A stretch of DNA of 58,835 nucleotides from Nitrososphaerota archaeon. Lineage in GTDB: Archaea > Thermoproteota > Nitrososphaeria > Nitrososphaerales > Nitrosopumilaceae. The stretch covers positions 1 to 58,835 of the forward strand of contig JAGWHQ010000007.1 of assembly GCA_028866655.1 (NCBI GenBank). Reading direction: 5' to 3'. The position numbers were made by a program, and so were the translations under genes. Shown piece by piece: positions 1-58,835 of this stretch; positions within the stretch are counted from its first letter, which is position 1, and every line of letters starts with the position of its first letter. A model generated the notes under the pieces. The model did no database searches and was not told the origin of the DNA. It worked only from the letters and a program-made list of their open reading frames with translations.

Positions 1-190
1 TTCCTGGTGTTACACTTAGTGGATTTGGAGAGAAGCAATTCTTTGCAGCTACACAATCCGCTGTTGCGGCAGCGCCTGCACCTTTTGTCATATCAATTTC
101 ATTTGCTGTTTGTCCAAATGCTGGTGCTACACCTAAGATAGCAACTAGAGCCAAGAGACCAAATAGTGCGCCAAATGGTTTTGACTTCAT
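1..190 (-). CDS. Secreted plastocyanin-like copper protein, N-terminal part (cut by window edge)
   Basis: Only the first 63 residues are inside the window and the gene continues to the left. The N-terminus has two basic residues (MKSKPF), a hydrophobic stretch of about 15 residues and a probable cleavage site after APAFG, so the protein is exported. The mature start carries an Ala/Gly-rich stretch, two cysteines and then FSPNPLSVTPG. That last motif is typical of the first strands of small blue-copper (cupredoxin) domains, where the copper ligands come later. Ammonia-oxidising thaumarchaea carry many such copper proteins and are thought to use them in place of haem cytochromes. The copper role is therefore family inference; no copper ligand is visible here. 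The ATG at 190 is supported by a TATA-like box at 212-220. Confidence 0.72.
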   Translation of the reverse strand, partial: MKSKPFGALFGLLALVAILGVAPAFGQTANEIDMTKGAGAAATADCVAAKNCFSPNPLSVTPG

Positions 191-199
191 CGGTATGAG

Positions 200-220
200 A
201 TCATGTTCATGATATAAAAA
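200..220 (-). promoter_or_regulatory. Promoter and inverted repeat before the cupredoxin gene
   Basis: On the minus strand the sequence TTTTTATATC (about 211-220) sits 22-30 nt before the ATG at 190, the spacing expected for an archaeal TATA box and a leaderless mRNA. Just downstream is a perfect inverted repeat ATCATG-TT-CATGAT (200-213) between the box and the start codon. This is a place where a bound repressor would block initiation. That it is an operator is inference. Confidence 0.45.
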
Positions 221-269
221 CATGTTTTAGATTATTTTATAGAATATTGTTCTTGATAAGAATAAAAAA

Positions 270-1127
270 TCAATTGACTGTGGACAAGTTATTTTCATGT
301 AATGTCCTAGAAAACATACCAACATGTTTTGCTATCAATGTACCTACAAACATTGCAACCATTAGCATAACTATAGTCCCTGCAGGAGCCAAATTGAAAT
401 AATATGATATAGTTATGCCTGCAATTACTGCTGAAACTGATAGTGAAATAGAGATCATCATTGTTTTTTTGAATCCTTTGCCCATCATTATGCTAGTTAT
501 GTTTGGCAGCACGATTAATGCAGATATCAGCAAAATTCCAACTAATCTCATTGTTGCAATTACAGTTACTGCTGCCAAGGCTACAAAGAGATAATTTAGT
601 TTTTCAACAGGTATGCCATGCACCTTTGCTTGTTCCTCATCAAATGTAAAATGTATCAATGGTTTTCTAATTGCAATTAGTGTTACAATTACTCCACAAC
701 TTACTGCCACAATCAGTAATGCATCTTGCATACTTGTTAACAATATACTTCCAAAGAGAAAACTAAAGAGATCAATAGTAAAACCATGAGATGCACTAAT
801 GAGTAATACTCCCATTGCAAAACCTGATGATAACAATACTGCGATGGCAGCATCTCCAGATATTTTTGTACTTTTTCTTAGTTTTGTGATACCAAGAGCA
901 GTTGAAACAGAAACAGCAAACGCTGTCCAAATTGGATACACGTTAAGAAAGAATCCGAGAGCTATGCCACCAAATGCTACATGTGATAATGCATCTCCAA
1001 AAAGAGAATATCTTTTCAAAACCAAGAACAAGCCTATCATAGAACAAGTGATTGAAACTACTATGCCAGTAAGTAGAGCTCTTTGCATAAAACCATAGGA
1101 TAAGATATCAAGATTCATGAAAATCAC
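270..1127 (-). CDS. ABC-3 family metal permease (ZnuB/MntB-like)
   Basis: This is the membrane subunit of a high-affinity metal importer (zinc, manganese or nickel). It has 285 residues, close to the family norm, with about eight hydrophobic segments and the family features GDALSHVAFGGIALGF near the N-terminus and LVGILLISALIVLPN in the second half. The GTG at 1127 overlaps the stop of the ATPase gene by 4 nt, and an in-frame ATG (1118) is also possible. It is the last gene of a substrate-binding protein, ATPase, permease operon. A T-rich run at 263-268 on the coding strand just after the stop could end transcription before the cupredoxin gene. Metal specificity cannot be read from the permease. 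Confidence 0.88.
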   Translation of the reverse strand: MIFMNLDILSYGFMQRALLTGIVVSITCSMIGLFLVLKRYSLFGDALSHVAFGGIALGFFLNVYPIWTAFAVSVSTALGITKLRKSTKISGDAAIAVLLSSGFAMGVLLISASHGFTIDLFSFLFGSILLTSMQDALLIVAVSCGVIVTLIAIRKPLIHFTFDEEQAKVHGIPVEKLNYLFVALAAVTVIATMRLVGILLISALIVLPNITSIMMGKGFKKTMMISISLSVSAVIAGITISYYFNLAPAGTIVMLMVAMFVGTLIAKHVGMFSRTLHENNLSTVN

Positions 1128-1927
1128 ATATCATGTTTATGCATATGTAACTGCATAGCTGACTCTGAATATGTTTTGAGCATGTCTTTGTTTGCAAAAA
1201 ATTCTTCTTTTTCACCATGGAAAAATAATTCTCTGTTCATGCATGCTACTCTAGTTGCAAGATCTGAAATTGCAGTAAGATCATGTGAAGACCACACTAT
1301 GGTTATTTTATTTTCCTTGTTTATTTTTCTAAGTACAGAGTAGAATTTATTTTGTACATCCATGTCTACTCCAGTTACTGGCTCGTCCAATATCATCAAT
1401 AATGGCTCTTTGACAAGAGATTTTGCAATGAAGGCTCGCTGTTGTTCTCCTCCAGATAATTCACTGATCCTTCTGTCCTTGAATGATTCCAATCCCACAA
1501 TTTTTAGCGCCTCTTCAATTTTTTCATAGTCTTTGCTAGATGTAGAGAATATCCTGTTCCAGCAACATCCATGATTCTGTATCAATGCAACACCTTTCAT
1601 CAACTTCTTTTTTGATAGAATCCCCATCGCAACTACATCATAAACAGTTGCAGGAAAATTCGGTTCAAAATTTACTTTCTGTGGCACATAACCTATCATA
1701 GAAAGTAATGTGGTGTATTGGTGTCCTTCATATCCAAATAGCTTGATCTTTCCTTGATAGGTTTGTAATCCAAGAATTGCTCTGAACAATGTAGTTTTAC
1801 CAGCCCCATTTGGTCCAACAATTCCCAAAAGGTCTCCTTCCTGAACGCTAAAACTAATTTTATTTATTGCCAAAGCTCCGTTATGACTTACTGAAACATT
1901 TTCTACGTCTAATGCATTTACTGACAT
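1124..1927 (-). CDS. ABC transporter ATPase for metal uptake (ZnuC-like)
   Basis: This is the nucleotide-binding subunit that powers the neighbouring permease. Seen directly are Walker A GPNGAGKTT (residues 38-46 from the chosen start), the signature LSGGEQQRA, Walker B LLMILDEP and a switch histidine in SSHD. I place the start at ATG 1927 (MSVNALDVENVSV). The longer reading from 1966 adds 13 residues unlike the family and overlaps the binding-protein gene more. With the chosen start the overlap with the upstream stop is 10 nt. Between Walker A and the signature there is an insertion with a Cys-Cys pair (NHGCCWNRIF) that is not usual for ZnuC. Confidence 0.9.
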   Translation of the reverse strand: MSVNALDVENVSVSHNGALAINKISFSVQEGDLLGIVGPNGAGKTTLFRAILGLQTYQGKIKLFGYEGHQYTTLLSMIGYVPQKVNFEPNFPATVYDVVAMGILSKKKLMKGVALIQNHGCCWNRIFSTSSKDYEKIEEALKIVGLESFKDRRISELSGGEQQRAFIAKSLVKEPLLMILDEPVTGVDMDVQNKFYSVLRKINKENKITIVWSSHDLTAISDLATRVACMNRELFFHGEKEEFFANKDMLKTYSESAMQLHMHKHDM

Positions 1928-2877
1928 TCTAAAGCCGTTCTCAAATTGTGTAAGTTCTGATACCATTTATCTAGGTATGTCTTTCCCTCTTGTTGTTCAG
2001 TTTGATTAATTCCTTCAAGAGGACTTAATATCAAAACTTGTGCACCAACTTCATCTGCTAGTGTATTAGCAAGTCTTGGGTCTACCAAATCCTCTGAAAA
2101 TATCACTTTAACATCCTTGTCCTTTGCAATCTGGATTATTCGTTGAATATCTTGTGGAGGTACATCGACTTCTGGTGCCATTCCACTTATCCATACATCA
2201 TGTATACCATATCTGTTTGAAAAATAATTAAAGGCATTATGAAATGATACAAAAGTATCTTTTTTACAGTGTGACAACCCAGTTTTTATGTCGTTATCTA
2301 GTTCAGATAATTTTGCAATGTATGCATTTGCATTATTTTCATAATATGCAGCATTTGCAGGATCTGCTTTTTGCATTGCATTCTTGATATTTGTTACTTC
2401 TTGTTCTGCAAATATTGGATCATTCCACACATGTGGATCCAGTCCCCCCTGCGCTAGAATTTCCTTGTCATCTTCTGCAGAATCTGCTTTTAGTAAGGGA
2501 ATGCCATCAGTGGCCTTTACAAAAGTCATATTCTGAAATTCTCCTGATTCCATGTATTTGGAAATGTATGCTTCCATACCAGCTCCATTGTAAATGAAAA
2601 GTTTTGTTCCCTTTAGATCTTCAATCTGTTGAATACTTGGTTCCCATTCATGTGGTTCTTCTCCAATTGGAAGAAAACTATACACATCAGTTTTGTTGCC
2701 ACCCACATTTCTTGCAAATTCATAGAGTGGAAAAAAAGATGCAACCACTTTGAGTTTATTATCAGATAGATTTTGTGTATTTGGTTGTGATTGGAAAAGA
2801 TTTGCATTTGCAGATACAATAAAAATTGTTACAATAATTATTCCTCCAATTATTATTGTCTTGAGTTTATTCAACAA
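1918..2877 (-). CDS. Metal-binding protein of ABC transporter (ZnuA/TroA family)
   Basis: This is the extracellular solute-binding protein, 319 residues, the first gene of the operon. A hydrophobic N-terminal segment (residues about 8-23) acts as signal peptide or membrane anchor. Conserved cluster-9 binding-protein motifs are present: EEPHEWEPS, DPHVWNDP and SFHNAFNYF supply three histidine ligands, and the late IFSEDLVDPR region supplies the acidic side. No His-rich loop like that of many zinc-specific ZnuA proteins is present, so zinc, manganese and nickel all remain possible. The gene starts with TTG at 2877 (a second TTG follows at once). The NikR-like gene is divergent, 88 nt away. Confidence 0.88.
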   Translation of the reverse strand: MLNKLKTIIIGGIIIVTIFIVSANANLFQSQPNTQNLSDNKLKVVASFFPLYEFARNVGGNKTDVYSFLPIGEEPHEWEPSIQQIEDLKGTKLFIYNGAGMEAYISKYMESGEFQNMTFVKATDGIPLLKADSAEDDKEILAQGGLDPHVWNDPIFAEQEVTNIKNAMQKADPANAAYYENNANAYIAKLSELDNDIKTGLSHCKKDTFVSFHNAFNYFSNRYGIHDVWISGMAPEVDVPPQDIQRIIQIAKDKDVKVIFSEDLVDPRLANTLADEVGAQVLILSPLEGINQTEQQEGKTYLDKWYQNLHNLRTALECQ

Positions 2878-2893
2878 CGGTTTTGTTCATAAG

Positions 2894-2950
2894 TTATTAA
2901 TAAATTTATAAAATCTTAATAATTATTGCTGCTAAACTTATAAGATACTT
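2894..2950. promoter_or_regulatory. Divergent promoter region between metal ABC operon and nikR-like gene
   Basis: The 88-nt spacer is almost pure AT. A perfect 10-bp palindrome TTATTAATAA (2894-2903) lies 17-26 nt before the ABC operon start. A second palindrome CTTATAAG (2937-2944) lies 22-29 nt before the regulator ATG at 2966 and doubles as its TATA-like box. TTTATAAA around 2905-2912 may be the TATA box of the ABC operon. Positions fit leaderless transcription on both sides. Regulation by the adjacent NikR-like protein is inferred from layout. Confidence 0.45.
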
Positions 2951-2965
2951 AATAATAATCATATC

Positions 2966-3349
2966 ATGCCCATAGTCTCAATATCTCTAAATGATGAGAT
3001 CTTATTGGAGCTAGACAGGATACAGAAAACAATGGGATTTTCTGGTAGGTCTGAAATTATTCGAGCTGGCATAAGAAATCTAGTAGCCGAAGAAAAACAA
3101 CATGGTACACTATCTGGATTGATTCATGCCATTCTCATGATTGTTCATGATGAAGAATCAGAACAGATTGTTACAGGAATCAAACACAATCATGAAGATT
3201 TAATCGGCACTCATCTTCATAGTAAAGTAGACGGTAACAAATGCATGGAACTCTTCTTATTGCATGGAGATGCCGAAAAGATTAGCATTATGACACGAGA
3301 TTTTCAGACAAACAAGAAAATGGATAATGTTAAACTAGTTACCATGTAA
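2966..3349 (+). CDS. nikR: NikR-like ribbon-helix-helix metal-responsive regulator
   Basis: This 127-residue protein is close in length to NikR (about 133-148). Residues 1-45 form a ribbon-helix-helix DNA-binding domain (VSISLNDEILLELDRI, then GRSEIIRAGIRNL). The rest matches the ACT-like metal-sensing domain. The high-affinity nickel ligands of NikR are three histidines and a cysteine, and counterparts are visible in IKHNHEDL, THLHS and GNKC. It is transcribed divergently from the metal ABC operon, so control of that operon is likely. Whether the real effector is nickel, or another metal such as zinc, is open. It ends 12 nt from the convergent pyrB stop. Confidence 0.85.
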   Translation: MPIVSISLNDEILLELDRIQKTMGFSGRSEIIRAGIRNLVAEEKQHGTLSGLIHAILMIVHDEESEQIVTGIKHNHEDLIGTHLHSKVDGNKCMELFLLHGDAEKISIMTRDFQTNKKMDNVKLVTM

Positions 3350-3361
3350 AACCTTATTTTT

Positions 3362-4297
3362 CTATACTATTCCATTTTCATTTAGAATTAATGCAAGGAG
3401 TGCCGCACGTGTATCTTTTCCATATTGTGCTTGTTTAAAATATTTGGCTTGTTTTGTAGAATCAATTTCGTGTGATATTTCATCAAGACGTGGTAGAGGA
3501 TGCATTATGATGGCATCATCTTTTAATTTCTTTACTAGCTCCTGATCAATTTTATAACTTCCTTTAACTTTTACATATTCTTCAATGTCAGCAAATCTTT
3601 CTTTTTGTATTCTTGTTACATATATCACATCTAGATCATCAAGATTTTCTTCTAGATCACTAGTTTCAGTATATTGAAGTTTCTTTCTTATTTCATATGT
3701 TGAATCAGCGCGGATTTTAAGTGACTGTGGAGATATTAGTTTTACATTAACGTTGTAATTGCTTAATGCATACAAAAGTGAATAAACAGTCCTGCCATAT
3801 TTTAGATCACCAACAATTCCTATTTTAAGACCATCAATTTTCTTTTTCTCTTTTCTAATGGTATAGAGATCAAGTATTGCCTGTGTTGGATGTTCTTCGG
3901 TACCACTTCCCGCATTAATTAGTGGTTTTTCTGATATTTCTGCTGCGAATCTACTAGAGCCATCAAGTTGGTGCCTAAGAACCAGAACATCAGAATACAA
4001 AGACATGATTTTTACGGTATCAGCAAGACTTTCACCCTTTTTTGCAGATGAAGAAGAGGCATCAGCTATTCCAAGAGAAGTTCCACCTATTGATGCCATG
4101 GCCGCCTCAAAACTTAATCTAGTTCTAGTACTAGGTTCAAAAAACAAGTATCCAAGGGTTTTTCCACGCACTATTTCCCTTCTTTCATTTTGATTCATTC
4201 CAATTATTTTGTCTGTTGCTTGGAAAACAGTTTCAAACTTTTGTTTATCAAAATCTCTCACTGAGACAATATCTTTTTGGAAAAAAGAATTGCTCAT
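3362..4297 (-). CDS. pyrB: Aspartate carbamoyltransferase catalytic subunit
   Basis: Condenses carbamoyl phosphate with aspartate in pyrimidine synthesis. From ATG 4297 the protein has 311 residues, the normal size. The phosphate-binding motif STRTR is at residues 56-60, followed by HPTQAILDLYTI and HPLPRLDEI, all hallmarks of the family. The longer reading frame to 4375 is rejected because it runs through the divergent pyrI promoter and start. Its partner regulatory gene pyrI is divergent rather than downstream, with only 43 nt between the two chosen starts. Confidence 0.95.
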   Translation of the reverse strand: MSNSFFQKDIVSVRDFDKQKFETVFQATDKIIGMNQNERREIVRGKTLGYLFFEPSTRTRLSFEAAMASIGGTSLGIADASSSSAKKGESLADTVKIMSLYSDVLVLRHQLDGSSRFAAEISEKPLINAGSGTEEHPTQAILDLYTIRKEKKKIDGLKIGIVGDLKYGRTVYSLLYALSNYNVNVKLISPQSLKIRADSTYEIRKKLQYTETSDLEENLDDLDVIYVTRIQKERFADIEEYVKVKGSYKIDQELVKKLKDDAIIMHPLPRLDEISHEIDSTKQAKYFKQAQYGKDTRAALLALILNENGIV

Positions 4298-4310
4298 TAG
4301 TAATTCACTA

Positions 4311-4318
4311 TTATATAT
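4311..4318 (+). promoter_or_regulatory. TATA box deciding the pyrI start
   Basis: TTATATAT at 4311-4318 is centred about 26 nt before the ATG at 4341. This is the spacing of an archaeal TATA box to a leaderless start. It supports ATG 4341 over the in-frame ATG at 4317, which overlaps the box itself. Confidence 0.55.
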
Positions 4319-4340
4319 GAGTAGTATACAAACTATTCCA

Positions 4341-4802
4341 ATGTCAGAATCAGATCTTATTGTAAGAAGGATCAAAAATGGAACTGTAATTGATCACATA
4401 GAAGCTGGAAAAGGTTTGAAGGTACTAAATGCATTAGGAATAGATGGTGGAGATGGGAATGTTATTACAATTGCACTCAATGTTCCAAGCTCCAAGGTTG
4501 CAAAAAAAGACATTATAAAAGTAGAAAATAAATTTTTGCAGGATAAAGATACCAATAAACTTGCATTAATTGCCCCAAAGGCAACAGTAAACATAATTCA
4601 AGATTACAAATTAGTTGAGAAGAGACGTGTCACATTACCAAATCAAATAGAGAGAATTTTTCGATGTTCAAACCCAGACTGTATAACAAATAGTGATGAA
4701 GACATACAACCAATCATGGATGTAGTTGATAAAACAGGACTTGTTCTCAGATGTAGATATTGTACAAGAACTTTGGATGTTAACGAATTAAAATATTATT
4801 AA
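4341..4802 (+). CDS. pyrI: Aspartate carbamoyltransferase regulatory subunit
   Basis: This nucleotide-binding and zinc-binding subunit assembles with PyrB and carries allosteric control of aspartate transcarbamoylase. From ATG 4341 it has 153 residues, the usual length. It begins with an allosteric domain containing the hallmark IKNGTVIDHI. The C-terminal zinc domain shows four cysteines in the spacing CX4C...CX2C (CSNPDC and CRYC). The reading frame is open upstream to 4209, but that part overlaps pyrB antisense and is not conserved in type. The gene ends 5 nt before the convergent atpI stop. Confidence 0.94.
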   Translation: MSESDLIVRRIKNGTVIDHIEAGKGLKVLNALGIDGGDGNVITIALNVPSSKVAKKDIIKVENKFLQDKDTNKLALIAPKATVNIIQDYKLVEKRRVTLPNQIERIFRCSNPDCITNSDEDIQPIMDVVDKTGLVLRCRYCTRTLDVNELKYY

Positions 4803-4807
4803 AATTT

Positions 4808-6823
4808 TTATTTTTTTTCTGCTTGCAGTTCATACTGGTCATATGTAAACTTCCTTGAAGTTCCAAATGGCCTAAATGCTCTTCCATTACCATGGTAGAA
4901 CTTTGAAAAGAATTCAACATAAATCAATCTTGCTCCCTGAATGCCTGGTTCAAAGACACCAATTATAATATTGAATATGTGACCTATGAATAGTATCATC
5001 GTTCCAAGAACAATGAAAGGAATTCCATGATGTAGTGTTTTGAAAAAGATAAAGTCAATTACATCAGCCAAGATGACTGATGCCAAAAGAATTCCAACAA
5101 GTCTGGTGTATGATAATATGTGGCTAACAATAGAGGGTAACTCCATGATTGCCCTTGGGCCTTCTCCTACAAACATCAAGCCAATTCCACCAATCATCAA
5201 GCCTATGTAAGCAGCACCTGTTGTGCTATGAACTGGGTTGACGTGTTGATGATGCATCAGTGCAAGTCCAAAGAGTACCACACCCCAACCAAAGAGCAAC
5301 CAACCCATTTTGCCAATAGCATGTTTTTTGAGACCTTCACGTATACTATTCAAGATACCTAGGATTAGACCAAATGTTACCATTCCAAGACCAATGTATC
5401 CAGCGATTAGCAATAGTTTTCTTAGACTAGTAATTGGACTGAATATTGTTCCATCGGCAGGTAGATGTAAACCTAGATGAGTATTGAGAAAACCAAATAG
5501 ATAGCCGTTAAGATGGAATCCAAAGTAGAGGTTAAACACAAATCCTAATCCTATTGCAATGATAGCACCTGGTGTCATTGCTTTTGCAAGTTTTACCATC
5601 TGTCGTCTCTTTAGTATATTCAATGCAAATTTGCTCAACATACTAGGCATGATGTTAATGTCTCTCTTTCCACCCTCAATTCTTCGAATAACCCATCGAC
5701 ATACTAGAAGTATAAATAATCCATATCCTGCATCGCCAACCATCATACCGTAGAATATGGGAAAGAATATACCAAAGATTAGTGTGGGATCGAATTCTTT
5801 GCCTTCTGGTAAAGAATAGAATCTGATAAAGGCCTCAAACAGTTTGAATCTTTTTGGATTGTCAAATTGTGTTGGTGGGTGCTCGTCTGTTTCAAGCTCA
5901 AATAACATGGTACCTTTGGTATTTTTCTCAAAGATGCTTCTTAGTTGACCAGTCTTTGATTTTGGAATCCAGCCTTCGAGAGCAAAAGAATCAGATGTTA
6001 CTCCCAGATTATCAATGACTTCAAGTTTTTTGTTTTCAATCTCAAGTTGTTCTTCTATACATACAATATTGACATAATGAGTCTTTGAGATTTCGCCTAA
6101 TTGTCTTTCAACTTCTTTTAGTTTATTAGAAATATCAGTCTGTTTTGATTTTAGATTTTGTAGTAGTTGGTCTGCCTTTCCTTCTAGTTTTGGAACTGCC
6201 TCCATTTTTACATTATATTCTTGAACTACTGTAGCAAGTGCATGTGGTGGAAAATTTGGAAATGTAACAAGGACTAGATTTGTGGTGTCTTTTCCTTCTT
6301 TTGAATAGATAAAGACATCTTGGCTGTTTACATCAAGTGTCTTTTTGAATGCAGCATAGTTTTTGGAATCTACCCTACCAAAGTATGAATGGGCCATCTT
6401 TAATTGAAGAACACTAAAATCTTCTGGGAAAAATGAAAATTCCTCTACTAGTTTTATGTTGTTTTCAGTCTCTTTGAGCTGCGTTAAGAGATGCTCTTTT
6501 TCTTTTTCCAAGGTTGCCACCTTGTCATCAATGTTGATGGATTTAGTAGCCTGCATTATTTGGTCCATGGAAGTGAATCGTTGACATTGAGTGGCCTCAA
6601 TTGGAGGCAGTACTGTCTTTAGTGCTTTCATTCTCAAGAGTTGGTCTGAGACTTGTCTGAACATTTCATTGTCACGTTCATTTCGCACAAGTGTGGCAAC
6701 ATCTTTTGATAATGGCTCTAGTTGTACAACATTAAGATCGTGTAAAATAGAAATTACAGTTTGTCTTTCATTTCGTAGCCCAATGACTGCAATTCTTCCC
6801 ATTGGTACTGGTTTTAGAACCAA
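4808..6823 (-). CDS. atpI: A-type ATP synthase subunit I (a-like stator/proton channel)
   Basis: This 671-residue protein provides the static half of the ion channel and a peripheral-stalk anchor. The first half is cytoplasmic and rich in heptad-like coiled coil (around residues 90-130 and 215-260). From about residue 340 a membrane domain of seven or more hydrophobic segments begins with FGIFFPIFYGMMVGDAGYG, a family hallmark. The late segment SYTRLVGILLASVILADV carries the arginine expected to face the rotor glutamates. It is the last gene of the operon, 3 nt after atpH. Confidence 0.93.
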   Translation of the reverse strand: MVLKPVPMGRIAVIGLRNERQTVISILHDLNVVQLEPLSKDVATLVRNERDNEMFRQVSDQLLRMKALKTVLPPIEATQCQRFTSMDQIMQATKSINIDDKVATLEKEKEHLLTQLKETENNIKLVEEFSFFPEDFSVLQLKMAHSYFGRVDSKNYAAFKKTLDVNSQDVFIYSKEGKDTTNLVLVTFPNFPPHALATVVQEYNVKMEAVPKLEGKADQLLQNLKSKQTDISNKLKEVERQLGEISKTHYVNIVCIEEQLEIENKKLEVIDNLGVTSDSFALEGWIPKSKTGQLRSIFEKNTKGTMLFELETDEHPPTQFDNPKRFKLFEAFIRFYSLPEGKEFDPTLIFGIFFPIFYGMMVGDAGYGLFILLVCRWVIRRIEGGKRDINIMPSMLSKFALNILKRRQMVKLAKAMTPGAIIAIGLGFVFNLYFGFHLNGYLFGFLNTHLGLHLPADGTIFSPITSLRKLLLIAGYIGLGMVTFGLILGILNSIREGLKKHAIGKMGWLLFGWGVVLFGLALMHHQHVNPVHSTTGAAYIGLMIGGIGLMFVGEGPRAIMELPSIVSHILSYTRLVGILLASVILADVIDFIFFKTLHHGIPFIVLGTMILFIGHIFNIIIGVFEPGIQGARLIYVEFFSKFYHGNGRAFRPFGTSRKFTYDQYELQAEKK

Positions 6824-6826
6824 AAT

Positions 6827-7150
6827 CTATACCTCTTTTAGTAAAATATCGATTATCTCTTTGACTGTCTTAGAATCAATTTTTGAAGAAACAGACTTGG
6901 CCTTGGTTTTTGCCTCTTCTATGATCTTTTCTGTTTCGGTATTTGCTTTCTTTCTTGCTTGGTCTATTGTTGATTCAACTAGTTTTTCACCATCAGTTTT
7001 TGCTGCTGTAATTGCTTGTATAGCATAAGTTTCAAAATTTCGCAGTTCTTCTGCTACTTTTTTCTTTTGTTCATCAATTTCTTTTTGTGATCTGTCTTCT
7101 GATTCTTTTATTTGCTTTAGTGAATGAACGTATTTTTCTGATGTAGACAT
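6827..7150 (-). CDS. atpH: A-type ATP synthase subunit H (peripheral stalk)
   Basis: A 107-residue, highly charged, mostly helical protein (many K and E, few aromatics, long coiled coil) as expected for stalk subunit H, which pairs with subunit E to form the peripheral stator. The start is ATG 7150 (MSTSEKYVHSL). The extension to 7180 is rejected because it lies inside a separate small ORF in another frame that ends at 7152. It sits between that small ORF and atpI with 1-nt and 3-nt gaps. Identity rests on composition and operon position rather than on a unique motif. Confidence 0.82.
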   Translation of the reverse strand: MSTSEKYVHSLKQIKESEDRSQKEIDEQKKKVAEELRNFETYAIQAITAAKTDGEKLVESTIDQARKKANTETEKIIEEAKTKAKSVSSKIDSKTVKEIIDILLKEV

Positions 7151-7151
7151 T

Positions 7152-7277
7152 TTATACTCCAAAAAAGTGCTTGCCTGCATATAGTGCCAATGCTATAGTA
7201 CCAAGAATGTTACCTAGTTTAAATGCTCGAATTATCAGAAAGAATTTTCTCTGTTGTTGATTTACAAAATTAGGCAA
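7152..7277 (-). CDS. 41-aa single-span membrane ORF inside the ATP synthase operon (unknown)
   Basis: This is a small frame between atpD and atpH that fills the gap exactly. It starts with TTG at 7277, overlapping the atpD stop by 8 nt, and its stop TAA (7154-7152) lies 1 nt before the atpH ATG. The product begins PNFVNQQQRKFF, then has one strongly hydrophobic stretch (about residues 21-38, including GNILGTIALALYAG) and ends KHFFGV. It is basic at the N-terminus, so that end should stay inside. I know no named A-type ATPase subunit of this kind. The tight packing at both ends argues that it is translated. Possible roles are assembly factor, small rotor or stator membrane subunit, or a coupling ORF. 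It lacks a standard ATG and an obvious ribosome-binding site. Confidence 0.6.
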   Translation of the reverse strand: MPNFVNQQQRKFFLIIRAFKLGNILGTIALALYAGKHFFGV

Positions 7278-7938
7278 TTATTTCCCTCTCCTTTTTTAGT
7301 AAAGCTTCTTGTTCTCTTTCTCCCATCTTTCTTTTTACTGTCTTTAACATCATGAAAGTATCTCGTTCCATTTCATCTAGTCTGAATATAATGAATTTGA
7401 TTGCTGCCTGCAATCTTGGTATGAATACATTTTCAATGGCATTAGATTTTCTTTTTGTTTTTTCAATCTCCAGCAATAGTTTGCGAAGCGTAGTTTCTTT
7501 TTCTGCAACATCAAGAACCATCTTGTGTACATTATGAAATGCTTTTATTGCTTCGTTGATAGACGGAGGAAGTTCTAGTAGATGTTCTGTAAGAGCCTGA
7601 TTACTTTTTCCACCCTCAATTTTTGGAATTCTAACACCCATAACATTTTTTGGAGTAATTTGTAATTTGTTTAACTGTGGAATCTTCATTGCCTCATTTT
7701 CTAGTCTCATGGCACCTGCAAGCATCTCTGCCATTCGAATTGCTTGATATCCTTTTACCAATTCTGCCTGAAGACCACTTCTGAGTGCGGCTACAGTTTT
7801 GCTTGCATTAAAGAATTCAAGGATTAGTGCTTGTCTTTTTAGTTTTAGTAATTTTAGACCTTTTTTTGCAACAATGATTCTTCTCTTTGTACGGATGTAT
7901 TCGAGGCGTGTTGGTCTAATGTTAATTACTGATGGCAA
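7270..7938 (-). CDS. atpD: A-type ATP synthase subunit D (central stalk)
   Basis: This is the central rotor shaft linking the A3B3 head to the membrane ring. It has 222 residues, the usual length. The N-terminus INIRPTRLEYIRTKRRIIVAKKG followed by LKLLKLKRQALILEFF is diagnostic of the family. The rest is two long antiparallel helices. It lies 2 nt after atpB and its stop is overlapped by the small membrane ORF. Confidence 0.95.
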   Translation of the reverse strand: MPSVINIRPTRLEYIRTKRRIIVAKKGLKLLKLKRQALILEFFNASKTVAALRSGLQAELVKGYQAIRMAEMLAGAMRLENEAMKIPQLNKLQITPKNVMGVRIPKIEGGKSNQALTEHLLELPPSINEAIKAFHNVHKMVLDVAEKETTLRKLLLEIEKTKRKSNAIENVFIPRLQAAIKFIIFRLDEMERDTFMMLKTVKRKMGEREQEALLKKEREIIA

Positions 7939-7940
7939 TT

Positions 7941-9329
7941 TTATGCACCTGTGCCAGATCTCTTTCTGTACTTTTCGATGAATTCTGGTTTGATACGATT
8001 AAGTTCAGAGTCTGATAGTTCGCTTAGTAATTCCCAACCAATATCCAAAGTCTGTTCAATTGAACGATTCTCATCCATTCCCTGATTTACAAACTTTCTT
8101 TCAAAATCATTAGCTACTTTCATGAATTTTCTGTCAAGGTCACTAAGTGCCTCTTCACCTACAATTGCAGCCAGGGATCTTGCATCTTTGCCTTGTGCAT
8201 AAGATGAGTAAAGTTGGTCTGCAAGACTTCTATGATCTTCTCTTGTGCTTCCCTTTCCAATACCTTGGTTCATCAAACGTGAAAGACTTGTCAATACATC
8301 TACAGGTGGATGTATGTCTCCTCTGTGCAAGTCTCTGCTCATGACAATTTGTCCTTCTGTGATATAACCAGTAAGATCTGGAATTGGATGAGTAATATCA
8401 TCTGCTGGCATGGTAAGAATTGGAATTTGTGTAACAGAACCATTTCTGCCTTTGATCTTTCCTGCTCTTTCATACAATGATGACAAGTCAGTATACATGT
8501 AACCAGGATAACCTCTTCTTCCCGGAACCTCTTCTCTTGCAGCAGAAATTTCTCTTAATGCTTCACAGTAGTTAGTCATATCAGTCATGATTACAAGCAC
8601 ATGCATATCTCTTTCATATGCAAGATATTCTGCAGTAGTCAATGCAAGTCTTGGTGTAAGTAGACGTTCCATTGATGGATCAGATGAAAGGTTCAAGAAC
8701 AGAGCTGTTCTTCCAAGTGCGCCACTTTCTTCGAATTGTTTAACGAAAAAGTTTGCTTCTTCACTTGTGATTCCCATTGCTGCAAATACTACCGAAAAGT
8801 TTTCTGAACCGCCAAGAACTTTTGCCTGTCTTGCAATCTGTGCTGCAAGCAAGTTGTGAGGAAGACCTGCACCGGAAAATATTGGAAGTTTTTGACCTCT
8901 GACTAGTGTATTCATTCCATCTATGTTAGACATACCAGTCTGAATGAACTCAGATGGTTCTTCTCTTGAATATGGGTTAATACCAGAACCAACCAAATCA
9001 ACTTTGGTTTTTGAAACAATTTTTGGACCATTGTCTCTTGGATTTCCAAGACCATCAAAGACACGTCCTAGCATTTCATCAGATACTGCAAGCTGTGCAG
9101 TCTCTCCGAGGAATTTTACCGATGTATCACCAATGTTTAGGCCTAGTGTTGCACCAAAGACTTGGACAACTGCAAGACCTTGTCTTGTATCAAGAACTTG
9201 GCCTTGTCTTCTCTCACCATTTTGTAATTTTATTTCTACCATTTCACCGTATGCAGCATTCTCTACACCCTCTACAAACATTAGAGGACCTGCAATCTTG
9301 GAGAGAGTCTTAAATGATATTCCAGACAT
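7941..9329 (-). CDS. atpB: A-type ATP synthase subunit B
   Basis: This is the non-catalytic nucleotide-binding subunit of the A3B3 head, 462 residues. It matches the alpha/beta family with [11 protein letters not shown] in place of a true P-loop, then [49 protein letters not shown] and [13 protein letters not shown]. The missing P-loop lysine is normal for subunit B. The start overlaps the atpA stop by 1 nt (TAATG), so translational coupling is likely. Confidence 0.97.
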
Positions 9330-11092
9330 TATTTTAAAGCCTCCATTGATAGTGTTGAAAATTCTTGTTGCATTTTGCTCTTTGTATCCTTCACTAGTTG
9401 TTCAACTTGATCTTCCTTTGTCCATTTAATTTTTGATATCATCTTTCTTGATTCTAATTGTCCCACTTTTACAGATGTGATTCCTTTCTTGATTGCATCT
9501 GCTTCCATCTTGCCAAATTCAAGAATTGTTGATAGCATTAAGAATTGTTTTCTGATTGATGTGTATGTATCTACATCATCATATGCACTTTGTTGTAGAT
9601 AATCTTCTCTAATTGATCTTGCAGTATCCAGTACACCTTTTTCCGGTTCTGGAAGTGCATCATAACCTACAAGTTGAACAATTTCTTGTAACTCAGATTC
9701 TTTCTGTAAAATTTCAAGTGCCTCTTTTCTTGAAGCAATCCATGTTGCAGATACGTTATTTTTGTACCAGTCTCCCATGCCGTCTGCATATAACGAATAA
9801 CTTGTAAGCCAGTTAATTGATGGGAAGTGTCTTCTTGATGCCAAGCTTGCATCAAGTGCCCAGAAGACTCTGGTTACTCTTAGTGTATTTTGTGATACAG
9901 GTTCTGAAAAGTCACCACCAGGTGGTGATACTGCACCGACAAGTGTAAGAGAGCCAACACGCTCTTCAGGTGAAATAACAACTGCTTTTCCACCTCTTTC
10001 ATAAAATTCTGCCAGTCTTCTACCAAGATAAGCTGGATATCCTTCTTCACCAGGCATTTCCTCAAGTCTACCAGAAATTTCTCTTAGCGCTTCTGCCCAT
10101 CTTGAAGTACTGTCTGCCATCAATGCAACACCATATCCCATATCACGATAGTATTCACCCATTGTGATACCAGTGTAGATGCTTGCTTCACGTGCAGCTA
10201 CTGGCATATTAGAAGTATTAGCGACAAGAATTGTACGCTCCATTAATGGTCTCTTTGATTTTGGATCTTCGAGTTTTGGAAATGTTGAAAGAACTTCAGT
10301 CATTTCGTTTCCTCTTTCTCCACAACCTACATAGACAATCACATTGCTGTCTGCCCATTTTGCAAGCTGTTGTTGAGTTACAGTCTTTCCACTTCCAAAT
10401 GGACCTGGAATTGCAGCTGTTCCGCCTTTTGCAACTGGGAAGAAAGTATCAAGTACTCTTTGTCCAGTAAGCAATGGTTCTTCCGGTGCTAATTTGCGAA
10501 GAACTGGTCTTGGAGTTCTTACAGTCCACCAGCTTGAAAGACCAATGTCTGCCTTGGTTCCGTTTTGTACCGAAGCTATAATATCATTAACAGTATACTT
10601 GCCTTCAGAAATATCAGTCAATGTACCTTTGACATTATGAGGAACCATTATCTTGTGCATGATAAGTGGAGTTTCCTGAACTTCACCAATTATTTCTCCA
10701 GGAGAAACATGATCTCCCTTCTTCTTTATTGGTACAAATTCCCACTTTGTGGTTTGGTCAAGTGCAGGGATGACCTTTCCTCTGCTGATAAAGTCACCAC
10801 TTTGTTCCCTTAGAACATCCAGTGGTCTTTGGATACCATCATAAATTGATTTTAGTAAACCTGGTCCAAGCTGCATTGAGAGAGGCCTCTTTGTATTGAC
10901 TACCTTCTCTCCTGGGCGAAGACCTGTTGTATCTTCGTAAACTTGGACTGTTGCCTTGTTTCCTTCGATACGAATTATTTCTCCGACTAGTCCCATATCG
11001 CCAATACGAACTACGTCAAACATTTGTGCGCCTTCTAGGCCACTTGCGATCACTACTGGACCTGAAACTCTTGAAATTATTCCTTCAACCAT
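9329..11092 (-). CDS. atpA: A-type ATP synthase catalytic subunit A
   Basis: This is the catalytic subunit of the A3B3 head, 587 residues. The P-loop GPFGSGKTV lies at about residues 230-238. The non-homologous insertion typical of A/V-type A subunits (about residues 110-190, with [16 protein letters not shown]) precedes it. [13 protein letters not shown] and [42 protein letters not shown]-type catalytic segments follow. There is no intein: length and spacing are normal. The gene is 9 nt downstream of atpF. Confidence 0.97.
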
Positions 11093-11101
11093 TTATCATC
11101 A

Positions 11102-11443
11102 TCAACTCGAGGGGATACTTATTCCTAACACTCTCTTTGCTAGAACAGAGATAGATTCTTCTTGAATGTTACCTTCTAAAGCAGGCATAAATATCACTAG
11201 AGGTTCAATTGAGGCCTCGATCTTCTTTCTAAATATAGCAGGAAGACTGGCTCTAACGGCATCGCTTATGATTATGAGGCTATAGTTACCTGATGAAAAG
11301 AGATCTTGAATGGTCTTGCTTGCATCATCACCACTTGTGATAAAAGTGTCTTCTATTCCTAGAAGGTTATATCCTATAGCAAGCTCACGCTCTCCTACTA
11401 CTGCTATTTTTCCAGTGGTTGTATTGGATTTTTGTTGTGACAT
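11102..11443 (-). CDS. atpF: A-type ATP synthase subunit F
   Basis: This small subunit of the central stalk, 113 residues, binds subunit D and modulates coupling. The pattern KIAVVGERELAIGYNLLGIE, with a following Rossmann-like segment (YSLIIISDAV) and PLVIFMPALEG, fits the family. It has an N-terminal extension of about ten polar residues (MSQQKSNTTTG). It sits between atpC and atpA with gaps of 2 and 9 nt. Confidence 0.9.
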   Translation of the reverse strand: MSQQKSNTTTGKIAVVGERELAIGYNLLGIEDTFITSGDDASKTIQDLFSSGNYSLIIISDAVRASLPAIFRKKIEASIEPLVIFMPALEGNIQEESISVLAKRVLGISIPSS

Positions 11444-11445
11444 GT

Positions 11446-12513
11446 TTATTCTACCAGTAATAACGAATTGATGTAATCTGTAGATAGGTTATAGCGTTTA
11501 CCATATGCAATTCTTTTGATGTTTTCGCGCTCATGTTCGGTGTTGATGATAAAGTAGAATATAGTACCAATTGAAAGTGCAATATTTTTCAATTTTTTCA
11601 CATATTCGGAATTTATGAATTTATCCAAAGCAACCTCAAAGTCGATTAGGCTGTTTGATTTTTTGTACTGGGCCAATGCATTTACCAACATGAATCTATT
11701 TTCTATCCTGCCAACAATTTCTGAAACATCTTTTGCATTATAAACATCCAACAGCTCAGTTGTAGTCATCTTACCACCCTCGATCAAGTGTTTGCTCACT
11801 ATATCCTTGTCAAGATTAGATTCTTTGGCCTTGAGAAGACTGAGTACATTTTTCTTGTCTATCTCTGCCCTTATGAAATCTCGAATCAATCCTTCATCAC
11901 CTTGGAAGAACTTGAGTGACTCTAGTAAATTCTGATAATAGAAATTTTGAAGTGCAGACATCATAGGGCCAAGATCGCCAGTCTTTTGATATGTTTCAAG
12001 GTGATGCATCAAGACTGTTCCGTAATTGTATTTTACAAGTTGATTTACAACACCATCAACTCCTGTTTGGGACAAGATTATTTTCATCTCATCATGTGTA
12101 ATGTTTCCAGCAGAGATACCTGCAGGAACATTTCTGCTTGAGACAAGAAATGATTCAGTCTCAGAAATTGGTCTTCCCATGCTTTTTGCAGAAAGAATAA
12201 GCTCAATATTGTAAATATCCCATTTTGAAAGATATGCCCTAATTGCAGATTTTCCGTTAAATGGAGTTGCTTCTAATGCAGTCTTGTTGATGTATACAAG
12301 ATGTCTGTTAAGTGCAACTTCCAAAAGTTCAGATTCCTTGAAAATTGATGCTGCCTTTTCTATTTCTGGTTTGTACCATGTAGAGCCAAGTGTTTTTACC
12401 ATCTCGGTTTCATCCTTTGCCTTCATCAGGTTTTGCATTTCTTCTTTTGATAAAAGATTAAGTGAGATTGCTTGTAGTCTACCAAATGACGACGCGTATT
12501 GTGATGTTGGCAT
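11446..12513 (-). CDS. atpC: A-type ATP synthase subunit C (rotor adaptor)
   Basis: This is the V-type C/d-like subunit that caps the membrane rotor ring and joins it to subunit D, 355 residues. It is all-helical, with repeating family segments such as YLSKWDIYNIELILSAKSMGRPI and FIRAEIDKKNVLSLLKAKE. The C-terminal IEHERENIKRIAYGKRYNL-like stretch is typical, and here reads EHERENIKRIAYGKRY. Its ATG overlaps the end of atpE by 1 nt. Confidence 0.9.
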   Translation of the reverse strand: MPTSQYASSFGRLQAISLNLLSKEEMQNLMKAKDETEMVKTLGSTWYKPEIEKAASIFKESELLEVALNRHLVYINKTALEATPFNGKSAIRAYLSKWDIYNIELILSAKSMGRPISETESFLVSSRNVPAGISAGNITHDEMKIILSQTGVDGVVNQLVKYNYGTVLMHHLETYQKTGDLGPMMSALQNFYYQNLLESLKFFQGDEGLIRDFIRAEIDKKNVLSLLKAKESNLDKDIVSKHLIEGGKMTTTELLDVYNAKDVSEIVGRIENRFMLVNALAQYKKSNSLIDFEVALDKFINSEYVKKLKNIALSIGTIFYFIINTEHERENIKRIAYGKRYNLSTDYINSLLLVE

Positions 12514-13067
12514 TACATCTTCTCCGAGAGGAAGCTCTTGACTTGGTCTTCATTGGTTCTAAGTAATTCTTCAAAGGTAAGGTCCAATTCTCTTGTTCCT
12601 TCTTTGTTTTCTGCAATGATTCCGCCAAGGGTCTTAATTGACTTGCTTGTGGTTACTCCAAGTTCTTTGAGAATGGATTTGTCTTCTTCTCGGCAGTGAA
12701 CTATAATATTTTGACCAAGTTTCTTTTTTGCATTGTTTACCATAGTTTCAAGAGATTTCTTGTACTGTGGACTTTTTGTATAACTTTCAATCTCTTGGTG
12801 AATTACAGCAAAAGCAGATTGCATGTTAGCATTTATTGCATCAAACATGATCTTCTTTGCCTGAAGTTTTGACGCTTCGATTATTCTTGCTTGCTCTCTT
12901 TCAGACTTGACTTTAGCTTCAGTTGAAAAACGTTCTTGAATCTCTTTTAGTGTTTGATTCATCTCAGCTTGGAGTCTAGACTTGGTTTCCTGAAAATCTT
13001 TTTCAAGACCCTCAATCTCTTTTCGTTTTCTAGTCTCTATCTCTTGAATGAACGTTTCAATGCTCAT
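12513..13067 (-). CDS. atpE: A-type ATP synthase subunit E (peripheral stalk)
   Basis: This peripheral stalk subunit has 184 residues. The N-terminal 80 residues are a long charged coiled coil (EIETRKRKEIEGLEKDFQETKS). The C-terminal globular part with VHCREEDKSIL, GGIIAENKEGTRELDLTFEELL is the family fold that binds the head. It lies 12 nt after atpK and overlaps atpC by 1 nt. Confidence 0.9.
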   Translation of the reverse strand: MSIETFIQEIETRKRKEIEGLEKDFQETKSRLQAEMNQTLKEIQERFSTEAKVKSEREQARIIEASKLQAKKIMFDAINANMQSAFAVIHQEIESYTKSPQYKKSLETMVNNAKKKLGQNIIVHCREEDKSILKELGVTTSKSIKTLGGIIAENKEGTRELDLTFEELLRTNEDQVKSFLSEKM

Positions 13068-13079
13068 TACTGAAAACCA

Positions 13080-13424
13080 CTATAGTATGCCCAGTAGCAA
13101 TATGATTCCCAATACAAATCCGATGATCCATAAAGTTTCTGGAATCACAAAGAAGAATAGTACTTGACCAAACTTCTCTGGCTTTTCGGCAATAATACCC
13201 ATACCGGCAGCACCAATACCTTGTTGTGCATTACCAGTACCAATAAGACCACCTGCAATTGCAATTGCTGCTGCAATTGCCAAGAGTGGTTTGGTTAATC
13301 CGCTACTAGTAGTAGAACTGTCGGCAGCAAATGCTGGAGTTGTTGACACAAACGTTGATAGTGCAATTGTCAATCCCGCAGCTATAACTAAAAGCGATAA
13401 TTTTGAACGCTTGTTCAGCACCAT
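13080..13424 (-). CDS. atpK: A-type ATP synthase proteolipid subunit K (rotor ring) with signal-like N-terminus
   Basis: This is the rotor-ring subunit. The core is one helical hairpin: a Gly/Ala-rich helix (LLAIAAAIAIAGGLIGTGNAQQGIGAAGMG), a polar loop (EKPEKFG) and a second helix with the ion-binding glutamate in FFVIPETLWIIGFVLG. An N-terminal segment of about 34 residues has a basic start, a hydrophobic stretch and a cleavage-like TPAFAA site, so the proteolipid seems to be made as a precursor. I choose ATG 13424 because a TATA-like box lies 24-32 nt upstream; GTG 13427 adds one residue. It is the first gene of the operon. Confidence 0.9.
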   Translation of the reverse strand: MVLNKRSKLSLLVIAAGLTIALSTFVSTTPAFAADSSTTSSGLTKPLLAIAAAIAIAGGLIGTGNAQQGIGAAGMGIIAEKPEKFGQVLFFFVIPETLWIIGFVLGIILLLGIL

Positions 13425-13447
13425 CACCGAAGACTCATTTGAGGAGG

Positions 13448-13456
13448 TTATATTAA
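13448..13456 (-). promoter_or_regulatory. ATP synthase operon promoter (TATA-like box)
   Basis: On the minus strand TTAATATAA (13456 to 13448) lies 24-32 nt before the atpK ATG at 13424. This fits a strong archaeal TATA box and a leaderless message for the nine known subunits plus the small membrane ORF. Confidence 0.5.
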
Positions 13457-13540
13457 CTTAATTTTTACAAATGTATTTTCAAATTTTTTAGAATTGACTA
13501 ACATGCGATCATCGTACATTATTTTGTTACATCTAGGATC

Positions 13541-14326
13541 TCAGTTTTTGTTTAGCTCAACTGGAAGATCTAATTTATTGCCCCATTCACCCCACGAGCC
13601 AAGATATACCTTAACATTTTTGAAGCCAAGCATTTTTAATGCAAGAAAAGAGTTTGCTGCGCGATATCCTCCCTGACAGTATACTATAATTTCATCATCC
13701 CTTGAAAAATCATACATCTTTGTGAGATCTTCAAGAGACTTCATCGTGCCATCTTCATTTACATTTAGTATCCAGTCTATGTTAACTGCAGTCGGAATGT
13801 GTCCCCTTCTTGCTGCACGTATTGTATTTCCATCATACTCATCCTTGCTTCTTGCATCAAGGAGCTTTGTTTTACCAATCTTTTTGTTGATGTATTCATA
13901 ATCTACGATTATTTCCTTGTTTATTTTACCTGAAAATTTTTCAGGCTTGGGTCCATTTGTAGTAGTTTCAGTAACAAGACCCAAACTCTTCCATTTTTTA
14001 AATCCGCCATCTAACATGAATGTGTTCTTATGTGAGAAATACATCAATAACCATACACCCCTAGCTGCGCTCATTCCAGATATATCATCATAAAAAACAA
14101 CTGTTTTGTCTTTTGTAATACCCAAAAAAGACAAAAGATTTTCCATCTGTTTTTCAAATGCCTTTATTCCATCTTTTGATGTATCAGACCAATGATAATA
14201 GAAGAAATCTAGATTTATTGCACCTGGAATGTGTCCTTCCAAATAATCTTTGTATGATCGGCAATCAACAAGAACGAGATTTGGTTTCTCAATCTGTTCC
14301 ATTAGTTCAACAGATGAAATTAGCAT
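13541..14326 (-). CDS. Two-domain sulfurtransferase (thiosulfate / 3-mercaptopyruvate type)
   Basis: A tandem rhodanese protein, 261 residues, that moves a sulfane sulfur from thiosulfate or mercaptopyruvate to an acceptor. The N-terminal domain (about 1-125) has LVDCRSYKDYLEGHIPGAINLDF but no catalytic cysteine, as normal for the structural half. The C-terminal domain has DEYDGNTIRAARRGHIPTAVNIDW and the active-site loop CQGGYRAA. The cysteine loop resembles the thiosulfate:cyanide or mercaptopyruvate groups, and I cannot fix the donor. It is followed by the ATP synthase operon on the same strand, with a clear separate promoter between. Confidence 0.9.
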   Translation of the reverse strand: MLISSVELMEQIEKPNLVLVDCRSYKDYLEGHIPGAINLDFFYYHWSDTSKDGIKAFEKQMENLLSFLGITKDKTVVFYDDISGMSAARGVWLLMYFSHKNTFMLDGGFKKWKSLGLVTETTTNGPKPEKFSGKINKEIIVDYEYINKKIGKTKLLDARSKDEYDGNTIRAARRGHIPTAVNIDWILNVNEDGTMKSLEDLTKMYDFSRDDEIIVYCQGGYRAANSFLALKMLGFKNVKVYLGSWGEWGNKLDLPVELNKN

Positions 14327-14530
14327 ACTATGATTACTGTAGATTGGGGTAATGTAAATCCATTTTATAGAAATTCAATCATATGTAATACAGAAAATAC
14401 ACTAGACAATTTTCAGACTGCCTAACATTGTATTTGAGTAAAAATAATTTGTTACAATCACATATCACAAATTCTTATATCGTAGGAAAATATGATAATA
14501 TCACAAAATGGATATTTTAGATTATCAAAC

Positions 14531-14567
14531 TATAAAAGAGAATCATTTCACCATACAAGAATCATTT
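14531..14567 (+). promoter_or_regulatory. TATA-like box and 10-bp direct repeat before the winged-helix-like gene
   Basis: TATAAAAG (14531-14538) is followed by two copies of AGAATCATTT (14539-14548 and 14558-14567), 19 nt apart, ending 12 nt before the ATG at 14579. The repeat lies in the initiation zone, about two helical turns apart, so both copies face the same side of DNA. An operator role is inference; chance cannot be excluded in AT-rich DNA. Confidence 0.4.
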
Positions 14568-14578
14568 TGTGAATAAAG

Positions 14579-15259
14579 ATGACTAGAATAAAAAAACAGA
14601 TCCCAAAACTGTCAGTTTTTCAAACATTCAAGACAAAAGATAAGGAGTTTACAGGTGAAGCAATGCGCCAGCGAGGAATTATCAGTCATCTTGCATCAGA
14701 AACTCTGCCTACAAGAAAGACTCGTACTGCTATTGCACACAAGCTTGCAGAACAAAATGGTACTACTTGGCAGAACATCTATTCTGGGATTTTCAGAGAT
14801 CTAGATGAAATCCTTGTTCCGTTAGAATTGGTAAAAGAAGCTGGAAGATTACCGATAAAACGTGGTCCAAAAGCACTCCAAGAACAAGGTGTTCCATATT
14901 ACCAATTAACCGATAGTGGTTTACTTGTTGCAGCTTCTGTATCTGACACTGGAAAAGAAAGAATACGAATCATGAATGACTTTTTTGAAAAAGAGGCAAA
15001 TACAAAAGAAAAAGATCTGAAAAAGGCAATTATAACATTGCTTGATGTTGCACCGAATTTTGTTTTGTTGTTACTTAGAAAATATATCGAATCATATAGT
15101 GAAGGAATAATTGACAGACTTGTACCGCTTAATTCAGATTACATCAAAAAGGCAGTCAATGATGCGATACATGTTCAAAGGGAACTATTGGAAGGATTTT
15201 CATCTCTTTCAAATTCTGACAGAGAGCCAATCATGAGCTTTTTTAAGAAAATAGGCTAA
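14579..15259 (+). CDS. Winged-helix-like DNA-binding protein (thaumarchaeal type, unnamed)
   Basis: A 226-residue soluble protein that I cannot name. Residues about 28-115 look like a winged helix: a helix-rich segment (GIISHLASETLPTRKTRTAIAHKLAEQNGTTWQNIYSGIFRDLDEIL) is followed by GVPYYQLTDSGLLVA, where YxLTxxG is typical of the wing strand. The basic residues in the recognition-helix area support DNA binding. The C-terminal half is helical and mildly amphipathic (NFVLLLLRKYIESY), perhaps for dimerisation. It is followed on the same strand by a membrane protein gene 109 nt later. Direct repeats before its start hint at autoregulation (inference). Confidence 0.6.
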   Translation: MTRIKKQIPKLSVFQTFKTKDKEFTGEAMRQRGIISHLASETLPTRKTRTAIAHKLAEQNGTTWQNIYSGIFRDLDEILVPLELVKEAGRLPIKRGPKALQEQGVPYYQLTDSGLLVAASVSDTGKERIRIMNDFFEKEANTKEKDLKKAIITLLDVAPNFVLLLLRKYIESYSEGIIDRLVPLNSDYIKKAVNDAIHVQRELLEGFSSLSNSDREPIMSFFKKIG

Positions 15260-15368
15260 GACTCTCTCAATAATAATTAAAATCCCTTTCCAAAAGAGCT
15301 TGATAATATTGATAATGTCATCTAAAGCCACTTTTGGCAAGTCATGTCATATTGGAACATGATGATAC

Positions 15369-15935
15369 ATGGTAGATGAACTAATTGACTATGTCATACA
15401 TTTGATAGATGCTAAAAAAGGAGATACTGGAAGGCTAAGCTATATTCTAAGCACCCTGCAAGATGGCAAGACGATTTACAATTCTGATAAAAAATATCTT
15501 GATTCACTCATAGAAACATACATTGGATCTTCAAAGAAAACAGGAGAACAAAAATCTGTTGAAGAATTAAAGGCAGAACTTGCTAGAGTCAATAAGAGAC
15601 TAGAAAAATTTGAAAAACGTGGATATAAAAAACCAGTGGGCAGAAAAGCCAGCTTTTTCTTTGTGACGATTTTCTTTGGATGGCATGCTGTAATCACAAT
15701 GCTTGCCAGAAAATCTATAATTGACATAAAGGATCTCAATCCATACATTTTGCCAATATACCAATTGGATAAGATAATTCCGTCAGAATATCTCAATTAT
15801 GTATCCCAGTTAAATCTCAGCATACCAAAGATTGTGGTCCTTGTATGGGGTACAATGATACTTACTTGGATAATATTGGGTTTTGTTTATCTTGTAAAAT
15901 TTATTCGATCAAGATACAATCCTGCAAAACACTAA
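15369..15935 (+). CDS. Membrane protein with N-terminal short helical domain (unknown)
   Basis: 188 residues. Residues 1-50 are a short soluble domain ending in KKYLDSLIETYIG, resembling the small helical segments often found before membrane anchors. A charged coiled coil follows (about 58-82, VEELKAELARVNKRLEKFEKRG). There are then two hydrophobic spans (about 95-112 and 156-180) separated by a loop of about 45 residues. No enzymatic motif is visible. It lies downstream of the winged-helix-like gene on the same strand but with a 109-nt gap, so it may have its own promoter. The stop is 1 nt from the convergent stop of the next gene. Confidence 0.6.
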   Translation: MVDELIDYVIHLIDAKKGDTGRLSYILSTLQDGKTIYNSDKKYLDSLIETYIGSSKKTGEQKSVEELKAELARVNKRLEKFEKRGYKKPVGRKASFFFVTIFFGWHAVITMLARKSIIDIKDLNPYILPIYQLDKIIPSEYLNYVSQLNLSIPKIVVLVWGTMILTWIILGFVYLVKFIRSRYNPAKH

Positions 15936-15936
15936 G

Positions 15937-16509
15937 TTATTGTAAGAAATCAAAGTCTTTTGTATAGGTCTGACCTGAGAAAGCAGAATGTGTGGAATAA
16001 TATGCAGTTCCGTTAAACCTAAACTTTACAGCATTGTTTTGTAATGCAGACCATATTTGTGGATTATTTCCATCATTGACCAATTGTGTATCAACAGAGA
16101 TAATTTCAGAATTGTGTTGTGTTAACGGTAGATAAGATGAACTCTCCCAAGTTCCCTCATATCGCTCCCCATATTGACCATGACCAATGACGACGCCATT
16201 TGCGTAAATGTCATAGGCCACCATCTCAACTATCAGAGTATTGTCATTTGGATTTGTTAGATTGAATTTTGTTTCTAATACTGCATTTGTGTTTCCAATT
16301 GATGTTATTGTCGATCCATTGTATTGAATATCAATGGGTTTTACCTCAGTCATTACAGATGTAAGTGCAGAAGGTGTATTTACATTTGGAGTGAACATAT
16401 TTTTGAGAATTCCTGAGCTTGGTAGAATTGCAATCACACCAATTATTGCAACAATAACTATTACCGCAACAAAGACAAAAATTTTCTTTTCCAAGGATGT
16501 CTTTATCAT
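15937..16509 (-). CDS. Membrane-anchored LEA2-type (LEA14/WHy-like) extracytoplasmic protein
   Basis: 190 residues: one N-terminal membrane span (about 10-30), then an extracytoplasmic beta domain. The core reads LETKFNLTNPNDNTLIVEMVAYDIYANGVVIGHG, a pattern also found in two other genes of this window (43032-43532 and 49027-49500). It resembles LEA14/water-stress-type domains, in which NP and a following YANG-like turn are conserved. The role is unknown; in plants and bacteria such domains are linked to stress or envelope functions. It is convergent with the preceding membrane gene. Confidence 0.6.
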   Translation of the reverse strand: MIKTSLEKKIFVFVAVIVIVAIIGVIAILPSSGILKNMFTPNVNTPSALTSVMTEVKPIDIQYNGSTITSIGNTNAVLETKFNLTNPNDNTLIVEMVAYDIYANGVVIGHGQYGERYEGTWESSSYLPLTQHNSEIISVDTQLVNDGNNPQIWSALQNNAVKFRFNGTAYYSTHSAFSGQTYTKDFDFLQ

Positions 16510-16570
16510 TTGTTCAATTCTTAAATGTTGAGTTGAAAACGCTTATAGTAAAAGTTTGAAGATATAATTT

Positions 16571-16888
16571 ATGCAGTATCACCAAGCAATCAGAATAGGT
16601 CAGGAGAGATCAAGAAAGTCTCAGATGACATTATTCTCGCATGCAGGCTTTGCCATGCTCACACTTACTGTAAAAAAATCCCAAGGTGCATTTGTTCCAG
16701 TTGGAGAGGAAGAATATGTAGCAGTTGTTGAAAAACCTGGTGAGGGCTGGCTTGTTGTAATAGTTGATGAGGAAGGATATGCAAAATCCCAGTCCAAGGT
16801 TCTTTCAGAAAATGATGCAAGAGAAATTTTGAATAAAGCCACTAGTGCCAACATTCCAGAATATACAGGACAAGTCAGACTAGTGTAA
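16571..16888 (+). CDS. Conserved-looking small soluble protein (unknown)
   Basis: 105 residues, no signal peptide and no membrane span. The sequence alternates short strands ([31 protein letters not shown]) with a C-terminal helix ([18 protein letters not shown]), so it is probably a small alpha/beta fold. I do not recognise it. A TTATAG box (16543-16548) 25 nt before the ATG supports the start and leaderless expression. Its last 14 nt overlap the 3' end of the convergent UMP kinase gene, yet the frame is free of rare-looking codons. Confidence 0.55.
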
Positions 16889-17552
16889 TTTCAGTGCCCT
16901 CTGGACTTCCTTTGATTGCTTTTTCTAGTATCTTTGTGTCTGCTTTTAGTATTCTTGTCTTTAGTTTAGAACGCTCTATCACCTTTAGTGCAACAATATC
17001 CATCAGGTCATAGCCCCCTGCTACAGAGTCTTGATGTACAAGCATTGAACGCAATTTCTTTATTGGTATCTTTTTAAATTTGCTTGCATTTTTGTTTTTG
17101 TTTGGATCAGAATCGTATACTCCATCAACATCTGTAGCATTAAAAAATATGTTAGCCCTCACCTTTTCTGCAATAAGTGCAGCAGTTGCATTTGTACTCT
17201 GCCCTGGATGAAGACCTCCTGTTACCACAATCAGTCCGGTATCAGCAGCATTTGCAACCTCTTTTAGATTGACTGGCGGATGTGGATATGCTTTTTCTTG
17301 TAACGCATAGATCAAAAGTTTTGCATTAAGCCTTGATACTTCAATTCCAAGCTCATCCAGTGTTGATTCATCTGCACCAGATGATCTTGCATGAGAGATG
17401 TAATGTCGCGCAATCTTTCCTCCGCCTGCAATTATTATTGGTTGACAGATCTTACTTATCTTCACAAAAAACTCTGCATATTGTTTTAGTGTCTTCATGT
17501 CTTCAAGACCAAACAAGCTTCCGGACAATTTTACTACAATTCTTTTTTTCAT
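16875..17552 (-). CDS. pyrH: UMP kinase (archaeal type)
   Basis: Phosphorylates UMP to UDP. 225 residues, the amino-acid kinase fold: [13 protein letters not shown] at the N-terminus, then [37 protein letters not shown] and [18 protein letters not shown]. The HPGQSTNA segment is typical of archaeal UMP kinases. It is the last gene of an operon with thymidylate kinase and an HD phosphohydrolase; its start overlaps the HD gene by 4 nt. The 3' end overlaps the convergent gene by 14 nt. Confidence 0.93.
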
Positions 17553-18793
17553 TGACTGTTTTCACCAAGAGTGACGTTTGCTGCAATTTCAACCTTTTTT
17601 CTAAATTGCTGTCGTGTGTAGACTCGTAATATATCCATAAAGCCTGAAATTGCAGAAACTAACGGAATTTCAGATATTGGTAACTCATAGGATTCCTTTG
17701 GTCCCTCTCCCTTTTTTGTTGTAAGAATTATAGACTGGGATTCTTTTTTTGATGGAGCAAGTGGGATTGATGGTGTCTTTGATATGTCAATAAAGACCTC
17801 AGATTCGTCTACCTTGGATCTTTTAGAAATTTCGTTTTGCAGATCCGCTACGTTTACCTTTCCCATCCTTGGACGAGTAAAGATCTTTTCATAAACACAC
17901 TTTAGCAGTTTTCTCTCTTGATATTCTACTGCAAGTTGCCTTGCTCTTCTCAGATCTGTATTTTTTGGCTCAAGTGAGACAAGCTTGGATATGACAAGCT
18001 CATCTGTCATTTGTACATAATTTTCTATATCATATGTAGTAAGCCCAAGTTCGCTGTCTGCAAGTACCATTGATTGTATAAGCATAACTTCTGCAGAGCG
18101 CACGGTCTTGTGAAAATATACTGCCTTGAACATCTGGTATCTAGATATCATCATGGACTCAAAAGAGTGGAGAGCAGACTTGTCAAGTGAAAGTTTCTTG
18201 TCGTAAACATCAAGTGAGTGGATTATTCTCATAAAATCCACTTTGGCATGTTCTGCACCTGTGAAATAACCATCACGTAAAAGATAATCCATCATGTCTG
18301 CACTCAGACCGCCAGAGATTATTTCATTCATGAATTGATACTTCGAATTTCCAAATGCTAACTTGGCAAGAAATGTCTTGTCAAATCCTGATTTTTTTAT
18401 TATATCACCAATCTCTGATTCCAGTATGATTCTCTGTCCAATATCTTCATGAGAATTTTTTTTCTTTTTTTGTAAAACCTCTTCGAACAGATGTGAGAAT
18501 GGTCCATGTCCAACATCATGCAGTAATGCTGCCATTCGTATATTTTCAGAATCGTTTGCATCAAGATATCCCTTGTCTCGAAGCACATTTGCTGCTTGGC
18601 CTGCAATGTGCATCGTTCCAAGTGAATGCTCAAACCTTGAGTGTTGTGCACCAGGATAAACAAGATGAGCACCAGCAAGTTGTCGTATTCTTCGAAGTCT
18701 TTGAAATACTGGCGAGTCTATCAACTTTAACTCTTGAGGATATACAGTAATAAAATCATGAATCGGGTCTACTATCTGGAGATATTTTGTCAT
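17549..18793 (-). CDS. HD-domain phosphohydrolase (SAMHD1/dGTPase-like)
   Basis: 414 residues from ATG 18793 ([17 protein letters not shown]). The metal-binding HD set is visible: [32 protein letters not shown] and a later [16 protein letters not shown] aspartate. The sequence DPIHDFITV and the [20 protein letters not shown] segment are characteristic of SAMHD1-like enzymes, which strip triphosphate from dNTPs. The C-terminal 170 residues are variable. It lies between tmk and pyrH, so a role in balancing nucleotide pools is likely; the substrate is inference. The reading frame extends to 18826 but that would overlap tmk by 26 nt. Confidence 0.82.
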
Positions 18794-18800
18794 ATCGTTT

Positions 18801-19379
18801 TCATCGAATATATTTGGATACAACATCTCTTATTTGTTGATGGACTATCGCTTTTTCTTGCGATGCGTTTACTATGTTCCAGTGATATCGTTTTGCAAGT
18901 TTTCTGTATGTGTTTGCGATCTTTAGTGCAAATGTTTTATCTTTTTCAAATCTGTCACGTTTCTGCGTTTTTCTAGAAAATGAATCTGACACCTTGACAT
19001 CAAGCAATATTACAATATTTTCCTTTGGAAGACCTCGGTCAAGATTTTCAAGCCACTTTAAATCAAGTCCGTTCACTGTTCCATATACCAAATTAGACTG
19101 GTAATATCGATTCATGATAACAACATGATTTTTTTCAAGTGCATCTTTGATGTCTTTTGATCGTTCCCACCTGTTTGCTGCAAGAAGACAGTGTATTACC
19201 TGTGGTGGAAATTTGCGCTTGCCACCAAGAAAATTCTTGATCTCTTTTCCAATTGGAGTGGTATAATCAGGAAAACTAAATACAACAGATTTTTTGTTTC
19301 GAGTTTTTAAGAAATCAGACAATAATTTTGACTGGGTTTTTTTGCCTGCCTGGTCAAAGCCCTCTATGACAATAATCAT
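18801..19379 (-). CDS. tmk: Thymidylate kinase
   Basis: Phosphorylates dTMP to dTDP. 192 residues, with P-loop GFDQAGKKT (7-15), the dTMP-binding/base region FSFPDYTTPIGKEI, NRYYQSNLVYG (DRYxxS-like, here NRY) and LLDVKVSDSFSRK. The lid region KTQKRDRFEKD is basic. Normally the second motif begins with Asp-Arg; here it is Asn-Arg-Tyr, a mild deviation seen in some archaeal enzymes. It is the first gene of the tmk, HD hydrolase, UMP kinase operon. Confidence 0.9.
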   Translation of the reverse strand: MIIVIEGFDQAGKKTQSKLLSDFLKTRNKKSVVFSFPDYTTPIGKEIKNFLGGKRKFPPQVIHCLLAANRWERSKDIKDALEKNHVVIMNRYYQSNLVYGTVNGLDLKWLENLDRGLPKENIVILLDVKVSDSFSRKTQKRDRFEKDKTFALKIANTYRKLAKRYHWNIVNASQEKAIVHQQIRDVVSKYIR

Positions 19380-19385
19380 CAGAGT

Positions 19386-19413
19386 CCTATTAAATAGGGC
19401 AGTAGATAAATTG
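19386..19413 (-). promoter_or_regulatory. Promoter and inverted repeat before the tmk operon
   Basis: A perfect inverted repeat CCTATT-A-AATAGG (19386-19398) lies 7-19 nt upstream of the tmk ATG. An AT-rich TATA-like box AATTTATC (about 19406-19413, minus strand) lies 27-34 nt upstream. The repeat sits between the box and the start, the typical location of a repressor site. Operator function is inference. Confidence 0.4.
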
Positions 19414-19510
19414 TGAATTTGGCGGCCCTGTCACTTTGATAAAACGTGCGAGTATTCCAAAGCTAATCTGACTAAGGTTTAATAATCAAAAAAGTACTAA
19501 ATGATACTAC

Positions 19511-19894
19511 ATGGGTATTGGTTATTACATGGTAAAAGAAGTTATGAAAGAAATAGGCAACAAGTCACGCGAATTCTACGAGTTTATTCTCCCTCCAGTA
19601 GATATGATACTGCAAAATGACAGTCTGGTGGTAGCAATAGACATGCCAGGATTTGATAAAAAAGAGATCAAACTAAGACTCAATGGTAACATTCTCTCAA
19701 TTGTAGCAACAAGAGAAGACGAAGTAGAGGGTACAGTAATCTGGAGACAGAGACCACGCTCAATTGACAAGAAGATAAGATTACCAATTGAGGTAAAAGA
19801 TGATGAAAATCCAGCAGCATCTGCAAAATATCGTGATGGTGTGCTAACTCTTACAATACCTACAAAGACTGGAAAAAATATTGCAATAGAATAA
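19511..19894 (+). CDS. Small heat-shock protein, Hsp20 family
   Basis: ATP-independent chaperone that holds unfolding proteins. 127 residues with an alpha-crystallin domain (about 30-118): SLVVAIDMPGFDKKEIKLRLNGNILSIVATRE and YRDGVLTLTIPTK. A short C-terminal IAI element fits the IxI anchoring motif used for oligomer assembly. The N-terminal arm is short (about 28 residues). A TTTAATAATC box about 27 nt before the ATG supports the start. It ends directly at the convergent UbiB stop. Confidence 0.92.
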   Translation: MGIGYYMVKEVMKEIGNKSREFYEFILPPVDMILQNDSLVVAIDMPGFDKKEIKLRLNGNILSIVATREDEVEGTVIWRQRPRSIDKKIRLPIEVKDDENPAASAKYRDGVLTLTIPTKTGKNIAIE

Positions 19895-21445
19895 CTAGCG
19901 TTCTTTTAATGCAATAGAAATAGCCATTATAACAGCGGAGCCTATCATTCCAATTTCTCCAATTGTATTATTTGTAGAATACAATATGGTGGAACCAACA
20001 AAGACTGCAGCTGCAAGTATGGTACCTGAAAGCAGAACAGTCCGTGATTTTGGTTTGTTTGTCTGCATATTTTTATTTTGTTCAATGAATTGTCTTATTT
20101 CTGGAACCACTGCAATCGCAGCATCTATTGATTTTACAAATCTGCCAAAAGATATCTTGAGCTCTTCCACATATGCATCGCGTATAATATTTTCTTCTTC
20201 TAAAATATTTTGTAGTACATTGATGAATCTGAAATTTACCTTGTGTGTAAGATACACTCCTTCAAGTATCGAAGTCATTCTCATGTAGAGTGCAAGATGT
20301 TTTGGTAGCTTAAATGGAAATCTGCTCATCGTCTTGTTTGCAAGCTCCATGAGTGCTTTTACTTCCATCCTGTCCACTTTGGTTCCATGAAATGCTTGAA
20401 TCGAGAGTGCAAGACCTTTTTCTATTATTGCTCTATCATATCCTGGCATGAGCATCCCAAGATCATCCATTGCAGATACTGTCCTTGTTGGGTCTCGCTC
20501 GATGAGTGAAAGATAGAGTCTGATTAGCTTCAATCTTGTTTTGGTGTCTAGTCTTCCAACCATCCCAAAATCATACAGTATCAGAGAACCATCATTTGTC
20601 ACTGAAATGTTTCCAGGATGTGGGTCTGCATGGAATAGATCGTGTCTTAGTAACATTGTAAAAAAGACTCGATGGGCACGCACTACAAGTTGCTCCCTGT
20701 CAATTCCTGCCTCGTCAAGTGCCTTGACGTTTGTTATTTTTATTCCAGGGAGATATTCCATGGTGAGTATGTTTTTGCTTGAACGATCATCTATTATGGT
20801 AGGAATTATCAGTTTTGGATAGTTCTGCATGTTCTTCTTGATTGTCTTTAGGTTCTGGGACTCGATTCGATAGTCCATTTCCTCATTGATTGTTTCAATG
20901 AACTGTGAAAGCATTGCCTCTGCAGAATATCGTAGGTTTGGATCAACAAATCTCATTGCAAACGGAATTATTTTTTTGAGTACATGTATGTCTTCTTCAA
21001 CAACTTTTTCAATTCCTGGTCTTTTGACTTTGATGATTACATCTTGCCCTCGAAGTCTTGCCTTGTAGACCTGCCCAAGTGATGCACCAGATACAGCACT
21101 AGTGTCAACAAAATCAAAATTCTCATCCATTGGTCCAAGATCTTTTTCTATGATTGGTTTTACCTTGTCAAATGATTCTGCAGGTACCTCATCTTGGAGT
21201 TTTGCTAGTTCCTCAAGATATGGTTGTGGCAAAATGTCTGCTCTTGACGAGAGCCACTGGCCCAACTTGATATACACTGGACCAAGAGACAGAAATGTCT
21301 GGAGTGCCTTGCGTGCATTTTTTTGATATCTTTTGAGGTCAACATTTTTTCCTTGTTTTTTTACCCACTCTCTTCTGTCCTTTCGTAATGCAAGTACAAG
21401 CGGTATGAGCTTGATGAAGGTTTGAATTGTTCTTGTTCGCGTAAT
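19895..21445 (-). CDS. UbiB/ABC1/ADCK-family atypical kinase with non-standard start
   Basis: A protein-kinase-like ATPase linked in other organisms to quinone or isoprenoid lipid metabolism. Visible family motifs are KLGQ in VYIKLGQWLSSRADILP, SGASLGQVYKA (Ala-rich loop), HADPHPGNIS and LYDFGMVG. Two C-terminal hydrophobic spans follow. The only ATG/GTG/TTG near the front (GTG 21277) would cut into the conserved GPVYIKLGQ motif, so the true start must lie upstream. The frame is open and protein-like for 56 codons more (TRTRTIQTFIKLIPLVLALRKD...). A GGGAGGG ribosome-binding sequence at 21460-21454 precedes an ATT codon at 21445 by 8 nt, so I place the start there; ACG 21442 is possible. Confidence 0.72.
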   Translation of the reverse strand: MTRTRTIQTFIKLIPLVLALRKDRREWVKKQGKNVDLKRYQKNARKALQTFLSLGPVYIKLGQWLSSRADILPQPYLEELAKLQDEVPAESFDKVKPIIEKDLGPMDENFDFVDTSAVSGASLGQVYKARLRGQDVIIKVKRPGIEKVVEEDIHVLKKIIPFAMRFVDPNLRYSAEAMLSQFIETINEEMDYRIESQNLKTIKKNMQNYPKLIIPTIIDDRSSKNILTMEYLPGIKITNVKALDEAGIDREQLVVRAHRVFFTMLLRHDLFHADPHPGNISVTNDGSLILYDFGMVGRLDTKTRLKLIRLYLSLIERDPTRTVSAMDDLGMLMPGYDRAIIEKGLALSIQAFHGTKVDRMEVKALMELANKTMSRFPFKLPKHLALYMRMTSILEGVYLTHKVNFRFINVLQNILEEENIIRDAYVEELKISFGRFVKSIDAAIAVVPEIRQFIEQNKNMQTNKPKSRTVLLSGTILAAAVFVGSTILYSTNNTIGEIGMIGSAVIMAISIALKER

Positions 21446-21459
21446 TTGTCTTTCCCTCC

Positions 21460-21852
21460 CTAGAACTCTTTTAGTTTTTTTGTAATGGCATATCCTGCAT
21501 AGCCTGCAAGTACCGATGCCACAAGTCCTGCAAAGATAGATGTACTCTTTGCAAATGGCATGTCTTTTTGTAATTTGTAAACACTTGATGAAACTTTTTT
21601 TGCTGCAACCAAGCCGCTTGTTATGCCAACAAGAATTTCTGGAGCATCTTGTATAAGATGGCCAAGTGGATCTTGTCTTGGATCTACCTTGTCCATGTGG
21701 ACTAGATACTTGTCATCATATTCCCTGATGTGTAGATTACCATAACGATACTGTTTTTTTGCACCATTTTTTTGACCCAGTACTGTCTCCTCTGCTCCTT
21801 CGAGCATAAAATGGCGAACTTCTTTTGGGATCTCGATTTCATCCCATATCAT
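21460..21852 (-). CDS. Membrane protein upstream of the UbiB gene (unknown)
   Basis: 130 residues: an acidic, charged N-terminal half (IEIPKEVRHFMLEGAEETVLG) and a hydrophobic C-terminal half with a probable span from about residue 104 (STSIFAGLVASVLAGYAGYAI), followed by KKLKEF. I do not know the family. It lies immediately upstream of the UbiB-family gene, whose GGGAGGG signal abuts its TAG stop (21462-21460), so the two are probably co-translated. Function may relate to the membrane or quinone role of UbiB (inference). The AAGAGTTC context gives no hint of a slippery frameshift site. Confidence 0.6.
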   Translation of the reverse strand: MIWDEIEIPKEVRHFMLEGAEETVLGQKNGAKKQYRYGNLHIREYDDKYLVHMDKVDPRQDPLGHLIQDAPEILVGITSGLVAAKKVSSSVYKLQKDMPFAKSTSIFAGLVASVLAGYAGYAITKKLKEF

Positions 21853-21885
21853 GTCTAAAAAAATGCCTTTCGAGTAAATATACCC

Positions 21886-23541
21886 TTAGCTTGATTCTTC
21901 AATTTTCTTTTCAAGTACAATCTTTTTCTTTCGTACCTTGAACACTATGCCACCGATTCCTGCTGCAATTGCAACAAGTATGATTATCTGTAGTTGGTTA
22001 ATGCCAATGCTGTTACTTGATTGAACTGGAGGAGTTCCAAATGATACAGTGTCAACTTCTGTTATTGTATGTGGCTGCAATAGTGTATCCTTCCAGGTAA
22101 GTGTGACTTGGATTTTTTGATCACCTGTTGGTACAGTATCAGAATTTATTGGAATATTGAACGGCACTGGTGCATCAATATCAATATCGCCAATGTATTG
22201 GTTAGATGGTTTTATGATATTATTATCTACAGATGATACGGCAACCTGGCCAAAGACAGCCTTTACATTTCCTTGGTTGAGTACATTACCAATTATCATC
22301 TTCTTTCCTGCAATATCTGTTACACCTACATCATGAAGTGAAATGTCAATTACTCCCCTGATGTAGGTTGCAAAGTTTTGTTTTTCAATTACTGTAGCTC
22401 CGTCTCTTGTATACTGGGTATCAACTTCATAGTTTACTGCCTGGCCCTCAATGCTCTGATCTGCATAGACTGGAATGACCAAGTCAGTCTTTTCAAGTGG
22501 GTTTATTTCTGGTATGGACCACTTGTTGTCCTCTAATATCTTTAGATTGTCAGAGTTTGGCGTGATTGAAATTGAAATGTCAGATATCTTTGATGGTGAC
22601 AAGTTTTCAATTCCTAGTGTTAGGTTTTGCATAACTCCAGTCAATAGATACTGCGGAGATGATAATCTTATTATCGATACAGAACTTGTTGGTCCCACAA
22701 TAAAGTCAACTGTCCTTGTTGTGCTAACTTGGTTTCCTTGTCCATCAAAGTATGATATTGTAAATGGTGCATGTATTGTCTGCCCTGCAACGCTTTGTGG
22801 AATGAAAGATTGGATTGAAAACGTATTAGACGATCCTGCCTGGACTGTACCTACTTTCCAGTGGTTCTGGTCAAGCACTATACCCTGTAGGTTACTTGTA
22901 TCAGTTGTTGTAGCACCAGTCTGATCTCTTTGAATGACGATATCAACATCATTTAGTGGTGCAGTACCTGCATCTGAGATCTCAATTGTCATGTTGTTGT
23001 TTGATGCCGGGTCAAGAAATGGATTTGCTGCCTTGAGGTTTACTACACTTTTTCCTGTGACCTTGAAATTAAAATCTAAAAATACTGTGCGAGCACCATT
23101 TTCTCTCACCCTTGAATATGTTACCTTGACTGTTCCTGAATAATCGTGAACGTTTACGGTATTGTCTACGTTTACAAAGAATGTAAGTGTAAATGACTGG
23201 CCTGCAGTAGCTGTCTGGGTGTTGTCAGCCTCGATTAGCCCATTGTTTGCAAGAGCCCCTGAGAATCCTGCAGGCAAGCTAAGCAATCCGCTAATTCCTG
23301 AGATATCCTCTGTGCCAACATCTGATAGTACGATAGTAAGTGGAACATTCTTGTCTCCTGGCTCTACCTCAATTTTTTGTCCGGCAGGTCCAAAGTATGC
23401 GTCAAGAAGTTTCACGTCATTGAATCCATGCTCAAAGGGAGACTCGGGTGGTGTTAGCTGTTCAGGTGCTTGAGCATAGCTTGGAATTATGACTTGACCT
23501 GCAAGCAAGATTGTTAGTAACATGATACTCTTGTAGATCAA
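21886..23541 (-). CDS. Large secreted surface protein, partner of the adjacent ABC transporter (unknown)
   Basis: 551 residues. There is a signal peptide (hydrophobic about 5-20, ends SYAQA), then a long beta-rich extracellular part made of several immunoglobulin-like repeats (pattern IEISDAGTAPLNDVDIVI, LGIENLSPSKISDISISI, ISLHDVGVTDIAG). These resemble CARDB/NPCBM-associated modules. A C-terminal membrane span (about 520-540) and a basic tail follow. The product is anchored outside the cell. Its start overlaps the end of the ATPase gene by 4 nt, and the ATPase overlaps the permease gene by 8 nt, so it belongs to the same operon. Compare MacA in MacAB exporters, though this protein is not homologous to MacA by eye. 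Confidence 0.7.
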   Translation of the reverse strand: MIYKSIMLLTILLAGQVIIPSYAQAPEQLTPPESPFEHGFNDVKLLDAYFGPAGQKIEVEPGDKNVPLTIVLSDVGTEDISGISGLLSLPAGFSGALANNGLIEADNTQTATAGQSFTLTFFVNVDNTVNVHDYSGTVKVTYSRVRENGARTVFLDFNFKVTGKSVVNLKAANPFLDPASNNNMTIEISDAGTAPLNDVDIVIQRDQTGATTTDTSNLQGIVLDQNHWKVGTVQAGSSNTFSIQSFIPQSVAGQTIHAPFTISYFDGQGNQVSTTRTVDFIVGPTSSVSIIRLSSPQYLLTGVMQNLTLGIENLSPSKISDISISITPNSDNLKILEDNKWSIPEINPLEKTDLVIPVYADQSIEGQAVNYEVDTQYTRDGATVIEKQNFATYIRGVIDISLHDVGVTDIAGKKMIIGNVLNQGNVKAVFGQVAVSSVDNNIIKPSNQYIGDIDIDAPVPFNIPINSDTVPTGDQKIQVTLTWKDTLLQPHTITEVDTVSFGTPPVQSSNSIGINQLQIIILVAIAAGIGGIVFKVRKKKIVLEKKIEESS

Positions 23542-24236
23542 GTTAGATTTGCCTCCATCTCTTCTTTTAAAATTCTGCCATCTTTTATTGTTACTACTTT
23601 ATCCACTTCGCCAAATTGGTGTCTATCATGTGTTACAATGATAAATGTCTGGTAGAGTTTTCTATTGAGCGACTTTAGAAGCTGTACCGTAGTTTCAGCA
23701 GATACTGAATCCAAGTTTCCTGTAGGCTCGTCTGCAAGTACAACAGCTGGTTTGTTTATCAGTGCTCTTGTGATTGCAACTCTCTGGGCCTGTCCACCAG
23801 AGATTTGGTTTGCAAACTTGTGAGTCTGTGTCTCCAGTCCTACTGTTTTAAGCAATGTTCTTGCCTCGTCTGCAGAATTGTGTGTGGTCCCTTGGATCTT
23901 TCTTGGCAGTGTAACATTTTCAAGGACAGTAAGATCTGATAAAAGATTTGAGAACTGGAATATGAAACCAAGTTTGGAATTTCTAAATGTTGAGAGTTGA
24001 TTGTCACTTAGTTCTGATGTATCGGTTCCATCAATTATCACCTTGCCCCTTGTTGGCCTGTCAAGCAATCCAATCATGTTAAGTAAGGTAGACTTGCCAG
24101 AGCCTGAGCTTCCTACAATTAACATAAACTCGCCTCGCTTGACGCTAAATGACAGATTCTTAAGTGCATAGACTTCGGTCTCTCCCTGACCATATACCTT
24201 GTCGACATTTTTTACCTCTAATACGTAATCAGCCAA
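23538..24236 (-). CDS. ABC transporter ATPase, MacB/LolD type
   Basis: 232 residues. Walker A GSSGSGKST (43-51 roughly), signature ISGGQAQRVAITRAL, Walker B PAVVLADEPTGNLD and the switch region THDRHQF. The sequence VYGQGETEVYALKNLSFSV is typical of the LolD/MacB subfamily, whose members drive mechanotransmission or extrusion rather than classic import. It lies between the permease and the secreted protein with 8-nt and 4-nt overlaps. Confidence 0.93.
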   Translation of the reverse strand: MADYVLEVKNVDKVYGQGETEVYALKNLSFSVKRGEFMLIVGSSGSGKSTLLNMIGLLDRPTRGKVIIDGTDTSELSDNQLSTFRNSKLGFIFQFSNLLSDLTVLENVTLPRKIQGTTHNSADEARTLLKTVGLETQTHKFANQISGGQAQRVAITRALINKPAVVLADEPTGNLDSVSAETTVQLLKSLNRKLYQTFIIVTHDRHQFGEVDKVVTIKDGRILKEEMEANLT

Positions 24237-25425
24237 CTCTCATTGCCTCCACAGGTTCTAGTTTGGTAGCCTTGTATGCAGGATAGATTGATGCAATTAC
24301 TGCAAGCACAAATGCCATGATATCAGTCTGGATTATGCTTGTCCAGTTGTACTTTACCTCAAGTGGCAAGCTTCCTTGAAATGTCATATGAGTCTCCTTT
24401 GCATATGCCGTATAGGATACACCCATTACGGTACCAAGTCCTGCTCCTATTGCACCTATTACCATTCCTTGAAATATGAAAACTAGCAGTACATCTTTTC
24501 TTTTTGCGCCAATTGCCCTCATTACACCAATGTCTCTTGTCTTGCTTGTTACTTGCATCATTTGTATTGTAACAACTGCAAATGCAGATGACATCATGCC
24601 AAAATAACCAACTAGATTAATCAATGCGATACCTGACCTAAATCCACTCAGTGTTTGCTCTGCTGATTCTTCAATTGTTTGTGCCTTGAATTTATCAGCA
24701 TTTGATGGAAATGCAGCAAGAAATAGAGCCTTGACATCATTATCCTTTGTTGGATCGTTTAGTCTAACAAGAATTGATTGTGTTTGGTGTGGTCTATCTA
24801 AAATTTCACGCAATGTATCTATATTCATTATAACACTATTATCAAGACCAACTGAACCTGCAGTTGCAGTTATTCCTACAATAGTCAACCTTTGCAAAAC
24901 GTCATTGCCGAATTGGTCTTTGAATTTTAATTTGATAGTGTCGCCTACTTGAGGAAAACCAAGGTCCCTATCTACAATTGCTCCAAGTACAACTGAATTT
25001 CTATATGTGACGTATTGTCCACCAACACCTACAGTTTGATACATTGTAGATGCCTCTCTATCTAAAACTGGATCAACTCCAATTACTGGAACTGAATAAT
25101 CATGAATCAACTGTCCATTAATTGTTGCATTAATTGATGCTTCAGAATCAATTCTTGGAGCAGCAGCTTGAACATATGGAATTCTTTCAAGCCAATTGAT
25201 CAACACAAAATCTGATTTTGTGATAAAGTCTTCTTGTCTTGTAATGTATACATGGCCAAATCTGTAATTGATTTGATCACGGACTATTGCATCATACAAC
25301 CCTTGGAATATGACAGAGTTTACCTGGACCACAAGTATTGCAATTGCGACTGCAAGACTTGCTGCAATGAGGCTACCCCTGCGCCTTGTGATAAATCTGA
25401 TACCGATTTGTGCCCTATAATCCAC
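24229..25425 (-). CDS. ABC transporter permease, MacB/FtsX type
   Basis: 398 residues. One N-terminal span (about 17-37), a large extracytoplasmic domain (about 38-265) and three C-terminal spans (about 270-390) form the MacB/FtsX fold. The late segment VTSKTRDIGVMRAIGAKRKDVLLVFIFQG is a clear hallmark. The C-terminus ends IYPAYKATKLEPVEAMRVG, a typical ending for the family. It heads the three-gene operon; an ATTAAATAT box sits about 23-32 nt upstream. The transported substrate is unknown. Confidence 0.92.
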   Translation of the reverse strand: MDYRAQIGIRFITRRRGSLIAASLAVAIAILVVQVNSVIFQGLYDAIVRDQINYRFGHVYITRQEDFITKSDFVLINWLERIPYVQAAAPRIDSEASINATINGQLIHDYSVPVIGVDPVLDREASTMYQTVGVGGQYVTYRNSVVLGAIVDRDLGFPQVGDTIKLKFKDQFGNDVLQRLTIVGITATAGSVGLDNSVIMNIDTLREILDRPHQTQSILVRLNDPTKDNDVKALFLAAFPSNADKFKAQTIEESAEQTLSGFRSGIALINLVGYFGMMSSAFAVVTIQMMQVTSKTRDIGVMRAIGAKRKDVLLVFIFQGMVIGAIGAGLGTVMGVSYTAYAKETHMTFQGSLPLEVKYNWTSIIQTDIMAFVLAVIASIYPAYKATKLEPVEAMRVG

Positions 25426-25541
25426 AGTCGATCAAGAATTAGTCTGATATTTAATGTTTACAGGCATATACTTATCATATTAGACAATAATATATAATAC
25501 ATGTTCGATTTGCTATAATTGATGGAGCAACAGTATAACAA

Positions 25542-26447
25542 ATGGACAAATTAGATAGACAGATTCTCTCACATTTGCTCAACAATTGTAGAAAGTCTGA
25601 CAGGCAGATAGGAAATGAGATTGGCATTTCAGGTGTTGCAGTAAAATCAAGAATTCAGAAAATGATTGAAAATAAAATAATTGAAAAATTTGCTCTAAAA
25701 ATTGAACCGCCGGTATTAGGGTTTAGTGTTTTATATTTTGTAGTTACTGGAAAAGAGATTGATGATATCATACAAAAAATAGGATTGGTGGGAGAACTAT
25801 TTTTTGTTGTGCCATGTGTTGGAGGAGTTACTGTATGCAGTATTGTGGTAAAGGAAAATCCTACACAAAAGATGGAGCTTGCAAAAAACTTGTTGCGAGA
25901 CATTAGAGTATTGAGTATATTTGAGGCAAAAAATCCTGAGATACGGTCCGACCTTACGAAGACAGACATTGGAATCATTGACATTTTGCTACAAGATCCA
26001 CGTTTGAAGATAGAAGAGATTGCAGAAAAATCTGGTTTTTCTACAAAGACTGTGGCACGCTCACTTGAGAAATTACAAAATGATGAAGCCATCCAGTTTA
26101 CTGCAATTTACAACCCAAAAAATATGGGAGAGTTTATTCCATTTGCCATTTTGGTTGGTGTCAAGGGAGATATCAAAAAGACTCTGGCAAAACTTGACAA
26201 GACATTTTCTGGATCATTTTTGCAAAAGCCATTTGTGCACATGAACCAGATTGTTCTTTTCATGTATACTGACAACATCTACAAGATGGATGACCTTTCT
26301 GCCAAGGTACCTCACATAGAAGAGATACTCTCAGTAGATTTGTTTATTCCAAAAAAAATTACATTCCAGAACAAGTGGGTTCAAAATGCAATCATGATGG
26401 CCAAGAAATCAAAAAAGTTGCATTTAATGTCTGAGATACATTCATAA
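25542..26447 (+). CDS. Lrp/AsnC-type regulator with two HTH domains
   Basis: 301 residues, about twice the usual 150. Residues 1-50 form a first HTH (LDRQILSHLLNNCRKSDRQIGNEIGISGVAVKSRIQKMIEN) and residues about 145-190 a second (IGIIDILLQDPRLKIEEIAEKSGFSTKTVARSLEKLQND). The sensing parts after each are shorter and less clear than the normal RAM domain. This resembles the tandem archaeal Lrp-like regulators. It diverges from the MacB-like operon across about 116 nt and may control it (inference). A TATAAT box (25514-25519) is 23-28 nt before the ATG. Confidence 0.78.
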   Translation: MDKLDRQILSHLLNNCRKSDRQIGNEIGISGVAVKSRIQKMIENKIIEKFALKIEPPVLGFSVLYFVVTGKEIDDIIQKIGLVGELFFVVPCVGGVTVCSIVVKENPTQKMELAKNLLRDIRVLSIFEAKNPEIRSDLTKTDIGIIDILLQDPRLKIEEIAEKSGFSTKTVARSLEKLQNDEAIQFTAIYNPKNMGEFIPFAILVGVKGDIKKTLAKLDKTFSGSFLQKPFVHMNQIVLFMYTDNIYKMDDLSAKVPHIEEILSVDLFIPKKITFQNKWVQNAIMMAKKSKKLHLMSEIHS

Positions 26448-26472
26448 CATAATTGTCGTATAATTTTTTCAA

Positions 26473-26985
26473 ATGAGAAAAAATGTCTTCAAGGGAAGAG
26501 TTCTCTCACTTAGTCTTTACACTTTATCAATAAACAAGAGAAAGGTTACACGCGAAGTAATAGAGCACCCAGGTGCTGCTGCAATACTTGCAATAGAGGA
26601 CGGCAAGATATTGCTTGTAAGACAACATAGATTTCCACATGGATATGTGCTTGAAATCCCTGCAGGCACGCTTGAAAAGGGAGAAAAGCCCCTTAAATGT
26701 GCCCACAGAGAACTACGGGAAGAGACTGGATATACTGCAAAGAAGATGGCTCCCTTGATCAAGTATTATCCATCCATTGGATACAATACCGAAATCATTC
26801 ATTGCTATGTAGCATCTGGAATAAAAAAAGCAGGAGACTTGCAACTTGACCAGGATGAGATAATGTCTGTTGTAAAAATTGATTTTAATAAAGTTCTCAA
26901 GATGATAACAACAGGCAAGATTACAGATTCAAAAACAATCTGTGCTGTCTTGACTTTTGCAATCAACAAAAAATATCATGTGTAA
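26473..26985 (+). CDS. Nudix hydrolase (ADP-ribose pyrophosphatase-like)
   Basis: 170 residues with the complete Nudix box GX5EX7REXREEXGY: G-TLEKG-E-KPLKCAH-REL-R-EETGY, about residues 61-83. The preceding AAILAIEDGKILLVRQHRFPHGYVLEIPAG and the following ITTEI-like GYNTEIIHCYVASGI match ADP-ribose pyrophosphatases, which hydrolyse ADP-ribose to AMP and ribose phosphate. Exact substrate is inference. It ends with a 10-nt convergent overlap with the PhoU-like gene. Confidence 0.88.
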   Translation: MRKNVFKGRVLSLSLYTLSINKRKVTREVIEHPGAAAILAIEDGKILLVRQHRFPHGYVLEIPAGTLEKGEKPLKCAHRELREETGYTAKKMAPLIKYYPSIGYNTEIIHCYVASGIKKAGDLQLDQDEIMSVVKIDFNKVLKMITTGKITDSKTICAVLTFAINKKYHV

Positions 26986-27947
26986 ACTGGTTTTACTAGA
27001 TCAGCAACATCTGCCCAACACCTAGATAGTTTTTCAAATGTAAATACCAAGTTTAGCAGCTGGATTGATCCTTGTTTTTTTGGATCAATTGACGAGCCCA
27101 CAGTTGCAATCTTTTTTTGATAGCTTCGATGCAGTGTGATTGCCTCAATTGCTAACTTGCGGTTATTTTCAATAAATGATGTAATTGCTTTCTCATGTAC
27201 ATTTTCTATCTCTTTTGCTGCGTCATATAGTTTTTTCATGTTAGATTTTGGTAATTCAGATATTGAATGGGCAAGATCTGTAATGATATCACCTGCAGTC
27301 TCTAACAAGTTTGCTGCAACCCTGTAATCAAGTATGTCAATATTTCCCAAGTTTAATGCAGTTGCAAGTTTCTTGTCAACCATTGCACTTCGAATCAATC
27401 GCACCAGCAAGAAATATTGTCTATCTATTTCATCATCCCTGCTTGTCATTGTTTGCAGTACAGACCTATCATCTGATGTAAGACACGATATTGTATCACG
27501 AAACATTCCAAGTACAATTGAGCTCATTCTTTTTAGTATCTTATCTGGGCTTAGTGTTGTTGCATCAAGAAGAAATTGGACATTTACATTTGACGCATCC
27601 TCTTCAACTATCTCCATTCCAACCAGTCTTCGCATCAGCCCACGGATCTTTTCCCTGTCATCTACTGAAATTGTTGATCTTCCGCTGATTTTGATTATAT
27701 CAAACCCAAGAAGATATGCACCGGTGACATAGGCGCTGATGTTTTCTTGTTTTGATATTGGATATGATATTACGACTTCATTTGGTGGCCTGCTTCCACC
27801 AGTTGGAGTAAGAGAAATGCTGTTAGAGCCTGTCTCAATCTCGACCTCGTCACTTTTTTCAAGTTTGTTTGCTTGGACCCACTCTATTGGCAGTGAGACC
27901 AAGATGCTGCTTCCTATCCTTTGTAGGCGTCGAATGAATTTAGTCAA
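26976..27947 (-). CDS. AbrB/SpoVT-PhoU-domain regulator
   Basis: 323 residues. The N-terminal part (RRLQRIGSSILVSLPIEWVQANKLEKSDEVEIE) is a swapped-hairpin AbrB-like DNA-binding domain. The rest is a helical PhoU-like domain (about 115-323, with MRRLVGMEIVEEDASN and an EIDRQYFLLVRLIRSAM segment). Such archaeal PhoU-type regulators are linked to phosphate uptake control; here the neighbours are a Nudix hydrolase (convergent) and the CoA operon (divergent), not phosphate genes. It starts with TTG 27947. The product is likely a phosphate or metal-responsive regulator (inference). Confidence 0.8.
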   Translation of the reverse strand: MTKFIRRLQRIGSSILVSLPIEWVQANKLEKSDEVEIETGSNSISLTPTGGSRPPNEVVISYPISKQENISAYVTGAYLLGFDIIKISGRSTISVDDREKIRGLMRRLVGMEIVEEDASNVNVQFLLDATTLSPDKILKRMSSIVLGMFRDTISCLTSDDRSVLQTMTSRDDEIDRQYFLLVRLIRSAMVDKKLATALNLGNIDILDYRVAANLLETAGDIITDLAHSISELPKSNMKKLYDAAKEIENVHEKAITSFIENNRKLAIEAITLHRSYQKKIATVGSSIDPKKQGSIQLLNLVFTFEKLSRCWADVADLVKPVYT

Positions 27948-28009
27948 TTTATACTAATTTATATAATTTAATGATCATTTTTATATTTTCTGATAAGTTT
28001 AAGCTAAAT

Positions 28010-28894
28010 ATGCAGGCAGTAGCCTTTGCGCCAGGCCACATTACTGGATTTTTCAAGGCAGAAGTAGAGCCAAAAGAGCCAGAATACAAGGGGTCAATTG
28101 GTGCAGGATTTTGCATCAAGGAAGGTGTTACAACAAAGGTCAAGGTGACAAGCTCTAACAAGCCTGGATTTAAGATAACAGTTACAGGATTCCAGTCAGA
28201 CAACACACAGGTTTCAGAATTTGTAGTCAAGGAATTTTTTAAAATCGTGCAAGAAAATTATTTTTTAGAGATTGAACACAGTACCACAATTCCTGTTGGA
28301 TATGGTCTTGGTTCAAGCGGCGCTGTTGCACTCAGTTTGGCCTTTGCATTAAACAAGGCACTTGCTACAAACCTATCCAGAACAAGGATAGGACAGATTG
28401 CACACAATGCAGAGATCCACTGTAAAACCGGACTTGGAACTGTACTGTCATCGTACCATGGTGGATTTGAGATAAGAACAAAACATGGTGCTCCAGGAAT
28501 TGGAAGCCTGCAAAAGATTCACACAGATTATTCTGCAATTGTTATTTGTTTTTCTCCAATATCAACAAAACAGTTCATCAAGACTGAACTCTCAAAGATT
28601 AATGGTCTTGGAGGAAAGATGGTTACAAAATTATTAAAGTCAAGAGATCAGATGGAATTTTTGGACATGTCACTAGAGTTTGCAAAATATGTTCATGTAA
28701 TTACAGAACAGATGCAGCAAGTAATTGATGATTTGGCCCAAAATGGATTCAAGTCAGGTGTTGCAATGTTTGGAGAGACTATATTCACGCTAGTACCAAA
28801 GACAAAAGAATCTGAAGTGATACAAATCTTGAAAAAATATGATGGAATGATAATCAAGACAGAGATTGACAAGAGCGGAGCTAGAGTCTCCTAG
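28010..28894 (+). CDS. Pantoate kinase (archaeal, GHMP family)
   Basis: Phosphorylates pantoate to 4-phosphopantoate, the archaea-specific step that replaces pantothenate kinase. 294 residues from ATG 28010. N-terminal AFAPGHITGFF and the ATP-binding GHMP loop TIPVGYGLGSSGAVALSLAFALN are clear. TATATTTT at about 27983 is 25 nt upstream of ATG 28010 and fits a leaderless start; the longer frame to 27971 is rejected. It is the first gene of the CoA operon, whose next gene overlaps it by 1 nt. Confidence 0.9.
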   Translation: MQAVAFAPGHITGFFKAEVEPKEPEYKGSIGAGFCIKEGVTTKVKVTSSNKPGFKITVTGFQSDNTQVSEFVVKEFFKIVQENYFLEIEHSTTIPVGYGLGSSGAVALSLAFALNKALATNLSRTRIGQIAHNAEIHCKTGLGTVLSSYHGGFEIRTKHGAPGIGSLQKIHTDYSAIVICFSPISTKQFIKTELSKINGLGGKMVTKLLKSRDQMEFLDMSLEFAKYVHVITEQMQQVIDDLAQNGFKSGVAMFGETIFTLVPKTKESEVIQILKKYDGMIIKTEIDKSGARVS

Positions 28895-29649
28895 TGTTGA
28901 TTCCAAAGACACATCCAAGAGCCACATCTCTTTACATCCGGGAAAAACTTGTCCATGGATTCAGGGAAGGCCTTGTTGTAGAAGAAGGCCTCTTGGCACA
29001 TGGTAGGGGTGAGATGTTTGATTATCTCATAGGTGAAAAGACTACGAAAACCTCTCACAAGGCAATAAAGGCTGCTGCAAGGGCTCTTCTTGCGGCAAAA
29101 TCACCTGTAATATCAGTAAATGGAAACTTTGTTGCCCTTTGTGCAAAAGAGATTGTTGAACTATCAAAAATCACTGGCGCAAAAATTGAGGTAAACTTGT
29201 TTTATTCAAGTGAAAAAAGAAAAAGAGCCATTTCTAAAATACTCAGGAAAAACGGTGCAAAAGAGGTACTAGGAATTGACTCTAAATTTGCAAAAAGGAT
29301 TCCAAAACTAGACAGTGCAAGAAGAATAGTGGACAAGCGAGGAATATTTTCTGCAGATGTGGTACTGGTACCACTGGAAGATGGAGACAGGACAATTGCG
29401 CTAAAGAAATTTGGAAAAAATGTCATTACATTTGACTTGAACCCAATGTCACGTACTGCACAGACTGCAGACATAACCATTGTTGATAACGTAATTCGCG
29501 GGATGAAGATACTGGCTACTGTTTGTAAAAAACTATCAAAAGAAGATCTAGAAGAGGAATCAAAATTTGACAACAAGAAGAATTTGAAAAAATCTATTCT
29601 AATCATGCGAAAAAACCTAAGGAAGATAGCAAATGTCCAAGTCTGTTAG
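28894..29649 (+). CDS. 4-phosphopantoate--beta-alanine ligase (phosphopantothenate synthetase)
   Basis: Joins 4-phosphopantoate with beta-alanine using ATP to give 4'-phosphopantothenate. 251 residues of the archaeal-only family with IPKTHPRATSLYIREKLVHGFREGLVVEEGLLAHGRGEMFDYLIGE at the N-terminus. GTG start 28894 uses the pantoate kinase TAG stop (TAGTG), and the gene overlaps panB by 17 nt, so the whole operon looks translationally coupled. Confidence 0.92.
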   Translation: MLIPKTHPRATSLYIREKLVHGFREGLVVEEGLLAHGRGEMFDYLIGEKTTKTSHKAIKAAARALLAAKSPVISVNGNFVALCAKEIVELSKITGAKIEVNLFYSSEKRKRAISKILRKNGAKEVLGIDSKFAKRIPKLDSARRIVDKRGIFSADVVLVPLEDGDRTIALKKFGKNVITFDLNPMSRTAQTADITIVDNVIRGMKILATVCKKLSKEDLEEESKFDNKKNLKKSILIMRKNLRKIANVQVC

Positions 29650-30466
29650 AGATATTTTATCAATGAAAAATTCTAGTAAAGTTACTGTGATTACTGCATA
29701 TGATTACACCACGTCGCAGCTTTGCGACAAGGCGGGAGTAGACATGTTGCTTGTAGGAGACAGTGCAGGAATGGTGATGTTAGGATATGACAATACGATA
29801 CCTGTTACAATGGACCAGATGTGTCTTTTTACAGAAGCAGTTTCAAGGGGACGAAAGAATGCTTTGGTTGTTGCAGACATGCCGTTCATGTCATACCAGT
29901 CAAGTAAATCACAGGCAATTGAAAATGCGGGGAGGTTAATCAAATCAGGTGCAGATGCGGTAAAACTAGAAGGTGGAGTTGAGATCAAAGATACCATACA
30001 TGCAATTGTAGAAATTGGCATACCAGTGATGGGGCACATTGGGTTCCAGCCTCAAACTACAACACTTCAGGAGGGCTACAAGGTCCAGGCAAAGACAAAA
30101 GATGCTGCGATGAAGCTACTTGACTCTGCAAAAGCACTTGAAAAAGCAGGTGTGTTTAGTATCGCACTAGAAATGGTAACAAGAGAGGTATCAAAAATTA
30201 TTTCTGATACGATTAGTATTCCTACAATAGGAATTGGTTCTGGACCTGACTGTGATGGGCAGGTGCTTGTAGTCCATGATGTCTTGGGATTATATGAAAA
30301 AATAAAACCCAAGTTTGCAAAAAGATATCTCGAATTGTCTTCTGAGATTGTTGGAGCCATAGAATCATACAAAAATGATGTAACATCAGGCAAGTTTCCT
30401 GGAATAGAACACTCTTTTTCGATGGATAGATTAGAACTTGAAAAGTTGGAAAAAGAAATTGGTTGA
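29633..30466 (+). CDS. panB: 3-methyl-2-oxobutanoate hydroxymethyltransferase (ketopantoate synthesis)
   Basis: Adds a one-carbon unit from methylene-tetrahydrofolate-type donor to 2-oxoisovalerate, giving ketopantoate. 277 residues, family norm. KVTVITAYDYTTSQLCDKAGVDMLLVGDSAGMV, KLEGGVE, GHIGFQPQTTT and GIGSGPDCDGQVLVVHDVLGL are the PanB hallmarks (metal-binding D and substrate-binding residues). It is the third gene of the CoA operon, overlapping its neighbours on both sides. Confidence 0.95.
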   Translation: MSKSVRDILSMKNSSKVTVITAYDYTTSQLCDKAGVDMLLVGDSAGMVMLGYDNTIPVTMDQMCLFTEAVSRGRKNALVVADMPFMSYQSSKSQAIENAGRLIKSGADAVKLEGGVEIKDTIHAIVEIGIPVMGHIGFQPQTTTLQEGYKVQAKTKDAAMKLLDSAKALEKAGVFSIALEMVTREVSKIISDTISIPTIGIGSGPDCDGQVLVVHDVLGLYEKIKPKFAKRYLELSSEIVGAIESYKNDVTSGKFPGIEHSFSMDRLELEKLEKEIG

Positions 30467-31691
30467 AAAACATCCTTCTTTAGATATAGTTAGTTCTGAC
30501 GGTACTGGGCTTGCGGGAAAGAAGATCATTTTATGCATATCAGGAAGTGTTGCTGCATACAAGTCAATAGAGCTTGCAAGATTACTAATGCGACATGGTG
30601 CAAATGTAGTCTGTGTTGCAAGCAAGGCTGCAACTGACTTGATACAACCAAGTTACTTCAAGTGGGCAACTGGGAACCAAGTGATTACAAAACTGACAGG
30701 CGACCTGGAACACATCAAAGTTGCAGATTACAAACAGTCTGATGTCATAATTGTATATCCATGCACTGCAAATACACTTGGCAAACTTGCAAATGGAATT
30801 GATGACACTCCAATATCTACAGTACTAAGTGTAGGTCTTGGCTCTAAAATTCCAATTGTGATAGCGCTTGCAATGCATCAGGCAATGTATGAAAATCCTG
30901 CCGTAGTGAAAAATATAGCATTTCTAAAAAATAAAGTCGACTTTATCTCTCCAAAGTTTAACGAAGGAAAGGCAAAAGCTGCAGAACCCGAAGAGATATT
31001 AAATAAAATATTGGAAAAATTTGGCTCGTCTCCTGTTCTCAAGGGGAAAAAAGTGCTCATCACCGCAGGACCTACAATAGAGCATATTGATCCTGTGAGA
31101 ATAATTACAAATCAGAGCACAGGCAAGACAGGTGTCTTGCTTGCATCAGAATTTGTCTCAGCTGGGTGCCAAGTCACCTTGATTTATGGTCCTGGAACAG
31201 AGACTCCTCCAAAGGGTGCCAAGGTGATACATGTCAAGACAAGTGGTGAGATGAGCAATGCACTAGTAAAAGAGATGAGGCAAAAGTTAGATATTGTAAT
31301 ACTTGCAGCTGCAGCCTCTGACTACACTCCAGAAAAGCCACACAAGACTAAACTTGATAGCGATCTTCTTAGAATTTCTCTGAAACTAAAGCGGGTCCCC
31401 AAGATGATAAATGATGTCAAAAAGATCCAAAATGATGTTTTTCTTGTAGGATTCAAGGCAGAGACTGACATGTCCAAAAAAGATTTGATAGGAAAAGCAA
31501 GAGAAAAGATAACACAGGCAAGTTGCGATCTTGTCATTGCAAATGACATTGGTACCAAGCGATACAGGGAAAATCCAGATTACAACAATGTGATATCTGT
31601 TGATTCAAAAACTTTCAAGGAATCAGGATGGAAAACTAAAGCCAAGATTGTAAAATTTATCAGAAATGAAATCGAGAGACGAATAGACTAG
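30459..31691 (+). CDS. coaBC: Bifunctional phosphopantothenoylcysteine decarboxylase / synthetase (CoaBC)
   Basis: Couples 4'-phosphopantothenate to cysteine and decarboxylates the product; last gene of the operon. About 410 residues. The N-terminal decarboxylase half has the flavin-binding core LCISGSVAAYKSIELARLLMRHGA and the catalytic-region ALAMHQAMYENPAV with conserved His. The C-terminal synthetase half has VLITAGPTIEHIDPVRIITNQSTGKTG and LVIANDIG. I choose TTG 30459 (8-nt overlap with panB, N-terminus VEKHPSL as in archaeal relatives) over TTG 30438. Confirmed family, start uncertain by seven residues. Confidence 0.93.
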   Translation: MVEKHPSLDIVSSDGTGLAGKKIILCISGSVAAYKSIELARLLMRHGANVVCVASKAATDLIQPSYFKWATGNQVITKLTGDLEHIKVADYKQSDVIIVYPCTANTLGKLANGIDDTPISTVLSVGLGSKIPIVIALAMHQAMYENPAVVKNIAFLKNKVDFISPKFNEGKAKAAEPEEILNKILEKFGSSPVLKGKKVLITAGPTIEHIDPVRIITNQSTGKTGVLLASEFVSAGCQVTLIYGPGTETPPKGAKVIHVKTSGEMSNALVKEMRQKLDIVILAAAASDYTPEKPHKTKLDSDLLRISLKLKRVPKMINDVKKIQNDVFLVGFKAETDMSKKDLIGKAREKITQASCDLVIANDIGTKRYRENPDYNNVISVDSKTFKESGWKTKAKIVKFIRNEIERRID

Positions 31692-31706
31692 TATCTTTGT
31701 AAAGTT

Positions 31707-32525
31707 CTAGAGTTTATTTTCTTCAGAACTAGTTTTTGTATCGCGGTGTAGTTTTTGTTTTTTTCTTGTTGCAAAGCCATATCCAAAACATATTGCAATT
31801 ATTGATACTGCCAAGGCTGGTCCTGCCCATTCTGGAAGTATATTGACATTAGTTATTGTGGAATACGATTCAAATGAAGCTACCATGATAGCTATGCCAC
31901 TCAGTGCATATGCCATGCATCTGAAACCTTTGGTATCAAATATTCTAGAAAATGCAGAGCGGAGCACAACACTGTCTAGTGTGTCAATTGGAATCATTCC
32001 AAGTGCAAAGAATCCTGATAGTATAAGAGCAGTCTGAATCCCAACCGCTGCTGATGCTACTGCTGACAAAGCTATTGCAGAAATCTGTGTTGCAGTATCA
32101 AAACCTAGACCAAAGACTAGGCCAGTTACAAAAGAAGAACCAACTGGACCCAATATTCCAACTCTGTTGAGAACCTTGCTTGCAAGTATTGCAGCACCAC
32201 TTTTTCCCCATTTTTTTATTGCATATACGTTGATTATTCCAATAGCACCCAATGCTATTGCGCCTACAATGCCCCCCCAAAACTGTAGATTGCCCGAAGT
32301 TGTTAGACTTCCAACCACGTATATGATGAAAACCATCTCGGCCAAGACTGAAATCATGTGGCCAGAACTAAATCCGGCTCCAACCAATCTAGATTTTTTT
32401 GTAGCATTATGCATTCTTACTAGATTATCAATTGCTGTGATATGATCAACATCAAGGGCATGACGCATTCCAAATACTAGCATCACAGGTATTGATACCA
32501 GGATGAAAGACCAAGCGTCTGCCAT
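31707..32525 (-). CDS. High-affinity nickel/cobalt permease (NiCoT, HoxN/NixA family)
   Basis: 272 residues, eight hydrophobic segments. The signature HALDVDHITAIDN (first H at residue 22) matches the metal-binding HX4DH motif of NiCoT transporters, and LGFDTATQI is the second conserved segment. It imports Ni2+ or Co2+ by secondary transport. In this genome cobalt for cobalamin is a likely use, because cobJ and bluB are in the same window, but nickel cannot be excluded. A TATA-like TTATACAT (about 32543-32550) is near 25 nt upstream. Confidence 0.92.
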   Translation of the reverse strand: MADAWSFILVSIPVMLVFGMRHALDVDHITAIDNLVRMHNATKKSRLVGAGFSSGHMISVLAEMVFIIYVVGSLTTSGNLQFWGGIVGAIALGAIGIINVYAIKKWGKSGAAILASKVLNRVGILGPVGSSFVTGLVFGLGFDTATQISAIALSAVASAAVGIQTALILSGFFALGMIPIDTLDSVVLRSAFSRIFDTKGFRCMAYALSGIAIMVASFESYSTITNVNILPEWAGPALAVSIIAICFGYGFATRKKQKLHRDTKTSSEENKL

Positions 32526-32586
32526 TTAGAAGATCTCTATGTTATGTATAATTACAGAATAAGAAAATAAGATCTGATAAATCATG

Positions 32587-32634
32587 AATGTAATGAATTA
32601 CATTTGTATAAGAAATTTACTATAGGAAATTTCT
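32587..32634. promoter_or_regulatory. Two inverted repeats between Ni/Co permease and prolidase genes
   Basis: The 116-nt spacer holds AATGTAAT-GA-ATTACATT (32587-32604, perfect 8-bp arms, 2-nt centre) and AGAAATTT-N8-AAATTTCT (32611-32618 and 32627-32634). The first lies about 62-79 nt upstream of the permease start, a plausible operator position. The second is 8 nt from the prolidase stop (32642) and may be a terminator hairpin or an operator. Functions are inference. Confidence 0.4.
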
Positions 32635-32641
32635 ATTACAT

Positions 32642-33703
32642 CTATAGAACGATCAATTCTTTTGTAAACTTGTGCATGACTTCAACTTTGTTGCCAACAA
32701 TTACTGAATCTTCAATTCTTACACCAAACTTTTTTGGAATGTATATTCCAGGTTCTACTGTAACTGCCATGTTCTTTGACAGTATTGCCTTGCTTGATGG
32801 ACCAAGATTTGGCAATTCATGGACTTCTAATCCAATTCCATGGCCTGTCGAGTGGATGAAATATTTTCCATACTTTTTCTTTTCAATTATTTTACGGCAA
32901 GCATCATCTACTGACTTGCAGGATACATTTGGTTTGACAGCCTCTAGTCCTGCTTGTTGTGATTGGCGTACAATTTCATAGACTTTTTTTGCCTCTGCAG
33001 ATACAGAGCCAAGACCAAATGTTCTTGTTGCATCAGAGACATATCCCTTGTATCGTAAGGTAAGATCAACTACAACCATGTCACCATTTTTGAATTTTCT
33101 ACTGGTTACTTGTGCGTGTGGCAGAGAACTATTTGGACCGCCTGCAATGATCAATGGGTTGAGTGTTGACTTGTATCCAGTTGCAAACATTTCTTGCTCC
33201 ATTGCAAACTGCATCAATAGAGTCTGAAGCTGGGCCTCTGACTGGCCAATTGCCATCTTGTCTACACACACTTCATACATTTTATCAAGTATTGATGATG
33301 CTTTTTTTAATACCAGAATCTCTTGTGAATCTTTTACTTCTCTTGCGCGATAAAACGGATCAGTTGAGGATTTTACATCAGGAATAGACCTCTTGAGGCT
33401 CTCTACAATATTGTAACTGTCGCTATCTATGCATACCTTGTTTTTTTCTAGTATCTTGATTAGAGTGGCAAGAGAACCCTTTCCACGCTCAGATTTGACC
33501 ACATTACAGTCAGTTGATTCTTCTTTTGCTCTGCCCATCTCAAGTTCTGGGGACACAATTGTACAGCCATTTTTATCCAGTATACCAATTGCTTCGCCCC
33601 AAAACCCAGTCATGTAAAATAGATTTTCAGGTTCAAATGCAACTAGGGAATCATAGCCTAAATCATTACAATATTTCAAAAGGTTTTTTCTGCGTTGGTT
33701 CAA
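32642..33703 (-). CDS. Xaa-Pro aminopeptidase / prolidase-like metallopeptidase (M24)
   Basis: Removes N-terminal residues before proline; 353 residues. The C-terminal pita-bread fold has all five expected metal ligands: Asp in VVVDLTLRYKG, Asp in YVSDATRTF, His in STGHGIGLEVHE, Glu in VEPGIYIP and Glu in GVRIEDSV. The N-terminal half (about 1-125) is the creatinase-like domain. The start is TTG 33703. It is divergent from the PP-loop gene. Confidence 0.92.
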   Translation of the reverse strand: MNQRRKNLLKYCNDLGYDSLVAFEPENLFYMTGFWGEAIGILDKNGCTIVSPELEMGRAKEESTDCNVVKSERGKGSLATLIKILEKNKVCIDSDSYNIVESLKRSIPDVKSSTDPFYRAREVKDSQEILVLKKASSILDKMYEVCVDKMAIGQSEAQLQTLLMQFAMEQEMFATGYKSTLNPLIIAGGPNSSLPHAQVTSRKFKNGDMVVVDLTLRYKGYVSDATRTFGLGSVSAEAKKVYEIVRQSQQAGLEAVKPNVSCKSVDDACRKIIEKKKYGKYFIHSTGHGIGLEVHELPNLGPSSKAILSKNMAVTVEPGIYIPKKFGVRIEDSVIVGNKVEVMHKFTKELIVL

Positions 33704-33735
33704 TACAACAATTCTAACTCTTTGCTATTTTATAT

Positions 33736-34782
33736 TTGCTGGAAGGTTTAGATATTGGAAAAAGACCCTCTGGTTTTGTGGAAGAGAAGAAGAAAGTTGT
33801 AGCATTATTGTCAGGCGGTCTTGATAGTAGACTAGCTGTGAAAATGATGCAGAACCAAGGATTTGATGTTACTGCTGTTGCAATCAAGACTCCATTTTGT
33901 GATTTTGATTGTGGTAGAGGTTGTGGATTTGAAATAAGAGAGACTGCAGACTCGTTAGGTGTTGAATTGAAAACTGTTTACTTGGGAGATGATTACATTG
34001 ACATGCTAAAACATCCAAAACACGGTTTTGGATCTGGAATGAATCCATGTATTGATTGCAGAGCAATGATGTTCAAGGCAGGCAAAAAAGTAATGGATGA
34101 CATTGGCGCAGAATTTATCATATCAGGTGAAGTTTTGGGGCAAAGACCGATGAGTCAGTTTGCTCCTGCACTAAAAACAATTGAAAAAGAGTCAGGACTT
34201 GAGGGAATTATTGTAAGACCACTCTCTGCAGCATTATTGCCACCAACAAAACCAGAGATCGAGGGATTGATAAAAAGAGAAAATCTTGGAATGATCCGCG
34301 GACGTTCAAGAAAAGAACAGCTAAAGATGGCCCAAGAGTTTGGTTTTGACAACCCACCAAATGCTGGCGGCGGTTGTTTGCTTACTGATCCTGCATTTTC
34401 AGTTAGGGCAAAAGATCTTTTTCAACACACTGAGACACCAAACACAAACGATATTGATCTTCTAAAGATTGGAAGACATTTTAGATTTGACGAAAAAACA
34501 AAATTCATTGTGGGAAGACACAAGGATGAAAATGAAATGCTAAAAGCTCTTGCATTGCCCGGTGATGTTTTGTTTGATGCAAAAGATCATGTTGGTCCAA
34601 TCTCATTGTTGCGCGGAGAAGATTCTGAGAAAAATCTGAAACTAGCTGCATCTATCGCAGTACGATATTCGGATGCACCAAAGGACCAACAGAGTATAGT
34701 ACTGACAGAAAAGAATGGTACAAAATCAGAGATTTCTACTGGCTCGATTTTAGAATCAGAATACCTACAGTATAGAATTTAG
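33736..34782 (+). CDS. PP-loop adenylation enzyme, thiouridylase-like (with DUF814/NFACT-like C-terminus)
   Basis: 348 residues. The N-terminal ATP pyrophosphatase domain has the PP-loop SGGLDSR at about residue 26-32, used in tRNA thiolation and related reactions. Conserved cysteines occur as DCGRGCGFE and NPCIDC. The middle has RPMSQFAPALKTIEKESGLEGIIVRPLSA. The C-terminal part is like a small NFACT-R RNA-binding domain (FRFDEKTKFIVGRHKDENEML). This points to tRNA or sulfur chemistry; the substrate is unknown. The start is TTG 33736, but GTG 33778 is possible because the AT-rich box lies at 33725-33736. Confidence 0.75.
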   Translation: MLEGLDIGKRPSGFVEEKKKVVALLSGGLDSRLAVKMMQNQGFDVTAVAIKTPFCDFDCGRGCGFEIRETADSLGVELKTVYLGDDYIDMLKHPKHGFGSGMNPCIDCRAMMFKAGKKVMDDIGAEFIISGEVLGQRPMSQFAPALKTIEKESGLEGIIVRPLSAALLPPTKPEIEGLIKRENLGMIRGRSRKEQLKMAQEFGFDNPPNAGGGCLLTDPAFSVRAKDLFQHTETPNTNDIDLLKIGRHFRFDEKTKFIVGRHKDENEMLKALALPGDVLFDAKDHVGPISLLRGEDSEKNLKLAASIAVRYSDAPKDQQSIVLTEKNGTKSEISTGSILESEYLQYRI

Positions 34783-34852
34783 TCACGCAAGCTAATCTGT
34801 GAATTGCAATTGACTAGAAAGACTTTTTGAGGGAGTTGATCGCTATCAAGGT

Positions 34853-35131
34853 ATGCAGCAGCAAAAGGCTCCCACCTACCTCAAGGCGATAACTTTGAGG
34901 GACTATAGCGATGTACATAGTGTAAAGGAGGATATCAAAAAGGGAATGATCCTAGTTCTCAGGGTAACCCCACTTGCACAAAAAAATGTGGATGAGCTTA
35001 GAAAGGCAGTTGAAGAAATTTACAGCATTGCAAAAAATGCTGATGCAGACATTGCAAGACTCGGTGAAGAAAGAATTATTGTTACTCCATCTGGTGTAAA
35101 GATTTGGAGAGCCGAGTACGATCTAAAGTAA
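34853..35131 (+). CDS. SepF-like cell-division protein (short form)
   Basis: 92 residues matching the SepF domain (DUF552) over nearly all its length: LKAITLRDYSDVHSVKEDIKKGMILVLRVTPLAQKNVDELRKAVEE, then DIARLGEERIIVTPSGVKIWRA. In bacteria and euryarchaea SepF anchors FtsZ to the membrane through an N-terminal amphipathic helix. Here the annotated start leaves only about ten residues before the core, so that helix is missing or is encoded upstream in the open frame 34814-34852 without a start codon. It overlaps the convergent aCPSF1 stop by 9 nt. Membership is clear; a division role in this lineage is inference. Confidence 0.75.
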   Translation: MQQQKAPTYLKAITLRDYSDVHSVKEDIKKGMILVLRVTPLAQKNVDELRKAVEEIYSIAKNADADIARLGEERIIVTPSGVKIWRAEYDLK

Positions 35132-37054
35132 TCTAATTCCTTCTTGTACTTGAGGACAGGTTGTTGCAATTCTAAACATCCTGTGTACTGAGCTTGCCAA
35201 GTTTTCACACTTGCGTCGCTCACCGTGATTTACAATTACTCTTCTTAGTTTTGGTCGCAGTCTGTGAATATATGACATCAATTGGTTGTAATCACTGTGA
35301 CCACTAAATCCATCAAGTTTTTCAGTTGAACAGTTGATGTTGATAACTTCTATTTTTCCATCCTTTCCAACAACAGAGACTTGTCTTGAACCATCAAGAA
35401 CTCTTCTGCCAAGTGTTCCGTTTACTTGATATGATACAAACAAGATCTTGTTTTTCTGGACTGGTGCAATATTTTTAAAGTATTCAAGCACCGGTCCACC
35501 CTCTAGCATACCAGATGTTGCCATGATAATTGATGGACCGTCTCTCAATGGTTCTTCTCTTGCATCAGAATGTTCAATGTTTGTGAAATATTCAGAATCA
35601 AATGGATTATCGTCTGTCTCAAGGATCTTTTGTCGTAGTTCTCGTGCAAGATATTCTGGATATGATTCATGTATTGCAGTTGCCTCTGAGATCATTCCCT
35701 CTGTAAATACTGGTGCTTCCATTAGTTGTCCTTGCTTCATGTATTGATCGATTACCATCATCAGTTCCTGTGCACGGCCTACTGCAGGAATTGGGATCAA
35801 TACCTTTCCGCCGTTTCGTAATGTCTCGTTTACCGATCTAATGAAAGTGCCCTCAACTTCTTCTCTTGATGACTGGATGTCTTCTTTTGCACCATAGGTA
35901 CTCTCAATCAATAGTGTCTCAACTCTTGGAAAGTTCCAAGATGCGCTCTCAAAGAGCATGGATTTTCCATACTTTAGATCGCCTGTATAGACAAAGTTGT
36001 GATTGCCGTTTCCAATGTGAAAGTGGCAGCTTGCAGAGCCCAAAATATGACCTGCGTTTGAAAATACTAGTTTGATATCAGGTGAGATATCGGTGACGGT
36101 TCCATAAGATAATGGAATGGTTTGTTTCATGACTTGTTTGACATCACGCTCAGAATACATTGGGACTCTGCCCTGTGCTGCTGCAACCTTGATTGCATCA
36201 AGCTGGATTAGGTTCATCATTGGCAAGGTTGGCTCGGTACAGTAGACTGGACCCTTGTAACCATACTTGAACAAGACAGGCAAAAAGCCTGTGTGGTCCA
36301 AGTGGGCATGGCTGATTACTACAGCATCAATCTCATCTAGTGTTATGTTTGGCCAGTCAAGGCGTGGAAATGCCTCTATGGGATTCTTTGCGCCTGGGTT
36401 TATCCCACAGTCAATTAGGATCTTGCTTTCATGAGTGGTAAGTAACATGCATGATCTTCCTACCTGACTAAAGCCTCCAAGTGTCATCAGTGAGACCTCT
36501 GCATCTTCAGAGAGTTTTGGACGGAATATTTGCTCACCTACTTGTCTTAGGTGCTTGCTTCGCTCAGTTGAAGAAATTTTTAGGTTATAGTTTATAGTTT
36601 GAATGGTAGAGGACTGGCTTGCAGTTGCTTTTCTGATTCGTATTCTCCAGCCTGTCTTTGAAACAAGTTCTGGCATGTTAAAGACATCAGGATTGTTAAG
36701 AAGCCATGGACGTTTTACATCCACTGTCATCTCGCCTGTTGCAGTATCAAAGAATGTTCCTCCAAGTTCTGCCTCTTTTGGAAGCATCTGAGTTAGAATT
36801 TGTCTTGACTCTTCCTCGTTCTTTCTGATTGATTCCTCAGTTCTTACAACAATTCTTTTTTTGATTACATTTACCATGTTGGAGATTACTTCGTTGTGCT
36901 CCATCAGATATTTTGGATTCTTTGTATAAATTGCAATTCTTGGGCCTTCGTAATCTATCTTGGTTACATCAGCTTCTTTTGGAATACTTTGCAGTATTGT
37001 TGCCATTATGTTTTGGGCTGGAGATAGTTCACGTTGTGCTTGTTTTCTTTGCAT
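35123..37054 (-). CDS. aCPSF1 (FttA-like), KH/metallo-beta-lactamase/beta-CASP ribonuclease
   Basis: Archaeal nuclease that cleaves nascent RNA 3' ends and terminates transcription. 643 residues. The N-terminus holds KH-like domains (about 1-150: IPKEADVTKIDYEGPRIAIYTKNP). The metallo-beta-lactamase core has HAHLDH at about 249-254, then DLKYGKSMLFESASWN. The beta-CASP part has LLIESTYGAKED, PAVGRAQELMMVIDQYM and GTLGRRVLDGSRQV, and a late SGHSDYNQLMSYI supplies the final histidine. It follows the proteasome beta gene by 7 nt. The protein matches the essential termination factor of other archaea (family knowledge). Confidence 0.93.
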   Translation of the reverse strand: MQRKQAQRELSPAQNIMATILQSIPKEADVTKIDYEGPRIAIYTKNPKYLMEHNEVISNMVNVIKKRIVVRTEESIRKNEEESRQILTQMLPKEAELGGTFFDTATGEMTVDVKRPWLLNNPDVFNMPELVSKTGWRIRIRKATASQSSTIQTINYNLKISSTERSKHLRQVGEQIFRPKLSEDAEVSLMTLGGFSQVGRSCMLLTTHESKILIDCGINPGAKNPIEAFPRLDWPNITLDEIDAVVISHAHLDHTGFLPVLFKYGYKGPVYCTEPTLPMMNLIQLDAIKVAAAQGRVPMYSERDVKQVMKQTIPLSYGTVTDISPDIKLVFSNAGHILGSASCHFHIGNGNHNFVYTGDLKYGKSMLFESASWNFPRVETLLIESTYGAKEDIQSSREEVEGTFIRSVNETLRNGGKVLIPIPAVGRAQELMMVIDQYMKQGQLMEAPVFTEGMISEATAIHESYPEYLARELRQKILETDDNPFDSEYFTNIEHSDAREEPLRDGPSIIMATSGMLEGGPVLEYFKNIAPVQKNKILFVSYQVNGTLGRRVLDGSRQVSVVGKDGKIEVININCSTEKLDGFSGHSDYNQLMSYIHRLRPKLRRVIVNHGERRKCENLASSVHRMFRIATTCPQVQEGIRLL

Positions 37055-37061
37055 TAAATCA

Positions 37062-37694
37062 CTAAAGCGTAATTATGGCCTTTTTCTGTTCTTTTGTCAA
37101 GAGTCGGTATCCGTCCTTGTCGATTATTGCTACATTGATTCCATCACCTGTTCCAATGTTTCTGGTGATTGCAGCTTTTACCGCTCTTAGGGCAATTGTT
37201 TTTCCTTCTTCTACTGTTAGGCCATCACGGTACTCACTTTCCAAGAGACCGTATGCTACTGGAGAGCCACTTCCTGTTGTTACGTATGTTTTTTTGTCAA
37301 GTGATCCAAACATATCTATGTTGTAAAGTGCTGGACCTTGCTTGTCATATCCTCCAACGAGGATGTCTGCGATAAATGGATAGTATCTATTCTGGAAAAA
37401 TATCAACGATGCAAGTCTTGCAATTGACTTGATTGGTAGATACTCTTGTTTGTCAATTCTGTGTATGTTTGAATGATATCGCAACATGTCTGTTACATTT
37501 TGTGCATCTGCAACGCCTCCTGCAATTGTCATTCCTGCATGATGATCTATCTTTTGGATCTTCATTGTATTGTTATTTGCTATGAAATATCCTGCGCTTG
37601 CTCTCATATCTGCGCATAAAACGACACCGTCAGTACAGCTTATTCCTACTGTAGTTGTTCCATGGTATGTGTGTTGTTCAATATAGTCTGACAA
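37062..37694 (-). CDS. psmB: Proteasome subunit beta
   Basis: Catalytic subunit of the 20S proteasome. 210 residues. The N-terminal propeptide of 12 residues ends in His-Gly before the catalytic Thr13 (G|TTTVGI). Active-site partners are D in VVLCADMRAS, the lysine after it is replaced in position by the MKIQKID region, and SGS occurs in TTGSGSPVAYG. It is the first gene of an operon with aCPSF1 (7-nt gap). Only a beta subunit is here; alpha is elsewhere. Confidence 0.95.
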   Translation of the reverse strand: MSDYIEQHTYHGTTTVGISCTDGVVLCADMRASAGYFIANNNTMKIQKIDHHAGMTIAGGVADAQNVTDMLRYHSNIHRIDKQEYLPIKSIARLASLIFFQNRYYPFIADILVGGYDKQGPALYNIDMFGSLDKKTYVTTGSGSPVAYGLLESEYRDGLTVEEGKTIALRAVKAAITRNIGTGDGINVAIIDKDGYRLLTKEQKKAIITL

Positions 37695-37802
37695 ATAACT
37701 TTCTTCTCCTAACTTGAGATTACTTCGTTTTGCATATCACCCGCTTAAATAACTTTGGATTATTCAGGATATCGATAAATAACCAAGTTCCAAGTGAAAA
37801 CC

Positions 37803-38843
37803 ATGGCTTCTCACATAATGGAGCTACCAAGGAAGATACTCATAGGTGAGAACAATATTTCCGATATAGGAGATTTTCTGGTAGGCCTGTCAAAACCAAA
37901 GAAGGTTTCTCTAGTTTCAGGAGATCAAGTACGAAAGATAACTGACAAAAAGATTTCTGCTTCACTTTCGGATTCAAAGATCAAGTATGTGTGGCACAGA
38001 AGTACAAGCAATGATGTCGAGGCTGCAAAAAAGACACTTGATGAAATAAAAAAAGACAAAAGTGATTTGATAATCGGTATTGGGGGAGGCAGGTCTGTTG
38101 ACATTGCAAAGATGATTGCGTTTACATTAAAGAAATCATTTGTAAGTATACCAACCTCTGCTTCACATGACGGTATTGCAAGTCCCTTTGTTTCATTGCG
38201 TGGAGACAAGCCATATTCCATAATTGCTACAGCACCGTTGGGGGTCTTTGTTGATATTGCAATTTTGAAAAAGGCCCCAAGGAGGCTTTTAGCAAGCGGC
38301 TGTGGTGATCTTATGGCCAAAGTCACTGCAGTACGAGACTGGGAACTTGCAAGAGACAATGTTGGGGAATATTTTGGAACCTATGCTGCAAATCTTGCAT
38401 CAATGAGCGCAAAGATAGTTATTGATAATTCAAAAGATTTTAGAAAAAATCCAGACGTTAGAATGATTGTAGAGGCGTTAATCAGTTCAGGTGTAGCTGC
38501 CTGTATTGCTGGAAGCAGTAGGCCATGTTCTGGTGCAGAACACTTGTTCTCTCATGCAGTTGATCATCTCAAGCCAGGAATTGGACTACATGGAGAAAAA
38601 TGCGGCATTGGTGCAATACTTGTTGCAAAGATCCAAGGCCAAGACTGGAAGAAGATAATCCAGATGCTAAAAAATGTCGGGGCACCAACCAAGGCAAAGG
38701 AGATTGGACTAGAACCAGAGATTCTTGCAAAGGCACTGACAATTGCACAATCATTAAGACCTGAAAGATATACAATTCTTAGTAAGATACGAATGAACGA
38801 AGAAAAAGCTATAGAGCTTGCAAAAAGTACTGGTGTACTATAA
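37803..38843 (+). CDS. egsA: sn-glycerol-1-phosphate dehydrogenase
   Basis: Makes the archaeal lipid backbone G1P from dihydroxyacetone phosphate. 346 residues from ATG 37803. The Rossmann part has IIGIGGGRSVDIAKMIAF and FVSIPTSASHDGIASPFVSL. The metal ligands are visible as GCGDLMAK, SGAEHLFSHAVD and LHGEKCGIG. TAAATAAC (about 37775-37783) is 20-28 nt before ATG 37803, so I prefer this start to GTG 37794. The gene stands alone, convergent with the FKBP gene (2 nt between stops). Confidence 0.95.
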   Translation: MASHIMELPRKILIGENNISDIGDFLVGLSKPKKVSLVSGDQVRKITDKKISASLSDSKIKYVWHRSTSNDVEAAKKTLDEIKKDKSDLIIGIGGGRSVDIAKMIAFTLKKSFVSIPTSASHDGIASPFVSLRGDKPYSIIATAPLGVFVDIAILKKAPRRLLASGCGDLMAKVTAVRDWELARDNVGEYFGTYAANLASMSAKIVIDNSKDFRKNPDVRMIVEALISSGVAACIAGSSRPCSGAEHLFSHAVDHLKPGIGLHGEKCGIGAILVAKIQGQDWKKIIQMLKNVGAPTKAKEIGLEPEILAKALTIAQSLRPERYTILSKIRMNEEKAIELAKSTGVL

Positions 38844-38845
38844 TT

Positions 38846-39592
38846 TTAGGCTGCTTTTGGTGGAACAGGTTTTGTTTCAGCTGGTTTTTGTTCTGCTGGC
38901 TTGTCCTGTTTTGGTTTGTTGTAAGTATCAACAAAGTTTACCTTTTCTAGTTTTGGAACAAACTTGAAGATCTCGTTTGCAATTGCACGTTTTACTATCT
39001 GAAGACCTTCCATCATCATTGCTTCCTCTGGAATAGTAACATCAACTGCAGATCCCTTGATCTCAAAGACGATCTTTGATTCTTCAATTGGGAATCTTCG
39101 CTTGAGCAATCCCAAGACTTTGTCTTGGTCTGTGTCAAGTGATTTTAAAACATTAAGATCATAAACAATTGTTTTTCCTGCAAATCTGTGGTTGAAATCA
39201 ACTTGGACTCTGCCTGAACCAATGAATCTTACAATTCCTGTTCTTTCATCAATCTCTATTGTATCTCCAACTGTAACCTTTTCTGCATCGTCTCCAAGTT
39301 TTCGAAGTGGGATCATGCGAACCTTGCCAGAATCTCTCATTCCAAATCCTTTCTCTGGAGGAACTTCGATTGAGAGCTTGTCTCCGGCCTTTGTATTTGC
39401 TAATGCATCATCAAGACCCTTTAGAACCCATGACTCCCCTACGGAGATGAGTCTTGGTTGATACTTGACATTTGCATCATGAATTGAGCTTGATTTAGCG
39501 TCAGCTTCTCGTGTTGTCTCAAATACTTCGTTTGAATCTTTAACCTTGGCAGTATAATCTACCAGAATTAAAGTTCCTTTTTGAAAAGTCAA
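38846..39592 (-). CDS. FKBP-type peptidyl-prolyl isomerase (long archaeal form)
   Basis: 248 residues, a folding helper. The FKBP core is split: FQKGTLILVDYTAKVKDSNEVFETTRE at the front and ISVGESWVLKGLDDALANTKAGDKLSIEVPPEKGFG with the active-site aromatic and Asp region. A chaperone-like insert (VGDTIEIDERTGIVRFIGSGRVQVDFNHRFAGKTIVY) with the family NHPLAG-like turn NHRFAG follows. The C-terminal 80 residues are an extra domain ending in a Pro/Lys-rich tail (KPAEQKPAETKPVPPKAA). A TTAATATAAG box lies about 26 nt upstream. Confidence 0.9.
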   Translation of the reverse strand: MTFQKGTLILVDYTAKVKDSNEVFETTREADAKSSSIHDANVKYQPRLISVGESWVLKGLDDALANTKAGDKLSIEVPPEKGFGMRDSGKVRMIPLRKLGDDAEKVTVGDTIEIDERTGIVRFIGSGRVQVDFNHRFAGKTIVYDLNVLKSLDTDQDKVLGLLKRRFPIEESKIVFEIKGSAVDVTIPEEAMMMEGLQIVKRAIANEIFKFVPKLEKVNFVDTYNKPKQDKPAEQKPAETKPVPPKAA

Positions 39593-39634
39593 CGTGATCG
39601 ATCCTTTGAATTCCTTATATTAAGTTAACACGGA

Positions 39635-40777
39635 TTATAATGACTTGAGTTTGTCTTCAGCAACTTTTAGTGCTTCTGGATTTGTCTTGTGACCCATCAT
39701 ATCAAGTGTAGATGCAATTGAAGAAATTGTTCTCATTACGTGATACTTGTTTACTTCTCCCATGCATCCAACTCTGAATACTTTGCCTTTTAGATCTCCA
39801 AATCCACCTGCAACTAAAACTCGGAATTTTTCAGATAGTGTTCCTCTGAATGTCTTGTCATCTAGACCTTGAAGATAGTTTAATGCAATTACAACTGTAG
39901 AACGTGCATCCTCTTTAGCAAATGGAGACAATCCCATTGTGCTCAATCCACTGTAAAGAGCATCAGAACAAATTCTGTGTCTCTTAATTCTGTTGTCAAT
40001 TCCCTCTTCTAGAATAATGTCAAGTGCCTCTCTGTATGCATAAAGCAATGGAATTGCAGGAGTAAATGGTGTCTCTTTAGAGTCATCATAATACTTGAAG
40101 TATCTTGCCATGTTAAAGTAGAATGTCGGAGGAGGATTTGCAATCATGTATTTTTTTGCTTTTTGGCTAACTGCAATTGGTGAAATTCCCGGAGGAGCAG
40201 CAAGTGCTTTTTGTGCACCGGTTACACATACATCTACTCCCCATTTGTCCATATGGAATTCTTCTCCACCAAGTATTGAAACTCCATCTACTACATAGTA
40301 GGAATCATTTCTTGCGGTAAGATCTTTTATTTTATCAAGATATTTGACCATTGTACCAGTCGAAGTTTCATTCCAAACAACATAGAATGCCTTTACATCC
40401 TTGTTGTTGTCAAATGCCTCTTTTACTTGATCAAAAGTTGCATTTTCTCCAAATGGTGTTGTGAGACGTATAACATTTGCACCAGCCCACTCTAACATCG
40501 TTGAGAGTCTGTTGCTAAATTCACCGTTAACTGGAATTATTACCTTGTCACCTTTCTTTATCATGTTTACAACAGAGGCTTCTACTGCACCTGTTCCAGA
40601 TGCACTAAGAGCCACTACATCACTTGTTGTATCGAAAATTTTCTGACTTTTTTCAATAGTATCTACATACAACTTTACAAAATCTTTACTTCTGTGATTT
40701 ATCATGTGAGTAAACATTGAACGTGTTACTCTTTCCGGAACATTTGTTGGTCCTGGTAACATGACTAGATATTCCAA
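39635..40777 (-). CDS. Class V aminotransferase (alanine/serine--glyoxylate type)
   Basis: 380 residues, a PLP enzyme. It has MLPGPTNVPERVTRSMFTHMINHRSKDF at the front, the ALSASGTGAVEASV cofactor region, VVWNETSTGTMV and the PLP-binding lysine in CVTGAQKALAAPPGISP. It is close to alanine--glyoxylate or serine--pyruvate aminotransferases; the exact substrates are inference. I choose TTG 40777: a GGAG sequence (40785-40788) is 7 nt before it and the box ATTATAAATAG (about 40811-40821) further up. ATG 40762 is an alternative. Confidence 0.87.
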   Translation of the reverse strand: MEYLVMLPGPTNVPERVTRSMFTHMINHRSKDFVKLYVDTIEKSQKIFDTTSDVVALSASGTGAVEASVVNMIKKGDKVIIPVNGEFSNRLSTMLEWAGANVIRLTTPFGENATFDQVKEAFDNNKDVKAFYVVWNETSTGTMVKYLDKIKDLTARNDSYYVVDGVSILGGEEFHMDKWGVDVCVTGAQKALAAPPGISPIAVSQKAKKYMIANPPPTFYFNMARYFKYYDDSKETPFTPAIPLLYAYREALDIILEEGIDNRIKRHRICSDALYSGLSTMGLSPFAKEDARSTVVIALNYLQGLDDKTFRGTLSEKFRVLVAGGFGDLKGKVFRVGCMGEVNKYHVMRTISSIASTLDMMGHKTNPEALKVAEDKLKSL

Positions 40778-40819
40778 ATAAATTCTCCAATTTGCAAGCA
40801 AGTTAACCGCTATTTATAA

Positions 40820-41317
40820 TTACAGAATTTTGAGCAGTCTGCTTTTTGTATCTATTTTTAAAAGCACTTGTTTGGTACCTTCAGGAACAAGATCGGACCA
40901 GTCCTTGCCACTTGCTATCAACTCACGAATATTTGTTCCAGATATTGTATCTCTCTTTAACAGAGGAACTTCAAAGACATTTTTTCCTCTTTTTTTGTAC
41001 AGTGTGATAGTAAATTCGTCATTTGAAAAGACCATGTCATAGGGCGGTACGATAGAGTCAACATGAAAGGTCCACTTTTCATGATCGCCAGTATCTGGTA
41101 CAAAGAATATTTTTACACGTTCCAACATTTTAGAATCAAGTGATGAGAGAATCATCTCCTTTCGTTCCTCTGCAGTGAATGGATTTCTTTTTTCATGACT
41201 TTTGTTTGAGCTTCCAATTCCAATCCAAAGATTGTCAACCTTGGATAATCCAATTTTTACTGCTTCTAGATGTCCTTTGTGAAATGGTTGAAACCTACCA
41301 ATTAGAAGACCATCCAT
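40820..41317 (-). CDS. nadM: Nicotinamide-nucleotide adenylyltransferase (archaeal NMNAT)
   Basis: Last step of NAD synthesis, joining NMN and ATP. From ATG 41317 it has 165 residues, near the archaeal norm of about 168-180. The N-terminal LLIGRFQPFHKGHLEAV includes the HXGH nucleotidyl-transferase motif (here HKGH), and ISGTNIREL is the second signature (ISSTXXR-like). The frame extends to 41362 but a TTTAAAC element about 25 nt before ATG 41317 favours the shorter form. It is upstream of the class V aminotransferase on the same strand, 42 nt away. Confidence 0.92.
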   Translation of the reverse strand: MDGLLIGRFQPFHKGHLEAVKIGLSKVDNLWIGIGSSNKSHEKRNPFTAEERKEMILSSLDSKMLERVKIFFVPDTGDHEKWTFHVDSIVPPYDMVFSNDEFTITLYKKRGKNVFEVPLLKRDTISGTNIRELIASGKDWSDLVPEGTKQVLLKIDTKSRLLKIL

Positions 41318-41431
41318 TGGAGAGATCTTGTTGCACTTGTTTAAAAAACCATTACTAGTCACAGAAATTATTTAATTAAACACAACAAAATCAGGATCAT
41401 TAATTAGATTCTAAAATTAAACGAACTAATC

Positions 41432-42454
41432 ATGGAACCAATAAAGATAGACGGAAGCTTTGGAGAAGGTGGAGGACAGATAATTCGAAGTGCAATTACC
41501 TTGTCTGCAATCACAGGTAAACCAGTTGAAATAGAAAATATTCGAAAGAATAGAAAGGTTCCAGGTCTTAGACCACAACATTTGCTTGGAGTAAAAATAT
41601 TGTCAAAGATTTGCCAAGCCAGAACAGAAGGTCTCCATGTGAATTCAACTTCGTTAAAGTTTTTTCCTTCTCAAGGATTAGATTTAGATCTTCAAGAAGA
41701 TATTGGGACTGCAGGTAGCATTCCACTTGTCTTGCAAGTATTGATTCCTGCTGTTTCATTGATGAGAAATAATTTGAAATTATCAATTATTGGTGGTACA
41801 GATGTTCTGTGGAGTCCTACATCTGATTATACAAAATATGTTTTTTCTGAAGCGCTAGCTAGAATTGGAATTAATTTTACGTTAGATATCAAAAGGCGTG
41901 GATATTATCCAAAAGGAGGAGGACTGGTTGATATCCAAATACAACCTTGTAAAAATACAAATCCAATATCACTTTTTGAGAGAAATACCAAAACTGCCAA
42001 GATCTTGTGTGTTTATTCTCACATCCCAAAGGATGCAGTAGAAAAAGAAGCGCATGTTGCAGAAAATATTCTCATTAGAAATGGATTTGATTGTGAAATT
42101 GCAATAAATGAAGAAAATGCAATAGATACGGGATGTTCAATGTTGATATTTTCACATGATGTAAATTCAATCACTGGTTCTGATGGTATTTACCAAAAAA
42201 GTTTACAAAGTCTTGGAGAATCAGTTGCAAAGAAGTTCATTGAATCAAATCTTGGTGTTGACCTTCATCTTTCTGATATGCTAGTAGTTCCACTTGCTCT
42301 TGTAAAGGAAACTTCTGCATACAGAGTAAAACAGATTACAAAACACTTGGAGACAAATCTTTTTGTTGCAGCAAAGATGACTGGCTGCAAATATGGGATA
42401 GGAAAGTTAGATGATGGTTTTGAGGTAAGAATTTCGGGAGTCTCAGACACCTGA
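41432..42454 (+). CDS. rtcA: RNA 3'-terminal phosphate cyclase
   Basis: Converts RNA 3'-phosphate to 2',3'-cyclic phosphate using ATP. 340 residues. The N-terminal IDGSFGEGGGQIIRSAITLSAITG and RPQHLLGVKIL are hallmarks, and the catalytic histidine region DLHLSDMLVVPLAL lies near the C-terminus. It is divergent from nadM and overlaps the convergent CopD-like gene by 12 nt. Confidence 0.95.
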   Translation: MEPIKIDGSFGEGGGQIIRSAITLSAITGKPVEIENIRKNRKVPGLRPQHLLGVKILSKICQARTEGLHVNSTSLKFFPSQGLDLDLQEDIGTAGSIPLVLQVLIPAVSLMRNNLKLSIIGGTDVLWSPTSDYTKYVFSEALARIGINFTLDIKRRGYYPKGGGLVDIQIQPCKNTNPISLFERNTKTAKILCVYSHIPKDAVEKEAHVAENILIRNGFDCEIAINEENAIDTGCSMLIFSHDVNSITGSDGIYQKSLQSLGESVAKKFIESNLGVDLHLSDMLVVPLALVKETSAYRVKQITKHLETNLFVAAKMTGCKYGIGKLDDGFEVRISGVSDT

Positions 42455-42940
42455 ATGAAGAAGTGCTGCCATCAATAGTATAAGAATAGAAATTATCACG
42501 GTCAATCTGCCAAGCATAATAATTTTTAAACGTAGTTTTTGTAAATGCTCTCCAGTTAGAGTCTTTGACTCGATTTTTCTTTCTACCTCAGAACGGATTA
42601 ATCGTACGTGTATTGCAAATATGATTATCAGTATAATTACAAGAATTACTTTGATGAGAAGAACTATTCCATAATTTGTGGAAAGTATGAATGATGGTTT
42701 TTCAATAAATCCAATAGAATTGTAAATTCCAGTGATGATCAATATGATAAGAGATGGGACACCAATTGTGTTGAATCTGCGTCCTACACGAATCATTATT
42801 GACAATCGTCCATCTACAGAATCTGAAAATGTCTTAAGAAGTGGAGCAAGAACTATTCCAATGAATATGGAACCACCAACCCAAATTGATGCTGCAACAA
42901 GATGTGCCCACATAATTAGTGCATCAACAAGTGCCATCAT
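42443..42940 (-). CDS. CopD-like membrane protein
   Basis: 165 residues with four hydrophobic spans (about 5-30, 57-75, 87-111, 138-160). The conserved AHLVAASIWVGGSIFIGIVLAPLL and a His/Arg-rich middle with HVRLIRSE match the CopD/YcnJ copper-resistance type membrane domain (the family shares an N-terminal His and W/G motif). Its role in copper handling is family-based inference, though plausible for a copper-dependent ammonia oxidiser. It starts with ATG 42940. Confidence 0.75.
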   Translation of the reverse strand: MMALVDALIMWAHLVAASIWVGGSIFIGIVLAPLLKTFSDSVDGRLSIMIRVGRRFNTIGVPSLIILIITGIYNSIGFIEKPSFILSTNYGIVLLIKVILVIILIIIFAIHVRLIRSEVERKIESKTLTGEHLQKLRLKIIMLGRLTVIISILILLMAALLHSGV

Positions 42941-43031
42941 CCTATTTGCAGAGTCGACGAATAAAATCTATTATCATCCAAAACCATTTGACGAAGGTTT
43001 TTTAATTGAACAGACCACGTAGCTTTTAGAT

Positions 43032-43532
43032 TTGATAAATACGGGAAGGCTAGTCATACTAGCCTGTTTTGCTGGTCTTGGCGCAATGATGTTATTCTTC
43101 TTTGTATATGCAGATTCTTTTCAGCCTGATCTTAACAAAGTAACAGTAAAAATTGAGAGCATCAAAATTCTTGATGAGAACAAACTCGAAAAACGTGCGC
43201 ATCTTGATGTAAGATTTAATCTTCAAAATCCTACTTCGATTGTATTGACTGTTGCTACAATTAATTATCAGCTATATGCAAATGGAAAAACTCTTGGAGA
43301 TGGACACTTTACAACAGATGACATTCCAGAAGCTGGAAGACCTGCACTTTTTGCAAATAGTAATGTCACAATACCTACAACATTTGATCTTGTAAGTAGT
43401 GATGATTTTGCAAAGGAATATTCTGACATAACAACAAATCAATCAGTAACATATGAGGTAAAAGGACAAGTAACTATAGAATCATTTTTGACTTCAGTTA
43501 TCAAAGATTTTGATTTGAATTTTAATAGCTAG
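43032..43532 (+). CDS. Membrane-anchored LEA2-type protein, second paralogue
   Basis: 166 residues: one N-terminal span (about 7-26), then an extracytoplasmic domain. The core AHLDVRFNLQNPTSIVLTVATINYQLYANGKTLGDGHF closely parallels the gene at 15937-16509 (FNLTNPNDNTLIVEMVAYDIYANGVVIGHG). The start is TTG 43032. Its stop overlaps the convergent FMN-protein stop by 4 nt. The function is unknown. Confidence 0.6.
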   Translation: MINTGRLVILACFAGLGAMMLFFFVYADSFQPDLNKVTVKIESIKILDENKLEKRAHLDVRFNLQNPTSIVLTVATINYQLYANGKTLGDGHFTTDDIPEAGRPALFANSNVTIPTTFDLVSSDDFAKEYSDITTNQSVTYEVKGQVTIESFLTSVIKDFDLNFNS

Positions 43533-43927
43533 CCCAGCCCCCAACTTATTTTAGTTTTCGGAGTAATTTTTACAAATGGTGCTTCCTCTTCTTTCCAAGG
43601 ATCTTCTCTTACCCAAGCAAATTTTTTGAAAAATATTTCATATAGTTTTTTGAATTGTGGGCCTTTTTCGATAAAAGTGGTTGAACCTTGAACAACAACA
43701 GCTTTGTGTTGACCAGGCAAGTACAAGTCTACAGAAATTGCAATTTTGTTATTCTTTTTTAAATTTGCATATTTTTTTGTTTCATAGTCAGTTGCAAAGT
43801 AAAAAAAACCATCTTCAAAATAATATGAGACAGGAGCAATATGTGGTACATCGTTTGTACAAGTAGCTATCCTACATCCCTCATTTTCCTTTAGAAATTC
43901 TGATTCTTTTATTGTAAATTTTATCAT
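43529..43927 (-). CDS. Pyridoxamine 5'-phosphate oxidase-like FMN-binding protein
   Basis: 132 residues of the split-barrel flavin reductase/pyridoxamine oxidase fold: CRIATCTNDVPHIAPVSYYFEDGFFYFATDYETKKYANLKKNNKIAISVDLY. These proteins often bind FMN or F420 and reduce small molecules; the true substrate is unknown. It lacks the C-terminal signature of true PdxH. It starts at ATG 43927, about 34 nt from tRNA-Val. Confidence 0.8.
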   Translation of the reverse strand: MIKFTIKESEFLKENEGCRIATCTNDVPHIAPVSYYFEDGFFYFATDYETKKYANLKKNNKIAISVDLYLPGQHKAVVVQGSTTFIEKGPQFKKLYEIFFKKFAWVREDPWKEEEAPFVKITPKTKISWGLG

Positions 43928-43961
43928 AAATTGTAACTGACGGTATTGAATAAAAAGAAAT

Positions 43962-44035
43962 GGGCCGGGAGAGATTTGAACTCTCGACCACCTCCGTGTC
44001 AGGGAGGTATCCTAACCAGACTAGACTACCGGCCC
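43962..44035 (-). tRNA. tRNA-Val (anticodon GAC)
   Basis: The minus strand from 44035 to 43962 folds as a complete tRNA. The acceptor GGGCCGG pairs with CCGGCCC. The anticodon arm CCTCC-CTGACAC-GGAGG has a 7-nt loop with anticodon GAC, reading GUC/GUU (valine). The T-arm GAGAG-TTCAAAT-CTCTC is standard. No intron, CCA is not encoded. It is 74 nt long and lies between the FMN-protein gene and bluB. Confidence 0.93.
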
Positions 44036-44058
44036 GTTAGAATACGAGCTTTCTCTAG

Positions 44059-44071
44059 ACGTTATTAACGT
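44059..44071 (-). promoter_or_regulatory. Promoter-like inverted repeat before tRNA-Val
   Basis: ACGTTA-T-TAACGT (44059-44071) is a perfect inverted repeat 24-36 nt upstream of the tRNA-Val 5' end. On the minus strand the AT-rich centre (GTTAATAAC) is in TATA-box position for the tRNA. It is reported as a promoter element; the palindrome may be a by-product of the AT-rich box. Confidence 0.4.
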
Positions 44072-44172
44072 TTAAGAAAATAGGCTTTGTTAGATATGAA
44101 AATGATAATCATGCCAAGAAGTAATAATATCAGAAAACAAGAATAATATGCAATGCATCAAGTGACTATCAT

Positions 44173-44883
44173 ATGATTGGTGATTTTTCACCAGAGGAAA
44201 AGGATGGATTTTACAAGGCAGTATTTTCCAGACGTGATGTTCGATCTCATTTTACTTCAGAACTAATTGATGAAAAAGCACTTACACGCATATTGAATGC
44301 AGCACATCATGCCCCATCTGTTGGATTTTCTCAGCCATGGAATTTTATTTTAGTTAAAAACAAAGATACCAGAAAACAGGTTAGAGATTCATTTGACAAG
44401 GAACGAATTCGCTCCTCTGCTCTTGTTGAAGACCCAAAAAGATCAAAGTACTTGTCATTAAGACTAGAAGGAATTTTAGATTGTGCTGTGAACATATGCA
44501 TTACATATGATCCAACAAAGTTTGGTCCTTTTGTAATAGGAAGATCAAGTATTCCAGAGACAGGGATCTATAGTGTTTGTTGTGCGATACAAAATCTTTG
44601 GCTTGCAGCAAGAGCAGAAGGGATTGGTGTTGGTTGGGTCAGCATACTTTCAAATGATGATCTGAAAAAAATTCTTGAGATTCCAGAACATGTAGTTCCT
44701 GTGGCTTATCTTTGTCTTGGACACGTATCAAATTTTGCAGACAAGCCAGATCTAGAGAGTGCGGGTTGGTTACCACGTCTTGGTCTCAAAGATGTTGTGT
44801 ATTATGAAAAATGGAATAATGAAAGCGATCCTGATTGGCAACAAATTCATCAGATGATCATCTCAAATCTGGATTACGCTTAA
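44173..44883 (+). CDS. bluB: 5,6-dimethylbenzimidazole synthase (BluB)
   Basis: Makes the lower ligand of cobalamin by oxygen-dependent cleavage of FMNH2. 236 residues of the nitroreductase fold. FSRRDVRSHFTSELIDEKALTRILNAAHHAPSVGFSQPWNFILV and ARAEGIGVGWVSIL match BluB rather than general nitroreductases. Ammonia-oxidising thaumarchaea are known cobalamin makers. The start is ATG 44173. The stop TAA lies inside the probable promoter of tRNA-Arg. Confidence 0.88.
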   Translation: MIGDFSPEEKDGFYKAVFSRRDVRSHFTSELIDEKALTRILNAAHHAPSVGFSQPWNFILVKNKDTRKQVRDSFDKERIRSSALVEDPKRSKYLSLRLEGILDCAVNICITYDPTKFGPFVIGRSSIPETGIYSVCCAIQNLWLAARAEGIGVGWVSILSNDDLKKILEIPEHVVPVAYLCLGHVSNFADKPDLESAGWLPRLGLKDVVYYEKWNNESDPDWQQIHQMIISNLDYA

Positions 44884-44908
44884 ATGCTTACCAAGTGTGA
44901 TTTTTTCT

Positions 44909-45001
44909 GGGCTCGTAGCGCAGAGTCTAATTGACGCGAAACATGGATAGCGCGGTAGCCTCCTAAGTTACAGGTCGAGGGATCGAAGCCCTCCGGGCCC
45001 G
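44909..45001 (+). tRNA. tRNA-Arg (anticodon CCT) with an insertion in the D-loop
   Basis: The acceptor GGGCTCG pairs with CGGGCCC (44994-45000, one G-U), and G45001 is the discriminator base. The anticodon arm GTAGC-CTCCTAA-GTTAC gives anticodon CCT, reading AGG. The T-arm GAGGG-ATCGAAG-CCCTC pairs fully but has A at the usual U54. The D-stem GCGC (44918-44921) pairs with GCGC (44950-44953), but the loop is 28 nt (44922-44949) instead of about 8-11. A D-loop intron of roughly 16-20 nt is the likely explanation, as archaea have introns at many tRNA positions. Its exact ends are not resolved. A TTAAATG box is about 26 nt upstream, overlapping the bluB stop. Confidence 0.82.
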
Positions 45002-45021
45002 TTTTATTTTAAATCAAAAAT

Positions 45022-45438
45022 TTAGGTTGAAGTTGTACCAGGTGTACTTTTCACAACTGATTTGAAGATGTCTACTGTATAATTTCCCTCAAAGATGTGG
45101 ATAACCTTGTCACCTTCTACAGATTTCACTCTGAAATAATGTTGGTATGAACCGTCACTGTTTACATTGGTTTGTGCAACATAAACTGGTTTTCCATTTT
45201 GATATATCTCGATTTCAACAGGATAACCTGGTGCAGGATTTTGTACTGTTCCCCAAACGCAACCAAATGGTAATTTGCTATCTCCTGGAATATACATGGA
45301 AACAACACTTTTTTCCACTACAACATTTTCTTCAGGCACTAGAGTCTGGTTCCATTCTGTACCTTGAGATGTTTGTAATGTAAGACTTGGAAGTAAGAGC
45401 ATCAAGAATCCAAAAATTGCGCCGATTAGCAACTTCAT
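45022..45438 (-). CDS. Small secreted beta-domain protein (unknown)
   Basis: 138 residues: signal peptide (hydrophobic about 4-20), then a beta-rich domain with PFGCVWGTVQNPAPGYPVEIEIYQNGKPVYVAQTNVNSDGSYQHYF. This pattern (GTVxNPxPGYPVxIxIY...DGSYxHxF) looks like an extracellular bacterial-Ig-like module, common in thaumarchaeal surface proteins. There is no catalytic motif. The palindromic box TTAATATTTAA (about 45458-45468) lies about 25 nt upstream and may also serve the divergent small zinc protein. Confidence 0.6.
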   Translation of the reverse strand: MKLLIGAIFGFLMLLLPSLTLQTSQGTEWNQTLVPEENVVVEKSVVSMYIPGDSKLPFGCVWGTVQNPAPGYPVEIEIYQNGKPVYVAQTNVNSDGSYQHYFRVKSVEGDKVIHIFEGNYTVDIFKSVVKSTPGTTST

Positions 45439-45493
45439 GCCAACAATTCCGTATTGTTAAATATTAAGTTGACGTATTTTACATTCATACCAC

Positions 45494-45613
45494 TTGATAT
45501 CAGAAGAGAAGCTAAACGATGGATGCAAATGTGACTGCCATTATGGTGGAGCAATAAGTTGTCCTTCATGTAAAGAAAATCATGGCAAGCACGTTTGTGC
45601 ACACTGTAAGTAG
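45494..45613 (+). CDS. 39-aa zinc-binding micro-protein (unknown)
   Basis: A small frame that starts with TTG 45494 and ends TAG 45613. The product has a dense cysteine/histidine set: GCKCDCHYGG, then SCPSCKENHGKHVCAHCK. The eight Cys/His positions make two CXC or CXXC knuckles plus a CX2C pair, so it should fold around one or two zinc ions. Its stop is directly next to the convergent stop at 45614. It resembles very small zinc ribbon proteins of archaea, none of which I can name. It is supported by composition and the AT-rich box around 45458-45468, not by homology. Confidence 0.5.
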   Translation: MISEEKLNDGCKCDCHYGGAISCPSCKENHGKHVCAHCK

Positions 45614-46072
45614 TTATTTTTTCTTTTTACTGCTTTCCTTTGCAGCCAAAGTCTTCAGGTCGGCAAGATCTACTTTTAGTTTCTCGATCTCAACTAGTGT
45701 GTTAAGATTCGATATCTCAGATTTGAGACTCTCAATTTCTGCATCTTTGTTCTTAAGTGAACTTCGAAGTGAATTCAATTCAGCGTTTAATTCAGATTTT
45801 GCTTGACTAATTTGATTTGATGTCATTTGCAGGGTTTGGCCACTGCTGTGACTAGTTAGCTTTTTTTTTTCTACGTGTTCGTGGCCCTCAGATCTGTGCA
45901 TATACTGGGTGCTTTTCAGAGCGAGCCAGCATATGGCTACCAAGAACCATGAGATGGCTGAAAAAACGATAAATATTTGCTTTGTAGCTTCTGGCATGAC
46001 AAAATACATTATAGTCATTGTTATTGCAAGACAACTTGTTACAATTGTAGGTGTGTCATACTGACGCTCCAT
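45614..46072 (-). CDS. Membrane protein with long C-terminal coiled coil (unknown)
   Basis: 152 residues. Two N-terminal hydrophobic spans (about 9-27 and 33-52) are followed by a polar linker and a long coiled coil (about 85-145: AELNSLRSSLKNKDAEIESLKSEISNLNTLVEIEKLKVDLADLKTL), ending in a Lys-rich tail. It may tether something to the membrane from the cytoplasmic side. No family name. Its stop abuts the zinc micro-protein stop. Confidence 0.6.
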   Translation of the reverse strand: MERQYDTPTIVTSCLAITMTIMYFVMPEATKQIFIVFSAISWFLVAICWLALKSTQYMHRSEGHEHVEKKKLTSHSSGQTLQMTSNQISQAKSELNAELNSLRSSLKNKDAEIESLKSEISNLNTLVEIEKLKVDLADLKTLAAKESSKKKK

Positions 46073-46161
46073 GAATTTATCTCTCTGATGGTTGAATATA
46101 AATAGTAATGCAGATTTTCAAGATAAAAAAGGACTTTGTAAAAATGAAAAAGGGGTAAATG

Positions 46162-46404
46162 CTAATCAGTGCTTTGAGTAGTCTTTCCTTGAGTGATCTC
46201 CATTTCTGGAACTTCAGATTGTAAAATCTTTATTTTTTGTAGAAGTTCGTTTCGAAGATCTCTAGCTACTCGTCTTACGGTTGGTCTTGGAACCCCAAGT
46301 TCTTCTACTACTTTGGAGTAGATATCTTGTTTATCTGTAAGGCCTTTGTCAAGCAATTCATTGATTGCTTGTTTGATGCTTGTGCTTTGAGTAGTACGAT
46401 TCAC
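46162..46404 (-). CDS. Small helix-turn-helix protein (possible regulator)
   Basis: 80 residues from GTG 46404. A helix-turn-helix is visible: TDKQDIYSKVVEELGVPRPTVRRVARDLRNEL, with typical PRPTVRR recognition-helix sequence. The frame is open to TTG 46419, but a TATATAG box (46426-46434, minus strand) is 25 nt before GTG 46404, so the shorter start is favoured. Targets are unknown. The 3' tail is polar and likely disordered. Confidence 0.65.
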   Translation of the reverse strand: MNRTTQSTSIKQAINELLDKGLTDKQDIYSKVVEELGVPRPTVRRVARDLRNELLQKIKILQSEVPEMEITQGKTTQSTD

Positions 46405-46678
46405 GAATTTTAATTTCAAGATGTTCTATATAAGACTGTTACTATGTTTTTGGTAATAATTTTTGATACTTGAAAGTTTGACTTTGACACAAAAATAGAA
46501 TTGTGTGTTTGTATCACAGAATCATAGTTTTTGAAGAAATTTTACAAACAAAAATTTGTTATCTAAAATGTTTTTATTTTACGAATTTATTATCATCTTA
46601 CAGAATTAGTAATTCATCCACCCCACTATGGAAGTAAGTGGAGAAAAGTTCTTATGATTAAAAATCAGTTGTCAAGAG

Positions 46679-47158
46679 GTGTCCAAGGCAACCGTTGAAA
46701 CAAATTTTGGTAACATAGTCTTTGAATTATTCCCAAATATTGCTCCAGAAACTGTGAGAAATTTTACCAAATTAGCAAAAAGTAACTTTTATGATGGAAC
46801 ATTATTCCATCGTGTAATTCCTGGTTTCATGATTCAGGGCGGAGACCCAAACACAAAGAAGTCAGACAAGAGCAATTGGGGTATGGGCGGACCAGGATAT
46901 ACAATAAAGGCAGAATTCAGCTCCAGATCTCATCTTAGAGGCATAGTATCAATGGCAAGAGCCATGGATCCAAATAGTGCAGGCTCTCAGTTTTTCATAG
47001 TAACTACAGATAGCACCTTCCTAGACAAGCAATATACTGTCTTTGGCCAAGTTCTGCAAGGAATGGATGTAGCAGATAAAATTGTCAAACTTCCAAGAGA
47101 CAAAAATGATTGTCCTCAACAGGAAGCAAAGATCGTGCGCATAAGCATATCAGAATAG
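46679..47158 (+). CDS. Cyclophilin-type peptidyl-prolyl isomerase
   Basis: 159 residues, a folding enzyme. FHRVIPGFMIQGGDPNTKKS, GIVSMARAMDPNSAGSQFFIV and FGQVLQGMDVADKIV carry the active-site Arg, Phe, Met and Gln residues. The FLDKQYTVFG loop has Phe in place of the tryptophan of human cyclophilin A, as in many prokaryotic forms. The start is GTG 46679, about 27 nt after an AT-rich box. No signal peptide, so it is cytoplasmic. Confidence 0.93.
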   Translation: MSKATVETNFGNIVFELFPNIAPETVRNFTKLAKSNFYDGTLFHRVIPGFMIQGGDPNTKKSDKSNWGMGGPGYTIKAEFSSRSHLRGIVSMARAMDPNSAGSQFFIVTTDSTFLDKQYTVFGQVLQGMDVADKIVKLPRDKNDCPQQEAKIVRISISE

Positions 47159-47168
47159 GAAATTAGAG

Positions 47169-48182
47169 TTGAAAATTCTTCTAAGCCTGCTCATCATACC
47201 AATACTAGTTCTTGCAGGCTCTCAAGCATTTGGTCAATTATCCATGGGAGCTGCACCTGAAGAAGTCATCAAGGTCACCATTGATGAAAGTGGTACTGCA
47301 CATGTAACACATGAGATCAATTCTACTGCAAATTTGAAACCAATTCAGATTGATACAATAAATGGCAACATGAATAATCTTACTGTTACAGATGTCAACG
47401 GCAATCCAGTTGAATATGCCAAGATCCAAAAAACACCACTATCTATCATCATTAACGTTTCACAACGAAATATGACTTTGGTTAAGTATGATTTAGTAGG
47501 CGCTGTAACAAATACTGATGGAGTATGGAGATGGAACTATTATGAACCACAAGACACTGATTACACTGCATTTCATTTTCCAAAAGGAGTTGACATGGTC
47601 TGGGCAAATGAAAGACCTGTATATCTTGGAAATCTCGGTCTGGGCCAACACGGAAATGGATTTAGATTGCAATATGTCATAAATGAACCTGTAAACATTC
47701 AGACTGTTCAGACGGGAGGAAAGAATTTTTCAGTGGGAGTAAGAACTGTATCAGGACTTGGAAATTATGCTTTTGATGAATCACTAAGATCATACTCGTT
47801 TAATTTTGACAAGGCAAATGTACCAATCGTTGTGATAATGCCACAGGATCTTCTATCTGGTCCGTATGATGTAACATTAAATGGTAATGCAACTTTGCAC
47901 CAAGAATTTCACTATAATTCAACACATGCATGGATTGGATTTGAGCCAGCCAAAAGTGGCACTATTCAGATAACAGGAGGACCAGGAAACCAAGGACAAC
48001 AAACTAGTACACCATCTAGTTCATTTGATAATGCCACAATAGGAAGCAGTACGCCTACAAGTCAGCCAGATGATACATCAACATACCTTTTGATTGGAGG
48101 TATTATTACAGCAGGAGTTATCGGCATTATAATTGTCAAAAAGACTAGATCAAAGACAACACTCAAGCCAAAAGATACTTAG
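47169..48182 (+). CDS. Secreted/membrane-anchored surface protein (unknown)
   Basis: 337 residues. Signal peptide (about 1-22), then an extracellular beta domain with repeated VTIDESGTAHVTHEI and TVTDVNGNPVEY patterns and many Asn-X-Ser/Thr sites. A Ser/Thr/Pro-rich stalk (about 270-308) and a C-terminal span (about 309-327) with a basic tail follow. It is probably a surface-anchored glycoprotein. It lies only 10 nt after the cyclophilin gene on the same strand, so it may be co-transcribed. The start is TTG 47169. Confidence 0.65.
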   Translation: MKILLSLLIIPILVLAGSQAFGQLSMGAAPEEVIKVTIDESGTAHVTHEINSTANLKPIQIDTINGNMNNLTVTDVNGNPVEYAKIQKTPLSIIINVSQRNMTLVKYDLVGAVTNTDGVWRWNYYEPQDTDYTAFHFPKGVDMVWANERPVYLGNLGLGQHGNGFRLQYVINEPVNIQTVQTGGKNFSVGVRTVSGLGNYAFDESLRSYSFNFDKANVPIVVIMPQDLLSGPYDVTLNGNATLHQEFHYNSTHAWIGFEPAKSGTIQITGGPGNQGQQTSTPSSSFDNATIGSSTPTSQPDDTSTYLLIGGIITAGVIGIIIVKKTRSKTTLKPKDT

Positions 48183-48223
48183 ATAAAAAAAATTCAACTC
48201 AGATTATTAATAGCAAAATATCA

Positions 48224-48415
48224 ATGAGCCACATGCAATGTGGGTGTCATTGTATAAAATGTGGCAGCATGGAATTGTCATCCAAACAAGTTGGAGAGAC
48301 TGAAAAAGACGGATATTATGATATGCATCATACCTGTCTAAAATGCAAAACGCACTTTGACCATTTGGAGGGTGATGTCTTTGATTTATGTGAAAAGTGT
48401 GGATTTAATGTCTAA
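48224..48415 (+). CDS. Small zinc-ribbon protein (unknown)
   Basis: 63 residues with nine cysteines and several histidines: CGCHCIKCG, HTCLKCKTHFDH and LCEKCGFNV. Four CXC or CXXC pairs allow one or two zinc ribbons. It is soluble and cytoplasmic. Such proteins may bind RNA or act in transcription, but there is no direct hint. Its stop overlaps the convergent gene by 4 nt. The start is ATG 48224. Confidence 0.6.
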   Translation: MSHMQCGCHCIKCGSMELSSKQVGETEKDGYYDMHHTCLKCKTHFDHLEGDVFDLCEKCGFNV

Positions 48416-48888
48416 TTGACTTCAAGCAACTTTACTTTGGAATAATAGCTGCGTTTTTCTCGCAAGTCCTTTTGAAGTTCATGGCTAAAGGCCATGGTTG
48501 CAAGTGTTTTTGATACATCTAAAGGAATTGTAGACCAGCCGTATTCTCGTAGTTGTGCTACTACTTCAGAGACAGTTCGTGCCTGATCAAAGAAGGAGTC
48601 TTCGATTAGTACCTGCATTTTGCCTTTAATCTGATCTTTGTCGATAAATGTAGGTGTAGAAAATTCAGGTTCGTGAACCTCAGCATCATTAAGGGAATTT
48701 AACAGTCCGGTTGTTTGTGGCAGAGATTGGTCATAGGAATATTCGTACTGAACATTGTTATTTGTAGAATCTTTGACAAACGATGCTAGATTGCATATGA
48801 CTTGTTCTACGCTTTCATTGTCTATATAGAAGTCCTTTGACTCTATTTCAATTTCATTTTGACCGTATTTTATCTTAATTCTTGCCAT
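48412..48888 (-). CDS. Conserved-looking soluble protein (unknown)
   Basis: 158 residues, no membrane span. The N-terminus is a beta-rich part (ARIKIKYGQNEIEIESKDFYIDN), the middle is polar, and the C-terminal 60 residues look helical with a possible small DNA-binding fold (TVSEVVAQLREYGWSTIPLDVSKTLATMAFSHELQKDLREKRSYYSKV). I cannot assign a function. It is convergent with the zinc-ribbon gene by a 4-nt overlap. Confidence 0.5.
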   Translation of the reverse strand: MARIKIKYGQNEIEIESKDFYIDNESVEQVICNLASFVKDSTNNNVQYEYSYDQSLPQTTGLLNSLNDAEVHEPEFSTPTFIDKDQIKGKMQVLIEDSFFDQARTVSEVVAQLREYGWSTIPLDVSKTLATMAFSHELQKDLREKRSYYSKVKLLEVN

Positions 48889-49026
48889 TTCGTAACTTTC
48901 AATCCTGATTTACTTGATTTATTTTGTTAGCTCTAAGTAGCTTAGAAAACTGATCAAAATATTTACACAACTTATCTGGATTTTTTTTCCGTATAGTCCT
49001 AAAAGGGAATATTTCAATTTGTAAGC

Positions 49027-49500
49027 GTGGAAAGACGCTCAAAGATAATAATTATAGTAGTTTGTGCTGTTGCTGCCGTAGGAATATTTGGATATTCTCA
49101 GTATCTGTCTGCCACTAGTCTCAGCATCTCCATACTTGAGAGTAAAATAATACAGAGAAGCGGTGACAATTCTCTATACAATATGACGCTTCAATTCAAA
49201 AATCCTTCATTGCTTCCTATTAACGTTGGACAGACAGATTTTGTCATATCAATTAACAATGAGAATCTAGGTACAGGTACACTACAACCACTTGTAATAC
49301 CACCTATGGGAAAAATTTCATCCCAGGCTCCATTTACTGCAGATAATGCAATTCTTGATAAATATAACAATGACAATAATGTACCAAATGTCAAATTGAG
49401 TGGAACAAGCAAGTATGGAATCTCAATAATATCAGTAAATGTTCCATTCACGTATTATCCAACAGAACAAGAAGCCAGAGAATTTATACACGGTTCCTAA
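49027..49500 (+). CDS. Membrane-anchored LEA2-type protein, third paralogue
   Basis: 157 residues: one N-terminal span (about 6-24) and an extracytoplasmic domain. The core YNMTLQFKNPSLLPINVGQTDFVISINNENLGTGTLQ repeats the F-X-NP...NG/NN-X-LGTG pattern of the paralogues at 15937-16509 and 43032-43532, with INN in place of YANG. The start is GTG 49027. It is followed by the PfkB kinase 15 nt later on the same strand, so co-transcription is likely. Function unknown. Confidence 0.6.
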   Translation: MERRSKIIIIVVCAVAAVGIFGYSQYLSATSLSISILESKIIQRSGDNSLYNMTLQFKNPSLLPINVGQTDFVISINNENLGTGTLQPLVIPPMGKISSQAPFTADNAILDKYNNDNNVPNVKLSGTSKYGISIISVNVPFTYYPTEQEAREFIHGS

Positions 49501-49515
49501 AATCAGCAAAAGGGT

Positions 49516-50409
49516 ATGCTGACCGTATTTGGATCAATAGCTTACGATACAATAAGGACTCCTACAAAAGTTGTTAAAAATGCATTAGGTGGAGCAGCAA
49601 CATATGCTGCAATCTCTGCAAGTTTCTTTGTTAAACCCGGCTTGATTGGAGTTGTAGGTCAGGATTTTCCAAAAAGTTATCAAAATATACTAGATAGATT
49701 TGTTGACACGCGCGGAGTAGTTCATGCAAAAGGCAAGACATTCAGGTATGATGGAAGCTATGATTCAACTCTGAGTATGCGTACAACCAACAAGACAGAA
49801 CTTAACGTATTGAAGGATTTCAAGCCTGTTGTATCAGAAGAATATCGCAAGTCAGAGTTTGTATATCTTGCAAATAATGATCCTGTCCAAAACACTAGAA
49901 TCCTAAAGGAATTTGATAGAGTCAAATTTTCAATGTGTGATACCATAGAATTTTGGATATCAAGTAAAAAAAATGATGTTATCAAGATGATGGGCTCTGT
50001 TGATTCAGTTGTAATCAATGATGAAGAAGCCAAGTTGCTTACAAAGACCCACAACTTGATCAAGGCTGCAAAAAAGATCATGGAATGGGGAACAAAGTAT
50101 GTCATAATAAAAAAAGGCGAACATGGATCTTTGTTGTTTTATGAGGATGTCATATTTCCATCACCTGCCTTTTCAATGGAAAATATTGTAGATCCTACAG
50201 GCGCAGGCGATTCTTTTGCAGGCGGAATGATAGGATATCTATCAAGCAAAAACAGTACCAAAACCTCAACCATCAGAGAGGCTGCAGTATATGGAAATGT
50301 TATGGGTTCATTTGCAGTGGAAAAATACGGAGTATATGGAATTACACGATTGAAAAGATCAGATATCAAGAAAAGATTTGACAGATACAAAAAGATGGTA
50401 CATTTCTAA
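49516..50409 (+). CDS. PfkB-family carbohydrate/nucleoside kinase
   Basis: 297 residues of the ribokinase fold. The signature DPTGAGDSFAGGMIGYL (about residue 227-242) includes the catalytic Asp, and the front has LGGAATYAAISASFFVKPGLIGVVGQDF. The substrate (ribose, adenosine or another sugar) cannot be told. It is followed by the dUTPase gene 35 nt later. Family members in archaea include ADP- and ATP-dependent forms. Confidence 0.85.
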   Translation: MLTVFGSIAYDTIRTPTKVVKNALGGAATYAAISASFFVKPGLIGVVGQDFPKSYQNILDRFVDTRGVVHAKGKTFRYDGSYDSTLSMRTTNKTELNVLKDFKPVVSEEYRKSEFVYLANNDPVQNTRILKEFDRVKFSMCDTIEFWISSKKNDVIKMMGSVDSVVINDEEAKLLTKTHNLIKAAKKIMEWGTKYVIIKKGEHGSLLFYEDVIFPSPAFSMENIVDPTGAGDSFAGGMIGYLSSKNSTKTSTIREAAVYGNVMGSFAVEKYGVYGITRLKRSDIKKRFDRYKKMVHF

Positions 50410-50444
50410 AAAAGGTTATAGATATCAAATTAAAAAATATAACA

Positions 50445-50777
50445 ATGGACGATAAGCTAGATACAATTTTCAGTCTACAAAAGAATCTTGAAAAAATGAT
50501 GAATCTTGATCGTTATCCAAAAGATACTCAGGGGAAGGTTTCTGCACTTTGCACAGCAATAATTCATGAAGCAGTTGAGCTTCAGAGAAACACAAATTGG
50601 AAGTGGTGGAAAAAACCTACGCCTTTTGATGAAGCTGCAGCCCGTGAAGAACTAATAGACATTTGGCACTTTGTAATTCAAGCATCACTTGAGCTTAACA
50701 TGACTCCAGATGATATTCTAAAAGAATATCAAAAAAAGAATCAGATAAACAGACAAAGACAGATAGATGGTTACTGA
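50445..50777 (+). CDS. Dimeric-type dUTPase / MazG-like NTP pyrophosphatase
   Basis: 110 residues, all helical. The metal-binding pattern is EAVELQRNTNWKWWKK and a second EELIDIWHFVI motif, typical of dimeric dUTPases and MazG-like enzymes that hydrolyse dUTP or related NTPs to the monophosphate. Removing dUTP would complement the tmk, UMP kinase and HD hydrolase set of this window. Its end overlaps the convergent MtrA-like gene by 7 nt. Confidence 0.85.
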   Translation: MDDKLDTIFSLQKNLEKMMNLDRYPKDTQGKVSALCTAIIHEAVELQRNTNWKWWKKPTPFDEAAAREELIDIWHFVIQASLELNMTPDDILKEYQKKNQINRQRQIDGY

Positions 50778-51259
50778 GTTTGTTTCAGAGTCTCAATCAC
50801 AGTTTTTAGTTGTGAAATACTGGTCTGGCCTATTTTGTTTATGATTTTTACTTGTCCTTGAAATTTTGACACTTGTTTTTTTGTAACTGTCAGTATTGGA
50901 TGAGGGCTTGAAGAACCAATAATTTTTTGGTTTACATCCATTCCATTTTTGTACAAACAGAGTAAAGAATCTCCTGGTTTGTGTCCAAGTGTGTCTTTAC
51001 CACAGAGTATGAGTGTATCAATTTTCTCATTTGATGTTATAGATTTTACAAGAGAGTCGATTCCTTTGTTTTCAGATAATAATCTTCCAGCTATTGCAAC
51101 CTCTTTGATAATAGATGATTTTGAAATGTCTTTTAGTAGATTCATACTTGATAAAGTACAAACTGCAATGTTTGATGCAGGATCCCCAAAAAATACCTCT
51201 TCCTCTATTGGAAGAAGAATCCTACATAATTCTCCTGCAATATCATCAATCAGATTCAT
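50771..51259 (-). CDS. MtrA-like corrinoid protein (free-standing)
   Basis: 162 residues. It lines up over its whole length with MtrA, the corrinoid subunit of methyl-tetrahydromethanopterin:CoM methyltransferase: GDPASNIAVCTL, AIAGRLLSENKGIDSLV, TLILCGKDTLGHKPGDSLLCLYKNG and KIIGSSSPHPIL. The histidine in LGHKPG is at the place of the cobalt ligand. It lacks the membrane anchor of MtrA and no other mtr gene is near. The ATG at 51259 overlaps the upstream DegT-type gene by 4 nt. It could be a methyl carrier for a folate-independent methionine synthase (inference) in this cobalamin-making organism. Confidence 0.72.
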   Translation of the reverse strand: MNLIDDIAGELCRILLPIEEEVFFGDPASNIAVCTLSSMNLLKDISKSSIIKEVAIAGRLLSENKGIDSLVKSITSNEKIDTLILCGKDTLGHKPGDSLLCLYKNGMDVNQKIIGSSSPHPILTVTKKQVSKFQGQVKIINKIGQTSISQLKTVIETLKQTQ

Positions 51260-52347
51260 GCAATCAATTTATGCAATACTTTTGAAATGTAATGCAAGTC
51301 ATTTTCTGTGACCAATGGATTCACTGGAAGACTAAGTACAGAGTTGGCAGCCCAATCAGTAAGAGGAAGCTTAAGAGATTTTTTGTAAAATGGAGTCTTG
51401 TGGACTGGAATAGAATAGTATGCAGTTGCACCTATTCCTTGTGAATTTAGATGTTTCATTAGTTTATTGCGATTTTTAGTAGCAATTGTATAAAGATACC
51501 AATTTACATTTACACCGCTTCTTTCTTCAGGCAAGATGATGTTAAGATCAGACAAGAGTTCATTGAGAATTGTTGCATTCTTTTTTCTCTTGTCTAAGAA
51601 TTTTGTAAGTTTTGTCATCTGAACTTTGGCTAGTGCAGCACAAATTTCTGGAAGTCGTAAATTCAATCCAAGTATTCGAGTATCATAACCATGAAGCATT
51701 CCATGATTTCGGATTTTACGCAGTTTTTCAAAGAGATTTTTATCATCAGTAACTATAGCTCCACCCTCTCCTGCGGTTATAACTTTGGCAGCATACATGC
51801 TAAAGCAACCCATTTTTGAGAATGTTCCAGATTGTTTTTTCTTGTATGTAGTTCCTAATGATTGGCATGCGTCTTCAATTATCTCAAGATTATGCATGTT
51901 GGCAATCTCAGAAATTTCATCCATGTATGCAAAATTTCCATATAGGTGAACTGGCATGATTGCCTTGGATTTTTTTGTGATCTTCTTTTTGAGGTCACTT
52001 GGATCCATGGTATAATTTTCCGGGCGTATGTCAACAAACACGGGTTTTGCCCCAACTGACAGAATTGAATTAGCAGTTGCCACAAATGTAAAAGATGGTA
52101 ACAAAACCTCATCGCCTTGCTTTATGTCAAGAGCATAAAGTGCTGCTTGTAGTGCAGCCGTTCCAGAATTTACCGCTATTGCATATTTTGATTTTGTATA
52201 TGAGGCTAAAAGTTGTTCAAATTCTTGTACTCTTTTACCTCCAGCATTTGCCGCAGTTGTAAGAGATTTCTCTGTTAATACTGAACGTACTTCATTTATT
52301 TCGTCTTTTTCGATAATTGGCATATTTATCGGAATTTTCAATAACAC
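51256..52347 (-). CDS. DegT/DnrJ/EryC1/StrS-type sugar aminotransferase
   Basis: 363 residues, a PLP enzyme of the type that makes amino-sugars for surface glycans or other nucleotide sugars. Visible are NSGTAALQAALYALDI, DEVLLPSFTFVATANSIL, EDACQSLGTTYK and the PLP lysine in MYAAKVITAGEGGAIVTDD. The start is GTG 52347 (IPINMPIIEKDE follows as in relatives); the shorter ATG at 52323 cannot be excluded. It heads a two-gene unit with the MtrA-like gene, an odd pairing. Confidence 0.88.
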   Translation of the reverse strand: MLLKIPINMPIIEKDEINEVRSVLTEKSLTTAANAGGKRVQEFEQLLASYTKSKYAIAVNSGTAALQAALYALDIKQGDEVLLPSFTFVATANSILSVGAKPVFVDIRPENYTMDPSDLKKKITKKSKAIMPVHLYGNFAYMDEISEIANMHNLEIIEDACQSLGTTYKKKQSGTFSKMGCFSMYAAKVITAGEGGAIVTDDKNLFEKLRKIRNHGMLHGYDTRILGLNLRLPEICAALAKVQMTKLTKFLDKRKKNATILNELLSDLNIILPEERSGVNVNWYLYTIATKNRNKLMKHLNSQGIGATAYYSIPVHKTPFYKKSLKLPLTDWAANSVLSLPVNPLVTENDLHYISKVLHKLIA

Positions 52348-52425
52348 AATAGAAAAATTTCACCATAATTAAACTTCCTAAATTAAAACCAATTCTTATA
52401 TTTTGGAGATATACATCGAGATCAA

Positions 52426-52989
52426 ATGAAGGTACATCTACAAGAAAATGATCCAAGTTACAAGATATTCTTGTATGTTTTCTATGTTAGCGCGTTCATA
52501 ATGTGTTCCATTACCGTATTTGGATTCTATGCCATGATACAGGAGTGGTCTACCAAGGGCACATATGTAATGGGCGAAGTACTTGTCAAGACAGAATTTC
52601 CAACCCCCCATTTTGCTAAATTGTTAACATGGTTATTTTTTACATCAATCATTAGTTGGTATTGTGTTTCACGAATAGGTTGGAAAAGAACTGTAACTGT
52701 TTCCAAATGGAAACTCACAATGGTACAACTGATGTTAGTGGGATTAGCAATAGTTACGCTCTATGAAACAATTTACAACTTCATTCTATTAAGCTCTCAA
52801 ATCACTGCAGGAATGATAAATGGTGCAACACCAGACATTGATTCTCTTACAGTAGCATATCCAGATCCAAGTAGACCATGGAATCTCATATTTGCAACAA
52901 AGATGTTTCTTGCCGCATTTCTGATAAGTTCACATGCATTTTATCTCAGTACGCGTCCCAGAAAGTCAATTCAAGAACTTGATGCTTAA
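52426..52989 (+). CDS. Four-span membrane protein (unknown)
   Basis: 187 residues with four hydrophobic spans (about 15-36, 65-80, 98-121, 150-167). Between spans 3 and 4 is a polar loop with a DSLTVAYPDPSRPW motif. No known family. It could be a thaumarchaea-specific membrane component of unknown role; the fixed W and P/D residues suggest a ligand site (inference). It stands alone, 33 nt before the TyrRS gene. Confidence 0.6.
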   Translation: MKVHLQENDPSYKIFLYVFYVSAFIMCSITVFGFYAMIQEWSTKGTYVMGEVLVKTEFPTPHFAKLLTWLFFTSIISWYCVSRIGWKRTVTVSKWKLTMVQLMLVGLAIVTLYETIYNFILLSSQITAGMINGATPDIDSLTVAYPDPSRPWNLIFATKMFLAAFLISSHAFYLSTRPRKSIQELDA

Positions 52990-53022
52990 ATTTATAGGCA
53001 AACATATTGGAATCTGACTGGA

Positions 53023-54078
53023 ATGGATGTAACAGAAAAAATTAAACTTGTAAAAAGAGAACCTACTGAAGAAGTAGTAACTGACGAAGAGTTATTGAAT
53101 CTGTTTAACACAAATTCACAACCCAAGCACTACATTGGTCTTGAGATATCAGGTTTCATGCACTTGGGTAGCTTGATACTAACAGGATTTAAGATAAATG
53201 ACTTTATCAAAGCTGGAGTAAAGTGCACTGTATTTTTGGCGGACTGGCACACTTACCTGAACAACAAACTTGGCGGAGACTGGGATAAGATACGAATGGT
53301 ATCAAAATACTATGCTGATGCATTCAAGATGTTTTGTCCAGGAGTTGAGATTGTGGAAGGCTCACAACTTTATGAATCAAAAACAGGATATTGGTTAGAC
53401 CTTGTCAAGTTCTCAAAGAACATGTCTCTTGAGCGCACCATGCGTTCTATGACAATAATGGGAAGAAGTGCAGACAAGGACAAGATTGATCTTGGCCAAC
53501 TTTTCTATCCTCCAATGCAAGCTGTAGATATTCATACAATGGATTTGGATATTGTACATGCTGGAATGGATCAAAGAAAAATACACATGCTTGTAAGAGA
53601 GATCTTTCCAAAAATGAAATGGAAGGTTCCAGTTGCAGTTCATCACCATATTCTTGCAGGACTAGGTGAACCAGAACCTGTCTCAGATTCTGATTCAGAT
53701 TTTGTGTCAAGCAAGATGAGTAAATCAAAATCTGCATCTGGAATATTTGTTCATGACACAGATGAAGAGATCAATTCAAAATTCAAAAAAGCGTGGTGCC
53801 CAGAGGGAATTATAGATAAGAATCCAGTACTTGAGATCTCAAAACATATTATTTTTCATGAATTCAATGAAGTTGTAGTAGAGCGTCCTGCTAAATTTGG
53901 CGGCAATGTAACCTATACAAACTATCAAGATTTAGAGGTAGATTTTGCAGAGAAAAAATTACATCCATCAGATCTAAAGGCCACAGTCTCCAAATATGTA
54001 ACTGATATAATTAGGCCAATAAGAGAAAAAATTATCTTAACAGAAGAACTTTCAGAAGCAATAAAGAAAACTACTTGA
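53023..54078 (+). CDS. tyrS: Tyrosyl-tRNA synthetase (archaeal type)
   Basis: Charges tRNA-Tyr. 351 residues, class I fold. The HIGH motif is visible as HLGS in SGFMHLGSLILTG. The KMSKS motif is exact (SSKMSKSKSAS). The tyrosine-binding segments YPPMQAVDIHTMDLDIVHAGMDQRKIHMLVREIFP match archaeal/eukaryotic TyrRS. The last HIGH residue is Ser rather than His, an unusual substitution. The 3' end overlaps the convergent oxidoreductase gene by 8 nt. Confidence 0.95.
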   Translation: MDVTEKIKLVKREPTEEVVTDEELLNLFNTNSQPKHYIGLEISGFMHLGSLILTGFKINDFIKAGVKCTVFLADWHTYLNNKLGGDWDKIRMVSKYYADAFKMFCPGVEIVEGSQLYESKTGYWLDLVKFSKNMSLERTMRSMTIMGRSADKDKIDLGQLFYPPMQAVDIHTMDLDIVHAGMDQRKIHMLVREIFPKMKWKVPVAVHHHILAGLGEPEPVSDSDSDFVSSKMSKSKSASGIFVHDTDEEINSKFKKAWCPEGIIDKNPVLEISKHIIFHEFNEVVVERPAKFGGNVTYTNYQDLEVDFAEKKLHPSDLKATVSKYVTDIIRPIREKIILTEELSEAIKKTT

Positions 54079-55051
54079 GATTAGGTCTTACTTTTCTTGA
54101 AAATAGCGATAACATATCAAGTGATTTTGATAATCCTATGAAATTGACAATAAAATAGTTTATTCCAATTTTTTGATATTGTTTCAGGTAATCACTTACC
54201 TCGTCTGGAGTACCTACTGCAATGCTATCAGTTGAACGTATAACAAATTCTGCAATTGATTCATTTTTCTTTTTTAATTTTGATATAATATTTTTTACAT
54301 CATCACTATCTTTACCAATCAAGATTCGTAGCAATACAGAATTTTCTATTTCATTGTGATTTCTTTTAACTAGCTTACAATTCTCTTCAAGTAATTTTAT
54401 TTTTTCTTCTAAAATTTTTGGTGTTCCAAATGGATGATTATACCTAGTAGCATGTCTTGCTGCTACCTTCATGAGATTTTTTCCTGCTCCACCTACCATA
54501 ATTGGTGGATGTGGTTTCTGAATGGGTTTTGGATCACAGATAGCATTTTTGATAGAATAGTGTTTTCCTGTGAAACTTGATTTTTTATTTTGCCACATCT
54601 TTTTTATTATTTTTATGGACTCGTCAAGTTGCTCTACTCGTGTTACTAGATTATCAAATTTGTATCCATAGGAATCATATTCATATCCAAACCAACCTGC
54701 ACCTATACCAAACTCTAGTCTACCATTGCTAATTGCATCAAGTGTAGATGTCATTTTTGCCAAAAGAGATGGATGTCTAAAGGAATTTGATGTAACTATC
54801 TGTCCTATCCTAAGTTTTGATGTTATTGAAGAAATTGCAGAAAGAAGTGTGTAGGCTTCAAAAAAAGTCTTGGTGCGATTATTGGATGGATGAGAAACAA
54901 AATGATCATAGACATATCCTGCATCAAACCCAAGATTTTCTGCAGCTAGTGCAACATTTTTTGAAAACAGAAATTGTTCATGGGGATTGTCAGTATGAAA
55001 CTCATCTAGCCATCCTTGTGGTATGGTTAGTCCAATCTGGACTGATTTCAT
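54071..55051 (-). CDS. LLM-class flavin oxidoreductase (F420- or FMN-dependent)
   Basis: 326 residues of the luciferase-like fold. N-terminus VQIGLTIPQGW, then NLGFDAGYVYDHF, TLLSAISSITSKLRIGQIVTSNSFRHPSLLAKMTSTLDAISNGRLEFGIGAGWFGYEY are classic. In archaea these enzymes commonly use F420. The substrate is unknown. It follows cobJ with a 1-nt gap (operon), which could hint at an oxidative step connected with cofactor chemistry, but this is only context. Confidence 0.88.
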   Translation of the reverse strand: MKSVQIGLTIPQGWLDEFHTDNPHEQFLFSKNVALAAENLGFDAGYVYDHFVSHPSNNRTKTFFEAYTLLSAISSITSKLRIGQIVTSNSFRHPSLLAKMTSTLDAISNGRLEFGIGAGWFGYEYDSYGYKFDNLVTRVEQLDESIKIIKKMWQNKKSSFTGKHYSIKNAICDPKPIQKPHPPIMVGGAGKNLMKVAARHATRYNHPFGTPKILEEKIKLLEENCKLVKRNHNEIENSVLLRILIGKDSDDVKNIISKLKKKNESIAEFVIRSTDSIAVGTPDEVSDYLKQYQKIGINYFIVNFIGLSKSLDMLSLFSRKVRPNLK

Positions 55052-55052
55052 G

Positions 55053-55841
55053 TTATTTTCGGGTCTGCTGTGGTTCTACAATATTATATTTTGATGTATA
55101 ACCACGAGGATTTATCATCAAATCTTTGTACATGTAAGTAGAAGAGTTGCCAATTATCACAGTAGTGATCATACCAAGCTTGTCATTGTGTTCTTCCATG
55201 TTTTCCAAATCAGTTAGAACAATTTCTTCTGATTCTCGAAATGCACCCTTTACAATTGCTACTGGTGTATTAGGTGATCTATACTTTAGAAGAAGTTTTC
55301 TAGTATCCTGTAATTGATGAATTCTTTTCTTGCTTGCAGGATTGTATATTACAATAACAAAATCACCTTGAGCTGCTGCTTCTACTCTCTTTGTTATAAT
55401 TTCCCAAGGTACAAGCAGATCACTCATGCTTACTACAGCAAAATCAGTCATAAGAGGAGAGCCAACTAGTGCTGCACACGAATTAAGCGATGAAACTCCT
55501 GGAACTATCTCAACTTGAAGACCAGCCTTTCTGTCCCATCCCTCCTCTGCCAAAATTTCATAAATCAAACCTGCCATTCCATAGATTCCCGGATCTCCAC
55601 TAGATACAAGCGACACCATCTTTCCAGATTTTGCAAGATCGATGCATTGGTGTGCCCTTTCTACTTCTTGTGTCATTGCATATCTGTGAACTTCTTTTCC
55701 TTCTATCAAATCTGCAACCAAGTTGACATATGTCTCATAACCAACAATTGTATCACTTTCTGCAATTGCCTGCTTTGCACGAAAAGTCATATGGTCATGA
55801 TGACCAGGCCCTACACCTACGATAAACAGTTTGCCGGTCAT
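55053..55841 (-). CDS. cobJ: Precorrin-3B / cobalt-factor III C17-methyltransferase
   Basis: SAM-dependent ring-contraction methyltransferase of corrin synthesis. 262 residues: KLFIVGVGPGHHDHMTFRAKQAI, LVSSGDPGIYGMAGLIYEI, VPGVSSLNSCAALVGSPLMTDFAVVSMSDLLVPWEII and FVIVIYNPASKKR match CobJ/CbiH. No ferredoxin-like or second domain is fused. The oxygen-dependent or anaerobic route cannot be told. Only this corrin gene is in the window; the rest must lie elsewhere. Confidence 0.93.
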   Translation of the reverse strand: MTGKLFIVGVGPGHHDHMTFRAKQAIAESDTIVGYETYVNLVADLIEGKEVHRYAMTQEVERAHQCIDLAKSGKMVSLVSSGDPGIYGMAGLIYEILAEEGWDRKAGLQVEIVPGVSSLNSCAALVGSPLMTDFAVVSMSDLLVPWEIITKRVEAAAQGDFVIVIYNPASKKRIHQLQDTRKLLLKYRSPNTPVAIVKGAFRESEEIVLTDLENMEEHNDKLGMITTVIIGNSSTYMYKDLMINPRGYTSKYNIVEPQQTRK

Positions 55842-55886
55842 GTACAGTAAGAGATTTTCAAAGTAAATTTATCCCTTTTGATGATT

Positions 55887-57335
55887 TTATGGAGTTATAA
55901 TTGGACAATCAAGAATGTAGTTGTTATCAAGCACTGTTGCTTCTTGTACTGTGATATTTCCTGCTGATTTTTCATAATCAATATCATTTTTGTTTTCTAA
56001 AACTTTTGCATTGCTTGGATCGTTCCAATTTATTATTGAAATTTTGCAGATAGGACTGTAAGTAGTATCTCCTAGTTGTGCACTAGAGATTCCTTCTTGA
56101 TAACCAAAGGGTCCCGCACCTTGTAAACCATTAGTAAAATCATAGACATCTCTTGCTGACAAATCAAGAAGTGAAAGTGAAGGAACGTCTTGAATTCCCA
56201 TGGTCTGAGCAGGTCCTTTAGGAGTCCCTGCAGTAATAATATAGTATATTGTCTTTCCATCAGGTCCCCATCCTCTATGTCCAACAAAGGTTGCAGTCAT
56301 GTTATTCACATCAATATTGAGCACTTGGCCATTCAGGTATGATGTCTGATCTGACAATGTCTTGTCGGTTCTTACATTCAATTTCCCTCCATCCCAAACT
56401 ACTTGGGGAGTATTCAGAATTGTATCAGTAACAGTCAGTTTTATTTTTCCTGTCATGTTTGCGTCAAGAATTGCTTGTGTAGAATTGAGAATTAATGGTC
56501 CTCGTCCAACATTCCATGATACATTGATTACTTTACTTAATGGACTGTATTGTTTGTCAGATGGTGTAAATGATAATACATCATTTTGATATCCTTGTGT
56601 TCCATTTCCAGTGATTCCATTTGTAAAGATAAAGATGTCACCAAGTGATGTAATTGGGACATGAGCTAATACAGGCGATAGTTGAACCTTCCAGTTTTGT
56701 TTGTCTGAGATTGTATTTGCTACAAGATTATTGCTTGAATCAGTTATGATGTAATAAGCGGCTTTTCCATTGACCATTCCCTCATGCATTGGTATCTGTA
56801 CTGGAATTGTGCTTTCTACTAGTTTGATGGCATTATTTTCAGTTAATGGCGTTATGGTAGCTTGAACAACATCAGGAGTTGTTACTCTTATCCATCCATC
56901 TACACTTGCAGTAACGGTAAACTGACTAGAATTTGTTGTATGAAAACCGATTGCAGATCCTGTAAAATCCATACTACCGCTAGTTGAATTTTGATCAATT
57001 GTTGTCTCGGCATAAAATGTATTTCCATCCACTGTCCATACTGGTTGTCCCTTTGAATCACTCTTGTCAATTTGATGTAAAACAACAACTTGAACAGGCA
57101 GACTTGAACTGTATGTAATAGTTCCATCATAAATAGAACCGGTGTTTGGTGACAACACTATTGCCATCTGTTCGTTGCTGTGACCAATTCCAGGATCTTG
57201 TGTGGATGTAATTGTTTGAGTAAATTGGATCTTCTTTGTTGATCCAGCATTAGCAAGATGATCGTTGAATAATGATAATGAAGCTACAAGACCTCCAACT
57301 ATGATAACAATTGCTAAAAGTAAAAGCCTGTTCAT
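55887..57335 (-). CDS. Secreted protein with tandem duplicated domain (unknown)
   Basis: 482 residues with an N-terminal signal or anchor segment (about 4-22). A domain occurs twice: first YYIITDSSNNLVANTI... FIFTNGITGNGTQGYQND... YSPLSKVINVSWN (about 195-275), then YYIITAGTPKGPAQTM... YDFTNGLQGAGPFGYQEG... YSPICKISIINWND (about 360-440). Both have the order Y-x-IIT, (D/I)xTNG, GYQ, YSP. The fold is probably beta-rich, extracellular. No catalytic motif is known to me. Its promoter lies close to an inverted repeat over the start codon. It is followed on the same strand by cobJ, 45 nt later. Confidence 0.6.
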   Translation of the reverse strand: MNRLLLLAIVIIVGGLVASLSLFNDHLANAGSTKKIQFTQTITSTQDPGIGHSNEQMAIVLSPNTGSIYDGTITYSSSLPVQVVVLHQIDKSDSKGQPVWTVDGNTFYAETTIDQNSTSGSMDFTGSAIGFHTTNSSQFTVTASVDGWIRVTTPDVVQATITPLTENNAIKLVESTIPVQIPMHEGMVNGKAAYYIITDSSNNLVANTISDKQNWKVQLSPVLAHVPITSLGDIFIFTNGITGNGTQGYQNDVLSFTPSDKQYSPLSKVINVSWNVGRGPLILNSTQAILDANMTGKIKLTVTDTILNTPQVVWDGGKLNVRTDKTLSDQTSYLNGQVLNIDVNNMTATFVGHRGWGPDGKTIYYIITAGTPKGPAQTMGIQDVPSLSLLDLSARDVYDFTNGLQGAGPFGYQEGISSAQLGDTTYSPICKISIINWNDPSNAKVLENKNDIDYEKSAGNITVQEATVLDNNYILDCPIITP

Positions 57336-57347
57336 ATTCTATGAACA
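57329..57347 (-). promoter_or_regulatory. Inverted repeat across the start codon of the duplicated-domain gene
   Basis: TGTTCATA-TTC-TATGAACA (57329-57347) is a perfect 8-bp inverted repeat with a 3-nt centre, and the ATG (57335-57333) lies inside its left arm. On the mRNA it would fold the start codon into a hairpin; on DNA it could bind a dimeric repressor. Both are inference. Confidence 0.4.
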
Positions 57348-57385
57348 TCTAATTTACATAAATATGCTTTTAGAAAGAATTTCGA

Positions 57386-58783
57386 TTATTTGCCAAGCTT
57401 AAACTCATCATGTAATGCCTGCACTGCTGCATTACAATCAGAATCTTTGACTACAAATGCAAGATTAAGCTCAGAAGAACCTTGTGCTATCATTATTACA
57501 TTTACACCTTTTTTTGCTACAGCCGTGAATACTTTGGAGGCAACACCTGTAATTCCTCTCATTCCAGAACCAATTAGAGCCAAGATGGATACATCTACTG
57601 TGACATCTACTTTTTTGATGACTTTACCAAGCAAGTTCATTTCAAGTGAATTTACTGCTTTATCCAAGTCGTTCTTCTTTACGATAATCGATATGGATGA
57701 TTCCGATGGACTCTGAGATATCATCATTATGTTGATACCTTCTTTTGCAAGTATTGAAAATATAGTAGCTGCAGTACCAGGAGCACCAACCATGCTTCCT
57801 CCTCTAACATCAATTAGACCGGTATGTCTTATTGTGCTTACACATTTTACAGTCTTTTGCGTATCAGCTTGTGGTGTAGCAGTAACTAGCGTACCTGGAT
57901 TATCAATGTTAAACGTATTTCTTATACGTAAAGGAATTTTTTTTGCAACAAGTGGTTCAAGTGCTCGTGGATGAATGTATTTTGCACCAAACAATGCCAT
58001 TTCCATTGCTTCAATGTATGATACTTCTTTGATCAGTTTAGCATCTTTTACAATCTTTGGATCAGTTGTCATCAAACCATCTACATCACTCATTAACCAG
58101 ACTTCATCTGCCTTGATACTAGATGCAATTATAGTTGCAGTATAATCAGAACCGCCTCTTCCAAATGTAGTTATGTTACCATGCTGATCTGCTCCAGCAA
58201 ATCCTCCAATTATTGGCATGATTTTCTTTTGGAGAAGATTTTCTACTGTATGAGATACATGCAAGCGTGTTGTATCCATAAGTGGCTTTGCACCTCCAAA
58301 ATTAGAATCTGTAACTATTCCTACATCTTTTCCAGTAAGAGGTGTTGCCTTTACTCCCATTTCATTTAATGTAAATGCAATCAAGTTTATTGACAATCTT
58401 TCACCAAATGAGATCATGTAATCAGAAGATCGTGGTGTTACTTCTCCAAGTAATAACATTCCATGTAGTAGATCTTGGAATTCATCAAGGTCTGCCTTCA
58501 TCTTGTTGAGCAAGTCTTTTTTTATTTTTGAATTCTTTACACATTGTTCTGCAATATCAGTATGCATCTTGATGATTTTCTTTGCAAGTGAACTTGCAGC
58601 TTCTTTGTTTCTATTTTGGATCAGATTTGTTATTCGGATTAAATCATCTGTAACTCCACTTATGGCAGAAAACACGGGTATGATTTTATTTTCTTTGGCT
58701 AGTTTTTTTATTAGAGTTGCAACATTGTGTATATTTTGCGGAGAGGAAACAGAAGTTCCGCCAAATTTTAGAACAAGTTTCAA
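57386..58783 (-). CDS. lysC: Aspartate kinase
   Basis: First step of the aspartate family of amino acids (Lys, Thr, Met and threonine-derived Ile). 465 residues. The catalytic part begins KLVLKFGGTSVSSPQNI, then FGRGGSDYTATIIASSIKADEVWLMSDVDGLMTTDPK. Two C-terminal ACT domains (about 310-385 and 390-460: GLIDVRGGSMVGAPGTAATIFSILAKEGINIMMI and GSGMRGITGVASKVFTAVAKKGVNVIMIAQG) give feedback control, usually by lysine or threonine. The start is ATG 58783; upstream AT-rich box about 25 nt away. The neighbouring 52 nt to the window edge hold no gene. Confidence 0.96.
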   Translation of the reverse strand: MKLVLKFGGTSVSSPQNIHNVATLIKKLAKENKIIPVFSAISGVTDDLIRITNLIQNRNKEAASSLAKKIIKMHTDIAEQCVKNSKIKKDLLNKMKADLDEFQDLLHGMLLLGEVTPRSSDYMISFGERLSINLIAFTLNEMGVKATPLTGKDVGIVTDSNFGGAKPLMDTTRLHVSHTVENLLQKKIMPIIGGFAGADQHGNITTFGRGGSDYTATIIASSIKADEVWLMSDVDGLMTTDPKIVKDAKLIKEVSYIEAMEMALFGAKYIHPRALEPLVAKKIPLRIRNTFNIDNPGTLVTATPQADTQKTVKCVSTIRHTGLIDVRGGSMVGAPGTAATIFSILAKEGINIMMISQSPSESSISIIVKKNDLDKAVNSLEMNLLGKVIKKVDVTVDVSILALIGSGMRGITGVASKVFTAVAKKGVNVIMIAQGSSELNLAFVVKDSDCNAAVQALHDEFKLGK

Positions 58784-58835
58784 ATCAGTATAACCTCGCC
58801 CTATTATCCTTAAAATCTTTTAACTCTCTACTCTA

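Follow-up and report, generated by a model that had tools for sequence, protein, structure and literature searches.

The gene order of the Methanosarcina ATPase operon is H-I-K-E-C-F-A-B-D-G, and the V-ATPase operon of Enterococcus hirae contains a small gene, that of NtpH, after ntpD. In eukaryotic V-ATPases the e and f proteins, each with two spans, and the Ac45/PRR helices are small membrane helices of the V-o sector. AhaG is the product of the tenth gene of the Methanosarcina A1AO ATPase operon, with a molecular mass of 6.3 kDa and unsettled membership in the enzyme (PMC4350412). It was reported absent from the Thermoplasmatales investigated in an acid-mine study and from Thermoplasma acidophilum (PMC3750248). 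For ammonia-oxidising archaea, Wang et al. 2019 (PMC6863869) described a V-type-like atp operon that raised the growth of E. coli at low pH and for which the Thermoplasmatales were proposed as possible donor. That operon was counted as nine subunits, whereas the operon described here contains an additional small gene, termed X, that is not mentioned in the available part of the report.

No description of X was found in the open-access literature searched, including the available text of PMC10656485, PMC9264385, PMC9478090 and PMC6131620. In the genome report for Nitrosotalea devanaterra (PMC4836417) atpI is NDEV_1999 and atpD is NDEV_2002 with two tags in between, a numbering which suggests that X is probably annotated there without comment.

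The operon and the gene between atpD and atpH

The window, the whole 58,835-nucleotide stretch of DNA that was analysed, contains an ATPase operon on the minus strand in the order K-E-C-F-A-B-D-X-H-I with the following features.

7941..13427, minus strand: atpB, atpA, atpF, atpC, atpE and atpK, the rest of the operon, upstream; ORFs named by eye from the sequence and the order K-E-C-F-A-B-D
7270..7938, minus strand: atpD, central stalk subunit D; Pfam PF01813, E 2.9e-46
7284..7291, minus strand: Shine-Dalgarno-like GGAGAGGG inside the 3' end of atpD, 6 nt upstream of the X start codon; from the sequence
7152..7277, minus strand: X, small membrane protein gene of 41 aa with a TTG start, between atpD and atpH; from the ORF and junction homologues
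7157..7160, minus strand: GGAG in the Gly-Val codons at the end of X, a Shine-Dalgarno-like motif for atpH; from the sequence
6827..7150, minus strand: atpH, peripheral stalk subunit H/G, with a conserved ATG at 7150; NCBIfam TIGR02926 (AhaH), E 6.3e-5, under its cut-off; homologue after X in relatives
4808..6823, minus strand: atpI, subunit I/a; Pfam PF01496, E 4.9e-24, and NF004432, E 7.2e-182, the latter under its cut-off

The operon is flanked by pyrB, pyrI and a sulfurtransferase gene, recognised by eye, in agreement with the flanks of the V-type-like operon of Wang et al., a setting reported for Nitrosotaleales and Nitrosopumilales (PMC6863869). It belongs to the V-type-like kind of atp operon carried by acid-tolerant ammonia-oxidising archaea. 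A previous sequence-only reading had referred to A-type subunits; this is corrected here, since the operon does not correspond to the A-type of neutrophilic relatives (PMC6863869).

The frame of X extends over 41 codons from the TTG at 7277-7275 to the stop codon at 7154-7152. The start overlaps atpD, with its stop codon at 7272-7270, by 8 nt, and a gap of 1 nt separates the stop from the conserved atpH ATG (7150-7148). The coordinates, overlap and gap given in the sequence-only reading were all reproduced; the space from the atpD stop to the atpH ATG was recounted as 119 nt in place of 118 nt. GGAG upstream of the X start and GGAGT at the end of X, before atpH, were each present in all eight of L001-L008, comprising the window's own sequence and seven relatives. 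The position of X suits translational coupling to both D and H. An ATG replaces the TTG of the window at the same -8 position in 16 of 44 copies of X, according to a start rule set by the analyst.

The N-terminus of the predicted protein is rich in Gln, Arg and Lys and is followed by one hydrophobic span, as had been read from the sequence. Among 62 sequences (44 of X and the 18 Thermoplasmatota sequences described below) the best 19-residue window had a mean Kyte-Doolittle value of at least 1.6 in 59. The N-terminal flank was more positive than the C-terminal flank in 61 of the 62 and equal in one, and a cytoplasmic N-terminus is therefore predicted. The AlphaFold2 model obtained from A1, the alignment of X, has one helix spanning residues 7-39 with a mean pLDDT of 92.3. 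Searches up to E 10 with the window protein returned no families in Pfam, assembly families included, or in NCBIfam, and profile A1 matched no chains among PDB sequences at the same limit. Sixteen bacterial genomes were also searched, and the seven D loci found, from five of the genomes, had no comparable ORF behind atpD.

Conservation of X and its tie to the V-type-like operon

Thirty loci gave the best atpD matches; the D-H junction was complete in 29, and in the remaining locus, L029, the sequence ended inside it. A homologue of X followed by H was found in all 29. Among 20 further loci, 15 had an atpD 63-72% identical to that of the window and contained X in every case, in a longer form of 55-77 aa in 14; the other five belong to a different type (L047-L051, below). 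The frame was open and conserved in the 44 inspected junctions with X, drawn from 45 of the 50 V-type-like places.

The pN/pS ratio was 0.21 in L001-L008, calculated over all pairs from the 38 codons outside the atpD overlap (summed pS 0.595 and pN 0.124), with 172, 118 and 439 differences at the three codon positions, also over all pairs. A second group of nine X sequences gave 0.24. In L001-L008 one shifted frame had a ratio of 1.10 and 3.8 stops per sequence, the other a ratio of 1.43 and 2.2 stops, and over both groups the shifted-frame ratios were 0.83, 1.10, 1.43 and 1.59 with 2-4 stops each. The X frame is under purifying selection; its last two codons are also constrained by the Shine-Dalgarno-like motif of atpH. 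Two checks proposed on the basis of the sequence alone, the comparison of junctions across related genomes and the ratio of non-synonymous to synonymous change, gave results supporting the earlier claim of a translated, coupled and conserved gene, and X is almost certainly a real translated protein.

A search of 201 genomes of the order with the 34-row profile A1 yielded 50 matches at E 3.3e-12 or better, the next best anywhere being 9.5e-4. X was found for all 50 V-type-like atpD places, located in 49 genomes and defined by a similarity of 270 bits or more. It was directly downstream by coordinates in 49; the exception was G182, where a contig break separates the two, atpD closing one contig and X opening another. 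Matches among the loci of A1 are to be expected, since many of the 50 are themselves rows of A1; not built in is the finding that nothing else in the 201 genomes scores.

A V-type-like atpD, here defined by 240 bits or more, was present in 17 of 398 genomes searched across the phylum, and X was present in all 17, of which 13 are shared with the order set. The new carriers were G485, G519, G499 (E 8.8e-13) and G453 (E 3.6e-5), the last a distant carrier with an atpD 57% identical and an X ORF that was read. The next matches in the phylum began at 0.003, in loci where no atpD was found. Of the two atpD matches in G499 (locus L091), it is the V-type-like one that is followed by X. X is tied one-to-one to the V-type-like atpD in the genomes searched. 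That X follows this atpD, also in G499, is what co-transfer with the operon predicts. G499 belongs to the window's own family; by analogy with the hadal species described by Wang et al. (PMC6863869), its second atpD is presumably an A-type gene.

Small genes behind atpD in other archaea

Loci outside the phylum were reached by scanning genome contigs with a marker present in methanogens, followed by a D search in the phylum of a Methanomassiliicoccales genome, the Thermoplasmatota. The D search matched 190 of the 194 genomes of that phylum and the best 30 loci were read. In 24 of these 30 the junction was complete and H and I came after D; 23 of the 24 junctions contained a hydrophobic ORF of 33-58 aa between D and H. 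The operon of L208 has no room for X between D and H, and the hydrophobic ORF at the junction of L228 is without the shared motif. Depending on the operon, the Thermoplasmatota loci that were read contained an X-like or an AhaG-like ORF.

An alignment of 18 Thermoplasmatota ORFs (A4, with L210 in shortened form) was compared with the X profile by hhalign, which gave a probability of 89 and an E value of 2.3e-6. None of 200 segment-wise column shuffles of A4 (N and membrane parts) reached the observed score of 30.6 (mean 11.8, maximum 19.2), and two of 200 whole-column shuffles were at or above it. A repeat with 220 new whole-column shuffles again gave two above, both degenerate alignments of 4-5 columns scoring approximately 130; the highest after these two outliers was 14.3 versus the observed 30.6.

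The core common to X and the Thermoplasmatota ORFs is gapless. It was counted in 34 A1 rows and in 19 Thermoplasmatota rows, the latter anchored by hand, with L228 and three near-copies left out. Phe occupies position 0 in 32/34 A1 rows and 19/19 Thermoplasmatota rows, preceded by a basic residue in 30/34 and 19/19. A basic residue two positions ahead of the Phe is found in only 13/19 Thermoplasmatota rows. Position +3 is Ile, Val or Leu in 33/34 and 18/19, and position +11 is Asn, Lys or Gln in 34/34 A1 rows and Asn, Arg or Lys in 17/19 Thermoplasmatota rows. The family in Nitrososphaeria and Thermoplasmatota is characterised by the basic-Phe core, Ile or Val at +3, Asn or Lys at +11 and then one span, with the gene between atpD and atpH in both. 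Its length ranges from approximately 33 to 77 codons with the core retained throughout. Profile A7, run over Thermoplasmatota, matched 21 of 194 genomes at E 5.3e-5 or better and missed L215 and L228; the search speaks for specificity and adds no new members, because all 21 loci had already been inspected and most are rows of A7. Judged by profile, motif and position, X has relatives behind atpD in Thermoplasmatota. The proposal that the protein is peculiar to the lineage of the window therefore does not hold, and inside the order X tracks the operon type.

AhaG, the closest named counterpart of X, resembles it in that the gene is directly 3' of atpD in the same operon and in that most copies are approximately 50-59 aa with a short polar N-terminus and one span, the span being judged by eye and by the run of hydrophobic residues. 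AhaG-like ORFs were found behind atpD in nine of 18 loci from methanogen genomes and neighbours; of the other nine, three had no ORF, two had an ORF of another kind or truncated, and in four no D was found by the script. A search of 176 Halobacteriota genomes gave 43 at E 0.01 or below, and all of the best 20 loci had an AhaG-like ORF. In these loci (L234-L253) the AhaG-like genes, with a conserved core around AWxxSLxM, extend well beyond Methanosarcina-like loci.

The operon order and conserved motif of AhaG differ from those of X, and sequence kinship between the two was not detected with a 12-row and then a 32-row AhaG alignment. The comparison by hhalign gave a probability of 1.7 and E 0.03 (1.0-1.7 with the 32-row set), and the score was reached by 18 of 200 segment shuffles and by 4 of 200 whole-column ones. 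For the Thermoplasmatota set versus AhaG the corresponding numbers were 8 of 200 and 2 of 200. The AhaG alignment also has neither the basic-Phe core nor the polar residue at +11. The reading that X is AhaG diverged beyond recognition, which is compatible with either a subunit or an assembly factor, draws on the shared place behind atpD, the similar size and the single span, and on the fact that moving H-I turns the Methanosarcina order H-I-K-E-C-F-A-B-D-G into K-E-C-F-A-B-D-X-H-I; it is possible but, given the profile comparison, shuffles and missing core, rather doubtful. The positional equivalence of X and AhaG is a lead and not membership. The earlier statement that no named A-type subunit resembles X is correct as to sequence kinship, none having been found, but has to be qualified with respect to AhaG, a named, small, single-span product of a gene in the same place. 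NtpH of Enterococcus hirae is likewise encoded by a small gene behind the D gene. The eukaryotic e, f and Ac45/PRR proteins are small membrane helices like X, with no Pfam or PDB sequence match to it.

Two further kinds of ORF were observed in the slot behind atpD. In the five loci L047-L051, with an atpD approximately 46% identical to that of the window, a single-span ORF of 35-41 aa with the motif WxxRNFW lies behind atpD in every case, and subunit H was seen after it in L049-L051. Compared with X, these ORFs gave a probability of 23, the score being reached by none of 200 segment and 1 of 200 whole-column shuffles; compared with the Thermoplasmatota set the probability was 13, with 5 of 200 and none of 200. 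The values are only suggestive of kinship to X or the Thermoplasmatota ORFs. The second kind, a charged ORF of 41-55 aa without a membrane span, was present in all 19 loci with an A-type-like atpD (L052-L069 and L071; 28-33% identical to the atpD of the window) and started at most 8 nt from the atpD stop in 18. A-type operons of ammonia-oxidising archaea were reported to be without subunit H (PMC6863869), which the charged ORF might conceivably replace. Comparison of the charged ORF with subunit H gave a probability of 7.7 over 28 columns with 4% identity, and a score of 18.4 versus a maximum of 14.6 in 100 column shuffles, an unfair control in that shuffling breaks the coiled-coil repeats.

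Role of X

X very likely acts in or on the V-type-like ATPase, because the gene is linked one-to-one to this enzyme, is coupled to D and H, encodes a single span and is under selection. A role in rotor, stator or assembly is plausible. The results overall favour X being a genuine, overlooked single-span membrane component of the archaeal V-type-like ATP synthase, and it is reasonably likely that X is a lasting subunit rather than a transient assembly factor.

Small membrane proteins tied to ATPases often serve assembly, as do bacterial AtpI and yeast Vma21, precedents consistent with X being a helper dedicated to the assembly or membrane insertion of subunit I or the K ring and present only in biogenesis. 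A gene inseparable from one enzyme type could equally encode its chaperone, and X is missing in L208, indicating that it is not absolutely required. The tight conservation, the place amid structural genes and the coupling to D nevertheless suggest stoichiometric production, and no Pfam family matched up to E 10, assembly families included; this explanation is accordingly regarded as the less likely one, although it is the chief alternative. It is highly improbable that the frame serves only to couple the translation of atpD and atpH and that its peptide is functionless. The start overlapping D, the stop abutting H and the Shine-Dalgarno-like motif of H in the end of X would suit such a device, but coupling requires neither purifying selection on the amino acids nor a core conserved across phyla, and the length varies from approximately 33 to 77 codons while the core stays. 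A chance ORF kept through overlap with its neighbours, as the short frame and non-ATG start in the window might suggest, has a negligible probability and is refuted by the conservation of X with the V-type-like atpD in the order and phylum searches, the low pN/pS and the ATG at the same -8 position in 16 of 44 copies.

As a lasting subunit, X would be made together with subunit D and would span the membrane with one helix, its short basic N-terminus remaining on the cytoplasmic side. It may pack in the membrane sector, against subunit I or else within or alongside the K ring, the site being a guess, where the conserved basic-Phe segment could touch the foot of the central stalk or the collar. 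X might in this way stabilise or seal the rotor-stator interface of an enzyme thought to also pump protons out at low pH.

More tentatively, and somewhat short of probable, X may be a missing tenth subunit that has moved between phyla together with the operon. Different archaea would then have different small helices in the slot behind atpD: X, AhaG, the WxVRNFW type or, behind A-type-like atpD, the charged soluble type. In that case an additional small component, encoded in this position and placed by no structure yet, would be general among archaeal rotary ATPases. X provides a second, independent and directly testable case for the old question of AhaG. The spread of ammonia-oxidising archaea into acid soils and ocean trenches has been attributed to the V-type-like ATPase (PMC6863869), and a conserved membrane component not yet counted among its parts would have consequences for reconstructions of the enzyme, for its heterologous expression and for structural work on it.
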